Positions 1-49,161 of a DNA stretch of 49,161 nucleotides are shown piece after piece. A program made the position numbers and the translations under genes. The stretch spans positions 1 through 49,161 of the forward strand of contig JAUIDY010000034.1 of assembly GCA_030428385.1 (NCBI GenBank), written 5' to 3'. Below the pieces are notes generated by a model that had not been told where the DNA came from, searched no databases, and worked only from the letters and a program-made list of their open reading frames with translations. The DNA is from Rhodothermia bacterium. Its GTDB lineage: Bacteria > Bacteroidota > Rhodothermia > Rhodothermales > JAAAOL01. Positions within the stretch are counted from its first letter, which is position 1. Each line of letters opens with the position of its first letter.

Positions 1-1398
1 GACGTGTTCGATAACGTTGGCTTCGGCCATGTTTTCAAAGCGGCAGTCGGTAAGGTGGATATCGGTGATCGGGGCGTGGGCGTAGCCGCGCAGGTACAGT
101 GCGTGCTGGCTTTTTTCGCAGGTCACATTCTGCACGTGGATGTGGCGGACGGTGGGCGTAAACGTTCCGGCATCGCCTTCCTCGTAGTAAAAGTTGACCC
201 GCACCACAGCGTCCGACACCTCGCCGACGGTGACGTTGCGCATGTAGACGTGCTCCACCACGCCGCCGCGCAGTGAGTTGGTCTTGATCCGCAGCGCCCG
301 CTCCAGGTTGGGGCTGTCCATCTGGCAGTTCTCGGCGAAGATGTGGTGTGCGCCGCCCGAGATCTCGCTGCCCATCACCACGCCGCCGTGACCGTCCTTC
401 ATCTCGCAGTTGCGCACGATGATGTTCGACGACGCCACCCCTACGCGCCGCCCGTCGGCGTTGCGACCCGACTTGATGGCGATGCAGTCGTCGCCCGTGT
501 CGAAGTAGCAGTCCTCGATTAGCACATCGGTGCAGGATTCGGGGTTACAGCCATCGTTGTTGGGGCCGTGTGTGTCCACGGTGATCCCGCGCACGGTCAC
601 GTTCTGGCACAGCACCGGGTGCACGTTCCACATCGGCGAGCGGTGGATGGTGATGCCTTCGATGAGGATGTTCTGGCAGCGGTACGGCTGGATGAAGTTG
701 GGCCTCAGGTGGTCGCCGTCGCCGAAGACGCGCTCCTCGACGGGCACACCTTGTTCCGCCATCTCGAAGAGCCGGTTGCGCGCTTCAGTCTGCGTCGGTC
801 CTTCGCTGGGGTCGCGGCCTTTCCACATCCACCAGTGCGTGTCGTCGGCCTGGCCGTCCAGCGTCCCGCTCCCCGTGATGGCGATGTTTTCTTGCTCGAA
901 GGCGTAGATCAGCGGCGAATAGTTCATCAACTCCATGCCTTCCCAGCGGCTGAACACGGCGGGCAGGTACGCGCTCGGGTTCTGGTCGAACAAGACAGTT
1001 GCCCCCTCGCTCACGTGCAGATTGACGTTCGACTTGAGGTGGATCGGTCCCGTCAAAAACGAGCCTGCCGGAACCACCACACGCCCGCCGCCTGCGGCCG
1101 TACAGGCTTCAACGGCCTGCTGAAACGCATCGGTGCAATCCGTTGTACCGTCCGCTACCGCGCCGTATTCCGTAATGTCGAAATCGGCATCGGGAAACGT
1201 CGGCGGCTGGATGCGGGCCAGTATTTCCGGCACGAGGTCCCAGCCCTCGGCGGCTTGTGCAGGAGGCGAAACGGGTGGGGGCGGGGTGGTTTCTTCTGTG
1301 CGACAACCGACGCTCAGAGTCGGCAAGAGAAACGCCAGCCCGGCTCCCGTGGCGGCATGCTTAAGGAAATCGCGGCGGGTGTGTTTGGGTTGTGTCAT
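1..1398 (-). CDS. Glycoside hydrolase family 28 polygalacturonase-like protein (3' end off window)
   Basis: Probable secreted pectinase hydrolysing alpha-1,4-galacturonan. 466 codons are open to the left edge, so the C-terminus is missing. The N-terminus has a twin-arginine motif (TRRDF, residues 7-11), a hydrophobic stretch and a lipobox-like Cys near residue 32, so export and lipid anchoring are likely. A right-handed beta-helix is inferred from the GH28 signatures, which I can place: NNDG with Asp282, the DD pair at 303-304 (GDDCIAIKSG), GHGG with His337, and RIK at 370-372. These are the known catalytic and substrate residues of the family. It lies downstream of kdgK on the same strand, fitting a role in feeding galacturonate to this locus. 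Substrate is inferred from family and context; exo versus endo mode cannot be told. The start codon overlaps the first unit of a hairpin repeat array. Confidence 0.9.
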   Translation of the reverse strand, partial: MTQPKHTRRDFLKHAATGAGLAFLLPTLSVGCRTEETTPPPPVSPPAQAAEGWDLVPEILARIQPPTFPDADFDITEYGAVADGTTDCTDAFQQAVEACTAAGGGRVVVPAGSFLTGPIHLKSNVNLHVSEGATVLFDQNPSAYLPAVFSRWEGMELMNYSPLIYAFEQENIAITGSGTLDGQADDTHWWMWKGRDPSEGPTQTEARNRLFEMAEQGVPVEERVFGDGDHLRPNFIQPYRCQNILIEGITIHRSPMWNVHPVLCQNVTVRGITVDTHGPNNDGCNPESCTDVLIEDCYFDTGDDCIAIKSGRNADGRRVGVASSNIIVRNCEMKDGHGGVVMGSEISGGAHHIFAENCQMDSPNLERALRIKTNSLRGGVVEHVYMRNVTVGEVSDAVVRVNFYYEEGDAGTFTPTVRHIHVQNVTCEKSQHALYLRGYAHAPITDIHLTDCRFENMAEANVIEHV

Positions 1399-1530
1399 TG
1401 GCTTTGCGTCATTGGCCCTGTGGGCGTCATGAATGGACGGCGTCCATGTCAGTTGCGAGCTTCGCTCGCGTCAATAGCAGGCTGCGCCTGTGTCAGTTGC
1501 GGACTGCGTCCGCGTCATTGGTTGTCATTC
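1394..1530 (+). repeat. Modular GTCA-hairpin array, locus 1 (seven units)
   Basis: Consecutive units with no gaps: 1394-1407 (stem 2), 1408-1425 (stem 4), 1426-1447, 1448-1469, 1470-1491, 1492-1513 (stem 6 each) and 1514-1523 (stem 0), then a trailing GTCATTC. Each unit is GTCA, three variable bases, a left arm, a three-base loop and the complementary right arm (for example GCGAGC, TTC, GCTCGC). The arms differ between units but stay complementary, except one G-T pair in 1470-1491. The first unit overlaps the start codon of the GH28 gene. Confidence 0.85.
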
Positions 1531-1540
1531 TAGCATCACG

Positions 1541-1590
1541 CTCCCATTCTCCCACGCTCCCATTCTCCCACACTCCCATTCCCACCCTCT
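1541..1590 (+). repeat. CTCCCATTCTCCCA low-complexity dispersed repeat
   Basis: Pyrimidine-rich tandem of CTCCCATT/CTCCCACG-type octamers in the gap between the GH28 gene and kdgK. Related stretches occur at 12901-12932, 14404-14438, 27021-27047 and 29273-29312, in either orientation, always at gene borders. Confidence 0.6.
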
Positions 1591-1593
1591 CAA

Positions 1594-2622
1594 TCACCGC
1601 TCCACCCGCCCGGAGCCGCTGCCCGCGACCAGACTCTCCACTTCTGCCTTCGAGGCTAGGTTAAAATCACCCGGGATGGTTTGTTTGAGGCACGAGGCGG
1701 CCACGGCAAATTCCAGCGCCTGGCGCGTGTCGTCTTTCGTCAAAAGGCCCGCAATGAGGCCACCCGCAAAAGAATCGCCACCGCCGACGCGGTCGATGAG
1801 GTGGATGTCGTAGCGCTGCGAGCGGTAGGGCGTGCTGCACTCGGCGTCGTCCAGCATCATTGCGCTCCAGCCGTTGCGCGACGCCGAGAAGCTCTCGCGC
1901 AAGGTGATGGCGACGGTTTGGAAGTCGTACTCGGCCTTTAACTTGTGCGCCAGCCGGAAGTAGGCTTCTTCGTCGAGGTGGGCGGCTTCCACGTCGGTGG
2001 TGCCCGCCTTCATGCCGAGGCTTTTTTCAGCGTCTTCCTCGTTGGCAATGCAGACGTCCACGTATTCCATCAGCGGTTGCATGGTCGCCTGCGCTTCCTG
2101 CACCGTCCACAGCTTCTTCCGGTAGTTGAGGTCACATGAGATGGTGACACCAGCGGCCTTCGCGGCTTTGCAGAGTTCAACGAGGGTGCGGCGTGGCGTT
2201 TCGCCGAGCGCCGGGGTGATGCCCGTCCAGTGAAACCACTTCGTGCCGTCGAGCAGGGCGTCGAAGTCGAGTTCGTCGGGCGAAAGGGTGGTGACGGCGG
2301 CATGGGCGCGGTCGTAGACCACCTTCGAGCCCCGCTGGCTGGCCCCGGTTTCGAGGAAATAGATGCCCACGCGGTCGCCGCCGCGCACGATGAAGCGGTC
2401 CGAGACGCCGTAGCGCCGCAGGTGGTTGACGGCGCTCTGTCCGATTTCGTGGGTGGGCAGCTTGGTGACGAAGTAGCTTTCGAGGCCGTAGTTGGAGAGC
2501 GAAACCGCGACGTTCGCCTCGCCGCCGCCAAAGACAACGTCGAAGCTCTGTGCCTGCGTAAACCGTTGGAAGCCCGGCGTCGAGAGCCGGAGCATGATTT
2601 CGCCGAGGGTGATGACTTTCAT
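1594..2622 (-). CDS. kdgK: 2-keto-3-deoxygluconate kinase (PfkB family)
   Basis: Phosphorylates 2-keto-3-deoxygluconate to KDPG with ATP, in the cytoplasm. 342 residues, normal for PfkB/ribokinase-fold sugar kinases. The N-terminal GGGEANVA stretch (about residues 32-39) matches the first PfkB signature and its sugar-binding region; the second signature DRVGGGDSFAGG carries the catalytic base Asp283. KDG specificity is inferred from the next gene upstream (KDPG aldolase) and the uronate genes around it; sequence alone would leave other sugar acids or fructose possible. It follows eda on the same strand across a gap of about 165 bases that is filled by dispersed repeats, so it may still be cotranscribed. 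Confidence 0.92.
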   Translation of the reverse strand: MKVITLGEIMLRLSTPGFQRFTQAQSFDVVFGGGEANVAVSLSNYGLESYFVTKLPTHEIGQSAVNHLRRYGVSDRFIVRGGDRVGIYFLETGASQRGSKVVYDRAHAAVTTLSPDELDFDALLDGTKWFHWTGITPALGETPRRTLVELCKAAKAAGVTISCDLNYRKKLWTVQEAQATMQPLMEYVDVCIANEEDAEKSLGMKAGTTDVEAAHLDEEAYFRLAHKLKAEYDFQTVAITLRESFSASRNGWSAMMLDDAECSTPYRSQRYDIHLIDRVGGGDSFAGGLIAGLLTKDDTRQALEFAVAASCLKQTIPGDFNLASKAEVESLVAGSGSGRVER

Positions 2623-2672
2623 GGGTGGTGCAGTAGGTTTTTTAATTTGGATGCAGCAAGCAATTCGTTCGT

Positions 2673-2767
2673 GTCATCTCGACGAGCCTTGCGAGCAGAG
2701 ATCTCGCCCACGTGATCGTTTATCTAAACCTGAAAGTGGGAGGTCCCTCACCTACGTTCGGGATGAC
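2673..2767. repeat. Inverted pair of GTCATCCCGA-type dispersed repeats
   Basis: A plus-strand copy begins GTCATCTCGACGAG at 2673 and ends in GATCTCG near 2706. A minus-strand copy begins GTCATCCCGAACG at 2767 and runs to about 2738. Other copies are at 20983-21011 and 46489-46520. The conserved ends ATCCC and GGGAT can pair as a hairpin. Between the two copies lies GTTTATCTAAAC (2718-2729), an imperfect palindrome of unknown meaning. Confidence 0.65.
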
Positions 2768-2786
2768 AAGGGGCAAAGGGTGAGGG

Positions 2787-3461
2787 TTATCCTGCGCGGC
2801 CTTCAGCGACGCTGCGGCAGAGCGTGCGGGCGTTTTCGGTGAGGGTGGCGTAGTCGCCGTCCGCGATGGCTTTTTTGTCGAGCAGGGCGCTGCCGACGCC
2901 CACGGCGCAGGCCCCGGCACGAATCCAGTCGCCTGCGTTGGTCAACGAAACGCCGCCCGTGGGCATGATGCGCAGATGCGGCATCGGGGCTTTGACGGCT
3001 TTAAAAAAGGGCATCCCCAACACATCGGCAGGAAAAACCTTCACCACGTCGGCTCCGGCTTCGGTGGCGGCCTGAATCTCGGTGGGTGTAAACGCACCAG
3101 GCATGGCAAGTGCGCCGAGGCGGTGGGCTTCGTCGATCACGTCTTTCTTGAATACGGGGCTGACCACGTAGCGGGCCCCGGCGTCGATGGCTTGCCGCGT
3201 CACCTCGGGGGTGAGGACGGAGCCAACGCCGACCTGTACGGTGTCGGACATCTCCCGCGCCATCGCCTCGATAACGTGTAGGGCGTTCGGGGTGGTCATG
3301 GTGATCTCGATGGCTGTGACGCCGCCGTCGCGGACAGCTTCGACGACGCGCAGCAGCTTTTCAGCGTTGGCCATGCGGATGACGGCGATGACACCTCGGT
3401 CGAGCAAGGTTTCCAGCAGCGCTTCCTGCGCCGTCGTTGTGGGGGATGGGGTGGTTTCCAT
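2787..3461 (-). CDS. eda: KDPG/KHG aldolase (2-dehydro-3-deoxyphosphogluconate aldolase)
   Basis: Class I aldolase splitting KDPG into pyruvate and glyceraldehyde-3-phosphate, the last step of the uronate pathway and of the Entner-Doudoroff route. 224 residues, a normal size. The Schiff-base lysine is Lys141 in VVKVFPADVLG, and Glu52 in IEITMTTPNA fits the family's general acid/base. The start codon overlaps the uxaB stop codon (TAATG), which suggests translational coupling. It is cotranscribed with uxaB and probably controlled by the same operator. The product call is firm; whether it also accepts KHG cannot be read from sequence. Confidence 0.95.
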   Translation of the reverse strand: METTPSPTTTAQEALLETLLDRGVIAVIRMANAEKLLRVVEAVRDGGVTAIEITMTTPNALHVIEAMAREMSDTVQVGVGSVLTPEVTRQAIDAGARYVVSPVFKKDVIDEAHRLGALAMPGAFTPTEIQAATEAGADVVKVFPADVLGMPFFKAVKAPMPHLRIMPTGGVSLTNAGDWIRAGACAVGVGSALLDKKAIADGDYATLTENARTLCRSVAEGRAG

Positions 3462-4966
3462 TAGCGTTTTATGTCGGGTACGTGGGTTTCCAGCGCGGCA
3501 GGGACACCAAGGCGGGCGGCATCTACCAGGGCCTGCGTGACCCGGTCGACAAACCCCGGCAAGGCATCGAGGGCCGTGCCCCAGCGTTCGGCATTCTGGG
3601 CGATCGCCGTGACCGCCTGTTGCACCTGCGCTTCGTCGTCAAGACAGACATCCTTCCAGATGGCGTGCCAGTACGCAGCGGCATCATCGGTGCGCAAACC
3701 GGCAGGGCGATAGGTGGGATGCTGGAGCAGCAGGAAGCACGCAAATCCGAAGGTGAGCGCAGGCGGCAGGGTGTGATGCTTGCGGGTGTAGGCCAACAGC
3801 GACGGCAACACCCGCACGCGCAGTTTCATCGTCTGCTGGAAGGTAATATCTAGCAACTTGTGCTGGATGAAGGGATTGCTGAATCGGTCAATCACGGCCT
3901 CTCCAAAAGCCTCAGCCTGGGTACGATCGCTGTCAAGGCTAGGCACGATTTCGCGGTGCACCGCTTGCCGGATAAATTCTCCCACCACGTCATCACCCAC
4001 CGCGTCGCCTACCATCTCGAAGCCGCACAACAGCGCCAGCGGTACGCTCACCGTGTGCGCCCCGTTGAGGATACGCACCTTGCGCTCGCGGAAAGGCGCA
4101 ATGTTGTCGGTGACCACCACGCCGGGGTCGATGCCAGCAAGCGGAAAGCGGGATTTGATGGTGCCATTGCCCTCGATGGCCCACAGCCGATACGGCTCGG
4201 CGACGGTCAACAAATCGTCTTGATAGCCTAGCTCGTTTTGCAAGTCGGCTGCTTCATCGGAGGGTGGGGTGCCGGGCACGATGCGGTCCACCAGCGTATT
4301 GTGAAACGTGTTGGCATCGTTGAGCCACCGCAGGAACGCAGCACCTAGGTTCCATTGCGTAGCCAGGCGTTGCACGATATCAAACAGCACCGCGCCATTG
4401 TTCTCGATCAACTCGCATGGCAACACGATGATGCCTTTGGTCGGGTCGTACATAAACGCACGGGCGCGTTCGTACAGCCACGCGGTCAGCTTACCGGGAA
4501 ACGAGCGCGGCGGCGTCAGGCTGAGCTGATCGGTGGCGTCGTAGGTGATGCCGACCTCGGTGGTGTTGGAGATGATGATGGATACGTCGGGGTTGTGCGC
4601 ACAGGCCAGCACCTCCGGCCATTGTTCCCGCGAAGACAAGGCCCGGCTCACGGACGTAATCACGTGCTGCTGATCCACGATGGCGCCGTGTGCCTGGCCC
4701 CGCACCAACAGCGTATACAGGCCATCCTGGTTGTTGAAAGACTGGGTGCGTCCGCTGCCCGTCGAGCCGACCATCACCACGCGCCCGTTGAAGACGCCGT
4801 TGCGGTTGGCCCGGTCCACAAAATAGTCGGCGAAGCCACGCAGGAAGGCCCCGGTTCCGAACTGCAGGATGCGTTCGGGCAGCGCCAACAGGGCGTCTAG
4901 CGACACGGTCCCCGCTTCGAGGGCCGAGAGCGTGGATTGATTCAGGGAAGGCAAGGCAGGCTCCAT
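3461..4966 (-). CDS. uxaB: Tagaturonate reductase (altronate oxidoreductase)
   Basis: NADH-dependent reduction of D-tagaturonate to D-altronate in galacturonate breakdown. 501 residues, close to UxaB/mannitol-dehydrogenase family length. The N-terminal half begins with ILQFGTGAFLRGF, the dinucleotide-binding glycine motif of polyol-specific long-chain dehydrogenases, followed by VVMVGSTGSGR. A fructuronate reductase (UxuB) would be the closest alternative, but altronate dehydratase in the same locus favours UxaB. First gene of the uxaB-eda-(kdgK-GH28) run; its stop overlaps the eda start by one base. A promoter-like pair of hexamers with a palindrome between them lies just upstream. Confidence 0.92.
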   Translation of the reverse strand: MEPALPSLNQSTLSALEAGTVSLDALLALPERILQFGTGAFLRGFADYFVDRANRNGVFNGRVVMVGSTGSGRTQSFNNQDGLYTLLVRGQAHGAIVDQQHVITSVSRALSSREQWPEVLACAHNPDVSIIISNTTEVGITYDATDQLSLTPPRSFPGKLTAWLYERARAFMYDPTKGIIVLPCELIENNGAVLFDIVQRLATQWNLGAAFLRWLNDANTFHNTLVDRIVPGTPPSDEAADLQNELGYQDDLLTVAEPYRLWAIEGNGTIKSRFPLAGIDPGVVVTDNIAPFRERKVRILNGAHTVSVPLALLCGFEMVGDAVGDDVVGEFIRQAVHREIVPSLDSDRTQAEAFGEAVIDRFSNPFIQHKLLDITFQQTMKLRVRVLPSLLAYTRKHHTLPPALTFGFACFLLLQHPTYRPAGLRTDDAAAYWHAIWKDVCLDDEAQVQQAVTAIAQNAERWGTALDALPGFVDRVTQALVDAARLGVPAALETHVPDIKR

Positions 4967-4974
4967 AAAAATTA

Positions 4975-5004
4975 GGTATACTTAATCGGTTAAGTTAAGG
5001 TCAA
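4975..5004 (-). promoter_or_regulatory. Candidate promoter of uxaB
   Basis: On the minus strand TTGACC (4999-5004) and TATACC (4975-4980) are separated by 18 bases, a sigma-70-like arrangement. The predicted transcript start would be only a few bases from the uxaB ATG at 4966. The LacI-type palindrome fills the spacer, as expected for repression. Confidence 0.4.
4981..4994. promoter_or_regulatory. Probable LacI-family operator upstream of uxaB
   Basis: CTTAATCGGTTAAG has perfect CTTAA/TTAAG arms around a CG-containing centre, typical of LacI-family sites. It starts 14 bases before the uxaB ATG, and 12 of 14 bases match the site at 10873-10886 before uxaA. The LacI-type gene lies directly upstream. 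Confidence 0.65.
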
Positions 5005-5010
5005 AAAAAA

Positions 5011-5026
5011 GTCATCATATGAGTTT
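5011..5026. promoter_or_regulatory. Shared motif GTCATCATATGAGTTT upstream of uxaB
   Basis: 14 of 16 bases are identical to GTGATCATATGACTTT at 9273-9288 upstream of dctP. Both lie about 45-50 bases before a start codon of the same locus and both contain the palindromic core TCATATGA. A second regulator site or a promoter element is possible. Confidence 0.35.
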
Positions 5027-5029
5027 CCC

Positions 5030-6085
5030 TTATGATTTCACACGGGCTAGGGGCACTTCGTCCAAGGTTGCGTCCAGGTGATTGCGGGACGGGATGATGA
5101 GGCTGGTGTTAAGGACCAGGTGTTGCGGCGGTTTGTCTTCTTTGCTTTCCACCTCGTTGAGCAGAATTTCGATGGCGTATTTACCGATCTGGTGGGCCGG
5201 CTGGTTGATGCAAATGTGCGGGTAAGTGTGAAACTCGCTCATGGTACCCTCGCCGAAGCTGAGGATCTGGAGTTTGCCCTGCAACGCAGGCGCATACTTG
5301 CGGATGGCGGCTCGAATACCAAGGCTAACGGGGAAGGTGGTGGCGAAGACGGCTTCAGGAATGTTGCCGCTTTGCAGGATCTCGCCGAAGGCATCAAAGC
5401 CATGCCGTTCGTCGAAGCCGCCTTCGATGATCCAGGGGGCGTGGAGCGGGATGTTGTGTTTGCGCAGTGCATCTTCGTAGCCCAGCCGCCGTTCGCGCCC
5501 GATGGTCACGGCGCTTGTTCCAGCGATATGCGCAATTTTCCGATAGCCTTGTTCGATGAGGTAGTTTACGGCTTCGAACGAGCCTTTGCGGTCGTCAACG
5601 GTCACGCTGCTAAACCCAAGCCCCTCGATCTGGCGGTCGAAGAAAACCAGGGGCATATTCATGGCGCGCACCTGCTCGTACACGGCCAGGTCGGGCGGTT
5701 GCTTGGAGGCCGAGACCAGCAGGCCGTCCACCCGCATTGCCAGCAGCCGCTCGATGTGCTGGCGTTCCAGGTCGGCTTTTTCGTTCGACACGGCCAGCAC
5801 GATGCCGTAGCCCCGCTCTGTGGCTTTTTCCTGAATGGCTTCGATGCAGGAGGAAAAGAAGGTGTGCGCAATCTTGGGGACCACCACGCCGAGCGTGTGC
5901 GACCGCTGCGACGATAGTGAGCGCGCCAGCAGGTTAGGCGTGTAACCCATTTCCGCTGCCGTCTTTTTGACCAATTCCCGCGTCTCCGTGGAGATGTCGG
6001 GATGGTCGCGCAAGGCTTTGGACACACTCACCTTGGTGATATTCAGTCGCCGCGCAATGTCGATCAGCCGTACGCGTTTTCCCAT
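5030..6085 (-). CDS. LacI-family transcriptional regulator
   Basis: DNA-binding repressor with sugar-sensing domain, 351 residues, normal for the family. The N-terminus VRLIDIARRLNITKVSVSKAL is a LacI-type helix-turn-helix (about residues 5-25), followed by the hinge helix segment NLLARSLSSQRS (about 55-66) and a periplasmic-binding-protein-like ligand domain starting LGVVVPKI. It stands 63 bases before uxaB on the same strand, among uronate genes, with matching palindromes before uxaA and uxaB, so it most likely controls this locus in response to a uronate or a pathway intermediate. Effector identity is inference. No copy of the uxaA/uxaB palindrome is visible before its own start. Confidence 0.93.
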   Translation of the reverse strand: MGKRVRLIDIARRLNITKVSVSKALRDHPDISTETRELVKKTAAEMGYTPNLLARSLSSQRSHTLGVVVPKIAHTFFSSCIEAIQEKATERGYGIVLAVSNEKADLERQHIERLLAMRVDGLLVSASKQPPDLAVYEQVRAMNMPLVFFDRQIEGLGFSSVTVDDRKGSFEAVNYLIEQGYRKIAHIAGTSAVTIGRERRLGYEDALRKHNIPLHAPWIIEGGFDERHGFDAFGEILQSGNIPEAVFATTFPVSLGIRAAIRKYAPALQGKLQILSFGEGTMSEFHTYPHICINQPAHQIGKYAIEILLNEVESKEDKPPQHLVLNTSLIIPSRNHLDATLDEVPLARVKS

Positions 6086-6112
6086 GGTTGTTGGGTCGGT
6101 TAGGTCAGAAAG

Positions 6113-6150
6113 GGCTGTCAGCTATCGGCTGTCAGCTTTTGGGAGTCAGC
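6113..6150 (+). repeat. GGCTGTCAGCTATCGG dispersed repeat, copy 1
   Basis: Internally repetitive sequence built from GGCTGTCAGC and GCTATCGG elements, upstream of lacI. Related copies are at 27106-27140 and 40745-40777, also at gene starts. Confidence 0.55.
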
Positions 6151-6209
6151 GCTGTTGATCATCATATTGCCCTGCCGGGCCATCATTCGAGTTAACAACA
6201 TTCGATGCC

Positions 6210-6285
6210 GATCAATGACGCGGACGCCGTCCGCAAGTGACGCACCAGCACGGTGCATATGACGTGGGCGTAGCCCACAAATCTA
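6210..6285 (-). repeat. Modular GTCA-hairpin array, locus 2
   Basis: Read on the minus strand: a unit at 6264-6285 whose first four bases are TAGA instead of GTCA (stem GTGGGC, loop TAC, stem GCCCAC), then 6242-6263 and 6220-6241 (both stem 6, 22 bases), then a stemless 10-base unit at 6210-6219. The altered first unit contains the TAG stop of dctM. The array fills much of the gap between dctM and lacI. Confidence 0.8.
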
Positions 6286-7578
6286 GAAACCAAACACCCG
6301 TGGCAGCCAGAGGCTGAGTTCAGGTACATACGTCACAATCATCAGCGAGACGATCATGGCGGCGAACAGCGGCAGCAACGGCCGCACCACCCGCGTAATC
6401 GGAATCTCGGCGATGCTGCACCCGATGAACAACACACTGCCTACGGGCGGCGTGCAGAGTCCCACGCACAGGTTCAGTACCATAACGATGCCAAAGTGCG
6501 TCGGGTCCATGCCCATCTCCATCACAATCGGGAGGAAGATGGGCGTGAAGATGAGCACGGCGGGCGTCATGTCCATAAACGTGCCCACGGCCAGCAGCAC
6601 CAGGTTGATAATCAGCAGGATCACAATCGGGTTGTCCGAGAGCGAAACCAGCGCATAGCTCACGTTCTGCGGAATGTTTTCATACGCCATCACCCACGAC
6701 AGCGCCATCGACGTGCCGATGAGCAGCATCACGATGGCCGTCGTTTTCACCGTTTCGAGCAGGATGTCAGGCAGTTTGGGTAGCCGGATTTCGCGGTAGA
6801 TCATACCCAGCACAAACGCATAGGCCACCGCCACCGCCGAGGCCTCGGTAGCCGTAAAGATCCCTGCCACAATCCCGCCGATGACGACGATCAGCATAAA
6901 CAGGCTCGGCAGTGCGTCCACAAACGTCTTGAACAAGACGCCCAACCTCAGGGCTTCGGCCCGGGGATAGCCCCGGCGGGCGGCAATCACGCCCGCGACA
7001 ATCATGAGCGAGAGGCCCACAAGGATGCCGGGGATGTAGCCCGCGAGAAACAGTGCGGCGATGGACACACCGCCCGACGCCAGCGAATACACAATGAGAA
7101 TGTTGGAGGGCGGAATGACCAGCCCTGTCGTTGCCGAGGTTATGTTGACCGCTGCGCCGTAGCCTTCGTCGTAGCCTTCTTCCTTCATGCGCGGGGCCAT
7201 CACGCCGCCCACGCCCGACGCGGCCGCCACCGACGAGCCGGAAATGGCCCCAAACAGCATGGCTGCCACAATGTTAACGTGCGCCAGCCCGCCCGGCAGC
7301 ACCCCGACGATGCTTTTGGCGAGGTCGATCAGCCTTCGGGCTATCCCGCCGTGACTCATCAGTTGCCCGGCGAGGATAAAGAACGGAATGGCCAGCAGTG
7401 CAAAGCTGTCCAGCCCCGTCGCCATGCGTTGCGCCACAGTGGTGACGGCCGGGGCCGGGGCAATACTCACCAGCATCGTGCACACCGCCGAGATCCCGAT
7501 GCTGAACGCAATCGGAACGCCCATCATCAGCAGGACGATGAAGGTGAAGACAAGGACAAAAACTTCAAATAGCTCCAT
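6283..7578 (-). CDS. dctM: TRAP transporter large permease (DctM type)
   Basis: Membrane subunit that drives substrate import using an ion gradient. 431 residues with about eleven to twelve hydrophobic segments across the whole length, and the typical start MELFEVFVLVFTFIVLLMMG. It is the last gene of dctP-dctQ-dctM, with 42 bases between dctQ and its start. Context among uronate genes suggests the cargo is galacturonate or a short oligogalacturonide; the substrate cannot be read from sequence. The TAG stop lies inside a degenerate hairpin repeat unit. Confidence 0.93.
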   Translation of the reverse strand: MELFEVFVLVFTFIVLLMMGVPIAFSIGISAVCTMLVSIAPAPAVTTVAQRMATGLDSFALLAIPFFILAGQLMSHGGIARRLIDLAKSIVGVLPGGLAHVNIVAAMLFGAISGSSVAAASGVGGVMAPRMKEEGYDEGYGAAVNITSATTGLVIPPSNILIVYSLASGGVSIAALFLAGYIPGILVGLSLMIVAGVIAARRGYPRAEALRLGVLFKTFVDALPSLFMLIVVIGGIVAGIFTATEASAVAVAYAFVLGMIYREIRLPKLPDILLETVKTTAIVMLLIGTSMALSWVMAYENIPQNVSYALVSLSDNPIVILLIINLVLLAVGTFMDMTPAVLIFTPIFLPIVMEMGMDPTHFGIVMVLNLCVGLCTPPVGSVLFIGCSIAEIPITRVVRPLLPLFAAMIVSLMIVTYVPELSLWLPRVFGF

Positions 7579-7620
7579 AAACGGGAGGGCGAAAGCGGGT
7601 GAACGTGGACGGAGGGGAGG

Positions 7621-8148
7621 TCAAACCGTTGCCGGAGGTGGGTCTTGCTCCGGTTGCGCGTCGGGAGATTCGGTGTCTTTGCCTGCAAGCTGCTCCACAA
7701 TCTCAACCCCGGCATACATCATGATCAGCAGGCCGCTGAGAGGGATGACGAGGTACACCACACCGAGCGGCACGCCGAGCGCCGCTGAGGTCTGCCCAAA
7801 GCGCAGCATGAGGACCACTAGCCGCGTGCCGCCTCCTACGAGTACGGCGAGGGCAAACACAAAAATCAGTGCTTCAATGGTTATTTCCAGCGTGCGCCGC
7901 GAGCGTCCCTGAAGCTTCATCGGCACCAAGTCGATGGCGAGGTGCAGCTTTTTGCCCACCGCATAGGCCGAGCCCAGCAGCCCGATCCAGATCAGCAGGT
8001 AGCGCGCCAACTCTTCGGTGTAGGAACTGGGATCTTGCAACGCCCAGCGCGTGAACACCTGCCACAATACATTCAGCACAGCAAATCCCATCAGCGCAAT
8101 GAGGAACCACGCCAGGGCTTTGTCGATGGCATCGCGAAATGTTTTCAT
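7621..8148 (-). CDS. dctQ: TRAP transporter small permease (DctQ type)
   Basis: Four-helix membrane partner of DctM. I chose the start at MKTFRDAIDKALAWFLIALMGF (8148), giving 175 residues, the family's normal size. An upstream in-frame start would add about 30 proline-rich residues that belong to the sequence opposite dctP's end. Four hydrophobic helices are visible, with the conserved amphipathic stretch IGLLGSAYAVGKKLHLAIDLV between helices two and three. The start is seven bases after the dctP stop, so the genes form one operon. The C-terminal tail is acidic and proline-rich. Confidence 0.88.
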   Translation of the reverse strand: MKTFRDAIDKALAWFLIALMGFAVLNVLWQVFTRWALQDPSSYTEELARYLLIWIGLLGSAYAVGKKLHLAIDLVPMKLQGRSRRTLEITIEALIFVFALAVLVGGGTRLVVLMLRFGQTSAALGVPLGVVYLVIPLSGLLIMMYAGVEIVEQLAGKDTESPDAQPEQDPPPATV

Positions 8149-8155
8149 GAGGGAA

Positions 8156-9223
8156 TTAGTCGGTGGTGGCGGTGGCGTCGGGCACCACCTGCGTGGTGTC
8201 AGGGGCGGGGGGCGCAATGGCCTGCACGCGCTGCACAAGCTCGTAGATTTCCGGCCGGGTTTCGCGGTACGATTCGTACAACTCCTCCACCTGGTTGCGG
8301 AACGGGGTTTTGTCGGGGCGAACCACTTCCACCCCGGCAGCGATGACAGCGTCGAGGGCTTCCTGCTCGGCTTCGGCCCACAGCACCCGCTGGTGCAGGG
8401 CCGAGGCGTCGGCGGCTTCTTGGAGCCATACCTGTTGCTGCGGTGTCAGGCTTTCCCACACGAGGGTGCTCATTACCAGCACATCGGGCACGGCGGTGTG
8501 CTCGTTGAGGGCGTAGAACTTGCACACCTCGTAATGCCGCGAGAGGTAAAACGACGGCGGGTTGTTCTCCGCGCCGTCCACAATGCCCTGTTGCAAGGCG
8601 GTGTACAGTTCGCCCCACGCAATCGGTGTGGCCGAGCCGCCGAGCGCCCGCACCATCTGGATGGCGACCGGGCTTTCCTGCGTGCGAATCTTCAGGCCCA
8701 CGAGGTCATCCGGCACATTCACCGGGCGTTCTTTGGTGTAGAAGCTGCGGCTTCCGGCGTCGTAATACGTCACCCCGCGCAGGTTGTAATCCTCGGCGCT
8801 GAGCAGAATCTCCTTGCCCACGTCACTGCCCAGAACCGCAAAGCGGTGCTCGCTGTCGCGAAAAAGAAAAGGAAGCCCAAAGACCTGATAGCTCGGCGCA
8901 AAGCCTTCGATGGCGCTGGACGATACCTTGGTCATGCCGAGCGAACCAATCTGAATCAGTTCGAGCAACTCCCGCTCGGTGCCAAGCTGAGCGCTGGGGT
9001 AGATGTCGAGCCGCATCGTCCCGCCAGATTTTTCCGCCAGTTGCTCGCCCATAAACACCATCGCGTGATGCACGGGGTGCGTGGGGTCCAGGCTGTGCCC
9101 CAGTTTGATGACCGTGACACTGCCATCGCCGTGGCAGCCGAGCATGCCCAACAGCAACCCGCCCACGAAAAGGGCGTGCAGGCATCGGGTTGGAAAGCGC
9201 TTCCGTTGGGAGGGAGGCAGCAT
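8156..9223 (-). CDS. dctP: TRAP transporter substrate-binding protein (DctP type)
   Basis: Extracytoplasmic solute receptor of the TRAP system. 355 residues. A short positive N-terminus and hydrophobic segment end in LLGMLGC, so it is probably a lipoprotein with Cys near residue 29. Mature sequence begins with VIKLGHSLDPTHPVHHA, typical of DctP receptors, and contains RLDIYPSAQLGTERELLE and GLKIRTQES, the region with the conserved arginine that binds the substrate carboxylate. First gene of the transporter operon. It may bind a uronate or an oligouronate released by the GH28 enzyme; this rests on context. A shared 16-base motif lies about 50 bases upstream. Confidence 0.92.
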   Translation of the reverse strand: MLPPSQRKRFPTRCLHALFVGGLLLGMLGCHGDGSVTVIKLGHSLDPTHPVHHAMVFMGEQLAEKSGGTMRLDIYPSAQLGTERELLELIQIGSLGMTKVSSSAIEGFAPSYQVFGLPFLFRDSEHRFAVLGSDVGKEILLSAEDYNLRGVTYYDAGSRSFYTKERPVNVPDDLVGLKIRTQESPVAIQMVRALGGSATPIAWGELYTALQQGIVDGAENNPPSFYLSRHYEVCKFYALNEHTAVPDVLVMSTLVWESLTPQQQVWLQEAADASALHQRVLWAEAEQEALDAVIAAGVEVVRPDKTPFRNQVEELYESYRETRPEIYELVQRVQAIAPPAPDTTQVVPDATATTD

Positions 9224-9272
9224 AATGGATGGGGGAAGTCAGGAACGAAGAAGGGATAAGGTAATAGATTTT

Positions 9273-9288
9273 GTGATCATATGACTTT
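9273..9288. promoter_or_regulatory. Shared motif GTGATCATATGACTTT upstream of dctP
   Basis: Matches the element at 5011-5026 before uxaB at 14 of 16 positions, at a similar distance from the start codon. Function unknown. Confidence 0.35.
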
Positions 9289-9365
9289 GGAATTTCCGAT
9301 CAGTGCAAAAAGAGAGCGAGCAGCGAAGCAAAAGAGGGATGTGGCATTTCAGTGAAGCGCTGGGG

Positions 9366-10859
9366 TTAGAGGGTGACGCCTTCTTTCCAGATGGCGATTT
9401 CGCGGTAGTCATTTTCTTCATTGCGTGCACGTTGTGCGCCCGACGCCACCCCGAGGATAAGTTCGAACAGGTCGTTGGTCAAGTCGTTCATCGTAGCGGT
9501 GCCATCCAGCAGTTGCCCCGCATTAAAGTCAATCCAATGTGGCTTGCGTTCGGCAATGGCGGTGTTGGTCGAAATTTTAAGCGTAGGCACCGGAAAACCT
9601 AGCGGCGTGCCGCGCCCGGTGGTGAATAGCACCAGCGTGGCCCCACTGGCAACCTCAGCCGTTACCGAGACGCCATCGTTGCCCGGCGCAAAAAGCAGGT
9701 TAAGGCCCTTGGCATGGGCAGCCTCGCCGTAGTCCAGCACCTTGGTCACCGTCGCCTGCCCGCCTTTCTGGGTAGCTCCCAGCGATTTTTCTTCCAGCGT
9801 CGTCAGGCCGCCGTCTTTGTTGCCCGGCGACGGGTTTTCGTAGATCGGCTGGTCGTGGGCGATAAAATATTCCTTAAACCGGTTGATCATGCCCACGATG
9901 TCGTGGAAGACGGCTTCGTTGGCGGCCCGGTTCATCAACTGCTGCTCGGCCCCGAACATCTCTGGCACTTCGGTGAGCAGCGCCGTGCCGCCGTACGCCG
10001 TCAGCCGGTCTGCGATGCGCCCGAGCAGCGGATTTGCCGTGATGCCCGAAAATGCATCCGAGCCGCCACATTTGAGCCCCAGCACCAGATCCGACACGGG
10101 GCACGGCACCCGTTCGTCATTCCGCATTGCCTCCGCCAACTCGGCGACGGCCTCCACGCCTTCCTCTACTTCATCGAGCACAAACTGCGACTGGAAATAG
10201 CGAATGCGGCTTCGGTCCACATCGCCCGCCATTGCCAGGAGCTTGTCGAGCTGGTTGTTTTCACATCCGAGCCCGATGATAAGCACGCCTCCCGCGTTAG
10301 GATGGCGGATGAGCCCGGCGAGGATCCGCTGGGTATTGCTCAGGTCGTCGCCCAACTGGCTACAGCCATACGGATGCGCAAAAGCATGGACGCCGTCGAT
10401 GATGCCGCGAAAACGCTCGTTGCAGGTTCGGGCGATGCGTTCGGCGGCGCGGTTGACACACCCGACGGTATTAATGACCCACACCTCATTGCGCGTGCCC
10501 GCCGAGCCGTTGGCCCGGCGATAACCCATAAACGTTGGAGTCTCGGTGTCTATCTCAACAATAGGCGGAAACGTGGGCGCATAGGCATAGGAGAGCAGGT
10601 CGGAAAGGTTGGTCTTCAGGTTATGCGTATGTACCCAGGCACCACGCGAGATTGGGTGAGTGGCATGGCCGAGCACATGGCCATACTTGATGATGGGTGC
10701 GCCCAGTGCCACATCGTGCAAAGCCACTTTGTGTCCTTTCGGGATCGCTTCGCGGGTCGAGAGGGTGTCATCAGCTACCGGAACAACCACCCCAGACAGC
10801 ACGTCAGCCGTCGCCACGGCCACGTTATCGGCAGGATGTATTTTGACAAAGGAAAGCAT
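9366..10859 (-). CDS. uxaA: Altronate dehydratase (UxaA/GarD family)
   Basis: Removes water from D-altronate to give 2-keto-3-deoxygluconate. 497 residues, the full two-part form: an N-terminal SAF-like domain (about 1-95, with the VALHDVALGAPIIKYGHVLGHA stretch) joined to the large C-terminal dehydratase domain with GLKCGGSDAFSGITANP and GCVNRAAERIA. Galactarate dehydratase (GarD) is the close paralogue; UxaB and KdgK next door favour altronate. It is transcribed separately from the TRAP genes, with its own promoter and operator. An AAGGG ribosome-binding-like stretch lies about ten bases before the ATG. Confidence 0.93.
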   Translation of the reverse strand: MLSFVKIHPADNVAVATADVLSGVVVPVADDTLSTREAIPKGHKVALHDVALGAPIIKYGHVLGHATHPISRGAWVHTHNLKTNLSDLLSYAYAPTFPPIVEIDTETPTFMGYRRANGSAGTRNEVWVINTVGCVNRAAERIARTCNERFRGIIDGVHAFAHPYGCSQLGDDLSNTQRILAGLIRHPNAGGVLIIGLGCENNQLDKLLAMAGDVDRSRIRYFQSQFVLDEVEEGVEAVAELAEAMRNDERVPCPVSDLVLGLKCGGSDAFSGITANPLLGRIADRLTAYGGTALLTEVPEMFGAEQQLMNRAANEAVFHDIVGMINRFKEYFIAHDQPIYENPSPGNKDGGLTTLEEKSLGATQKGGQATVTKVLDYGEAAHAKGLNLLFAPGNDGVSVTAEVASGATLVLFTTGRGTPLGFPVPTLKISTNTAIAERKPHWIDFNAGQLLDGTATMNDLTNDLFELILGVASGAQRARNEENDYREIAIWKEGVTL

Positions 10860-10872
10860 AGATTATTCCCTT

Positions 10873-10886
10873 CTTTACCGGTTAAG
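10873..10886. promoter_or_regulatory. Probable LacI-family operator upstream of uxaA
   Basis: CTTTACCGGTTAAG, a near-palindrome centred on CCGG, starts 13 bases before the uxaA ATG. It differs at two positions from the uxaB site. It would overlap the predicted transcription start. Confidence 0.65.
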
Positions 10887-10889
10887 TAG

Positions 10890-10918
10890 AAAGTATTGAT
10901 TTAAAAAAACAGTTACAA
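10890..10918 (-). promoter_or_regulatory. Candidate promoter of uxaA
   Basis: Minus-strand TTGTAA (10913-10918) and TACTTT (10890-10895) are 17 bases apart, directly upstream of the operator. Both hexamers are imperfect, so this is tentative. Confidence 0.3.
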
Positions 10919-11182
10919 GTGCGAAGCGAAAAATGGCGGGTGGGAGGTGTGCAAGGACGAGGAATTCGGGTGGTGGGCGTGTTTTCAGACTGATTCCATT
11001 CTTCAATTCGCATGCCTATCGATGCCGGGGGTGTGATTGTGTGAAATAGCAGAGACCTTCCGCTTCCCCATGTCCAAAAACTTTGCTATTTCAGGCTTTT
11101 TGTAAGAACTTCTCTCGCTTGAAGGTCAGGGTGCAACCCGGCCGTTGTGCAACGTTGTTGGTGATGATTAACGTCCGGTGCT
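10919..11182. other. Divergent intergenic region between uxaA and nuoA
   Basis: No gene is seen. GAAATAGCA (11043-11051) and TGCTATTTC (11084-11092) form a perfect 9-bp inverted repeat with a 32-base loop, followed by CTTTTTG. It could be a structured leader or weak terminator ahead of nuoA; no strong promoter stands out. Confidence 0.35.
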
Positions 11183-11560
11183 ATGCTGGCTGATTTTATT
11201 CCGCTATTTATCATGATGGTAATTGCCCTTGGGCTGGCGATGACGCTGCTCAAGCTGGGCGAGATTCTGGGGCCGAAGCGCTCCAACCCCGTAAAGGTAA
11301 TGCCTTACGAAAGCGGCATGGACCCCGTCGGGTCGGCCCGCGAACGCTACTCGGTAAAGTTTTACCTCGTCGCGATGATTTTTATCGTGTTTGATGTGGA
11401 AGTGGTGTTTATGTATCCCTGGGCCGTCAGCTTCCACGACTTTATCGAGGCGGGGGGAGCAACCACCGTGGGCATTTTTGCCGTCATCCTGTTTTTTATC
11501 CTCGTGCTGGCTATTGGGCTGCTGTACGACATCAAGAAAGGCGGGCTTGATTTTGAGTAA
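11183..11560 (+). CDS. nuoA: NADH-quinone oxidoreductase subunit A
   Basis: Small membrane subunit at the junction of the two arms of complex I. 125 residues with three hydrophobic helices: about 1-22, 62-82 and 92-115. The loop PYESGMDPVGSARERYSVKFY and the helix YLVAMIFIVFDVEVVFMYPW are the hallmark ND3/NuoA sequences, with the conserved acidic residues in FDVEVVF. First gene of the complex I run, about 75 bases ahead of nuoB, with a terminator-like hairpin between them. The start was taken as the ATG giving MLADFIPLF, which begins the first helix. Confidence 0.96.
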   Translation: MLADFIPLFIMMVIALGLAMTLLKLGEILGPKRSNPVKVMPYESGMDPVGSARERYSVKFYLVAMIFIVFDVEVVFMYPWAVSFHDFIEAGGATTVGIFAVILFFILVLAIGLLYDIKKGGLDFE

Positions 11561-11568
11561 AAGAAAAG

Positions 11569-11591
11569 GGCGGCACCATGTCGCCTTTTTT
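11569..11591 (+). terminator. Terminator-like hairpin between nuoA and nuoB
   Basis: GGCGGCA (11569-11575), loop CCA and TGTCGCC (11579-11585) pair over seven positions including one G-T, followed by TTTTTT. It has the shape of an intrinsic terminator inside the operon; it may lower nuoB-G transcription or be partly read through. Confidence 0.6.
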
Positions 11592-11634
11592 GTGTTTGAA
11601 GAATATGTGCCAACAGTAGATAGAACGATAGGCC

Positions 11635-12210
11635 ATGGCTTTTGATATGAAAGAAGGGTATCTGACGACGACCGTGGATGCGGTGCTGAACTGGGCCCGT
11701 TCCAACTCGCTGATGCCCATGCCGATGGGGCTGGCGTGCTGCGCCATCGAGATGATGGCCTTCGCGGGGCCCAAATACGACGTGGCGCGGTTTGGCAGTG
11801 AGGCCATGCGCTTCTCGCCGCGCCAGGCGGACCTGATGCTGGTAGCGGGCTGGTGCAGCTTCAAGATGGCTCACACCATCCGCCGTGTCTGGGACCAGAT
11901 GCCGGACCCCAAGTGGTGCGTCGCGATGGGAGCGTGTGCGTCTACGGGTGGGATGCACCGGTGCTACGGGGTCGTGCAGGGCATCGACAACTTTCTGCCA
12001 GTGGATGTTTATATCTCCGGGTGTCCGCCGCGCCCCGAAGCGGTGCTCCATGCGTTGATGGACATTCAGGAAAAGATCCGCAACGAATACTCGGTGGTGG
12101 ACGACTACGAGTTTGGGCAGGAACAGCCAGTGCCGACGACCCAAAACAATGCGCTGCTGTTGCCCGAAGGCGAAACCATCATCACCCCGAACGTGCTCGA
12201 AAATCAATAG
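11635..12210 (+). CDS. nuoB: NADH-quinone oxidoreductase subunit B
   Basis: Peripheral-arm subunit that binds iron-sulfur cluster N2 and passes electrons to quinone. 191 residues. The four N2 ligands are visible: the tandem Cys35-Cys36 in GLACCAIEM, Cys101 in MGACASTGG and Cys130 in [11 protein letters not shown]. Other conserved stretches are [20 protein letters not shown] and VDVYISGC. An extra Cys74 (AGWCSFKMA) stands where many homologues have a hydrophobic residue. Seven bases in the +1 side of its stop separate it from the alternative TTG start of nuoC. All ligands are intact, so a working subunit is expected. Confidence 0.97.
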
Positions 12211-12243
12211 CGTTGCTTGCCGTCAAGGCCGCGCCCGATTATT

Positions 12244-12900
12244 ATGCCCGAAACGCTAAAATTTCATTTCACTCCGGCTGATCCGCCGCGTCCGGATGAA
12301 GCCAACCCGCACGCCAAGGAATCCACGCAGGTGGCCGACGTCATCGACCAACTCCGGGATGCCTTCGGCGAGGCCATCGGCGAACAGGTGGTGTATGCCG
12401 GGGAGCATACCGTGTTTGTAGACAAGGCCCGCCTGCTGGAGATTGCCCAGCACCTGAAAGCGGAGCTTGGCTTCGTGTACTTCGTCGATTGTGGCGGCGT
12501 GGATCGCTTTACGGACGAAGACCGCTTCGAGGTGTTCTATAACCTCGTGAACGTGGCTGACCGCAAGCGCCTGCGCCTCAAGGTTCGGGTTGATGAAGAC
12601 GATTTGCATGTGCCCAGCGTGGTGAGTGTGTGGAAAGCGGCTGACTGGAACGAGCGCGAGGTGTACGACATGATGGGCCTTATCTTCGACGGACACCCGG
12701 ACCTACGCCGGATGTATATGCCCGAAGATTTCGACTACTTCCCCCAGCGCAAAGAATTTCCACTCCTCGGCATTCCAGGCTCGCTGCCGCTGCCCCCGCA
12801 AACGCCGCGCGGCCCGCTGACGATGGATCCGTACGCTGCCGCGCATGGATCAAAGCCGGTGAAGAGTTACGAAGAACCGAAGTCGGAAGAGGAAGAATGA
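12244..12900 (+). CDS. nuoC: NADH-quinone oxidoreductase subunit C
   Basis: 30-kDa-type peripheral subunit of complex I. 218 residues from the ATG at 12244; an in-frame TTG at 12217 would add nine residues and cannot be excluded because neither start has a clear Shine-Dalgarno sequence. The family signature is present: W at ADWNEREVYDMMGLIFDGHPDLRRMYMPEDF. The C-terminal tail beyond about residue 175 is proline- and acid-rich. A separate NuoC (not fused to NuoD) is the arrangement common outside the enterobacteria. nuoD follows after a 150-base gap carrying repeats. Confidence 0.94.
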   Translation: MPETLKFHFTPADPPRPDEANPHAKESTQVADVIDQLRDAFGEAIGEQVVYAGEHTVFVDKARLLEIAQHLKAELGFVYFVDCGGVDRFTDEDRFEVFYNLVNVADRKRLRLKVRVDEDDLHVPSVVSVWKAADWNEREVYDMMGLIFDGHPDLRRMYMPEDFDYFPQRKEFPLLGIPGSLPLPPQTPRGPLTMDPYAAAHGSKPVKSYEEPKSEEEE

Positions 12901-13047
12901 GTGGGAGAAAGGGAGAGATTGAGAACGGGAGAACCGGCGACACGGTGAATTGAAGATTCGATGCCTGAAATAAATGACTAAATGACGCGAAGCAAATGAC
13001 GCAGGCGCAGCCTGCCCATGACCTGCTGACCTGAAAGACCTGTGACC
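12901..13047. repeat. Repeat-filled gap before nuoD, with GTCA-hairpin array locus 3
   Basis: Begins with a purine-rich stretch (12901-12932) of the GGGAGAA family. On the minus strand are GTCA-hairpin units: 13001-13022 (stem GCAGGC, loop TGC, stem GCCTGC) and 12987-13000 (stem GC, loop TTC, stem GC), followed by two short stemless GTCATTTA-like units down to 12975. Between 13023 and 13047 are CAGGTC-rich copies (GGTCACAGGTC) resembling 48440-48476. nuoD starts at 13051. Confidence 0.75.
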
Positions 13048-13050
13048 TAA

Positions 13051-14379
13051 ATGGAAATTGCGCCCCAGATAAACCGTGCCCGTCCCGGCGAAGACGACGT
13101 TTTTAGCTTCTGGGACCGCCACAACAAGGCGATCTACAAGCGGCTGGAAAGCAAACACGCCTGGCTGGATGACGCGCGCCCGCAAGGCGACGGCGAACCG
13201 GCGGATGCCCTCGAACACCAGATGACGCTCAACATCGGGCCCCAGCACCCGGCTACCCACGGGGTGCTGCGCTGCGTGGTGAAGCTCGACGGCGAGATGA
13301 TCGACAAGTGCGTGCTCGACATTGGCTACCTGCACCGGGGCATCGAGAAGCTGGCCGAGGCGAAGACGTACCAGGAGTACATGCCGTATACCGACCGCAT
13401 GGACTACCTCTCGCCCTACAACAACAACGTCGCATGGTGCCTCGCCGTCGAGAAGCTCGCCAACATCGAGGTGCCCGAGCGGGCGCAATGGATTCGCATG
13501 ATCGGCTGCGAACTGGCCCGCCTCTCGTCGCACATGCTGTGGCTGGGCGTGGGGCTGATGGATGCCGGGGCCGTGTCGGTCTTCCTGTGGGCGTTCCAGG
13601 GCCGCGAAGAGATCTACAACATCTTCGACCATTTTGCCGGGGCCCGCTTCACCGTTTCGCACAGCCGCATCGGCGGCGTTGCGTCCGACATCACGCCCGA
13701 GACGCTGATGCTGGTGCAGCAGTTCTGCGACAAATACGAACGTGTCATCCACGACTGGCAGAAGCTGCTCAACCGCAACCGCATCTGGATCGACCGCAAC
13801 GAAGGCATCGGGGTAATCTCGGCGGAGAAGGCCCTGGAACTCGGCCTCACCGGCCCCAACCTGCGCGGCTCCGGGGTAGAATATGACATCCGCCGTTTCG
13901 AGCCATACCTGAAATATGACGAGGTGGACTTCACCATCCCGCTGCGCACCGAAGGCGACTGTCTGGCGCGGTACTTCATCCGCCTCGAAGAAATGCTGGA
14001 GTCGATCAAAATCATCCGGCAGTGCCTTGAGCGGCTGCCCGCCGGGTCCATCCGCACCGACGATGCGAAAAAAGCCTATCCATCGAAAGAAGAAGTGTAT
14101 TATTCGATGGAAGGCATGATTCACGACTTTATGTACACGTCGTCCGGGGTGACGCCCCCCAAGGGCGTGTGGTCGTACCACGCCGTCGAGAGCCCCAAGG
14201 GCGAACTCGGCTTTTACCTCGAAAGCGATGGCACGGGGCATCCGTACCGTGCCCGCCTCAACGCGCCCAGCTTCACCAACCTGCAAGGGCTGGAGCATAT
14301 GATGGAAGGGCACCCCGTCGCCGACATCGTGGTGCTCATCGGCTCCATCGACCCCGTGATGGGCGAAGCAGATAAATAA
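13051..14379 (+). CDS. nuoD: NADH-quinone oxidoreductase subunit D
   Basis: 49-kDa-type subunit that forms the quinone-binding site with NuoB. 442 residues, slightly longer at the N-terminus than average (about 50 residues before the conserved core). The core starts MTLNIGPQHPATHGVLR, with the histidine of the quinone pocket in this loop, followed by DIGYLHRGIEKLAE and the YTDRMDYLSPYNNN segment containing the conserved tyrosine. The C-terminus has SFTNLQGLEHMM and ADIVVLIGSIDPVMGEADK, ending in the usual place. Complete and apparently functional. Confidence 0.97.
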   Translation: MEIAPQINRARPGEDDVFSFWDRHNKAIYKRLESKHAWLDDARPQGDGEPADALEHQMTLNIGPQHPATHGVLRCVVKLDGEMIDKCVLDIGYLHRGIEKLAEAKTYQEYMPYTDRMDYLSPYNNNVAWCLAVEKLANIEVPERAQWIRMIGCELARLSSHMLWLGVGLMDAGAVSVFLWAFQGREEIYNIFDHFAGARFTVSHSRIGGVASDITPETLMLVQQFCDKYERVIHDWQKLLNRNRIWIDRNEGIGVISAEKALELGLTGPNLRGSGVEYDIRRFEPYLKYDEVDFTIPLRTEGDCLARYFIRLEEMLESIKIIRQCLERLPAGSIRTDDAKKAYPSKEEVYYSMEGMIHDFMYTSSGVTPPKGVWSYHAVESPKGELGFYLESDGTGHPYRARLNAPSFTNLQGLEHMMEGHPVADIVVLIGSIDPVMGEADK

Positions 14380-14403
14380 ACCGGGGCAGTCCTGGGAGCA
14401 ACC

Positions 14404-14438
14404 GTTCTCCCACACTCCCGAACACCCACACTCCCATA
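14404..14438 (+). repeat. CTCCCACACTCCC dispersed repeat before nuoE
   Basis: Member of the CTCCCATTCTCCCA family; it ends eight bases before the nuoE start codon, so it forms the leader of this gene. Confidence 0.5.
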
Positions 14439-14445
14439 CCTCAAT

Positions 14446-15120
14446 ATGGCAGCAGACATTACCAAAGAACTCTCCCCGCTCCCGGACCGGACGCCGGAGC
14501 CTGCGTTTTCGGCAGATGAACTCGTGTGGACCGCCGCCGAGCAGGAGCAGATGGAGGTGTATAAAAAGCGGTATCCCACCAACGACGGCGCGATCATGCG
14601 CGGGCTGTGGTTGGCGCAGGACAAGTACGGCTGGCTGCCGCCCGAAGTGATCCGGCTCGTGGCCGAGACCCTGGAGGTGCCCTATGCGCAGGTCTACGGC
14701 GTGGCGACCTTCTACACGCAGTACTTCAAGGAGAGAAAAGGCAAGTACGTGCTGGACGTATGCACCTGTTTCTCGTGCCAGGTGTGTGGCGGCTACGACA
14801 TGCTGCACCACCTCGAAGAAAAGCTGGAGATCCATGTAGGCGAGACGACCGAAGACGGGTTGTTCACGTTGCAGGAAGCCGAATGCCTCGGCGCGTGTGG
14901 CTCGGCCCCCATGCTCCAGATCACGAACGGCTCGTACTTGCACAACCTGACGACCAAAAAGCTCGATACCTTGATCGACGGCCTGCGCGAGGGCAAGCGT
15001 GTGCCGTTCGTCTCCGTAACGCTGCCACAGGACGCCGACGACCTGGACGGCAACCGCCGCTCCGACGTAAAGGCGACCGACACCTACCACGCTCCGCCCG
15101 TAGCAAAAACGGTAAAGTAA
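14446..15120 (+). CDS. nuoE: NADH-quinone oxidoreductase subunit E
   Basis: 24-kDa-type thioredoxin-fold subunit holding the [2Fe-2S] cluster N1a. 224 residues, longer than the usual 160-180 because of extensions at both ends. Likely ligands are Cys106 and Cys111 (four residues apart in VCTCFSCQVCGG), Cys147 and Cys151 (ECLGACGSAP). Two extra cysteines, 108 and 114, lie within the first pair's loop, which is unusual. The AIMRGLWLAQDKYGWLPPEV and VYGVATFYTQY stretches are typical. Followed six bases later by a Uma2 gene rather than nuoF. Confidence 0.95.
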   Translation: MAADITKELSPLPDRTPEPAFSADELVWTAAEQEQMEVYKKRYPTNDGAIMRGLWLAQDKYGWLPPEVIRLVAETLEVPYAQVYGVATFYTQYFKERKGKYVLDVCTCFSCQVCGGYDMLHHLEEKLEIHVGETTEDGLFTLQEAECLGACGSAPMLQITNGSYLHNLTTKKLDTLIDGLREGKRVPFVSVTLPQDADDLDGNRRSDVKATDTYHAPPVAKTVK

Positions 15121-15125
15121 GCGAC

Positions 15126-15677
15126 ATGGAAGCGGTCTGGCGACATCGATGGACACGGCGCGAGTACGAGCGTATGGGCGAGGCGGGCATCCTCGCACCC
15201 GACGCCCGCGTGGAGTTGATCGACGGAGAAATTATTGAAATGAGTCCTCAGAATACGTCTCATGCAACCGCCGTGGTGCTGGTTCAGCAGGCACTAACCA
15301 CCATTTTTCGCATTGGATATTCCGTGCGGACCCAATTGCCGCTGGATCTGGGAGAACGCAATCAGCCAGAACCGGATGTCGCTATCGTAAAAGGGGAAGC
15401 GCGGGTATATTTAGCCCACCATCCGGCGCAGGCCGAGTTGGTCGTTGAGGTTTCTGATTCCACTTTGAAGTTTGATCAGACGAACAAAGCAGCGGTTTAT
15501 GCGCAGGCTCACATTCCGGACTACTGGATTGTGAATCTGGTGGATTATCGCTTGGAAGTCTATCGAGATCCACGGGGAGACCTTTACCGTTCGAAAGTCA
15601 TCTACGAGGTGGACGACCAACTGACGCCGCTGGCAAAGCCCGAGGCAACCATTGACGTAGCGGATCTGCTGCCCTAA
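15126..15677 (+). CDS. Uma2-family putative restriction-endonuclease-fold protein
   Basis: 183 residues, typical Uma2 (DUF820) length; members have a PD-(D/E)xK nuclease fold but no settled function. Visible core: ARVELIDGEIIEMSP, then NQPEPDVAIVKG with the conserved Asp, LVVEVSDSTLKFD with the Glu, and the lysine of NKAAVYAQAHIPDYWIVN. The ATG at 15126 lies five bases after the nuoE stop, and nuoF begins 34 bases after its stop, so it is embedded in the complex I operon. Nothing suggests a respiratory role; a recent insertion is more likely. All family core residues seem present. Confidence 0.88.
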   Translation: MEAVWRHRWTRREYERMGEAGILAPDARVELIDGEIIEMSPQNTSHATAVVLVQQALTTIFRIGYSVRTQLPLDLGERNQPEPDVAIVKGEARVYLAHHPAQAELVVEVSDSTLKFDQTNKAAVYAQAHIPDYWIVNLVDYRLEVYRDPRGDLYRSKVIYEVDDQLTPLAKPEATIDVADLLP

Positions 15678-15710
15678 CCGAGCGCATCATCGCATTTCGA
15701 ATACCGATTT

Positions 15711-17057
15711 ATGGAAGCAACCAACCCTACATCCAAAGCAGGCGACTGGCGCAACTACAAGCGCGTGCTGTTGCCGCCCGTTAAGGACTTGCATCAGTTG
15801 GAGGTCTACGAGGACAACGGCGGCTACAAGGCGCTGCGCGACGTGCTCAGCGGCGACAAATGGGACCCGCAAAGCGTCACTGCCGAGGTTAAAAAAAGCA
15901 ACCTGCGCGGACGCGGCGGGGCCTGCTTCCCCACGGGGCTTAAGTGGACCTTCATGCCGCCCGTCGATCCCGACGTGCCGCGCTTCCTCTGCTGCAATGG
16001 CGACGAGAGCGAGCCGGGTACGTTTAAGGACCGGCAACTCATGGAGTACAACCCGCACCTGCTCTTCGAAGGCATCCTCATCGCCAACTACGCGATGACG
16101 ATCAAGACGTGCTATCTCTACGTGCGCGGCGAGTATGCGCAGTGGATTGAGCAGATGGAGGCCGAACTGGAGAAGCTCTATAAAAAAGGCTACGTCGGCG
16201 AGAACATCATGGGTACGGGTTTCTCCACCGACATCGTCATCCACAAAGGCGCGGGTGCGTACATCTGCGGTGAGGAGACGAGCCTGATGGAAAGCCTCGA
16301 AGGCAAGCGGGCGTATCCGCGCATCAAGCCGCCGTTTCCCGCGCAGAAAGGCATCTGGGGCTATCCCACCACCATCAACAACGTGGAGACGCTGGCGTGC
16401 GTCCCGCTCATCATCAACAACGGAGCCGATTGGTACAGCGGGATTGGCGCTGAAAAACATCCGGGGCCGGTGCTCTATGGCATCTCCGGGCATGTCAACA
16501 AGCCGGGCGTCTATGAATATCCATCGGGCATGCTGATCACCGACCTGATCTACGAGGTAGCGGGCGGTATGCGCGGCGGCAAAAAGCTGAAGGCCGTGGT
16601 GCCCGGTGGTTCGTCGGTGCCGATCATGAAAGCCGATATGATCGACGGTGTGACGATGGATGTGGACACCATCCGCGAGGCAGGCTCCATGATGGGCACG
16701 GCGGGCATGCTGGTGATGGATGAAGACACCGACATGGTGAGCTTCCTGCGCCGCATCACCCATTTTTACCACCACGAAAGCTGTGGGCAATGCACGCCCT
16801 GCCGCGAAGGCACGGGTTGGCTCGAAAACCTCGTCACCCGCATCGACCGGGGCGAAGGCAACCTGCGCGACCTGGATCTGCTGATCGACCTCTGCGACCA
16901 GATGGAAGGCCGCACCGTCTGTGCCCTCGCCGACGCTGCCGCGTGGCCCGTCCGCTGGACCGTCACGCGCTTCCGCGAAGAGTTTGAGGCCAAGTGCAAA
17001 CCCGCCGTTTTTCCCACCGGCGATGGCGCTACCGAAGCCGCCGTTCCTGCAACCTAA
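15711..17057 (+). CDS. nuoF: NADH-quinone oxidoreductase subunit F
   Basis: 51-kDa-type subunit that oxidises NADH through FMN and a [4Fe-4S] cluster (N3). 448 residues. The nucleotide-binding glycine motif is GRGGACFPTGLKW; the FMN site is CNGDESEPGTFKDR; a second glycine-rich segment is GAGAYICGEETSLMESLEGK. N3 ligands are Cys358, Cys361 and Cys364 (ESCGQCTPCREGT) plus Cys404 (GRTVCALADA). All catalytic elements are intact. The following DUF4920 gene starts 10 bases after the stop. Confidence 0.97.
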   Translation: MEATNPTSKAGDWRNYKRVLLPPVKDLHQLEVYEDNGGYKALRDVLSGDKWDPQSVTAEVKKSNLRGRGGACFPTGLKWTFMPPVDPDVPRFLCCNGDESEPGTFKDRQLMEYNPHLLFEGILIANYAMTIKTCYLYVRGEYAQWIEQMEAELEKLYKKGYVGENIMGTGFSTDIVIHKGAGAYICGEETSLMESLEGKRAYPRIKPPFPAQKGIWGYPTTINNVETLACVPLIINNGADWYSGIGAEKHPGPVLYGISGHVNKPGVYEYPSGMLITDLIYEVAGGMRGGKKLKAVVPGGSSVPIMKADMIDGVTMDVDTIREAGSMMGTAGMLVMDEDTDMVSFLRRITHFYHHESCGQCTPCREGTGWLENLVTRIDRGEGNLRDLDLLIDLCDQMEGRTVCALADAAAWPVRWTVTRFREEFEAKCKPAVFPTGDGATEAAVPAT

Positions 17058-17067
17058 AAGAAATCCC

Positions 17068-17583
17068 ATGAAACGACTTGTTGTTTTAAGCCTCACCCTG
17101 CTGCTGATGGCGGCGTGCCAGACCGAAACGGCGTCAACGTCGGAAGAGACAGCCGCTACCGAAACCCCGTCGGTGCCCGTCGGCTATGCCGCTTACGGCG
17201 AAACGATTACACCCGATGATGCGCTTGCCGTTGAAAGCGTCGTCGCCGAAGTGGAGGCGTATGTGGGCAAGGAGGTGAAGATAGAAGGCACCGTCGCCGA
17301 GGTGTGCCAGGCGATGGGATGCTGGATGATTCTTCGGGCAGGCGACGAACAAACCATTCGGCTCAACGTGCCGCGCAACGAGGAAGGCAACTACGTCTAC
17401 ACCGTGCCTACCGACATCAGCGGGCGCACGGTGATTGTGGAAGGCACACTGGAAGAGGCGACGCTCTCCGTTGAAGAGCAGCAGCACCTCGCTGAAGACG
17501 CAGGCGAAACCCTCGGCGATGACATCGAGCCAGTTCGCGAACTGCAAATGATTCCGCGCGGGGTGCTGGTCGCACAGTCCTAG
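17068..17583 (+). CDS. DUF4920 domain lipoprotein
   Basis: 171 residues, start at the ATG of MKRLVVLSLTLLLMAAC; the lipobox cysteine is Cys17, so it is a probable lipoprotein. The mature part opens with a Thr/Glu-rich linker and then a small beta-rich domain with GKEVKIEGTVAEVCQAMGCWMIL, the DUF4920 signature with two conserved cysteines in EVCQAMGC. The C-terminal part is acidic. The family is common in Bacteroidota, has an OB-like predicted fold and no established function. It lies between nuoF and nuoG with short gaps, so cotranscription with complex I is likely. A link to metal or cluster handling would be speculation from the cysteine pair. Confidence 0.85.
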   Translation: MKRLVVLSLTLLLMAACQTETASTSEETAATETPSVPVGYAAYGETITPDDALAVESVVAEVEAYVGKEVKIEGTVAEVCQAMGCWMILRAGDEQTIRLNVPRNEEGNYVYTVPTDISGRTVIVEGTLEEATLSVEEQQHLAEDAGETLGDDIEPVRELQMIPRGVLVAQS

Positions 17584-17630
17584 GGAGACACCACGCTCGG
17601 ACGCAAAAAACATCCAAACGCACGATTTTT

Positions 17631-19358
17631 ATGCCCAAGGTCACGATTGACGGCAACGTCATTGAATATGAGGGGCGGGAGAAGCTGCTCCAGCTTTGCC
17701 TGGACGATGGGGTGGAACTGCCGCACTTTTGCTACCACCCGTCGATGTCGGTGCCTGCCAACTGCCGCCAGTGTCTGGTGGAAGTGGGGATGCCCGTAAA
17801 AAACCGGGAGACGGGCGCGCTGGAAGTTGATGAAAACGGCGATCCGGTGATTCGCTTTTTTCCCAAGCTGCAGACTGGCTGCTCGATGGATGTGTCGGAC
17901 GGCATGGTGGTAAAAACCCACCGCACCAGCGATCTGGTGAAGCGGGCGCAGAAGGACAACCTCGAATTTCTGCTCGTTAACCACCCGCTCGACTGCCCCA
18001 TCTGCGACCAAGCGGGCCACTGTCCGCTCCAGATTCAGGCCTACAAATATGGCCCGGAAGGCTCGCGCTTCGAGTTTCGCAAGGTGAAAAAGCCGAAGCG
18101 TGTTAAGCTCGGCCCCCGTGTCATGCTCGACGCCGAGCGCTGCATCAACTGCACCCGCTGCGTGCGTTTTACGGACGAGATCTCGAAGAGCCACCAACTC
18201 ACCATCATTGCGCGGGGCGTGAAGAACTACCCGATGACGCCGCCGGGGATGGAATTCGATGATCCGTATTCGATGAACACCACGGACATATGCCCGGTGG
18301 GTGCGCTGACGCCCGCGAACACGCGGTTCCAGGCACGGCAGTGGGAGATGGCCCCGACGCCGTCGATCACCACCACCAACGCCAAGGGAGCCAACTGCTT
18401 CTACTGGACGCGCGACAACCTGATCATGAAGATCACGCCGCGCCAGAACCTCCAGGTTAACGAATACTGGCTGCCCGACGAAGACCGGCTGGTGCTGGAT
18501 CAGTTCAACAACAACCGCCCCGAAGGACCGCAGGTACGTGCCGATGGAGGCTTGCAAGCCTCCACCTGGGACGCCGCCACCGCCGCCGCCGCCGACCTGC
18601 TGGACGCCGTTGATGGCAGCGAAATCCTGTTCGTTGGCTCGGCCTATGCAACGGTGGAGGACAACTACCTGCTGACCAAGCTGGCCAGTGCCCTTGGTGC
18701 TGCTACGCCGGTATACCTGTCGCACGTAGAAACCGGTCATGGCGACGACTGGCTCCGCACCGATGACCGCACGCCCAACACGCAGGGCTGCGAACGTCTC
18801 GGCTTAACGCGTACCGATGCCGCCACCTTACAGGCGCAACTCGAAGAAGGCGCGATTAAGCTGGTGTATGTGCTCGAAGACGACCTGGTCGCTTCGGGCC
18901 TCGCTGCGGGTGCGTTGGACGGCGTTTCCGTCATCCTGCACCATTACAACACCACCAATGCCACGCTGCCCGCCGCCGATGTGGCGTTGCCTGCTGCAAT
19001 GGTGGTGGAGACCGTCGGGACGTTTGTGAGCGAAGACGGCCATGCGCAGCGCGTACGCCCGGCCAAAGCCATCAAAGGCATCAACCGGACGCTGATGATG
19101 GAGACGGGCAAGAGCCGCACCGACATGCACGGCACGCCGTTCGACCGCTGGCACAACGAAAGCCATCAGGTGGATTGCCAGCCGAGTTGGGAAACGCTGC
19201 CCGCCATCGCCGCGCTCCTCGGCCACCCCATGAGTTACAAAGGCCCGAAGCAGATTATGGCCGAAGTCGCCGCCAACCACGACGCCTTCGCCGGAGCCAC
19301 GTACGACGCGATGGGGCTGGAAGGCGTCCGGCTGGAAGAGATCGGCGAAGCGGTGTAA
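17631..19358 (+). CDS. nuoG: NADH-quinone oxidoreductase subunit G, short form
   Basis: 75-kDa-type electron-wire subunit, here only 575 residues compared with about 780-910 in Thermus and E. coli. Cluster ligands in the N-terminal part: Cys34, 45, 48 and 84 ([2Fe-2S]); His118, Cys122, 125 and 131 (His-Cys3 [4Fe-4S]); Cys171, 174, 177 and 221 ([4Fe-4S]). No fourth-cluster N7 motif (CxxCxxxC) is seen after residue 225. The rest resembles a shortened molybdopterin-oxidoreductase domain. A 20-bp palindrome encodes the in-frame segment around DGGLQAS at about residues 305-311. No nuoH follows; a sugar transferase gene does. Confidence 0.93.
   Translation: MPKVTIDGNVIEYEGREKLLQLCLDDGVELPHFCYHPSMSVPANCRQCLVEVGMPVKNRETGALEVDENGDPVIRFFPKLQTGCSMDVSDGMVVKTHRTSDLVKRAQKDNLEFLLVNHPLDCPICDQAGHCPLQIQAYKYGPEGSRFEFRKVKKPKRVKLGPRVMLDAERCINCTRCVRFTDEISKSHQLTIIARGVKNYPMTPPGMEFDDPYSMNTTDICPVGALTPANTRFQARQWEMAPTPSITTTNAKGANCFYWTRDNLIMKITPRQNLQVNEYWLPDEDRLVLDQFNNNRPEGPQVRADGGLQASTWDAATAAAADLLDAVDGSEILFVGSAYATVEDNYLLTKLASALGAATPVYLSHVETGHGDDWLRTDDRTPNTQGCERLGLTRTDAATLQAQLEEGAIKLVYVLEDDLVASGLAAGALDGVSVILHHYNTTNATLPAADVALPAAMVVETVGTFVSEDGHAQRVRPAKAIKGINRTLMMETGKSRTDMHGTPFDRWHNESHQVDCQPSWETLPAIAALLGHPMSYKGPKQIMAEVAANHDAFAGATYDAMGLEGVRLEEIGEAV
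18545..18564. repeat. 20-bp perfect palindrome inside nuoG
   Basis: TGGAGGCTTGCAAGCCTCCA is self-complementary over all 20 bases and lies in frame in a region of nuoG that looks like a linker between the Fe-S and C-terminal parts. It resembles a palindromic element inserted into a gene. No second copy was noticed in the window. Confidence 0.7.
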
Positions 19359-19429
19359 CCGTCCAGCAGCATAAAGTGGCACCGGGCAAGGCTTGATGCG
19401 TACATTGGAGCCCGAAACGCCGTGCGTTA

Positions 19430-20926
19430 TTGTGCGCGGTTTTGCCTCTTCGCGTCCTGCCCATCCATGCCGTGTCCCGCAAAGCGGAACTGATCGCCCT
19501 TTTTATCGCCGATTTTGCGGCGTTCTGCCTGGCCTATTATGTGTATTATCAGGCCCGGTTTGCGTGGGAATGGTTCGGCGCAGCCCCCGGCACGCCCGCC
19601 ACGCTGGCCATTCCGATGGTGGTGGTGAGCCTGTTCTGGCTGGTGGTGTTTTTCTTCTTCGGCATGTACCGCGAGCGCTACGCCTCCAGCCGCTTCGACG
19701 AACTGGTGTCGCTGCTCAAGGTCGTCACCATCGGGATGCTGGTGCTGTTTTTTGTGCTGTTCATCCAGCAACTCGACGCCGGGTCGGCCCGCTCGATGAT
19801 TCTCATCTACTGGGTGTCGGTCTATGGCTTCGTGGCGCTCGGGCGGGTGCTGGTGCGGTCGGTACAGAAGGCACTGATCCTGCGCGGCTACGGACTGCAC
19901 AAGGCGCTCATCGTGGGTTGGGGCGATCAGGTGGAGCGGCTGTATGAAGACGTGGCGCGGTATCCGGCCGCCGGTTTGCATGTAGTGGGGGCGATTCAAC
20001 TCCAGAAGCCCGAAGAAAACGAACCCCTTTCCACCGCCGAGCGCGTCATTTTTCCATCTGGCGGCGATGGTGCCGATGTCCTCACCGCGCCGCTGCCTGC
20101 CAACGCCACCTCCATCGAAGCGCTGCCTCGGTTGATTGACGAACTCCAGGTGCAAGACGTGCTCATCACGCTTGGCACCGACGACCACGAGCCGCTTTAC
20201 GAGGTGCTACGTCTGTGTGATGGCAAGCCCGTCTCGCTCAAACTGGTCCCCGACTTTTACATGATCATCGGCGGGATGGCGCGGACGGAGCACATGTACG
20301 GTCTGCCGCTCATCGAGGTGCTGCCGGAGCCGATGCCGCCGTGGGAGCAGAGCACCAAACGCCTCATCGACCTCATCGTCTCGACGCTGGTGCTGACGCT
20401 GGGATTGCCGCTGTGGCTCGTTTTGGGGCTGGTGGTGCGGCTCACATCCGAAGGCCCCGCCATCTACCGGCAGACGCGGGTAGGGCAGCACGGGCGCACG
20501 TTCACGATGTACAAATACCGCACGATGCGCAAGGACGCCGAGGCGGTCTCCGGGCCGGTGTGGGCCACCGAAGACGACCCGCGCTACACCCGCGTCGGGC
20601 GCTGGCTGCGCAAGACCCGTCTCGACGAGATCCCGCAGTTCTGGAACGTGCTCAAGGGCGAAATGAGCCTCGTGGGGCCACGCCCCGAACGTCCGTTCTT
20701 TGTGGAAAAGCTGGCGCAGGACATCCCGCTCTACAACCGCCGCCATCGCGTCAAACCCGGCATCACAGGCTGGGCGCAGGTGATGTGGAAATACGACCAG
20801 AGCCTCGACGACGTACGGCAGAAGGTGAAATACGACCTGTTTTATATCGAAAACATAAGCCTGCGGCTGGACTTCAAGATCCTCTTCCGTACCCTCAAAA
20901 CCGCGCTCTCCGGGCAAGGACAATGA
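19430..20926 (+). CDS. Polyprenyl-phosphate sugar phosphotransferase (exopolysaccharide initiation)
   Basis: Transfers a sugar-1-phosphate to undecaprenyl phosphate, the first step in exopolysaccharide or O-antigen repeat synthesis. Up to 498 residues: four to five N-terminal membrane helices (to about residue 120), a CoA-binding-like middle domain, one more helix near 315-335 ([20 protein letters not shown]), then the catalytic domain with [47 protein letters not shown] and [10 protein letters not shown]. No ATG start is available; candidates are TTG at 19430 or 19442 and GTG at 19472, and the last would begin directly before the first helix. Its stop overlaps the next gene's ATG. It stands alone without other polysaccharide genes here. 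Confidence 0.9.
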
Positions 20927-22269
20927 TGGCAATGGGTAAGCAGCAATTAGGAATGAGAAATAGTCGTGTTTGTCCTTTTCAGGTCATCCCGAGAAAAGCC
21001 GAGGGATCTCGTCGCTTTGTACTGGCTTCCTCGCTCATTATACTTCTTTTGCTAGTCTTCCTCGGCTGCGAACCCACCACACCCGCCGCTGAAACTGATG
21101 CCCCGCAGGCAGACTCACTGGCGCTGCGGGTGATGACGTACAACATCGAAGACGTGCGCACCGCTGACCTGCGCGATCCCGACCAGCCGCGCCTGAAAAA
21201 AGCCGCCGCGTATATCCAGCGGCTGCGCCCGGACATTCTGCTCATCAACGAAATCACCTACGACCAGCCGGGCGATCCGGGGTTTGTAGAGGGCGAGACG
21301 CCGGGGCAGAATGCCGCCCGCTTCGTGGAGGCATTTCTGTCGGTTTCGCAGGGCGAGGGGCTGGAGCCCATCCAATACCACACCTACATGCCGCCCACCA
21401 ACACAGGCGAGACCAGCGGGTTAGACCTCGACAACAACGGCGAGGCCATCACCGTCGTGCCGGAGATCCCGCCGACGAACCCGGATGGTAGCGCCGGTCC
21501 GCAGACGCCCGAAGGACGCGCCTACGGAGGCGATGCGTGGGGCTTTGGCCTATTTCCGGGACAATACGGCATGGCGCTATTTGTCCGTGACGGGTTGGAC
21601 ATCGTAGAGAACGACATCCGCACGTTCCGACGGTTGCCGTGGCAGGCCATGCCCGACGCCCAGGTGCCCGTCGATCCCGAAACCGAAGCGCCATGGTATG
21701 ACGAGGCCGAGTGGGCCGTCTTCCGAATCAGCTCCAAAACGCACATAGATGTGCCCGTGCGCTTACCCAATGGCACCAACTTGCATATCCTCGCTAGCCA
21801 TCCGACGCCGCCTGCGTTCGACGGCCCCGAACGCCGCAACGTGCTGCGCAACGCCGCCGAGATCCGTTTCTGGAATGACTACCTCGATCAGGCCCCCTAC
21901 ATCCGCGACGATGCAGGCAACACCGCGCCGTTCGATACCACCGCATCGTTTGTGATTCTCGGCGACCTCAATGCCGACCCCGACGAAGGCAACAGCACCG
22001 ACCCGATCAAACGCTGGCTCCTGACCCACCCCCGCGTGCAGGGCACCCTCGATCCCCAAGCGGATTCTACCGGCCTCGCCGCCTATCCCACCCTCGATCC
22101 CGACGACACCGCTGGCTGGGGCCTCCGCGTTGATTATGTGCTGCCGTCCGTGAACCTGCGCGTGCGCGATACGGGAGTCTGGCGGCCCGTTGGTGCCGAC
22201 ACCGCAGGCGTCGCTGTCAGTGACCACTTTCCCGTGTGGCTCGACATCGTTGTCCCACCGGGGCGTTAG
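20923..22269 (+). CDS. Endonuclease/exonuclease/phosphatase-fold lipoprotein
   Basis: Probable exported metal-dependent phosphodiesterase or phosphatase of unknown substrate. 448 residues from an ATG overlapping the sugar transferase stop (ATGA). A hydrophobic segment ends in LLVFLGC (Cys about residue 48), so a lipoprotein is expected. The fold's motifs are visible: RVMTYNIEDV, DILLINEITYD with the catalytic Glu, LGDLNADPDEG with Asp/Asn, and SDHFPVWLDIV with the C-terminal Asp-His. The unusual point is the long N-region before the signal helix: about ten residues (VIPRKAEGSRR) are encoded by a GTCATCCCGA dispersed repeat. No ATG, GTG or TTG lies in frame between repeat and helix, so translation seems to run through it. 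Confidence 0.85.
   Translation: MMAMGKQQLGMRNSRVCPFQVIPRKAEGSRRFVLASSLIILLLLVFLGCEPTTPAAETDAPQADSLALRVMTYNIEDVRTADLRDPDQPRLKKAAAYIQRLRPDILLINEITYDQPGDPGFVEGETPGQNAARFVEAFLSVSQGEGLEPIQYHTYMPPTNTGETSGLDLDNNGEAITVVPEIPPTNPDGSAGPQTPEGRAYGGDAWGFGLFPGQYGMALFVRDGLDIVENDIRTFRRLPWQAMPDAQVPVDPETEAPWYDEAEWAVFRISSKTHIDVPVRLPNGTNLHILASHPTPPAFDGPERRNVLRNAAEIRFWNDYLDQAPYIRDDAGNTAPFDTTASFVILGDLNADPDEGNSTDPIKRWLLTHPRVQGTLDPQADSTGLAAYPTLDPDDTAGWGLRVDYVLPSVNLRVRDTGVWRPVGADTAGVAVSDHFPVWLDIVVPPGR
20983..21011 (+). repeat. GTCATCCCGA dispersed repeat within a coding N-terminus
   Basis: Begins GTCATCCCGAGAAAAG and ends AGGGATCTCG; matches the copies at 2673-2767 and 46489-46520. Here it is translated as part of the phosphatase-fold lipoprotein's signal-peptide n-region. 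Confidence 0.65.
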
Positions 22270-22277
22270 AGAAAAGC

Positions 22278-22302
22278 TCACGTTTTACGCATCACGTTTC
22301 AT
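22278..22302 (+). repeat. TCACGTTTTACG-type dispersed repeat, single arm
   Basis: Half copy of the element with GTGAAACGT/ACGTTTCAC ends, in the gap before yjbQ. It ends only six bases before the yjbQ start codon. Confidence 0.6.
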
Positions 22303-22308
22303 TCCCCC

Positions 22309-22743
22309 ATGCATTGGATTCAGCGGCAGATCACCTTGCGCCCCCGCCCGCGCGGCTTTCACCTTGTCACGCGCGAAATTGTGGAGCAACTGCCGGAACT
22401 GCGCGACTTCGCGGTTGGGCTGGCGCACGTGTTCATTCAGCACACCTCCGCCGGGCTCGCCCTCAACGAAAACGCCGATCCCGAGGTGCGGCACGACTTC
22501 GAGGCACATTTTAACCACATGGTGCCCGAGAACCAGCCGTATTACATCCACACCTACGAAGGCCCCGACGACATGCCGGCTCACATCAAGGCGGCGTTGC
22601 TCGGCTCCAGTGTCTCCATTCCGGTCCAACAAGGGCGGTTTAGGCTAGGCACGTGGCAGGGCATCTACTTGTGCGAACACCGCAATCATGGCGGCAGCCG
22701 CCGGATTGTCGTCACGCTTTCGGGGCAGCGCAAGGACGATTAA
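22309..22743 (+). CDS. yjbQ: YjbQ/UPF0047 family protein
   Basis: 144 residues, the family's usual length. Conserved features are HVFIQHTSAGLALNENADPEV, with the histidine and following Thr-Ser, DMPAHIKAALLG, and the C-terminal GTWQGIYLCEHRNHGGSRRIVVT with the His and Arg residues that form the proposed active site. The family is described as having weak thiamine-phosphate-synthase activity, but its true role is unsettled. The stop codon overlaps the stop of the convergent HAD gene by three bases, with no room for a separate terminator. Confidence 0.93.
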   Translation: MHWIQRQITLRPRPRGFHLVTREIVEQLPELRDFAVGLAHVFIQHTSAGLALNENADPEVRHDFEAHFNHMVPENQPYYIHTYEGPDDMPAHIKAALLGSSVSIPVQQGRFRLGTWQGIYLCEHRNHGGSRRIVVTLSGQRKDD

Positions 22744-23462
22744 TCCCCGTTGCAGCCCAGGTGATCGAGCAGTACGTTCCAGTTGGAGAAACAAAGTGCG
22801 CCATTGGCTTTGCTTCGGTCGTCATCGGTGTGCCCGTTTGTGCGAAACCATGCCATCTGCCAACCGGCCCGCTGCGCACCTTGTACGTCCGACGTGAACG
22901 AGTCGCCGACGTAGAGGATGGAAGCGGGGAGCGTATCGGCAAAGTCGGTGGCCTGAGCGAAAAGTTCGGGGTGGGGCTTCATGTAGCCCACTTCCTCGCT
23001 GATAAGCACCGCCCGCGCCCGGTCACGGAGTTCGGGGAACCGGTTTAGCTTGGCCTGTTGCACCTCGGTGAAGCCGTTGGTGATGATGCCGACCGGATAG
23101 TGATCCGCAACAGCATGGAACGCGGCGCTGGCGTTGGGAAGGAAGCCCCAGTGGTTGGCGTAGCGCTCCAGGTAGAGCACGTTCATCTCGTCCGGTACCA
23201 GCGACGTGATCCCCAAATCAGTCAGCGTGAGTTCAAAGCGGAGCCGCCGCAGGTCGTCGCGGGTGATGGTACCTTCGGCATACTGCGGCCATAGCACCTG
23301 GTTGTGCTTGTGGTAAACAGCTTGCAACTGGGTCAGCGTCACCTTGCCAAAATGCGGCTGAAACTCCTCATACAATTCCGTTAGTCCGTGGCGCTGCGCC
23401 GTGTGGTGATCCAGCAGCGTATCGTCGAGGTCGAAATAAACAAAGCGTATCGGCGCAGGCAT
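22740..23462 (-). CDS. HAD-superfamily hydrolase (YjjG-like)
   Basis: Phosphatase of the haloacid dehalogenase superfamily, 240 residues from the ATG giving MPAPIRFVYFDLDDTLLDHH. Motif I is DLDDTLLD with the nucleophile Asp, motif II is IITNGFTE, motif III the Lys in VGYMKPHPELF, and motif IV is LYVGDSFTSDVQGAQRAGW. The cap domain between motifs I and II resembles YjjG/nucleotidase-type proteins, so a nucleoside monophosphate or other small phosphate ester is plausible. An upstream in-frame start would add 25 residues coded largely by a repeat arm, so I rejected it. Confidence 0.92.
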   Translation of the reverse strand: MPAPIRFVYFDLDDTLLDHHTAQRHGLTELYEEFQPHFGKVTLTQLQAVYHKHNQVLWPQYAEGTITRDDLRRLRFELTLTDLGITSLVPDEMNVLYLERYANHWGFLPNASAAFHAVADHYPVGIITNGFTEVQQAKLNRFPELRDRARAVLISEEVGYMKPHPELFAQATDFADTLPASILYVGDSFTSDVQGAQRAGWQMAWFRTNGHTDDDRSKANGALCFSNWNVLLDHLGCNGD

Positions 23463-23481
23463 GGATATGAGGTTATGTTGC

Positions 23482-23615
23482 GTGAAACGTAAAACGTGAA
23501 CTATACGGCAGCGATGGTGCTGAAAAAGATAGGTCAACTTGGGTTAGTGCAAAGCGGTACTTGTACCATACAGATGATACCGGGCACCCTCACGTTTCAC
23601 GTTTTTACGTTTCAC
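23482..23615. repeat. Inverted-end element with GTGAAACGTAAAACGTGA arms, copy B
   Basis: Left arm GTGAAACGTAAAACGTGA at 23482-23499, right arm region 23590-23615 (ends ACGTTTCAC), about 90 bases between. The centre contains GGTACTTGTACC, a short hairpin, and ends GGGCACCC, shared with copy C. The right arm overlaps the stop codon of the acyltransferase gene. Confidence 0.7.
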
Positions 23616-24748
23616 AACCCCTTTTCAAACATCGCGTATTCCTTGTCCACCACGCCCCCCATTGAGACGAGCGAGTTCTTCAGCACCTGGTTGCTGTCTA
23701 ACACCCAACTCATCTCGCAGGCGTCGTAGCCGTGCTTGGGGCCGTTTTCGATGGTGGCCAGCACCAGCAGCGTGTCGAACGCCTTGCCCTGATACGCTTG
23801 GCGAACACCCATCAGCGGCATCCGGCACTCGTAGATCCCGCCGAACTTCGCATAGCCGAGCAACTTGGGCAAGCCAAACGGAAGCAGCCGTCCGCCTTTT
23901 ACATGCTTCAAGGCGAGGTTCAGGTTGGGCAAGGCGATGGAGAAAGCCACGGGCTCGCCGTCCTTTTCCAGCAGGTAGACAATGTTGGGGTCGACGATTT
24001 GCTTCAGGTCCTTGATCAGACGGCCAAATTCGCCCTCCGTCATCGGGACGTGGCCCCAGTTATTGGACCATGCCTCGTTGTAGATATCGAGGATAACCTG
24101 GGCGTCTGCATCAAACCGCTTCATGTCGAGGTTGCGCAGGTGCAGGCCCGGATTGCGGCGCTTGACGATGGCAGCACCGCGCCGCAGTTTGTCGATCTGA
24201 ACGTATTTCTTGTGGACGTAATAGGCCCACATCGTCATCGCCCGTTCGAAGCCGTATTGCTGCAAAAAATCGGCGTGGTAGGGCGGGTTGAAGGGCATCA
24301 GCAGCGAGGGCTCGCGGTCGAAGCCGTCAACCAGCAGTCCGGCAATGTCGTTGAGTGACGGGTTGGTGGGGCCGCGAACGCCCGTCAGTCCCTGGCTGCG
24401 TAGCCAGTCGCAGGCCGCATCGAGCAAGGCTTCCGCCACGGCGTAGTTGTTGATGCATTCAAAGAAGCCGAAGAAGCCATTACCATCTTCGTATTTCTTC
24501 AGGTGCATCCCGTTGACAATCGCCCCAATCCGACCGACGATGGTGCCCGACGCGTCTTCGGCGAGAAAAAGCTGGATGTTTCCGTGTTCAAAAAACGGGT
24601 TGTGCTTGGGGCTAATGGCGTGGCTGGTGTCTTGGCGCAGCGGCGGCACCCACGCCGGATAGGCGTCGGGATAAAACGAATACGGAAAGTCGATAAATGA
24701 CTTGGTGTCCTTTCCGGTCTCCACCGGGCGAACGGAAATCCCTGCCAT
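23612..24748 (-). CDS. GNAT-fold acyltransferase next to serine palmitoyltransferase; candidate ceramide synthase
   Basis: 378 residues. Resembles long GNAT-superfamily proteins annotated as YghO-like N-acetyltransferases: a conserved N-terminal half with FYPDAYPAWVPPLRQD, KHNPFFEHGNIQLFLAE and GPTNPSLNDIAGLLVDGF, then IYNEAWSNNWGHVPMTEGEF and a C-terminal GNAT-like core. It starts 21 bases after the serine palmitoyltransferase stop, so the two form an operon. Bacterial ceramide synthases known from Caulobacter belong to the GNAT superfamily, so N-acylation of the sphingoid base is a reasonable inference, not proven. Its stop codon falls inside a dispersed repeat arm. Confidence 0.78.
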   Translation of the reverse strand: MAGISVRPVETGKDTKSFIDFPYSFYPDAYPAWVPPLRQDTSHAISPKHNPFFEHGNIQLFLAEDASGTIVGRIGAIVNGMHLKKYEDGNGFFGFFECINNYAVAEALLDAACDWLRSQGLTGVRGPTNPSLNDIAGLLVDGFDREPSLLMPFNPPYHADFLQQYGFERAMTMWAYYVHKKYVQIDKLRRGAAIVKRRNPGLHLRNLDMKRFDADAQVILDIYNEAWSNNWGHVPMTEGEFGRLIKDLKQIVDPNIVYLLEKDGEPVAFSIALPNLNLALKHVKGGRLLPFGLPKLLGYAKFGGIYECRMPLMGVRQAYQGKAFDTLLVLATIENGPKHGYDACEMSWVLDSNQVLKNSLVSMGGVVDKEYAMFEKGL

Positions 24749-24769
24749 GAGCGTTTGGTGGCCTTTTGC

Positions 24770-26071
24770 TTAGGCAGCGCCGTTCTGATGGATGATGCCG
24801 TGTTTTTTGCCAATCCGGCGAAAGGCGTCGAGGATAAAATCGAGCTCGTCGTCGGAATGGGTCGCCATGTAAGAAGTGCGCATCAGGGCTTGGCCTGCCG
24901 GGACGGCGGGTGGCACCACAGCGTTGACAAACACGCCCGCTTCGAGCAGGTCTTTCCAGAACTGGAAGCAGGTACGCATATCGCCGATGACGACAGGGAT
25001 GATCGGGGCCTGGCTGGTCCACACGTTGAACCCGGCGTCACGGAAGCCTTCGCGCATGTAGTCTGAAATTTCCCACAACCGCTCCAGCCGCTCCGGCTCT
25101 TTTTGCAAGATTTCGAGGCATTTGAGCACGGTTGCCACGTTGGCGGGCGGCATCGAGGCGCTGAAGATATGCGAGGAGGCCGTATGACGTACGTACTCAA
25201 TCACATCATGGTCGCCTGCGGCGAAGCCGCCGAGCGAAGCAAAGCTTTTTGAGAAGGTGCCCGTGGTTAGGTGTACCCGGTCTGTTAGGCCAAAGTACGA
25301 CGCCGAGCCGCGCCCGCCTTCGCCAATAACACCCACGGCATGGGCATCGTCCAGCATCAGGGCTGCGCCAAATTCTTCGGCCAGGGCCACCAGTTCCGGC
25401 ACCTGCGCGATGCGTCCACTCATTGAGAAGACGCCATCTGTCACGATCAGCTTGCCTGCGTTGGGGCGCTCGCGTGAAGCGCGTTCGAGCAAGATCCGCA
25501 GGTGATCCAGGTCGTCGTGCCGGTAACGCCACGTGGCTGCAAGGCTGACCTGCGTGCCGGCCACAATACACGAATGGTTGTCTTTGTCCGAGAAAATAAT
25601 GTCGTTCTTTCCCGCGATGGCCTGAATGAGGCCCATGTTGGTCATGTAGCCCGTCGAGAAAAGCACGGTCGCTTCTTTGCCCATAAACGTCGCCAACCGT
25701 TCCTCCAGTTCGAGGTGCAGGTCGAGCGTGCCGTTGAGGAAGCGGCTCCCCGTACATCCCGTGCCGTACTGCTGGATGGCCGCTTGGGCGGCTTCTTTTA
25801 CGCGCGGGTCGGAGGTCAGGCCGAGGTAGTTGTTCGACCCCGCCATGATGATTTCCTTCCCGTTGATGTGGGCGCGGGTACCTTCGTTGCGCTCAATCGG
25901 GCGGAAGTAGGGATAGAGGTCGGCGGCCTTCACCTGGACGTAGTCGCCCTCGGGCTCAAAAAATTTGTGGGTCTTGGCAAAGAGCAGGGGATCTTCGGCG
26001 ACAGCCACCCGTGGCTCGTCGGTGGAGGGAAGCGAGCCATTCCGCGTGGGATCGAGCAGGGGCATGGTCAT
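24770..26071 (-). CDS. spt: Serine palmitoyltransferase (alpha-oxoamine synthase family)
   Basis: PLP enzyme condensing L-serine with an acyl-CoA or acyl-ACP to 3-ketosphinganine, first step of sphingolipid synthesis. 433 residues. Alpha-oxoamine synthase features: GSNNYLGLTSDP, GTGCTGSRFLNGT, DNHSCIVAG, LMLDDAHAVGVIG (Asp242, His244 near the cofactor), and GTFSKSFASLGGF with PLP-binding Lys275. The SKSFASLGG form is typical of bacterial serine palmitoyltransferase, while KBL and BioF usually differ here, but those remain alternatives. The N-terminal extension of about 60 residues (FFEPEGDYVQVKAADLYPYFR) also fits. The downstream acyltransferase supports a lipid role. Confidence 0.85.
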   Translation of the reverse strand: MTMPLLDPTRNGSLPSTDEPRVAVAEDPLLFAKTHKFFEPEGDYVQVKAADLYPYFRPIERNEGTRAHINGKEIIMAGSNNYLGLTSDPRVKEAAQAAIQQYGTGCTGSRFLNGTLDLHLELEERLATFMGKEATVLFSTGYMTNMGLIQAIAGKNDIIFSDKDNHSCIVAGTQVSLAATWRYRHDDLDHLRILLERASRERPNAGKLIVTDGVFSMSGRIAQVPELVALAEEFGAALMLDDAHAVGVIGEGGRGSASYFGLTDRVHLTTGTFSKSFASLGGFAAGDHDVIEYVRHTASSHIFSASMPPANVATVLKCLEILQKEPERLERLWEISDYMREGFRDAGFNVWTSQAPIIPVVIGDMRTCFQFWKDLLEAGVFVNAVVPPAVPAGQALMRTSYMATHSDDELDFILDAFRRIGKKHGIIHQNGAA

Positions 26072-26458
26072 AGCAGTAAGCCGAGAGAATGAGTAGCTAA
26101 AACGGGTCTCCGAGAAAGAAGGTTACTCGACAGGTACCGTTTGTTACAGCCTAGCAATGCGGTGTGGGTAGGGAGCGGTATGGTGCGGCCATACACAAAA
26201 GACGGAGTCTGTCATTACATGTTGGATCTGTACGACAATACAAATGCTAGGGATGTGATGCGTGAAGTAAAACGTGGATTCAATTTTCCAGTGATGATGC
26301 TTGGCACCCTCACGTTTTACGCTTCACGTTTCATACAATAGCAGTATGCCAGCAAATACCAACGTTGTACAAGACTTCCGCCTCCTCAAACCTTACCGCA
26401 TACGAGCGGTCGCTGTTGTTGTTCAAGAACTCCTTGTTAGGAATGGTTTTTTAAGCAC
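26072..26458. other. Intergenic region with repeat element copy C
   Basis: No credible gene. 26263-26334 is a shortened inverted-end element: left arm GTGAAGTAAAACGTGGA, 31 bases, then TCACGTTTTACGCTTCACGT. The sequence GATGATNCNNGGCACCCTCACG before the right arm is shared with copy B. The rest is less GC-rich than the genes and would hold the spt promoter, but no clear hexamers were seen. Confidence 0.55.
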
Positions 26459-27142
26459 CTAGTGCCCCCAATGCAGGGTGGCGGCCAGGCCATGTGGGTG
26501 TGGGTAAAGGGCTACCGTGAGGTCTTCGCCGACATCAAAATCGAGCAGATGCGCACTCACAAACGCGTCAAGCACAGTAAGCCCATACCATAAGCCGACG
26601 CCAACATACAAAAGGTCACGGTTGCGACGAAAAATATCTCGATTTCCTCGTAAAGCAGAAGAGGAGACGCTGTTCAGGTTAATTTCCGCAAGGACAAGGT
26701 TGTATTCGGTAAGGCACGACGGGCACGGGTTTTCATCCAGGTTGCCCGCGTCGATGAGTTCTTCGGCGCGGATGTAGCGGAAGGCGCGGTCCCAGCGACG
26801 GTGGCGGCTGGTAAAGTGGATGGCCCCGGCGGTAAAACCAGCCAACCCACCATACACGAAAGGCAGCTTAATGTACTGCTCGTTGTAGATCTGCCCCCAG
26901 CCTGGCACGGCAGCGGCCCGCCATAGCGCCCCCCGTGGTGTCTTTGTGGTTTCGGGGGTGACAAGGATGCTTTCGCTTTGGGCGCTTGCTGACGCTGGCA
27001 GGAAAAGGCAAACGAGGAGCAGGGGGAGAAAGGGAGAATGGGAGAAGCGGGGGCGCAGACACCCGTAGCGGACGACGGGTGTACGTATCGACGTTTGGGG
27101 GGCAAGAGCCCATAGCCGACAGCCGATAGCTGGCAGCCCCAT
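26459..27142 (-). CDS. DUF5683 domain protein, exported
   Basis: 227 residues. DUF5683 is a membrane-associated family of Bacteroidota with no known function. Visible core: RAAAVPGWGQIYNEQYIKLPFVYGGLAG, then a second hydrophobic segment and VGVGLWYGLTVLDAFVSAHLLDFDV. A signal peptide ends about at ASASAQS. The N-terminus is odd: the first dozen residues (GLPAIGCRLWA) come from a GGCTATCGGC dispersed repeat, and HSPFLPLLL of the signal helix comes from a CTCCCATTCTCCC repeat. The ATG overlaps the parB stop (TGATG), and no other start is available, so translational coupling to parB is likely. Confidence 0.8.
   Translation of the reverse strand: MGLPAIGCRLWALAPQTSIRTPVVRYGCLRPRFSHSPFLPLLLVCLFLPASASAQSESILVTPETTKTPRGALWRAAAVPGWGQIYNEQYIKLPFVYGGLAGFTAGAIHFTSRHRRWDRAFRYIRAEELIDAGNLDENPCPSCLTEYNLVLAEINLNSVSSSALRGNRDIFRRNRDLLYVGVGLWYGLTVLDAFVSAHLLDFDVGEDLTVALYPHPHGLAATLHWGH
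27021..27140. repeat. Two dispersed repeats forming the 5' end of the DUF5683 gene
   Basis: 27021-27047 belongs to the GGGAGAATGGGAGAA family. 27106-27140 belongs to the GGCTGTCGGCTATC family (also 6113-6150 and 40745-40777). Both lie within the translated region. Confidence 0.55.
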
Positions 27143-28104
27143 CACCGCAGCAGCAACTCCATCAGCCGCTCCAGGTCGTCATCGGTATAGTAAGCGATTT
27201 CGACCCGGCCACTGCCGTCGGCCTTGTGTTTGATCTCGACACGGGTGCTAAAATGCGTGCGTAACTGGTTGACATACTCTTGAATCTGCAACGACGCGCG
27301 GTCGGGTGTGGCGGCAGGAGGCAGCGTGACTTTTGGACGGGCAGGCGTGGGAGCAGGCGTTGCTTGTTGCGCATCGCGCCAAATGCGGACGCGTTCTTCC
27401 ACCTGCCGTACCGTCATGCCCTCGTCGCGGATTTCGTCCAGGATGGCGGCCTGATCCGCTTCATCATCAATGGTGATGAGGGCGCGGGCATGGCCCACGG
27501 AGACGGCCCCTTCGCGCAGGGCAGCCTGCACACGCGGCGGCAGCTTCAGCAGGCGCAGGGTGTTGGAGACGGCGGCGCGGCTTTTGCCGATTTTTTCGGC
27601 CACCTGCTCCTGGGTCAGCCCACATTCTTCGAGGAGACGCTGGTAGCCGAGCGCCACTTCGATGGGGTTGAGTTCTTCTCGCTGGACGTTTTCGACCAGC
27701 GCCATCTCCAGCATGGCCTCGGTATCGGCCTCGCGGACGTAAGCGGGAATACGCTTAAGGCCAGCGCGGCGGGCGGCCCGCAGGCGGCGCTCGCCAGAGA
27801 TCACCTCGAACTGACCGCTGCCCAGGGCCCGCACCGTGATGGGCTGAATGATGCCGAGCTGATGGATGGATGAGGCCAACTCATCAAGCGCGGTGTCGTC
27901 AAAGTCCTTGCGTGGCTGGTACGGGTTTGGGCGGATGTGGTCGATCTCGATGTCGGCGACGCGTCCGAGAAGCCGAACGCGGTCTTCGAACCGATACAGT
28001 TTGCCGGGCGGCACCTCACTTTGAGGCACGTCGCGGGAGATATCGCTCTGTTCCTGCGGAAGCAAGGCGTTGAGGCCTCGGCCGAGCGCTGCTTTTTTAG
28101 CCAT
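27142..28104 (-). CDS. parB: Chromosome-partitioning protein ParB
   Basis: CTP-dependent DNA clamp that loads at parS and directs origin segregation. 320 residues. N-terminal ALGRGLNALLP is the typical start and ParA-contact region. The CTP-binding/ParB-N domain has IRPNPYQPRKDFDD and ISGERRLRAARRAG; the helix-turn-helix is in LTQEQVAEKIGKSRAAVSNTLRLLKLP; the C-terminal dimerisation part ends at EIAYYTDDDLERLMELLL. It follows parA by 44 bases. No parS site was recognised in the window. Chromosomal rather than plasmid type is inferred from the N-terminal motif and setting. Confidence 0.96.
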   Translation of the reverse strand: MAKKAALGRGLNALLPQEQSDISRDVPQSEVPPGKLYRFEDRVRLLGRVADIEIDHIRPNPYQPRKDFDDTALDELASSIHQLGIIQPITVRALGSGQFEVISGERRLRAARRAGLKRIPAYVREADTEAMLEMALVENVQREELNPIEVALGYQRLLEECGLTQEQVAEKIGKSRAAVSNTLRLLKLPPRVQAALREGAVSVGHARALITIDDEADQAAILDEIRDEGMTVRQVEERVRIWRDAQQATPAPTPARPKVTLPPAATPDRASLQIQEYVNQLRTHFSTRVEIKHKADGSGRVEIAYYTDDDLERLMELLLR

Positions 28105-28148
28105 AGCGGTGTGTGTTAATCGTCAATAGGCCGTGTATCGGCCCAAAA

Positions 28149-29045
28149 CTAGCGCATGGTAAACCCGTTGGCCGGGGTAGACGAGGAGTGTGATTCTGGG
28201 TGACCGTTGCCATTCCGGTTGGAAGCCGGACGCGACGTGTCCGAAACAGGCTCCGACGTCTCCTCGGGTTGCTGGAGGTAGCGCTGGTTGTTTAGCAAAA
28301 TCTCGCGGGCGAGGGCAATGTAGTTACGGGCACCGATGCTGGTGGCGTCGTAGAGCAACACCGGCTTGCCAAAGCTGGGCGACTCGGCGATGCGCACATT
28401 GCGCTGCACAATCGTCCGAAACACCTTCGCGCCGAAGTAGCGCCGCACCTCGGCAGCTACCTGATTTGAAAGCCGCAGGCGCGTGTCGAACATCGTCATC
28501 AGCACGCCTTCGATTTCCAGTTCGGGATTCAGGTGCTGGCGGACAATTTTGATGGTGTTTAGCAGTTGCCCCAGCCCTTCGAGCGCAAAATATTCGGCCT
28601 GTACCGGGATTAGCACCGAGTCGGCCGCCGTCAGCGAGTTGAGCGTGAGCAGGCCCAGCGACGGCGGGCAGTCGATCACGACAAAGTCGTACTTGCGCCG
28701 GGCGTAGGCGAGGGCGTTTTTGAGGATGCGCTCACGCTCCATCACATCAATCATCTCGATCTCTGCGCCAACCAGGTTGATGTGGCTGGGCACGATGTCG
28801 AGAAACGGCATGTCCGACGAACACGTCGCGTCTTCAAGGGCAATGTCGCCAATCAGCACTTCATAGATCGAGGCGGTCACCCGGCGCGGGTCGATGCCGA
28901 CGCCCGACGAGCAGTTGGCCTGCGGATCAATGTCGATAATCAACGTGGGGTGTTCCGTAGCAGCAAACGAAGCAGCCAAGTTAATGGATGTCGTCGTTTT
29001 CCCAACGCCTCCTTTCTGATTGGCTACGGCGATGACCTTTCCCAT
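28149..29045 (-). CDS. parA: Chromosome-partitioning ATPase ParA (Soj)
   Basis: Deviant Walker ATPase that moves ParB-parS complexes on the nucleoid. 298 residues from the ATG giving [19 protein letters not shown], with the deviant Walker A at residues 11-17. Walker A' is in [16 protein letters not shown], Walker B in [16 protein letters not shown]. An upstream in-frame start would add 18 residues and is less likely because the family begins directly with this beta strand. The C-terminal 35 residues are Ser/Pro/Asn-rich and extend beyond the usual end. Operon with parB and the DUF5683 gene. Confidence 0.96.
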
Positions 29046-29503
29046 AAGGAAAATGCGTCTGACAAATGAGATGAGCAGCGAGCCATCCGCACAATACACA
29101 CGTACTGCACGAAAAAAGCAACTGTCCGGATTGCATCACGTCCTGCCCAGGTCGCCATGCTTCCGTTGATCCAGCAGGTGGGGTGGATCCATCCTGCGGG
29201 CACGAGACAGGGTAGCAAGGTAGGGAGAAAAGGGACCGGGTGCCAGTGAATCCGATGGGAAATGTTGCCTTGGGTTTGGGAGGATGGGTGTTGGGGAGTG
29301 TGGGAGGATTTTCGTGAGCCGAGGAGACGAAGACGCGATGAGATGGTATCCGCTTCGATTCCTCGATCCTCTCATTCTTCAGCTCAACGGAACCCCCAAA
29401 CCCAACCACTCCCAAACCCGCATACCCCAACGGCGGGATCACATAGCGGGCGGCGGGCGTAGGGCGGTACACATAATTCGCCCATCTTCCTTTTCTCACC
29501 CGC
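29046..29503. other. Divergent intergenic region between parA and the helicase gene
   Basis: No credible gene. Contains a GGGAGGATGGGTGTTGGGGAGTG low-complexity repeat (29273-29312) and related CCCAAACCC/CCACTCCC stretches at 29395-29430. It must hold the parA and helicase promoters, but none is clear enough to mark. Confidence 0.4.
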
Positions 29504-31606
29504 ATGGCCCGCCAGTTTGTCCTCAAGCGCGACTCGGTTGTGACGCAACAGCGGACGCTGACGATTGCCTATGCGGACGAACTCAACCCGCAGCAATACG
29601 CAGCCGTGACCGCCGCCGGAGGGCCAGTGCTGGTGATCGCGGGGGCCGGCACGGGCAAGACGCGCACGCTGGTCTACCGCGTGGCCTATCTCGTGGAGAC
29701 CGACACGCGCCCGGAGGAAATTGTGCTGCTCACCTTCACGCGCCGCTCGGCCCGCGAGATGCTGGCGCGGGCCACGGCGCTGCTCGATGGGCGGTGCCAG
29801 CAGGTGCGTGGTGGCACGTTCCACGCCTTCTGCCTCAATCTCTTGCGCCGCCACGCGCCCAAAATTGGCTTTGCGCGCAACTTCACCATCCTCGATGCCT
29901 CGGATGCTGCCGACGTGCTGGACGTGTTGCGGACGGCTAAAGGTTATCATCGGGGCAAGAAGCGGTTTCCCAAAAAACGGTCGCTGTACAACATGTTTTC
30001 GGCAGCGACGAACCGGGTGCTGCCGCTGCAAGAGATCCTGGACGTACGTTATCCACAGTTTCTCGATTACCTGCCAGAGTTGCAGGAGATGCAGAGCGAA
30101 TACGCCCGCTATAAACGGCAGCACAGCCTGATGGATTACGATGACCTGCTGCAACGGTCGCTGGAGCTTTTTGAGCAACACGACGAGGTGCGGCGGGAAG
30201 TAGCGGCCCGATGTAGACACGTGCTGGTAGATGAATACCAAGACACGAATGCCTTGCAGGCGGCGCTGGTGCGGGCGTTTGCGTCGGTGCACGGCAACGT
30301 GATGGCCGTGGGCGACGACGCGCAGAGCATCTACCGCTTTCGCGGGGCCGACTTCCGCAACATTTTCCAGTTCCCCGGCCAGTTTCCGCAGACGACCGTG
30401 CTCAAGCTGGAGCAAAACTACCGCTCCACGCAGCCGATTTTGGATCTGGCAAACCACGTCTTGCAGGAGGCCCACCAGAAGTACGACAAGCAACTCTTCT
30501 CCGATGCCAAAGGTAAAGGCGACCTGCCCGCGCTGGTGCCTGCGCCGGACAACCGCTTCGAGAGTCGCTTTGTGTCGCAGGTGATCTTGCAACTCCGCGA
30601 GCAGGGCACGCCGCTCAACCGCATGGCGGTGCTGTTTCGCAGCGGGTTTAATTCGTACGACCTGGAAGTGGAACTGAACCGCCGCAACATCCCGTTTGTG
30701 AAATACGGGGGCCTGAAGCTCAGCGAGGCGGCGCACATCAAAGACATTGTCGCCCACCTGAAGGTCGTAGAAAACCCGAAAGATGCGGCGGCCTGGAACC
30801 GCATCTTGCAACTCCTGAGCGGCATCGGGCCAAAGACCGCGCACCAACTGATCGAGTGGATCACGTCGGTGTCGGAAGACCCGTTTGTGCTGGAAGAACG
30901 TCCGTATTCGCCGCGCTACATCGAGGCGCTGAAGCATTTGTTCGAAACGATGCGCACGGTGCGCAACCCGGCGTTGCCACTCACGGAGCAGGTCGATACG
31001 CTGGTGAGCTACTACGAGCCAATCTGCAAGGAGAAATACTACGAGGACTTCCCGAAGCGCCTGCAAGACCTCGAACAGTTCGTTGCTCTTGCGGATGCCT
31101 TCACCGACCGCGCCGAGTTTTTATCATCGCTTGCCCTCGATCCCATCGAACTCACCAGCCTCGACGCCGACGCGCTGGAAGAAGACGAGCCGCCGCTGGT
31201 GCTCTCCACGATTCATTCGGCGAAGGGGCTGGAGTTCCACACCGTCTTTCTGATCCACGCACTCGAAGGCGTGCTGCCGTCGGCGTATTCCTTCAAGGAC
31301 AACGAGGCGCTGGACGAAGAGCTACGGCTGCTGTATGTCGCCATCACACGGGCCGAGGAGAACCTGTTTATCTCGTATCCGATGGTGCAGTACCGCCGCT
31401 ATCAGGGCGATTTCTTGGCGCGCCCCTGCCGCTTCATCGCCGACGTGCCAGAGCGGCTCCTGGAACCGTGCCAGTTGGTCGAAGAAGGAGCCCCCGCGTT
31501 GCCCGAACCACCTGCCCGGCCCGCACTTCCAGAAAAAGCCACGCCGCCGAAGCAGTCGCCTTCTCGCAAAAAAGACGACGCCGACATTGCCGACCTGCCG
31601 TTTTGA
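29504..31606 (+). CDS. UvrD/Rep/PcrA-type superfamily 1 DNA helicase
   Basis: 3'-5' ATP-dependent DNA helicase, 700 residues. Motifs in order: Q-motif LNPQQYAAV (27-35), Walker A AGAGTGKT (46-53), LTFTRRSAREM (motif Ia), VLVDEYQDTN (motif II), GDDAQSIYRFRGA (III), LEQNYRSTQPIL (IV), STIHSAKGLEFHTVFL (V) and RLLYVAITRAEENL (VI). The C-terminal 55 residues are proline- and lysine-rich, as in PcrA/UvrD tails that contact RNA polymerase or repair partners. It may serve in nucleotide excision repair or replication restart; which paralogue it is cannot be decided here. It stands alone on the plus strand, divergent from parA. Confidence 0.94.
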   Translation: MARQFVLKRDSVVTQQRTLTIAYADELNPQQYAAVTAAGGPVLVIAGAGTGKTRTLVYRVAYLVETDTRPEEIVLLTFTRRSAREMLARATALLDGRCQQVRGGTFHAFCLNLLRRHAPKIGFARNFTILDASDAADVLDVLRTAKGYHRGKKRFPKKRSLYNMFSAATNRVLPLQEILDVRYPQFLDYLPELQEMQSEYARYKRQHSLMDYDDLLQRSLELFEQHDEVRREVAARCRHVLVDEYQDTNALQAALVRAFASVHGNVMAVGDDAQSIYRFRGADFRNIFQFPGQFPQTTVLKLEQNYRSTQPILDLANHVLQEAHQKYDKQLFSDAKGKGDLPALVPAPDNRFESRFVSQVILQLREQGTPLNRMAVLFRSGFNSYDLEVELNRRNIPFVKYGGLKLSEAAHIKDIVAHLKVVENPKDAAAWNRILQLLSGIGPKTAHQLIEWITSVSEDPFVLEERPYSPRYIEALKHLFETMRTVRNPALPLTEQVDTLVSYYEPICKEKYYEDFPKRLQDLEQFVALADAFTDRAEFLSSLALDPIELTSLDADALEEDEPPLVLSTIHSAKGLEFHTVFLIHALEGVLPSAYSFKDNEALDEELRLLYVAITRAEENLFISYPMVQYRRYQGDFLARPCRFIADVPERLLEPCQLVEEGAPALPEPPARPALPEKATPPKQSPSRKKDDADIADLPF

Positions 31607-31701
31607 GGATATAGCGCGGGCTTTTTTCGCCGATGCTTTAGTTCCAGTGACGCATTCAATACCTTTCAGCAGATCCTCTTCATTGGCCAGCGCCCGGAAC
31701 C

Positions 31702-32154
31702 GTGGAGTTTGTTACGGCCCTCACGCCGCATATCAGGCAGATTGATTTTTCCCAGCTTGAGGTGATTCGGGAACTCAACCGCGTCATTTTTCAAGAGGAG
31801 CGGGTGATCAACACGTTCGAGCGGGACGACCTGTTGATGTACGTGGCGTACGTCGCCGAGCTTCCGGTGGGCTTTAAGGTGGGGTATCGCGAAAGCCGCC
31901 ACACGTACTACAGCGCGAAGGGCGGGGTGCTGGCGGGGTGGCGGCGGCGGGGCATCTCGCGGCAGTTGCTCTATGCCATGATGCACGACGTACGGGAGAA
32001 AGGCTATCGCCGTTTTGCCTACGACACCTTTCCCAACAAACATCCGGGCATGACGGTCCTTGGCCTCGCCGAAGGGTTCACCGTCACCCGCGCCGACTAC
32101 AACACCACCTACCGCGACTTCCGGCTGCGTTTTGAGAAGTCGCTGCGTGACTGA
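31702..32154 (+). CDS. GNAT-family N-acetyltransferase
   Basis: 150 residues from a GTG start at 31702. The acetyl-CoA pyrophosphate loop is KGGVLAGWRRRGISRQLLYAMM, matching the Q/RxxGxG/A pattern with RRRGIS, and the beta strand before it is LPVGFKVGYRE. The C-terminal part (GFTVTRADYNTTYRDFRLRF) is typical of the superfamily. The substrate is unknown. It lies 95 bases after the helicase stop; no terminator was seen between them, so readthrough is possible. Confidence 0.82.
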   Translation: MEFVTALTPHIRQIDFSQLEVIRELNRVIFQEERVINTFERDDLLMYVAYVAELPVGFKVGYRESRHTYYSAKGGVLAGWRRRGISRQLLYAMMHDVREKGYRRFAYDTFPNKHPGMTVLGLAEGFTVTRADYNTTYRDFRLRFEKSLRD

Positions 32155-32276
32155 TAGAATGTATTGACGTACATGTAAGCAACTCGCCCACAGACACCTC
32201 CGGCATTTGCCGCTATACGATGTAGGGCGTCGGTCTTTTTATTGGAACCACACTCTGGGAAAAGACCGCGAAGCAG

Positions 32277-33041
32277 ATGAAGCCGCCAGCGTCCGATGAA
32301 CACCTGCATGCGTTGCGCGAGGCACACCACCCGGAGGTGATCCGCCAACGCTTGAGTCGTCAGCAGACCCATAGCTATCTCGGCGATGCGGTGCTGGGCG
32401 GCATTGATGGGTGTGTGACGACGTTTGCCGTGGTGGCGGGTGCGGTCGGGGGTGGTTTCTCGGCGCTTGTGGTGATCATTCTCGGCTTTGCCAACCTGCT
32501 GGCCGACGGGCTCAGCATGGCGGTGAGCAACTTCCAGGGCACCAAGAGCCAGCGCGAGCAGGTAGATAAAGCACGGCGCGAAGAAGAGCGCCAGATCGAC
32601 CTTCATCCCGAAGGCGAACGTGAAGAGGTCCGTCAGATTTTTGCTGCCAAAGGCTTCGAGGGAACGGTGCTCGATCAGATCATCACCGTTATCACGGGCA
32701 ATCGTCGGCTGTGGGTTGATACCATGCTCACAGAAGAGTTGGGGCTTCAGATCAACACCCCGAATCCGTGGCGGGCCGCCGGGGCTACGTTTCTGGCGTT
32801 TCTGGTCGTCGGTGCCATTCCGCTGATTCCATTTCTGCTGATGTCGTTAACCGCGACCCAGGCCTTTGTCAGCAGTGCGGTGGCGACGGCCGTGGCCTTT
32901 GCCAGCGTGGGGCTCGTGAAGGGCTTTGTGCTGGAGCGGTCGCTTTTTAAATCCAGCATGGAGACGTTGTTTACCGGCGGTGCGGCGGCCATTGTGGCGT
33001 ATCTGGTAGGCGTATGGCTGCGAAGTGCGTTTGGTGCCTAG
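32277..33041 (+). CDS. VIT1/CCC1-family iron/manganese transporter
   Basis: Membrane protein expected to move Fe2+ or Mn2+ out of the cytoplasm. 254 residues with five hydrophobic helices in the plant VIT1/yeast CCC1 pattern: helix 1 DAVLGGIDGCVTTFAVVAG, helix 2 ending GFANLLADGLSMAVSNF, a cytoplasmic metal-binding region rich in Glu (REEERQIDLHPEGEREEVRQIF) and three C-terminal helices. The Asp and Met residues of helices 1 and 2 that line the pathway are present. The stop lies three bases from that of the convergent CHAT gene. Confidence 0.88.
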   Translation: MKPPASDEHLHALREAHHPEVIRQRLSRQQTHSYLGDAVLGGIDGCVTTFAVVAGAVGGGFSALVVIILGFANLLADGLSMAVSNFQGTKSQREQVDKARREEERQIDLHPEGEREEVRQIFAAKGFEGTVLDQIITVITGNRRLWVDTMLTEELGLQINTPNPWRAAGATFLAFLVVGAIPLIPFLLMSLTATQAFVSSAVATAVAFASVGLVKGFVLERSLFKSSMETLFTGGAAAIVAYLVGVWLRSAFGA

Positions 33042-33044
33042 GAC

Positions 33045-36000
33045 TCACAAGGGGTCGCCCATGATGGTGAAGGCGGCCCAGTAGAAGGGATGACTCAACT
33101 CTTTCGTCGCGATGAAGCGTCGCTGCACCTGCGCCAGCGCCACGGCTTTGCCGCGTGGCCCCAGAGAGTCGTAGAAGTCGATCATAAAGGTGCTGCTCAC
33201 GCGGTCGTGGATGGGCCACAGGCTGGCCATAACCGTCGGCGTTCCGGCAGCCAGAAACGCTTGGTTTAGCCCGATCCACTCATCACCATTGGGTACGTCT
33301 GTCACCAGCCCGCCCCCCAGTGCGGTTTCGCAGGCGCTGAGGGTGACGAGGTAGGCATCTAGGCTAAGGCGTCCGATCTCGTCCACACTGAGGACATCGT
33401 TGTACAATTCCAGATGCGACCGCCACGGGGCCTGGCTGACAAACCGTCCGTGGGTGGCGAGGTGAAGGATGTCGTACTGCCCGGCAAGTTCTTCGAGGGT
33501 GGCCTGGGTGGCTTCGGCACCGACGAACGCGTGGCGGCGGTTCGGCGATTGTTCTTTCAACGCCAGCACCTCCCGGCGTGAGCCCGGCAGCCGCCCGTCA
33601 GGGTCGGCAAAGAGCAGAATGGAGCGCCAGCGCCGGGGGTTTTGCTCCCGGGCCAGCTTCAGCGTACTCGCCGACGGCACCATCGATAGCGAATAGTCTT
33701 CCACTAAAAAATGCCCCTTCGGGGAGCGGAGGGCGGCAAAGGGAAGGTAGTTGAGCGCCCCTTCAGGGACGATGTGCAAGTGATTGACCCAACCCGGCAG
33801 CGCATCAACGACCGGCCGCATCAGGTCCTGGTACAGCCGTGTCGAAACAGCTTCCCAGTCTGACCCCGGAACTCCATCAGCCACACGAAGGTGACCACGA
33901 AAGAAGCGAATGGCTTCAGTCAGGTTGTCTGCGGGGCGGAGGTCAAGCTGGATGATCTCGTTGGGAAGGACGATGTAGGCGATCAGGTTTTCCTTGTCAT
34001 CAAGGATACGCAGGTCATACACCACCATGGCTTCCCGGTGGGCCAGGGTAAAGCGGACGGAGTCTGCCGAGAGTGTTTCGAAGGTATAGATCGGGCGGCT
34101 ATTGGAGAGCCGCTGGTGTAACTGCTCATAGTGGGTAGCGGTGGCCTCGTACTCTCGCCGCAGTTGGGCTTCGCGCGTAGAGGCGTAGCTCAAAGGGTCG
34201 GCCGCCGCTTCTTGAGAGACGGCGCTCAATTCGGTCATCAGCGCCCGGATGCGGCGGTTGAGTTCAATGACTTCATCCACGGGGCGCGCCGCGTCGTGTT
34301 TGTGTTCTTGCTGGGTGGTGTAGAGCAGGTCTACCAGGCTGCGGCTGCGGGCGCGTTCGCTGTAGTTAAAGGCCTCCATGGAGCGGCCCTGGGCTTCCAG
34401 AAACGCGGCAAAATATTTATAGACCTGCACCTTGTTCTGGATGTAATACGAGCGGTTGGCCGTTTGGGTGATGCTTTCGCGGGTGGCCTCGATATGGCCC
34501 ACCGAAGCTCGAAACTCGGTTTCTGCTTCTTCGAAGGCATGCATCCGCCACAGCGCCAGGGCTTTCCCAAAGGCAACCTGCCACTGTTGGGGCGGGCGTG
34601 TCCAGTGGTCTTCAAGAGCTGCGGCATGGTTGAAATGCTGTAAGGCCTGGGCATAGTTCTGGTACTCCAGGGCCACCGTCCCGAGGGCCAATGCAATCTG
34701 ATAGGCATGGCGGGGATCTTCGGAAACGGTAGGAGCGGCTTCCCGGAGCAAGGCTACGGCTGCGGCCAGATTCCCCTGGTCGATCAAGGTCCAGGCTTTG
34801 GCCACCAACACCTCTGACCGAAGTGGTGTGGGAGGCGCCTGGGCCAGCAGGGCCAAGGCGGCATCGAAGTAGTGGAGCGCCTGTTCCGTGTTCTGATATT
34901 CTTGGTAGGTGCGCCCCAGCCCGAGATACGCCGTGGCCTGGGAGGAAACGTCGCCGCTGGCTTCGAGGCGCTGAAGCATGGCTTCGAAGTACGTTTGGGC
35001 GCGGTTGACATCGCCCAGGGTGAGGGCGGCGCGTCCCAACTGGGCATAGAGTTCGCGGATGCGGGGCTCATTTTTGGTTTGCTGCGCCCGTGCCAGTCCT
35101 TGTTCCAGGTGTTCGAGGGCTACTTCAAGGTTGCTCCACTGTTGCTCTACTTCGCCGAGCACCAGGCGTGCGGCTATTTCATGGTCGGCGGTGCGGTAGT
35201 GCTGGGCCAGTTCCAGCGTGGCATATCCTGTTTCGCGGGCGGTGTGGTAGCGCCCCATGCGGTATTGCAACTCGGCCAAGGCAGCCATCGCCTGAATATG
35301 CACCACCTGATCGGTGGTGGAGTCGGCGGCCTGGATGGCGATTTCGAGGGCCCGTTCGGCATCGCTAAATCGGAACATGCGCCCAAGGGCCAGGCCGCGC
35401 AGGGCCGCGATCTCTGGAGAGAGATGGGTTTCCGCTTGATCAAAACATACCGTTGCCGAATCCAGGAGAGCCAGCGTCAGGTCGTATCGGTGCTGGGCGT
35501 GTTGGATCCAGGCCAGCCGGTACAGGTTTTGGCCCTCGGTGGCAGCATCGGACAGGGTGCGGCTTTGGGCGAGGGCGTCGCGCAGCCGCTGTTCGCCACG
35601 CTGCAGGTCGCCGCGCTGGCGGGCGAGCCCCCAGCCAAGGGTGCTACTCAGGATAAGTTCTTGCTCCAGGTCATGCTGGGCGCGGGCGGCCGCAATGCCT
35701 GCGGTAAGGGCGGCGTCGAACAAGGCAGGTTGGCTGGTGACATCATAGAGGGTGCCCAACTCCCGATATGCTTGCGGGTCGTTGGGCAGGCGCTGGGTGA
35801 CATGTACGAGGAGTTGTTCTGCTTCATCCCATTCCTGGTTCTGCATGGCCACGTAGCCAAGGCCAAAGGCGGCTCCTACGGCAGATGAGTCTTGCTCCAG
35901 CCGATATCGCCACCACCCTTTGGTGACCTCGAACCAGCTACTGGAATCGCGGGGCGCATGGTCTACGACCAGCCGGGCGAGGGTGGGGTCGAGGGTGGGG

Positions 36001-36413
36001 GCATGGGCCAACGTCTGCCAGCGTACCACGGCTTCATCGGAGGTCATGTCATCCAGCAGCAGCGCCAGGGCCGCGTCGCGATAGAGGGCGGCCTGTGGGT
36101 CCGTGGGAATGATGTCCGCAAAAAGCTCGTGGCACGCCTGCTTAGCCTGGGTGCTGCGGCAGACACGGGCCAGGCGCAGGAAGAGGCGGTGTAGGTGAGG
36201 GTGGGATTGCAAGAGGCGTTCCCCGTCGGCCAAGGCATGGCTGGTACCTTCATTCAACGAGCGAACCCATTTCCAGTAGGCTTCTTGTTCAGGCGGCGTT
36301 TCCGGAGGTTGAAACAGCCATCCTGCCCGATGGGCATAAAAGCTTACAGCGGTGGCAAGCAGCAGGCAGAAGCTGAAAAGGGACAACCACGGATGCGAGC
36401 GCAACCACATCAT
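33045..36413 (-). CDS. Membrane-anchored TPR protein with C-terminal CHAT protease domain
   Basis: 1122 residues. An N-terminal hydrophobic segment (about 9-27, LSLFSFCLLLATAVSFYA) anchors or exports the protein. Residues from about 60 to 700 are built of tetratricopeptide-like helical repeats, several with clear pattern (for example YLGLGRTYQEYQNTEQALHYFDAAL). A coiled-coil-like stretch (about 730-790) leads to the CHAT domain, a caspase-like cysteine peptidase: His988 in HLATHG and Cys1028 in VTLSACETALGGG are the expected dyad, and the end HPFYWAAFTIMGDP is typical. Both catalytic residues are present. No gasdermin or Craspase partner is nearby. The target is unknown; HtpX and a CPBP protease lie just upstream on the same strand. 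Confidence 0.9.
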   Translation of the reverse strand: MMWLRSHPWLSLFSFCLLLATAVSFYAHRAGWLFQPPETPPEQEAYWKWVRSLNEGTSHALADGERLLQSHPHLHRLFLRLARVCRSTQAKQACHELFADIIPTDPQAALYRDAALALLLDDMTSDEAVVRWQTLAHAPTLDPTLARLVVDHAPRDSSSWFEVTKGWWRYRLEQDSSAVGAAFGLGYVAMQNQEWDEAEQLLVHVTQRLPNDPQAYRELGTLYDVTSQPALFDAALTAGIAAARAQHDLEQELILSSTLGWGLARQRGDLQRGEQRLRDALAQSRTLSDAATEGQNLYRLAWIQHAQHRYDLTLALLDSATVCFDQAETHLSPEIAALRGLALGRMFRFSDAERALEIAIQAADSTTDQVVHIQAMAALAELQYRMGRYHTARETGYATLELAQHYRTADHEIAARLVLGEVEQQWSNLEVALEHLEQGLARAQQTKNEPRIRELYAQLGRAALTLGDVNRAQTYFEAMLQRLEASGDVSSQATAYLGLGRTYQEYQNTEQALHYFDAALALLAQAPPTPLRSEVLVAKAWTLIDQGNLAAAVALLREAAPTVSEDPRHAYQIALALGTVALEYQNYAQALQHFNHAAALEDHWTRPPQQWQVAFGKALALWRMHAFEEAETEFRASVGHIEATRESITQTANRSYYIQNKVQVYKYFAAFLEAQGRSMEAFNYSERARSRSLVDLLYTTQQEHKHDAARPVDEVIELNRRIRALMTELSAVSQEAAADPLSYASTREAQLRREYEATATHYEQLHQRLSNSRPIYTFETLSADSVRFTLAHREAMVVYDLRILDDKENLIAYIVLPNEIIQLDLRPADNLTEAIRFFRGHLRVADGVPGSDWEAVSTRLYQDLMRPVVDALPGWVNHLHIVPEGALNYLPFAALRSPKGHFLVEDYSLSMVPSASTLKLAREQNPRRWRSILLFADPDGRLPGSRREVLALKEQSPNRRHAFVGAEATQATLEELAGQYDILHLATHGRFVSQAPWRSHLELYNDVLSVDEIGRLSLDAYLVTLSACETALGGGLVTDVPNGDEWIGLNQAFLAAGTPTVMASLWPIHDRVSSTFMIDFYDSLGPRGKAVALAQVQRRFIATKELSHPFYWAAFTIMGDPL

Positions 36414-36513
36414 CAGGTAGGAGCATGCTGCGCACGGGCGCAGGAGGTCATTCAGGAGGCGTACGATTCCACTACCAATTACGTAAGCGTTTCGGAAAGT
36501 AGCAGCCGAAACA

Positions 36514-36545
36514 CAAAAAGGAGGAAGCTGAATGCTTCCCCCTTT
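36514..36545 (-). terminator. Intrinsic terminator downstream of htpX
   Basis: On the minus strand AAAGGGGGAAGC, loop ATTCA and GCTTCCTCCTTT form a 12-bp stem with one G-T pair, running into TTTTTGTG. It begins about 20 bases after the htpX stop and precedes the CHAT gene, so the two are probably separate transcription units. Confidence 0.8.
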
Positions 36546-36566
36546 ACTGTCGTGAAATTAGGGTGT

Positions 36567-37391
36567 TCAGGTCATGTCCATGAGCCGGGCCACCCGCTCA
36601 TCGGTAGGTGGGTGTGTGGAGAACAAGGACCGAAGCCCGCGCATCGCACCTGCAAAGGGATTAACAATGAACATATGCGCGGTGCTTGGATTGGCTGCCA
36701 TTGGCTGGTGTTCGGCTCCATATTGCAGCCGCTGCAAAGCACTGGCGAGGGCGCGGGGTTTGCCACTTATTTTCGCCCCATCGCGATCGGCAGCAAACTC
36801 GCGAGATCGTGAGATCGCCATCTGAATAAGCACGGCGGCGACGGGTGCGAGAAATACCATCAGCAGCGTGCCGATAAGGCCACCCCGGTCGCGTCCGCCC
36901 CCGAAGAAAAGCCCGAAGCGCGCCAGCAGCGTGATGGCGGAGGCCGTAGCGGCTGCGATGGACGAAGTCAGGATGTCGCGGTTCTGGATGTGGGCCAGTT
37001 CGTGGGCGATAACGCCCTCCAACTCGTCCTTGTTCAGCATCCGCACGATGCCGTTGGTGACTGCCACGGCAGCGTGGCTCGGATTGCGACCCGTGGCAAA
37101 GGCGTTGGGCTGATCCGACGGTATCACGTAGACACGGGGCATGGGCAAATTGGCGCGTTGCCGCAGGTGGTCTACAGTGTCGTAAAGGTCAGGAGCCTGG
37201 GCCCGCACGATTTCTTGTGCCTTGTACATCCGCAGCACAATCTTGTCGCTAAACCAATAACTCCCAAAGTTGAGGGCCAGGGCCACGCCAAAGGCGATGA
37301 TCATGCCCGAGGGCCCGGCAATGGCGCGTCCGACAAGGGCGAACAACACCAACAAAACCGCCATCAAGGCGGTGGTGCGTACAGCATTCAT
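36567..37391 (-). CDS. htpX: Membrane zinc metalloprotease HtpX
   Basis: Membrane-quality-control peptidase that cleaves misfolded membrane proteins. 274 residues with two N-terminal helices (about 5-25 and 28-46) and two more around the active site. The zinc site is HELAH (His130, Glu131, His134), with the third ligand Glu198 in [28 protein letters not shown] upstream and the C-terminal [15 protein letters not shown] are family hallmarks. Followed by a strong terminator. The CPBP protease gene lies upstream on the same strand with a gap of about 110 bases. Confidence 0.96.
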
Positions 37392-37498
37392 ATCTATATA
37401 AACGGTTGATGTCCGGTTTTAGGAAGGGCAGGAGCCCGTATTTTAAACGAGGAGCGTCGAAGACGGTTGCGCAGCAAGGGGTCGTCCTCGTTCCGGAA

Positions 37499-38305
37499 TC
37501 AACCAAAGAAATTCGTGACCACCATTACGTCATAGAGCGCATGGGTCCACGCCGCCACGCCAAAGCCGCGAATCAGGAAAACCGCGTTGAGGGCAAGGCC
37601 AAAGAGGAAGCGGAAGGTAAAGGAGGAGATGGTGAAATCGTCGCCCAGGGAGCCGAAATAATGAACGGCGCTAAACAGCAGGGCCCCCACCACAGCAGCG
37701 ATGACGTAGGCCTGCACCGCCTTCGGGAGGATGTGTTTGAGCAACCAGTAGAGCCCGCCTACCAGCAACACCCGAAAGAACAGTTCTTCGTAAATGCCTG
37801 CGCCAATCGACAGGGCGAGCTTGGTCCAAATCCCGGCCTCAGCGCGTTGAGGTGCCAGTAGCAAGGCAGGCTCGGTTATCAACGAAGGGGCCATCGCGAA
37901 GATGAAACCCACCACGGATGAGATGAGCAAGGCCAACACCACCGCATAGATGGAGCTTTCGACTATGATGGCACCGAGATACTTGGGGCGGATAGGGATG
38001 TGGCGGCGGCGTTCGTAATAAAAAATACCGACCCCAATCAGGAAGACCAGCAGGCCCAGAATATGCATCCCTGCAAAACCGAAGTTGCCCAACATACGCT
38101 TGAGCCATATTTCGGCGCTGATGCGCACGCCATACGTGTTCCCACTGTTGACGAGCATGATCATCATTTCGTAGATGAACAGCAGCGGCAACGAGGCCAG
38201 AAAGCCATACGTGGCCGTGCGCGTCAGGTCATGGTAGCGTCGCCACGGCGCAATGAGTGGGGGGGGCGTGTGGGTATCGGACGTATGTGGAGGAGGTGTG
38301 GTCAT
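37499..38305 (-). CDS. CPBP-family intramembrane metalloprotease
   Basis: 268 residues with about seven to eight hydrophobic helices. The CaaX-protease/bacteriocin-processing (Abi) motifs are intact: Glu173-Glu174 and Arg178 in YEELFFRVLL, FSAVHYFG with His215, and WTHALYD with His255 and Asp259. The N-terminus is a 20-residue Thr/Pro-rich cytoplasmic tail. Family roles range from CaaX-like processing to bacteriocin self-immunity; the actual substrate is unknown. No bacteriocin gene is adjacent. It may be cotranscribed with htpX. Confidence 0.9.
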   Translation of the reverse strand: MTTPPPHTSDTHTPPPLIAPWRRYHDLTRTATYGFLASLPLLFIYEMMIMLVNSGNTYGVRISAEIWLKRMLGNFGFAGMHILGLLVFLIGVGIFYYERRRHIPIRPKYLGAIIVESSIYAVVLALLISSVVGFIFAMAPSLITEPALLLAPQRAEAGIWTKLALSIGAGIYEELFFRVLLVGGLYWLLKHILPKAVQAYVIAAVVGALLFSAVHYFGSLGDDFTISSFTFRFLFGLALNAVFLIRGFGVAAWTHALYDVMVVTNFFG

Positions 38306-38372
38306 GGGTCGTCGTGATGGTCATCACGAAGCATCGACCGGAGGAGCAAAACAAAACGATGGTTCTGCCGCA

Positions 38373-38708
38373 TCAGTCGTCATCGTCGTCAAAGCCTAAG
38401 CCTTGTGCTTGCAACAAAGCACCTTGTAATTCGGAAAGGTCCTTAAGGTTGCGTTGTTGTTGAGAAATCTGGATGCCTTGCTGGTACGTAGCAATGGCGT
38501 CGTCGTTGCGTCCGAGGCGCTCATACAGCTTGCCGAGGTGATAATAGGTGCCCGAATACGAGGGTTCATCGCGCTGCAATGCCTCGAAAAAGGCGACGGC
38601 TTTGTCGGGTTCATCGCGCTTTAGATACTCCTGGGCAATGGCAAACCGCGTAAAGGCGTCGGCGGGGTCTTCCTCATAAAATTGTAAAAGCAGGGCGAGG
38701 CGGTCCAT
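38373..38708 (-). CDS. Small tetratricopeptide-repeat protein
   Basis: 111 residues, soluble, no signal peptide. About two full TPR units are visible: FTRFAIAQEYLKRDEPDKAVAFFEALQRDEP and GTYYHLGKLYERLGRNDDAIATYQQGIQIS, followed by a helix and a Gly-Phe-Asp-rich acidic tail ending in five Asp. A scaffold or adaptor role is usual for such proteins; partner unknown. It stands between the surface-protein cluster and the CPBP gene on the same strand. Confidence 0.85.
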   Translation of the reverse strand: MDRLALLLQFYEEDPADAFTRFAIAQEYLKRDEPDKAVAFFEALQRDEPSYSGTYYHLGKLYERLGRNDDAIATYQQGIQISQQQRNLKDLSELQGALLQAQGLGFDDDDD

Positions 38709-38779
38709 ACAAGAAGTTACTATACGTGGGAATCATTGTTGAATAAACACGCCATCGGCCATTGGCGCAAGTGGTCTGT

Positions 38780-39694
38780 TTACCACGCATACAGCAGCGA
38801 GAGGACATGCCCGTCTCCGGCAAACCCGGACTCAAACGGAAGGAAGGCGTAGTCGAAGCGGAGGGCGTTGTAGGTGAGGCCCGCGCCAAAGGTTAATTCG
38901 CGCAGGGCTTCGTTGGTGATGTAGCCTGCCCGCAGCGTCACCAGTTCCAGCACTTCGGCCGCGAGGCCAAAATGAAGCTGGGTGTCGTCATTGGGAAAGA
39001 CATGGGAGGCTTCGATGGTGAGGGTGGTGCGCAGCACCGAGGCGTCGTCGTCCTCGGCGGTGATGGTGAGGGGAACAAAGGTGGCTCCGCCGCGCACCAG
39101 CCGGGGCAGCGGTGTAGGCTCGGCTTCCAGGTCTTCCATCTTGCCCAGGTTTTGCGCCGTAATCCCCACGGTCACGTTGGCAGGCAGGTTGGCCTGGGCC
39201 CCGAAGTCGAAGGCATAGCCGGAGGCGTTAAACCCGAAGAGCCGCTGGGCGAGGTATTTGGCGGTGGCTCCCACACGCAGGGCACCAAAGCGACGGCCAT
39301 AAGCAACCCCGGTACTGAGTTCTTGCACGCTGAAGGTGCCCTCTGCGTCGCCGGGTTGGGAACGCACCTCAAGGTCGCCGCTGTCGGTGGCGTTGACGAA
39401 GAAGCCCACCGCACCGTGCGTGCCCCAGCCGAAACGGGTGGTGGCGGCATACGTTCGCGTGTCGGCGATCCACAGGCGGCTGGAGACGCCGATGGAATTC
39501 TGGGTGGCGGCGGCGAGTCCAGCAGGATTCCAATAGGTGGCGTAGGCGTCGTTGCTGGCGGCGGTCTGGGCATCGCCCATGGCCATGGCAGCGGCGTTGG
39601 TGCCCAGGCGCAGGACGGCAAAACCGGCATCCTGAGCATGGACGGTCCCCAGACTAAGGCTAAGCAAAAGGCCAAAAGCAACGAGGTACTTCAT
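38780..39694 (-). CDS. PorV/PorQ-family outer-membrane beta-barrel protein
   Basis: 304 residues with a signal peptide (MKYLVAFGLLLSLSLGTVHAQ). The start of the mature part, FAVLRLGTNAAAMAMGDAQTAASNDAYATYWNPAGLA, is the UPF0164/PorV-PorQ signature found in FadL-like barrels associated with type IX secretion. The rest shows alternating beta strands and a C-terminal aromatic (LLYAW). In the family, PorV and PorQ shuttle or anchor T9SS cargo; a general PorV-like role is the safer call. It is the last of four exported-protein genes on this strand. Confidence 0.85.
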   Translation of the reverse strand: MKYLVAFGLLLSLSLGTVHAQDAGFAVLRLGTNAAAMAMGDAQTAASNDAYATYWNPAGLAAATQNSIGVSSRLWIADTRTYAATTRFGWGTHGAVGFFVNATDSGDLEVRSQPGDAEGTFSVQELSTGVAYGRRFGALRVGATAKYLAQRLFGFNASGYAFDFGAQANLPANVTVGITAQNLGKMEDLEAEPTPLPRLVRGGATFVPLTITAEDDDASVLRTTLTIEASHVFPNDDTQLHFGLAAEVLELVTLRAGYITNEALRELTFGAGLTYNALRFDYAFLPFESGFAGDGHVLSLLYAW

Positions 39695-39725
39695 TGGTAA
39701 AACCGCCAGAAAATCGAGAAAAGAG

Positions 39726-40736
39726 CTACAGCAATACCCGCAGCGTGATCAGGTGCATCGTGCCGAGGGCGTAGGGTTCGAGGACGAACGTATACGCGCC
39801 GCGCACAACGAGTTCTCCGAGTCCCTGTTCCACCATAAACCCGGCACTCGGACGCAGCCCGCCTGTCACACCCACGCCGTCGAGCCCGGCCCGCACAGCA
39901 AAAATGTCCATCGGGCGATACTCGGCCCCGAAACGCAGGCGGTTTTCTTGGAGCGTGAGGTCGTCGGTGAGTTCTACCTGACGCGGCAGGTCGCCGCTGA
40001 GCACCACGTCGCGGGTACGCACCTCGCGGCGGCTGGCGCGCGACTCATACTCGGCGGTGAGGCGGGTCTGACCGTTCATCAACTGGTACGCTGCGCCCAC
40101 GCGGATGCGGCTGGGGAAGTAGTCGGTGGTGGTGCGCCCGTCATCGCCGTAGATGCTGGACGTGTCCCACTCGTACCGCGCCAGCAGGTCGTCGAGTGTA
40201 AAGCCGACGCGCAGGTGCTCGGTGACGCGTACGTTAAAGCCCACATCCAGCCCGATGCTGTTGACGGGCGTCAGGCCCTCGAAGTAGTCGGCGCGGAAAA
40301 ACGTAAAGCCGAGACCGAGCGCTACCCGCTGGCTGGCCTGCACGCCAAACGCGAGAAACAGCGCAAACTCGTCGGTGCTGTAGTCGGCGGTGTGGTAGCC
40401 GCTGTTGTCGCGCCCGTCGATGTTGGAGACGCCCGCATGGATGAGCCCGGCGGCTAGTCCGGCGCGGGGTTTCAGGGGCGTGGCAAACTGCAAATACTGC
40501 AATTCGCGGTCGAGCGTCATAAAAGCTGCTGACGCCGAGATGTTTTGCTGTGCCATAAACGGAGCCAGCGACGGGTTGTAGTAGGGGCTCGCATCGCCGA
40601 ACGCGTCGGCCACCAGCGCCCCGCCCATCGCAATGCCGCGCGCGCCAAAGCCCACCCGCGAAAACGCCCCGGCCGACTGCGCATACGCCCCCGGCACCAG
40701 CACCAGCGTGAGCAAGAAGAAGATCAGTTGTCTCAT
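39726..40736 (-). CDS. PorV-like/UPF0164 outer-membrane protein
   Basis: 336 residues from the ATG of MRQLIFFLLTLVLVPGAYAQ; an upstream in-frame extension would read through a dispersed repeat and the end of the propeller gene, so I rejected it. The mature part begins AGAFSRVGFGARGIAMGGALVADAFGDASPYYNPSLAPFMA, again the PorV/UPF0164 signature, followed by about a dozen amphipathic beta strands. It is a paralogue of the next gene downstream with low identity. A FadL-like barrel working with the propeller protein upstream is plausible. Confidence 0.82.
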   Translation of the reverse strand: MRQLIFFLLTLVLVPGAYAQSAGAFSRVGFGARGIAMGGALVADAFGDASPYYNPSLAPFMAQQNISASAAFMTLDRELQYLQFATPLKPRAGLAAGLIHAGVSNIDGRDNSGYHTADYSTDEFALFLAFGVQASQRVALGLGFTFFRADYFEGLTPVNSIGLDVGFNVRVTEHLRVGFTLDDLLARYEWDTSSIYGDDGRTTTDYFPSRIRVGAAYQLMNGQTRLTAEYESRASRREVRTRDVVLSGDLPRQVELTDDLTLQENRLRFGAEYRPMDIFAVRAGLDGVGVTGGLRPSAGFMVEQGLGELVVRGAYTFVLEPYALGTMHLITLRVLL

Positions 40737-40744
40737 GGAATATG

Positions 40745-40777
40745 CTTTTGGCTGTCGGCTATCCGCTATCAGCCATT
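40745..40777 (+). repeat. GGCTGTCGGCTATC dispersed repeat, copy 3
   Basis: Lies just upstream of the PorV-like gene's start (40736). Same family as 6113-6150 and 27106-27140. Confidence 0.5.
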
Positions 40778-40822
40778 GATTTACTTTAATGGTTCGCTCT
40801 TTCTTCCTCTCTTTCATGCCCA

Positions 40823-42397
40823 TCATTCCAACACCAGCAGCTTGCCCCAGAACGTGTCGCCGCCGGTCTCGATGGCGTAGAAATAGACGCCGTTCGCGAC
40901 GCGGGTGCCGTGGTCGTCCATGCCGTCCCATGCTACTTCCCGCGCGCCTGCATTCTGCGGGGCGTCGGTGAGGTCGCGGACGAGGTTAAGGCCAAAGTCG
41001 AAGATGCGGATGCGCACGTCTTGTGACCCGTCCAGGTCATAACGAATACGGGCGAGGCGGTCGATGACGGGCGAAAACGGGTTGGGGTAGGCGTAGGCGT
41101 CTACCTTGGGCACGGCGCTGCGGTCCACGATGGACGGCGCGTCGTCGGGGTCGAGGGGCACCTCGGCGCGAAAAAGCTGCCACGTATTGCCCTGATCGGT
41201 GCTTCGGAGCAGCCCGTCGCTGGTGCCGACCCACAGCGCATCGCGGGTGGTGGCCACGGCGAAGACCTCGGCGTTGGGGCGGACGATGCGGTCGGGCTGG
41301 CTGGGGTCGATGAAGTTGCGCACCGTACGCCACGTCGTGCCTTCGTCGTGTGAGATAAACAGCCCCCGCTCGCCTGCCGCGTAAACGGTTTGTCCTTGAA
41401 ACGCGAAGTCAAACACGCGCTCGCCGATCAGGACTTGGTCGAAGGTCTCGCCGCCGTCGCGGGTGACGGTGACGCCAAAGCGACTGCCGTCGGCGACTTC
41501 GGCTTCGGGACCGGCATCCCACGAGGCGAACCAGATGGGATTGCGGCCCGGCAGCGGCTGTTCTTCAATCGAAATGACCCAGCTACCGGTGAGCGAGTTG
41601 GGTGTGCCGTCGTACTGCTTGCGTGTCCACGAGGCGCCGCCGTCGGTCGAGCGGTTGATGCCGACGGGCGTCCCAGCCCAAACGGTGCCGTCTTCATCTA
41701 CCAGCACGCTGAACCCGAGGAAGTTAAATTCGCCCTGCCCGCCCCGGCGCGGAGCGACTTCATAATCATACGTGCCGTCGGGCGAGATGGCGTCGAGGTC
41801 GTCGGCGGGGAGCACCACGCGCTGCCACGTCCGCCCGTCATCCACCGAGCGGCGGATGCCGCTGGCCCAACCGGCCATCCACACCACGTCGTTCACGGGG
41901 TCGTAGTCGATGTCGAACGGGGGGCTTTGCTCGGGCACGATCACCGGAAGAGCCGGGAGCGTGTTGTTGCCGTACTGCACCGACGTGTCTTCGGCGTTGT
42001 CGAGTTGGGGCAGGCGGTAGGTGAAGGTCTGGCCGCCGTCGTGGGAGACGAGGAAGCCGCCTGCGGCCTGAAACGCGCCGTCTTCGGTTTCGCTCGAAAA
42101 GCCGAGCCCCACCCAGATATCGTCGCCCTCGATGTCGATGGAAAAGACACGGTTGGACGAACGGCTCAGCGAGTCGGCTTCGGCGGCGTGCCAGGTCATG
42201 CCGCCGTCAGGCGTAAGGCTTAGAAACGGCCCAGCCCACAGCGTGTCGCCGTTGGCGTGCAGGTTGGTGACGCCGTTGGAGAGGATGCTGGGGATCGGGA
42301 CGAGGGCCTGCGCGTCGTCGAGCTTGTGCGCGAGGGGCTGAGCCCACGCTGCGGTGGTGATCATCCCTGCGCAACAGAAAAGGAGGAGGTACTTCAT
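40823..42397 (-). CDS. Exported beta-propeller (BNR-repeat) protein with FlgD-like C-terminal domain
   Basis: 524 residues from MKYLLLFCCAGM, a signal peptide ending near AAWAQ. An ATG 39 bases upstream overlaps the preceding gene's stop (ATGA) and is a real alternative. The body holds repeated Asp-box/BNR motifs (SHDGGQTF, SVDDGRTW, STDGGASW, SHDEGTTW, STDQGNTW), predicting a six- to seven-blade propeller. The end YAYPNPFSPVIDR, then VRIRIFDFGLNLVRDL, and GTRVANGVYFYAIETGG is a FlgD-type Ig domain that in this phylum acts as a T9SS sorting or surface-attachment module. No enzymatic residues of sialidases were recognised. Ligand unknown. Confidence 0.85.
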   Translation of the reverse strand: MKYLLLFCCAGMITTAAWAQPLAHKLDDAQALVPIPSILSNGVTNLHANGDTLWAGPFLSLTPDGGMTWHAAEADSLSRSSNRVFSIDIEGDDIWVGLGFSSETEDGAFQAAGGFLVSHDGGQTFTYRLPQLDNAEDTSVQYGNNTLPALPVIVPEQSPPFDIDYDPVNDVVWMAGWASGIRRSVDDGRTWQRVVLPADDLDAISPDGTYDYEVAPRRGGQGEFNFLGFSVLVDEDGTVWAGTPVGINRSTDGGASWTRKQYDGTPNSLTGSWVISIEEQPLPGRNPIWFASWDAGPEAEVADGSRFGVTVTRDGGETFDQVLIGERVFDFAFQGQTVYAAGERGLFISHDEGTTWRTVRNFIDPSQPDRIVRPNAEVFAVATTRDALWVGTSDGLLRSTDQGNTWQLFRAEVPLDPDDAPSIVDRSAVPKVDAYAYPNPFSPVIDRLARIRYDLDGSQDVRIRIFDFGLNLVRDLTDAPQNAGAREVAWDGMDDHGTRVANGVYFYAIETGGDTFWGKLLVLE

Positions 42398-42432
42398 AAA
42401 TCGGATTGCTCGAAAATCGGCTGTTGCACGGG

Positions 42433-43284
42433 TCATTCTACCGTGATGTCATAGTCCACAGCCTCGCTGGCGAGGCCGGTTCGGTCGAAGGCCTGGAACG
42501 AGAAGGTCTGGGTGCCGGACGTCGCGCCGCCGCTCACGTCGAAGGTGGTGGTGTACTGCCCGTCGCCTGCGGTGGCGTCGCCCTGACTTGTGCCGTCGTC
42601 GAACAGGTTAAACGTCTGCCCGTTGGGCACCATCACCTGCACGCGGCTGATGTTGTCGAGGCCGTCGGGATCGGAGACGGTGACGACAAACTGGAGCGTT
42701 TCGGTGTCGGGCGTGACCACATCCGGGTCGGCGGTGATGGTTTCGATGACAGGCGGGTTGCCTTCGGCGCTGAAGCGCAGCAGCCCCCGGATCTCGCCGC
42801 TTTGCAGGTTGTCATTGTCGATGGCGTAGACCAGCACCGTGTACGCGCCCACCGCGCCTTTGGGAAATGACAGGTCGATGGTGGCGGAATAGACGCCGCC
42901 GTTGCGGTTGAGGCGGCCCGTTGCCAGCGGCTCCACCGCACTCAGCGGCGACTGCACGACATAATTGACGATCCGTACGTCGCCATCGGGGTCGTCGGCG
43001 GTAACGGAGACCTCGATGCGCCCGGTGATAGTAGTGCCATCGTCAGACCAGCCGTCGGGCAGTTGTTCGGCGTTGACGGCTTGCGGCGAGAAGGAGAAGT
43101 CGGCAAGTGTCGGTGCCTGCACGTCGATGCGGGCCGGGCCGGGGGCGGAGTCGCACGCGGAAAACAGCAGCAGGGCGCACAGTACAAGCGCGGACCACGA
43201 CCAGAAGCGTACGGGAGCAGAAAAGGAAACCAAGAGAACGCTGAAGGAAACCGTTGAAAAAAGGAAGCGGGTACGCAGGCGCAC
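42433..43284 (-). CDS. Lipoprotein with tandem Ig-like domains
   Basis: 283 residues from a GTG start. A hydrophobic helix ends in LLLFSAC (Cys about residue 45), so lipidation is likely. The mature part has two to three Ig-like/cadherin-like beta domains of about 95 residues: one around VSVTADDPDGDVRIVNYVVQ, one around FVVTVSDPDGLDNISRVQV, the latter ending GDGQYTTTFDV. No enzymatic motif is seen. Its stop overlaps an ATG of the propeller gene (ATGA), suggesting coupled expression of two surface proteins. The start is uncertain because the n-region before the helix is long. Confidence 0.78.
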   Translation of the reverse strand: MRLRTRFLFSTVSFSVLLVSFSAPVRFWSWSALVLCALLLFSACDSAPGPARIDVQAPTLADFSFSPQAVNAEQLPDGWSDDGTTITGRIEVSVTADDPDGDVRIVNYVVQSPLSAVEPLATGRLNRNGGVYSATIDLSFPKGAVGAYTVLVYAIDNDNLQSGEIRGLLRFSAEGNPPVIETITADPDVVTPDTETLQFVVTVSDPDGLDNISRVQVMVPNGQTFNLFDDGTSQGDATAGDGQYTTTFDVSGGATSGTQTFSFQAFDRTGLASEAVDYDITVE

Positions 43285-43410
43285 CGCGCAGGTTCGGGGC
43301 AGAATGCAGTATCAAACGGCGATTAACAAACAGCGTTAGGTGGAAAGGCGAGGGAAGATAAGCACGTTAGGTTTAGCATGGCAGGCGAAATGGCGTGCCT
43401 CCTCGAGAGG

Positions 43411-44679
43411 TTATACAACGTACAGTGGCTTGATGCTGAAGCAGAGGATAAAAATGAGGATGCTCAGGATACCCAGCCACCGCCGCCCCGGCGTGAGTGG
43501 CTCGGTATACAACACGGGCGGATGATCTACGCGAATCAAGAAGACGAGCAGCGTACACCAGATCAGCCAGCCCCAGTAGCCGAGGCTCGCAAGCGGACCG
43601 CCCAGCACTTTGCTGAGGACGGCAATCAGCACGACGCCGAGCAAGACGGGCGCGATGAGCCGCTGGTCGCCGTCAAACATGCGGTGCAGGAACGGATACA
43701 GCACTACCGCCAGCACAAACCACATCAGGTTGTCAATCAGCAGGGCAGATTCGACACCGAAGAGTCCAGAGAGCATGGCGGGGCCGTCGTGGATCAGGCC
43801 GATGGCGCCGGAGGTGAGCAGCAGCAGCGTAAAGCCCCGGGCGATGCGCTGGTGCCATTTTTTCCCGACGAGGGCATAGATGATATGGCCGCCGTCCAAC
43901 TGGCCCACGGGCAGCAGGTTGAGCGCCGTAAAAAACAAGCCCAGCCATGCGCCAAACAGCACCGGGTAGTGGTACATCTCGTACATCGGCGGGACGTTCG
44001 GAAAGAACTGCGCGAGGCCCCAGTATAGCAGCGTATTGCCGACCACGAGCGACTGGCCTTCTAACTCGGGCGGACCGGGGAGCATGGCGCTGGGGAAATC
44101 CCCGTATTCTTGAATAAACGCCTTAAGCGCTTCATGCCCGTCCTGCATCATGATGTATTCGGGGCCGGGGAGCGTGGCGAAGGCATAAATTAAAAAGCCA
44201 AGGGCCACCACAAACCCGGCCAGCGGACCTGCTGCGCCAATGTCGAACAGCTTACGGAGCGTGGGAATCGGCTCTCGAATGCGGATCACGGCACCGAGCG
44301 TCCCGATGCCAATGATCGGGGCAGGAATGTAGTACGGCAGCGAGGTAGAAATGCGGTGGTACCGCGCCGCGAAGTAGTGCCCGAACTCATGCACGGTGAG
44401 GAACAAGAGCAGCGTGAAGGCAAACCGCAGCCCGTCGAGGATAAACGGCCAGGTGACAGGAAATTCGCCGAGCATGAACAGCGCCTCGGCCTGCTCGTAC
44501 AGCAAAAAGCGCCCGGCAAACTGCGCTCCCGAAAACGCGGTGGAAACAAACGTGATGAGGAAAAGGGACAGGTGCAGCCCATACCGATCTTTAACATCGG
44601 TGGGAGGTGCATAGTCGGGCGGAACGGTGCCGGGGGCACCATCGCCGGAAACATCAATGCGGGTAACCGGAGGCTCCAC
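43411..44679 (-). CDS. Site-2 protease family membrane metalloprotease
   Basis: Zinc intramembrane protease, 422 residues with about ten hydrophobic segments. The zinc site is HEFGHYFAA (His97, Glu98, His101), and the second-ligand motif is LNLLPVGQLDGGHIIYAL with its Asp. The longer architecture with a cytoplasmic N-terminus (proline- and Asp-rich, 1-35) and a substrate loop GAVIRIREPIPTLRKLFDIGAAGPLAG is like EGY1/group III S2P proteins rather than RseP, and there is no PDZ domain. Substrate unknown; it may process a membrane-bound regulator. Transcribed on its own, upstream of the surface-protein cluster. Confidence 0.92.
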   Translation of the reverse strand: MEPPVTRIDVSGDGAPGTVPPDYAPPTDVKDRYGLHLSLFLITFVSTAFSGAQFAGRFLLYEQAEALFMLGEFPVTWPFILDGLRFAFTLLLFLTVHEFGHYFAARYHRISTSLPYYIPAPIIGIGTLGAVIRIREPIPTLRKLFDIGAAGPLAGFVVALGFLIYAFATLPGPEYIMMQDGHEALKAFIQEYGDFPSAMLPGPPELEGQSLVVGNTLLYWGLAQFFPNVPPMYEMYHYPVLFGAWLGLFFTALNLLPVGQLDGGHIIYALVGKKWHQRIARGFTLLLLTSGAIGLIHDGPAMLSGLFGVESALLIDNLMWFVLAVVLYPFLHRMFDGDQRLIAPVLLGVVLIAVLSKVLGGPLASLGYWGWLIWCTLLVFLIRVDHPPVLYTEPLTPGRRWLGILSILIFILCFSIKPLYVV

Positions 44680-44846
44680 GAAACAGCCGGTGGTTGGTGG
44701 TTTTGATGCGAGAGGGGCTCAACGCCAGCAGGGAAGAGATGTTCGGGGGTGGCGGCGGCAGTAACGGGACCGTATCATGAAACGATAGCCTGCATCATCC
44801 TTGTGGAACCTCTGCATTTGCCATCGTTAACGCGGGCATTTGATAC

Positions 44847-44971
44847 GTGAAACGTAAAACGTGAGGGAGAAAGCGCGGTCGTTTCTAGCCGAGTCGGTCA
44901 GTGCCATTTAACGGCACCCTCTTGGTATCTGAGCACCGTTGCCAGTACCAAGTTCACGTTTTACGTTTCAC
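44847..44971. repeat. Inverted-end element with perfect 18-bp arms, copy D
   Basis: GTGAAACGTAAAACGTGA (44847-44864) and its exact reverse complement (44954-44971) flank 89 bases. The interior has a second hairpin, CTTGGTA and TACCAAG, with an 18-base loop. It fills much of the 326-base gap before sdaA; nothing else is seen there. No coding capacity. Confidence 0.8.
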
Positions 44972-45005
44972 ACACCGCGTCTTCGTTCAAAACCGAATTG
45001 TCTAA

Positions 45006-46424
45006 ATGGAAAGCATCAGCGTTTTCGACATGCTGAAAATCGGAGTGGGGCCGTCGAGTTCGCACACGCTGGGGCCGTGGCGGGCCGTGCAGCGCTGGCT
45101 GCGCGAATTGGCCGAGGCGGTGGATCTGCGTGCTGTAGAACGCGTCGAGATTGCGCTGTATGGTTCGCTGGCGCTGACCGGGCATGGGCACGCCACCGAC
45201 GTGGCGGTGTGCCTGGCGTTGCTTGGCTATGACCCCGAGACCATTCCGGTAGAGCAGATCCCCACACTAATGGACACGCTGCGCACGGAGCAGCAAATCG
45301 TCTTGCCGAGCGGAACAGCGCTGGCCTTCAATCCCGCCACCGACATCGTTTTTCACAAGGACATTCGCCTGCCGTTTCACGCCAACGGTATGACCTGCCG
45401 CGCACAGATTGGCGAGACGTGGCAAGAATCCACGTATTTCTCCGTGGGCGGCGGCTTTGTGCTCAAAGAAGGCGAGACGCTGGGCGGCGATCAACGGACG
45501 TTGCGGTATGCCTGCCACGTCCCCGCCGATGTCGCCGCGCATTGCACCCGCGAAGGCCTGCGCATCGCGGAGATGGTGGGGGCCAACGAGCAAGCGTGGC
45601 GCAGCCCGGAGCAGATCCGCACCGACATGCTGGGCGTGTGGGAGGTGATGAAGCAGTCGATCTACCGAGGCTGTCACCGCGACGGTATGTTGCCCGGCGG
45701 ACTGAACGTGAAACGGCGGGCGCATGGCCTCAACCTGAAGCTGCTGGGCGAACCTGCCTATGACGACGCTGATGGCTGGATCACGGCGATACGGGCGCGG
45801 CGGCACCGGTTCAGCGACGTGCTCAAGTGGGTGAGCTGTTTCGCCCTCGCCGTCAACGAAGAAAACGCCAGCCTCGGGCGTGTGGTGACGGCGCCGACGA
45901 ACGGGGCCTCGGGCGTCATCCCTGCCGTGCTGATGTATTACATCTGTTTTTCCGAAACGCGCGTCACCGACAATGCCATTGTCGATTTTCTGATGGTGGC
46001 GGGAGAGATTGGGTCGCTGTTTAAAAAAGGCGCGACGATCTCGGCGGCGATGGGCGGGTGTCAGGCGGAGATCGGCGTTTCGTCGTCAATGGCGGCGGCG
46101 GCGCTCACCGAAGCACTCGGCGGGAGCGTCGATCAGGCGTTGATGGCGGCGGAGATTGCGATGGAGCATCACCTGGGGCTCACCTGTGATCCGGTGCGGG
46201 GGCTGGTGCAGATCCCGTGCATCGAACGGAATACGATGGGGGCCATCAAGGCGATTCATGCTGCCGAACTGGCCGTAGAAAGCGACCCGCATGCGGCCAA
46301 GGTTACGCTGGATGAAGTGATTCAGACGATGTTTAAGACGGCGCTCGACATGAAGGATGAGTACAAGGAGACTTCGCAGGGGGGGTTGGCGGTGAATATT
46401 TCGGTGCGGATTCCGGAGTGTTGA
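45006..46424 (+). CDS. sdaA: L-serine ammonia-lyase (Fe-S serine dehydratase, single chain)
   Basis: Converts L-serine to pyruvate and ammonia with a [4Fe-4S] cluster. 472 residues, one-chain form as in E. coli SdaA. The beta domain starts [20 protein letters not shown] (GPSSSHT 15-21); the alpha domain carries [15 protein letters not shown], the cluster cysteines in [38 protein letters not shown], and ends EGGLAVN-like QGGLAVNIS. Both domains look complete. Standing alone next to an aminotransferase, it fits amino-acid catabolism and pyruvate supply. Confidence 0.95.
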
Positions 46425-46675
46425 GGGGCGTGTTCATTCCTCGTTTTTGTGTTAAAACCCGTTCCTTTTGAGTGAGACGTTCTTTTCTGTCATCCCGAAC
46501 ACATGTGAGGGATCTCGACGTCTGGAAATAGCTCCTTAACGACTGTCTTGAAAGATGAGGAATCTTGTCGATGCGCGTTTCGAGGCTCTGCCTTGGAATG
46601 AGCATGGCTTTCTGGAGAGCACGCCGGTTGCACTTCCTCATTGCCTCGATTAGGCATCGGCCTCTGCCAAAGGAT
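46425..46675. other. Intergenic region after sdaA with a GTCATCCCGA repeat
   Basis: No credible gene. GAGG and CCTC followed by TTTTTG just after the sdaA stop could be a weak terminator. A dispersed repeat lies at 46489-46520 (GTCATCCCGAACACATG to GGGATCTCG), preceded by TTCTTTTCTG, similar to the bases before the copy at 20983. Confidence 0.5.
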
Positions 46676-47130
46676 TTGATTGTTCTTTCAGGGACGAAAG
46701 AACCAAAGTCCTGCCGCCTCCGAAACGCACGAACCCCGATCCATACGCCACCTATTCCGTACCCAACGGGCACAAAAGCAGCGGTACCACACACGCCCGA
46801 GTGATGCCCATTGGCTAAACGCACCGGGGCTCTCTACCCACCGCGCCCACGCCACGGAGGCGGCATCGGTGCTCGGTTCCACCGCAGCGTCAACCGACAA
46901 GCGTATGAAAAAACACGAGTGCTAGAATGGGGCACCAGCGTCCCATCCCTGGCCTGTGTGGAGGGACGAAGCCCGCGCGTTTAGCCGGTGGGCGAACAGC
47001 ACCGCGCTTGTCGGTTGGCGAAGCGCACACCGCCCAGCGGGTACGGATCGTGTGCTGGACGGGCTTCGTGGGATTGGATGGGACAAGGCGTTTGGTCCTT
47101 TCCGCTGAGAAAGGACGAAAAACCAACAAC
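46676..47130. repeat. Degenerate inverted pair of hairpin-ended elements
   Basis: The left element (plus) starts with GTTCTTTC, loop, GAAAGAAC (46682-46703); the right element (minus) starts with GTCCTTTC, loop, GAAAGGAC (47095-47116). Both hairpins have 8-bp stems and 6-base loops. Reading inward, both continue with CCAAAGTCC/CCAAACGCC, ACGAACCCCG/ACGAAGCCCG, CGTACCCAACGGGC/CGTACCCGCTGGGC and GGCTAAACGCACCGG/GGCTAAACGCGCGGG. The two halves are thus diverged copies facing each other. No convincing protein is encoded. Confidence 0.55.
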
Positions 47131-47170
47131 TACCGAGGTTGCTCTCAAGCTTCTTAACGAGCACCCCGTG

Positions 47171-48400
47171 CTACCGAAGCTGCCCCAGTCCCGTCTCAAT
47201 GCGATCCAACGCCGTTTCCAAGTCACTCATGGCCGCGGCATAAGAGATGCGCACGCCCGCCGGGTCACCGAAGGCATGGCCGGGCACCAGCGCCACGTTG
47301 TGCTCTTCGAGGAGGTAGTAGCACAGGTCTTCGCTGTTGGTAATGGCGCGACCGCTGGGGGCCGTGGTGCTGTAGTAGGGCGCAACCTGCGGGAAGAGGT
47401 AAAACGCACCTTCCGGCTTCGGACACACCACCCCGTCGATGGCATTGAGGCGGCCCAACACGTAGTCGCGACGGGCGCGGAAGGCGGCCAGCATCTCATC
47501 CATCGGCGTCCGGTCGGTTTTGAGCATTTCGAGGGCGGCAACGCCTGCTTTCTGCGTGATGCTGCACGGGGCCGACGTGAACTGGCTCTGGATCTTGGCG
47601 CATGCCTTCACGATGGGCAGGTCGGCGGCGAGGTAGCCAAGCCGCCAGCCCGTCATGGCAAAGCCTTTGGAAAAGCCGTTGACGGTGATGACGCGGTCTT
47701 CGAGCCCGGCGAACGCGCCCAGCGACACATGCTCGGCGTCGAACACGACGTATTCGTAGATCTCATCGGAGACGATGAAGACGTCTTCATGGCGGCGCAG
47801 CACCTCGGCGAGGGCTTCGAGTTCTTCGCGGGGGTAGACGCTGCCGGTCGGGTTGGAGGGTGAGCAGTGCAGGTAGATGCGCGTCTTGTCGGTGATGGCG
47901 GCTTCGAGCGCCTCGGGCGTGACGCGGTAGTGGCCCTCGACGGTGGTGGGCAGGGCGACGGGCGTGGCTCCGGCGAGGCGGGTCATCTCGGGGTAGCTCA
48001 CCCAGTACGGCGCGGGAATCAGCACCTCGTCTCCGGCGTCGGCGAGGGCGTTGATGGCGAGTGCCACCGATTGCTTCGCGCCGTTGGAGCACAGGATCTG
48101 GTTGGGCTCGAAGCGGAGGCCGTTGTCGCGTGCCAGCTTTTCGCAGATGGCTTCGCGCAGCGGCAGCATGCCGAGGTTTTCCGTGTAGCCCGTGAAACCG
48201 TCGTTGATGGCCTGAATGGCGGCGGCGCGGATGAAGTCGGGCGTCACGAAGTCGGGTTCCCCGGCGCTCAGCGCGATGACCGGGTGGCCTTCCCGGCGCA
48301 ACTGTTTGGCGCGGGCCGACATGCCAAGCGTGGCGGACGGCTGCATGGAAGCAACGCGGGCATTAAAACGAAGGGCGGCAGCGGCAGGGGCGGTAGACAT
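47171..48400 (-). CDS. Class I PLP aminotransferase (aspartate aminotransferase type Ib)
   Basis: Likely transfers amino groups between aspartate and 2-oxoglutarate. 409 residues. Subgroup Ib features: ALSAGEPDFVTPDFI, FTGYTENLGMLPLREAI, LCSNGAKQSVALAI, YWVSYPEM, HCSPSNPTGSVY, VSDEIYEYVVFD, the PLP lysine in NGFSKGFAMTGWRLGY and the substrate-binding arginine in GVRISYAAA. Complete and similar to Thermus-type enzymes, which also accept glutamate or prephenate, so exact substrate is open. A weakly supported leader lies upstream; the gene is convergent with sdaA across the inverted-pair region. Confidence 0.93.
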   Translation of the reverse strand: MSTAPAAAALRFNARVASMQPSATLGMSARAKQLRREGHPVIALSAGEPDFVTPDFIRAAAIQAINDGFTGYTENLGMLPLREAICEKLARDNGLRFEPNQILCSNGAKQSVALAINALADAGDEVLIPAPYWVSYPEMTRLAGATPVALPTTVEGHYRVTPEALEAAITDKTRIYLHCSPSNPTGSVYPREELEALAEVLRRHEDVFIVSDEIYEYVVFDAEHVSLGAFAGLEDRVITVNGFSKGFAMTGWRLGYLAADLPIVKACAKIQSQFTSAPCSITQKAGVAALEMLKTDRTPMDEMLAAFRARRDYVLGRLNAIDGVVCPKPEGAFYLFPQVAPYYSTTAPSGRAITNSEDLCYYLLEEHNVALVPGHAFGDPAGVRISYAAAMSDLETALDRIETGLGQLR

Positions 48401-48665
48401 GGGACGCCAGCGGATGGTTGGGGGTGGAAGGTCTCTTTTAGGTCGCAGGTCGGCAGGTCGTTCTGGTCACAGGTCGGTGTGTGACGTTGCCGAGGTGCAG
48501 ATACCCGAAAGATAACCCTCTCAGCGCCATCCGAAGCGCGAAGAAACACCAAATTCTATAGGGTGCCTATGTGTTGTTTGTCGATGTTGTCAACAGTTGA
48601 AATCCAGAAGTGGTTCGGTGGCCTGAGTGCTAGGCTATGCAAAGAATAGAATTATAAATGGATTA
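48401..48665. other. Intergenic transition from GC-rich to AT-rich DNA
   Basis: 48436-48480 holds several CAGGTCG units (GGTCGCAGGTCGGCAGGTCG), similar to 13023-13047. From about 48540 onward the sequence becomes clearly AT-richer. No gene or attachment site was recognised at the switch. Confidence 0.5.
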
Positions 48666-49160
48666 CTAGGCTTGAGCTTTGGCTGGTCTTAGTACACTAT
48701 CGTTTTTGTCGTTTTGGTTGTCATCAGCGGTAATTAATTCTTGAATCAACTCACGAATTGCTCGAAGGCCATACGGATTTATTTCCCTATCAGAATCAAG
48801 GTATCCAACTCCTTGAAGATTATGCAAAAGTATGACGGGCAGTTGATGCTGTATTTGACGAAATGCCCAATGAATATTTGAAAGAGATATCCGATGTTTG
48901 TTAGTTCCTGAAACATATGGCAGGAGTAGAGGAATGACCTCCCTTCTGAGTAAATAACGAGCCGATGCTACCTGTCTTGCCGAGACATTTTCAGGTGTGG
49001 CTTCAAGCTCGGCACGGCTAAGTTGTCTTCGTAGAACTGAGACTTCTTGGCGTGCAGAGTCAAGTTCTTGCTCCTTTTCTTCAAGCCTCTCAAAAAAGTC
49101 TTTCTTTTCATTTTCATGCAATTCAGCTCGCTCAGCAAGGCGCGCCAGTAGTTCCTTGCG
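48666..49160 (-). CDS. Coiled-coil protein of unknown function (5' end off window)
   Basis: 165 codons are open to the right edge, so the N-terminus is missing. The visible N-terminal part is a charged coiled coil (ERAELHENEKKDFFERLEEK and following, to about 60 residues), leading into a folded-looking domain with ARQVASARYLLRREVIPLLLPYVSG and LSNIHWAFRQIQHQLPVILLHNL. Base composition is much richer in A and T than the rest of the window and codon choice differs (many AAA, GAA, ATT, TTA), pointing to acquired DNA. No family was recognised. The absence of a signal peptide cannot be judged. Confidence 0.72.
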   Translation of the reverse strand, partial: RKELLARLAERAELHENEKKDFFERLEEKEQELDSARQEVSVLRRQLSRAELEATPENVSARQVASARYLLRREVIPLLLPYVSGTNKHRISLSNIHWAFRQIQHQLPVILLHNLQGVGYLDSDREINPYGLRAIRELIQELITADDNQNDKNDSVLRPAKAQA

Positions 49161-49161
49161 C

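Follow-up and report, generated by a model that had tools for sequence, protein, structure and literature searches.

REPs are the best-known tetranucleotide-tagged palindromes, and the manner of their spread is still poorly understood. The small dispersed repeats of Nostoc, attributed to Elhai et al. in 2008, reportedly consist of 21-27 nt units with a conserved structure and compensatory changes, and are said to be tied to a short fixed target word and often nested. The arrays described here are alike in these respects; the Nostoc repeats differ in sequence and host and reportedly form no tagged head-to-tail hairpin chains.

The arrays lie in a 49,161-nt stretch of DNA from a Rhodothermia bacterium (the window, meaning the whole stretch that was analysed) and elsewhere in the same genome. 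With GTAG REPs, BIMEs and REPINs and their RAYT/TnpA-REP relatives (PMC2817692, PMC3116915, PMC8266576, PMC6006769) they have in common an unpaired conserved tetranucleotide at the foot of a short palindrome able to fold as ssDNA, 3-4 nt loops, an intergenic position mostly between co-directional or convergent genes, compensatory changes, species-specific stems and, as in BIMEs and REPINs, the pairing of inverted units across a short variable spacer. They differ in that the palindrome is preceded by GTCA (TGAC on the other strand) and not by GT[AG]G, the stems are 2-6 bp, many stem families are chained head to tail in one array, and no adjoining rayt gene was found, whereas copies of GTAG REPs flank their cognate rayt gene. 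CGTC-tagged REPs, including dRS3 and the rickettsial RPE-4/6 (PMC3733652), are likewise palindromes without a dedicated transposase that form inverted dimers, and the run YGTCAT at the tag is common to both. Their stems of 8-9 bp start with a paired AT, their loops are 4-5 nt and their head-to-tail dimers negligible (PMC3733652), whereas in the arrays the tag is followed by three unpaired bases, the stems are of 6 bp, the loops of 3 nt and the units are chained head to tail; the arrays so depart from CGTC REPs in tag, stem and loop alike. No TnpA encoded between subterminal hairpins, as in IS200/IS605 elements, was found. The short TAACTGA direct repeats of Beggiatoaceae (PMC4679880) resemble the arrays in lying immediately ahead of start codons and in occurring patchily in several phyla, Bacteroidetes among them, but are heptamers without hairpins. 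The arrays thus look like an undescribed relative of the tagged intergenic palindromes, REP-like in anatomy without the defining traits of GTAG or CGTC REPs. The evidence is evenly balanced, in our judgement, on whether they are a REP-like, DNA-level intergenic repeat whose ssDNA mini-hairpin units are added at TGAC, the likeliest agent being a Y1/HUH-type enzyme.

Hairpin arrays in the window

A unit consists of GTCA, three free bases, a stem arm, a 3-base loop and the complementary arm, and the window holds three arrays of such units (Table 1). The seven contiguous units reported in a preliminary description of this DNA were all recovered, at 1394-1527, and the related arrays that it had placed at 6210-6285 and 12975-13022 are of the same kind, with limits now set at 6216-6281 and 12975-13046. 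It had not recognised that the loops are GNA, that arrays form inverted pairs with a unique core between them, that a pyrimidine tract adjoins single arrays, or that start codons overlap tags. No part of the window matched Rfam 15 above the gathering score.

Table 1. Coordinates of the hairpin arrays and associated features in the 49,161-nt window.
Feature	Position	Strand	Content
Array 1	1394-1527	+ (GTCA orientation)	units of 14, 18, 22, 22, 22, 22 and 10 nt, then closing GTCA
Array 1, 14-nt unit	1394-1407
Array 1, 18-nt unit	1408-1425
Array 1, four 22-nt units	1426-1447, 1448-1469, 1470-1491, 1492-1513	+	stems ATGGAC/GTCCAT, GCGAGC/GCTCGC, GCAGGC/GCCTGT (one G-T), GCGGAC/GTCCGC
Array 1, 10-nt unit	1514-1523
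Array 1, closing GTCA	1524-1527
ATGAC in outermost tag of array 1	1394-1398	-	start codon of downstream minus-strand gene inside the tag
C/T-rich tract	1528-1593	+	CTCCCATTCTCCC-like; purine-rich on sense strand; array 1 on one side, end of upstream gene on the other
Array 2	6216-6281	-	units GTCACTTGCGGACGGCGTCCGC and GTCATATGCACCGTGCTGGTGC, plus outer GTGGGC-TAC-GCCCAC hairpin with tag lost
Degenerate inverted partner of array 2	~6155-6190
nuoC-nuoD spacer	12901-13050	+	150 bp: purine tract plus array 3
Array 3, in nuoC-nuoD spacer	12975-13046	-; TGAC on sense strand	one 22-nt unit GCAGGC-TGC-GCCTGC, one 14-nt unit GC-TTC-GC, shorter tag spacings

On the minus strand, which is the sense strand of both flanking genes, array 1 reads as TGAC-hairpin units, and the loops of its four 22-nt units (GGC, TTC, TGC and TGC) become GCC, GAA, GCA and GCA. 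The gene that starts in its outermost tag, called by us at 1-1398 on the minus strand, encodes a protein beginning MTQPKHTRRDFLK, a Tat-like leader. A C/T-rich tract like the one beside array 1 is the usual partner of single arrays. The tracts at 1528-1593 and 12901-12940, purine-rich on the sense strand, lie between upstream stop codons and single arrays, and the clustering of G on that strand makes them possible R-loop formers. Another spacer filler, GCTGTCAGCTATCGGCTGTCAGCTTTTGG, occupies 6116-6150 and occurs also beside arrays on contig C141 of the same genome and in the nuoC-nuoD spacer of a relative (G009, L226).

Tag specificity and unit sizes

We sampled 1.51 Mb of the 6.19 Mb genome in 35 stretches, picked in part for carrying pattern matches, and located 56 arrays at 45 sites; four sites inside genes, with short arrays, and the site on contig C203 look like chance. 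A count over 433 kb of this genome gave 24 occurrences of GTCA followed by three free bases and a perfect 6-bp stem with a 3-base loop; neighbouring combinations of spacer and loop gave 0-6 occurrences, and each of the other 255 tetranucleotides in place of GTCA gave at most 8. This combination of tag, spacer and loop is not chance. Hairpins with GTCA directly after them, counting G-T as a pair, numbered 24 with a 6-bp stem and 0 with stems of 3 or 7-15 bp. The exact pattern with its closing tag identified 35 units in the whole genome, where the pattern read backwards had 0 matches.

Tag-to-tag distances inside arrays of the 1.51 Mb sample were 22 nt (83 cases), 10 (26), 14 (12), 11 (11), 18 (10) and 15 (6), of which 18 and 22 were favoured by the requirement that array seeds have a 4- or 6-bp stem, and 10, 11, 14 and 15 were not; distances of 12 (1), 13 (0), 16 (1) and 19 (0) were rare. 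Units of 11, 15, 21 and 23 nt exist too. The preliminary description had expressed unit length as 10 + 2n. Its observation of a few discrete sizes is real, but the formula itself is trivial, since 4+3+n+3+n = 10+2n for any such hairpin. The 14- and 18-nt classes consist mostly of one hairpin type each, and the even stem lengths may therefore reflect few families.

Arm covariation and the folding strand

It had been suggested at the outset that structure rather than sequence is constrained, and a comparison of arm covariation with shuffled controls had been proposed; the comparison shows strong covariation and upholds the suggestion. In order to avoid circularity, 22-nt units were taken solely for another GTCA at module distance (n=77). 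Perfect stems of six Watson-Crick pairs were present in 43 of these 77, compared to a mean of 3.5 and a maximum of 11 in 2000 shufflings of arms among units. For the 70 distinct units of the covariation set (two of 72 were dropped as overlapping or unpaired), 92.4% of cells were paired vs. 61.4% after shuffling, 128 cells were changed on both sides vs. 33.7, and the covariation score was 0.794 vs. 0.217, collapsing when partners were slid by one column.

Read on the other strand, a unit is TGAC immediately followed by the first stem arm, then a GNA loop closed by C-G, the second arm and NNN. On the TGAC strand of this genome, whose loop counts alone are unbiased in that foreign loci came from patterns fixing some loop-side bases, the loop was GNA with a free middle base in 52 of 82 units and the loop-adjacent pair was C-G in 69 of 82. 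In DNA, a GNA loop is extraordinarily stable once two or more G-C pairs close it, and it contains a sheared G-A pair (PMC4686876), and the unit on the TGAC strand is a known stable DNA mini-hairpin. Such stability also renders the 14-nt unit, with its 2-bp stem, intelligible; RC-GNA-GY was present in 7 of 12 14-nt units in arrays vs. 3 of 25 outside them.

Mismatches on the TGAC strand comprised G.A/A.G (9, some of the G.A coming paired from one stem type), T.C (1), G.T (12) and A.C (13); with G.T and A.C equally frequent, nothing points to RNA wobble. In other carriers, tandem G.A/A.G at stem positions 3-4 is the rule, as in 17 of 22 units of Bacteroidales G464. GNA loops were found in 33 of 53 units with TGAC on the sense strand of transcription and in 9 of 14 with TGAC antisense, so that the constraint goes with the tag rather than with the message. 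The loop class and the mismatches thus agree with the origin at the DNA rather than the mRNA level that the preliminary description favoured. ViennaRNA DNA parameters, which to our knowledge hold no special terms for GNA mini-hairpin or tandem-GA motifs, gave little difference between strands and predicted neither the 14-nt unit nor the tandem-GA stem to be stable; they were not used to decide.

Inverted pairs and growth of chains

Arrays on opposite strands face each other at 13 sites around a core mostly of 33-45 nt (tags counted), and for 11 of the 13 the core sequence did not recur anywhere in the sample. In 10 of the 13 pairs the two hairpins nearest the core belong to different arm types (p=0.044), similar to the heterodimers described for REPs (PMC3733652), and the same arrangement is present in G001 and G426, two relatives from the order, and in a Marinilabiliaceae MAG. 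Neighbours within a chain are also unlike: 0 of 15 adjacent pairs of 22-nt units share arms, and their identity of 0.42 is lower than that of random pairs (0.51). Local tandem duplication would not be expected to give this result. Identical 22-mers recur at separate sites in four cases. Among 24 relatives the nuoC-nuoD spacer, 150 bp here, ranges from -4 to 72 bp, with 41 bp in the single genome of the same family, and none of the 24 has an array in this operon spacer. Taken together, the short spacers in relatives and the unlike units found elsewhere in the genome mark the arrays as lineage-specific additions, and this favours repeated insertion over local duplication, though it is not proof of transposition.

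In growth without an enzyme, GTCA microhomologies would give rise to replication slippage and template switching, with the hairpins as stabilising element, and chains would lengthen in spacers already rich in short tandem repeats. We consider this improbable. Low-complexity tracts do adjoin arrays (GA-rich tracts, 11-mers such as GTCATAAGGTG, GGAATTT tracts), near-identical 11-mer runs occur in Bacteroidales G464 and no cognate transposase is proven; however, such growth fits poorly with adjacent hairpins that are unlike, with the same units at distant sites, and with one tag and loop class in distant taxa. Runs of 11-mers, GTCATAAGGTG and GACATTAAGTG among them, lie beside hairpin units in Bacteroidales G464 and G512 (L194, L198) and are apparently hairpin-less versions of the same module.

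Gene context and orientation

Nearly all array sites are intergenic according to our own gene finder (1169 genes, 86% coding). Spacers between divergent genes are avoided, accounting for 1 of 40 classified sites as against 159 of 710 spacers of at least 80 bp (p=0.001). When an array has no inverted partner and its neighbours are co-directional, TGAC is on their sense strand in 16 of 17 cases (p=0.0003, tallied by eye), and the usual order on that strand is stop codon, purine-rich tract, array and start codon, the last often <80 nt away. Orientation relative to transcription had earlier been described as inconsistent; this does not hold for unpaired arrays, and two of the three arrays in the window conform. 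Of 23 downstream genes, 7 begin in the outermost tag, with ATGAC as their start, compared to 8.6% of ATG starts (p=0.002), with start codons chosen by the analyst in a way that could favour such overlap. Array pairs at L005 and L010 (contig C151) directly adjoin tRNA-like sequences, and such pairs are therefore not tied to protein-coding messages.

The orientation of single arrays, their proximity to start codons and the avoidance of divergent spacers would be expected of hairpins in 5' leaders and operon spacers selected to adjust how the downstream gene is transcribed or translated, or how stable its mRNA is. Such a regulatory role is nevertheless unlikely as the explanation of the arrays: inverted pairs place both orientations in one spacer, also beside tRNA-like sequences, GNA loops are equally frequent sense and antisense, G-U type mismatches do not exceed A-C, and the nuoC-nuoD array is missing from the same spacer in 24 relatives.

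Distribution in other bacteria

The preliminary description proposed a search of the genome and its relatives for chained units, and further arrays were found in both and beyond. Among 84,980 species genomes, a two-unit pattern matched a Bacteroidales MAG, a Marinilabiliaceae MAG, an Aminicenantes MAG (on one contig, so that a binning error is possible) and Frankia; the Frankia match (L075), a repeated 22-mer with weak pairing, was judged to be chance. Within the order, 5 of 114 genomes are carriers; outside it, carriers are 3 Bacteroidales, one Marinilabiliaceae and probably one Aminicenantes. Matches within the order numbered 35 in this genome, 5 in G426, 3 in G001, 3 in G022 and 1 in G006, the last pairing well. 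Single matches in four further genomes of the order pair poorly and were taken as chance, the remaining genomes having none. Single matches across the phylum, for example GTCATGAACGGCCACCGGCTGCGTCA, likewise pair poorly and were set down to chance or coding sequence. Around Bacteroidales G464, 3 of 119 genomes carry arrays.

A BLAST search with the array itself retrieved no relatives, as the stems are species-specific; it was the pattern searches that found them. Three patterns gave 0 matches in viral contigs, and a literature search on the foreign stem sequences and on such repeats in this group returned no description.

Candidate enzymes

A Y1 transposase is encoded in 34 of 113 genomes of the order, namely in 4 of the 5 carriers compared with 30 of the 108 other genomes (p=0.028 by hypergeometric test, with carriers not independent of one another). 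G022 has only a sub-threshold Y1 fragment, and the carrier G466 gave no confident Y1 match. The single Y1 gene found in the present genome (G000) is split, apparently by an in-frame 21-bp tandem repeat, its HUH half lying at the end of contig C141 (L064:13800-14313) and its YIHNNP half at the end of contig C203 (L046:1462-1754). Its motifs (NHVH, WQ, YIHNNP) belong to a RAYT-like gene that fits TnpA-Y1 subclass 2.4, whose REPs carry GT[AG]G. That the arrays are non-autonomous repeats of this subclass 2.4-like RAYT is very doubtful: the gene is present and Y1 is over-represented among carriers, but it carries and adjoins a different hairpin, GGGGCAACC...GGTTGCCCC, beside a GTAG-type tag, and no GTCA units.

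No Y1 gene was found beside arrays, the single Y1 match sitting at contig ends, and no 22-nt units lie around the Y1 loci of other carriers (L113-L130); the automatic HUH-motif search provided only two IS200-like genes with flanks to inspect. On either side of the IS200-like TnpA genes of G464 (L115, L126), other small hairpins with 3-nt loops are present in many copies (AGCTCC-GTA-GGAGCT, GGTGC-GCT-GCACC). A Y1-type enzyme is a candidate plausible in kind for the arrays.

A model for the spread of hairpin chains

Returning to REP-like insertion, the chains probably spread as folded single-stranded DNA, and we infer folding in vivo, stepwise insertion at TGAC and an enzyme. The TGAC strand would be exposed single-stranded, either as the lagging strand or as the strand displaced in transcription, and the exposed unit (TGAC, a stem of 2, 4 or 6 bp, a GNA loop and about three free bases) would fold into a very stable DNA mini-hairpin. 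A single-strand endonuclease or transposase may recognise this hairpin with the TGAC tag as guide. New units would join beside an existing TGAC, regenerating the site, so that chains of unlike hairpins could grow, starting at a first TGAC that may sometimes be the ATGAC of a start codon. The putative enzyme would most likely be of the Y1/HUH class (TnpA-REP, RAYT or IS200-like), possibly lost or acting in trans.

Against REP-like insertion stand the GTAG-type tag of the genome's own Y1 gene, the lack of units at the Y1 loci of other carriers and the absence of a confident Y1 match in G466. Selection for function in co-directional spacers would also yield the orientation bias and the covariation. 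A bolder form of the proposal, which we put forward as a tentative possibility, is that the units are among the smallest mobile DNAs, mini-hairpins of ~18 nt inserting singly at TGAC and regenerating the site, and thereby building up chains in the spacers of distant bacteria, through some single-strand DNA enzyme that recognises the TGAC foot and C(GNA)G.

The arrays bring a third tag with a structural rule of its own, namely a TGAC foot, a C(GNA)G loop and discrete stem sizes. Their chain architecture is unusual and is present in widely separated bacteria, and since the units of a chain can be told apart, the growth mechanism is readable from sister strains. Importantly, the TGAC/C(GNA)G rule is specific enough for an enzyme hunt by co-occurrence or pull-down.
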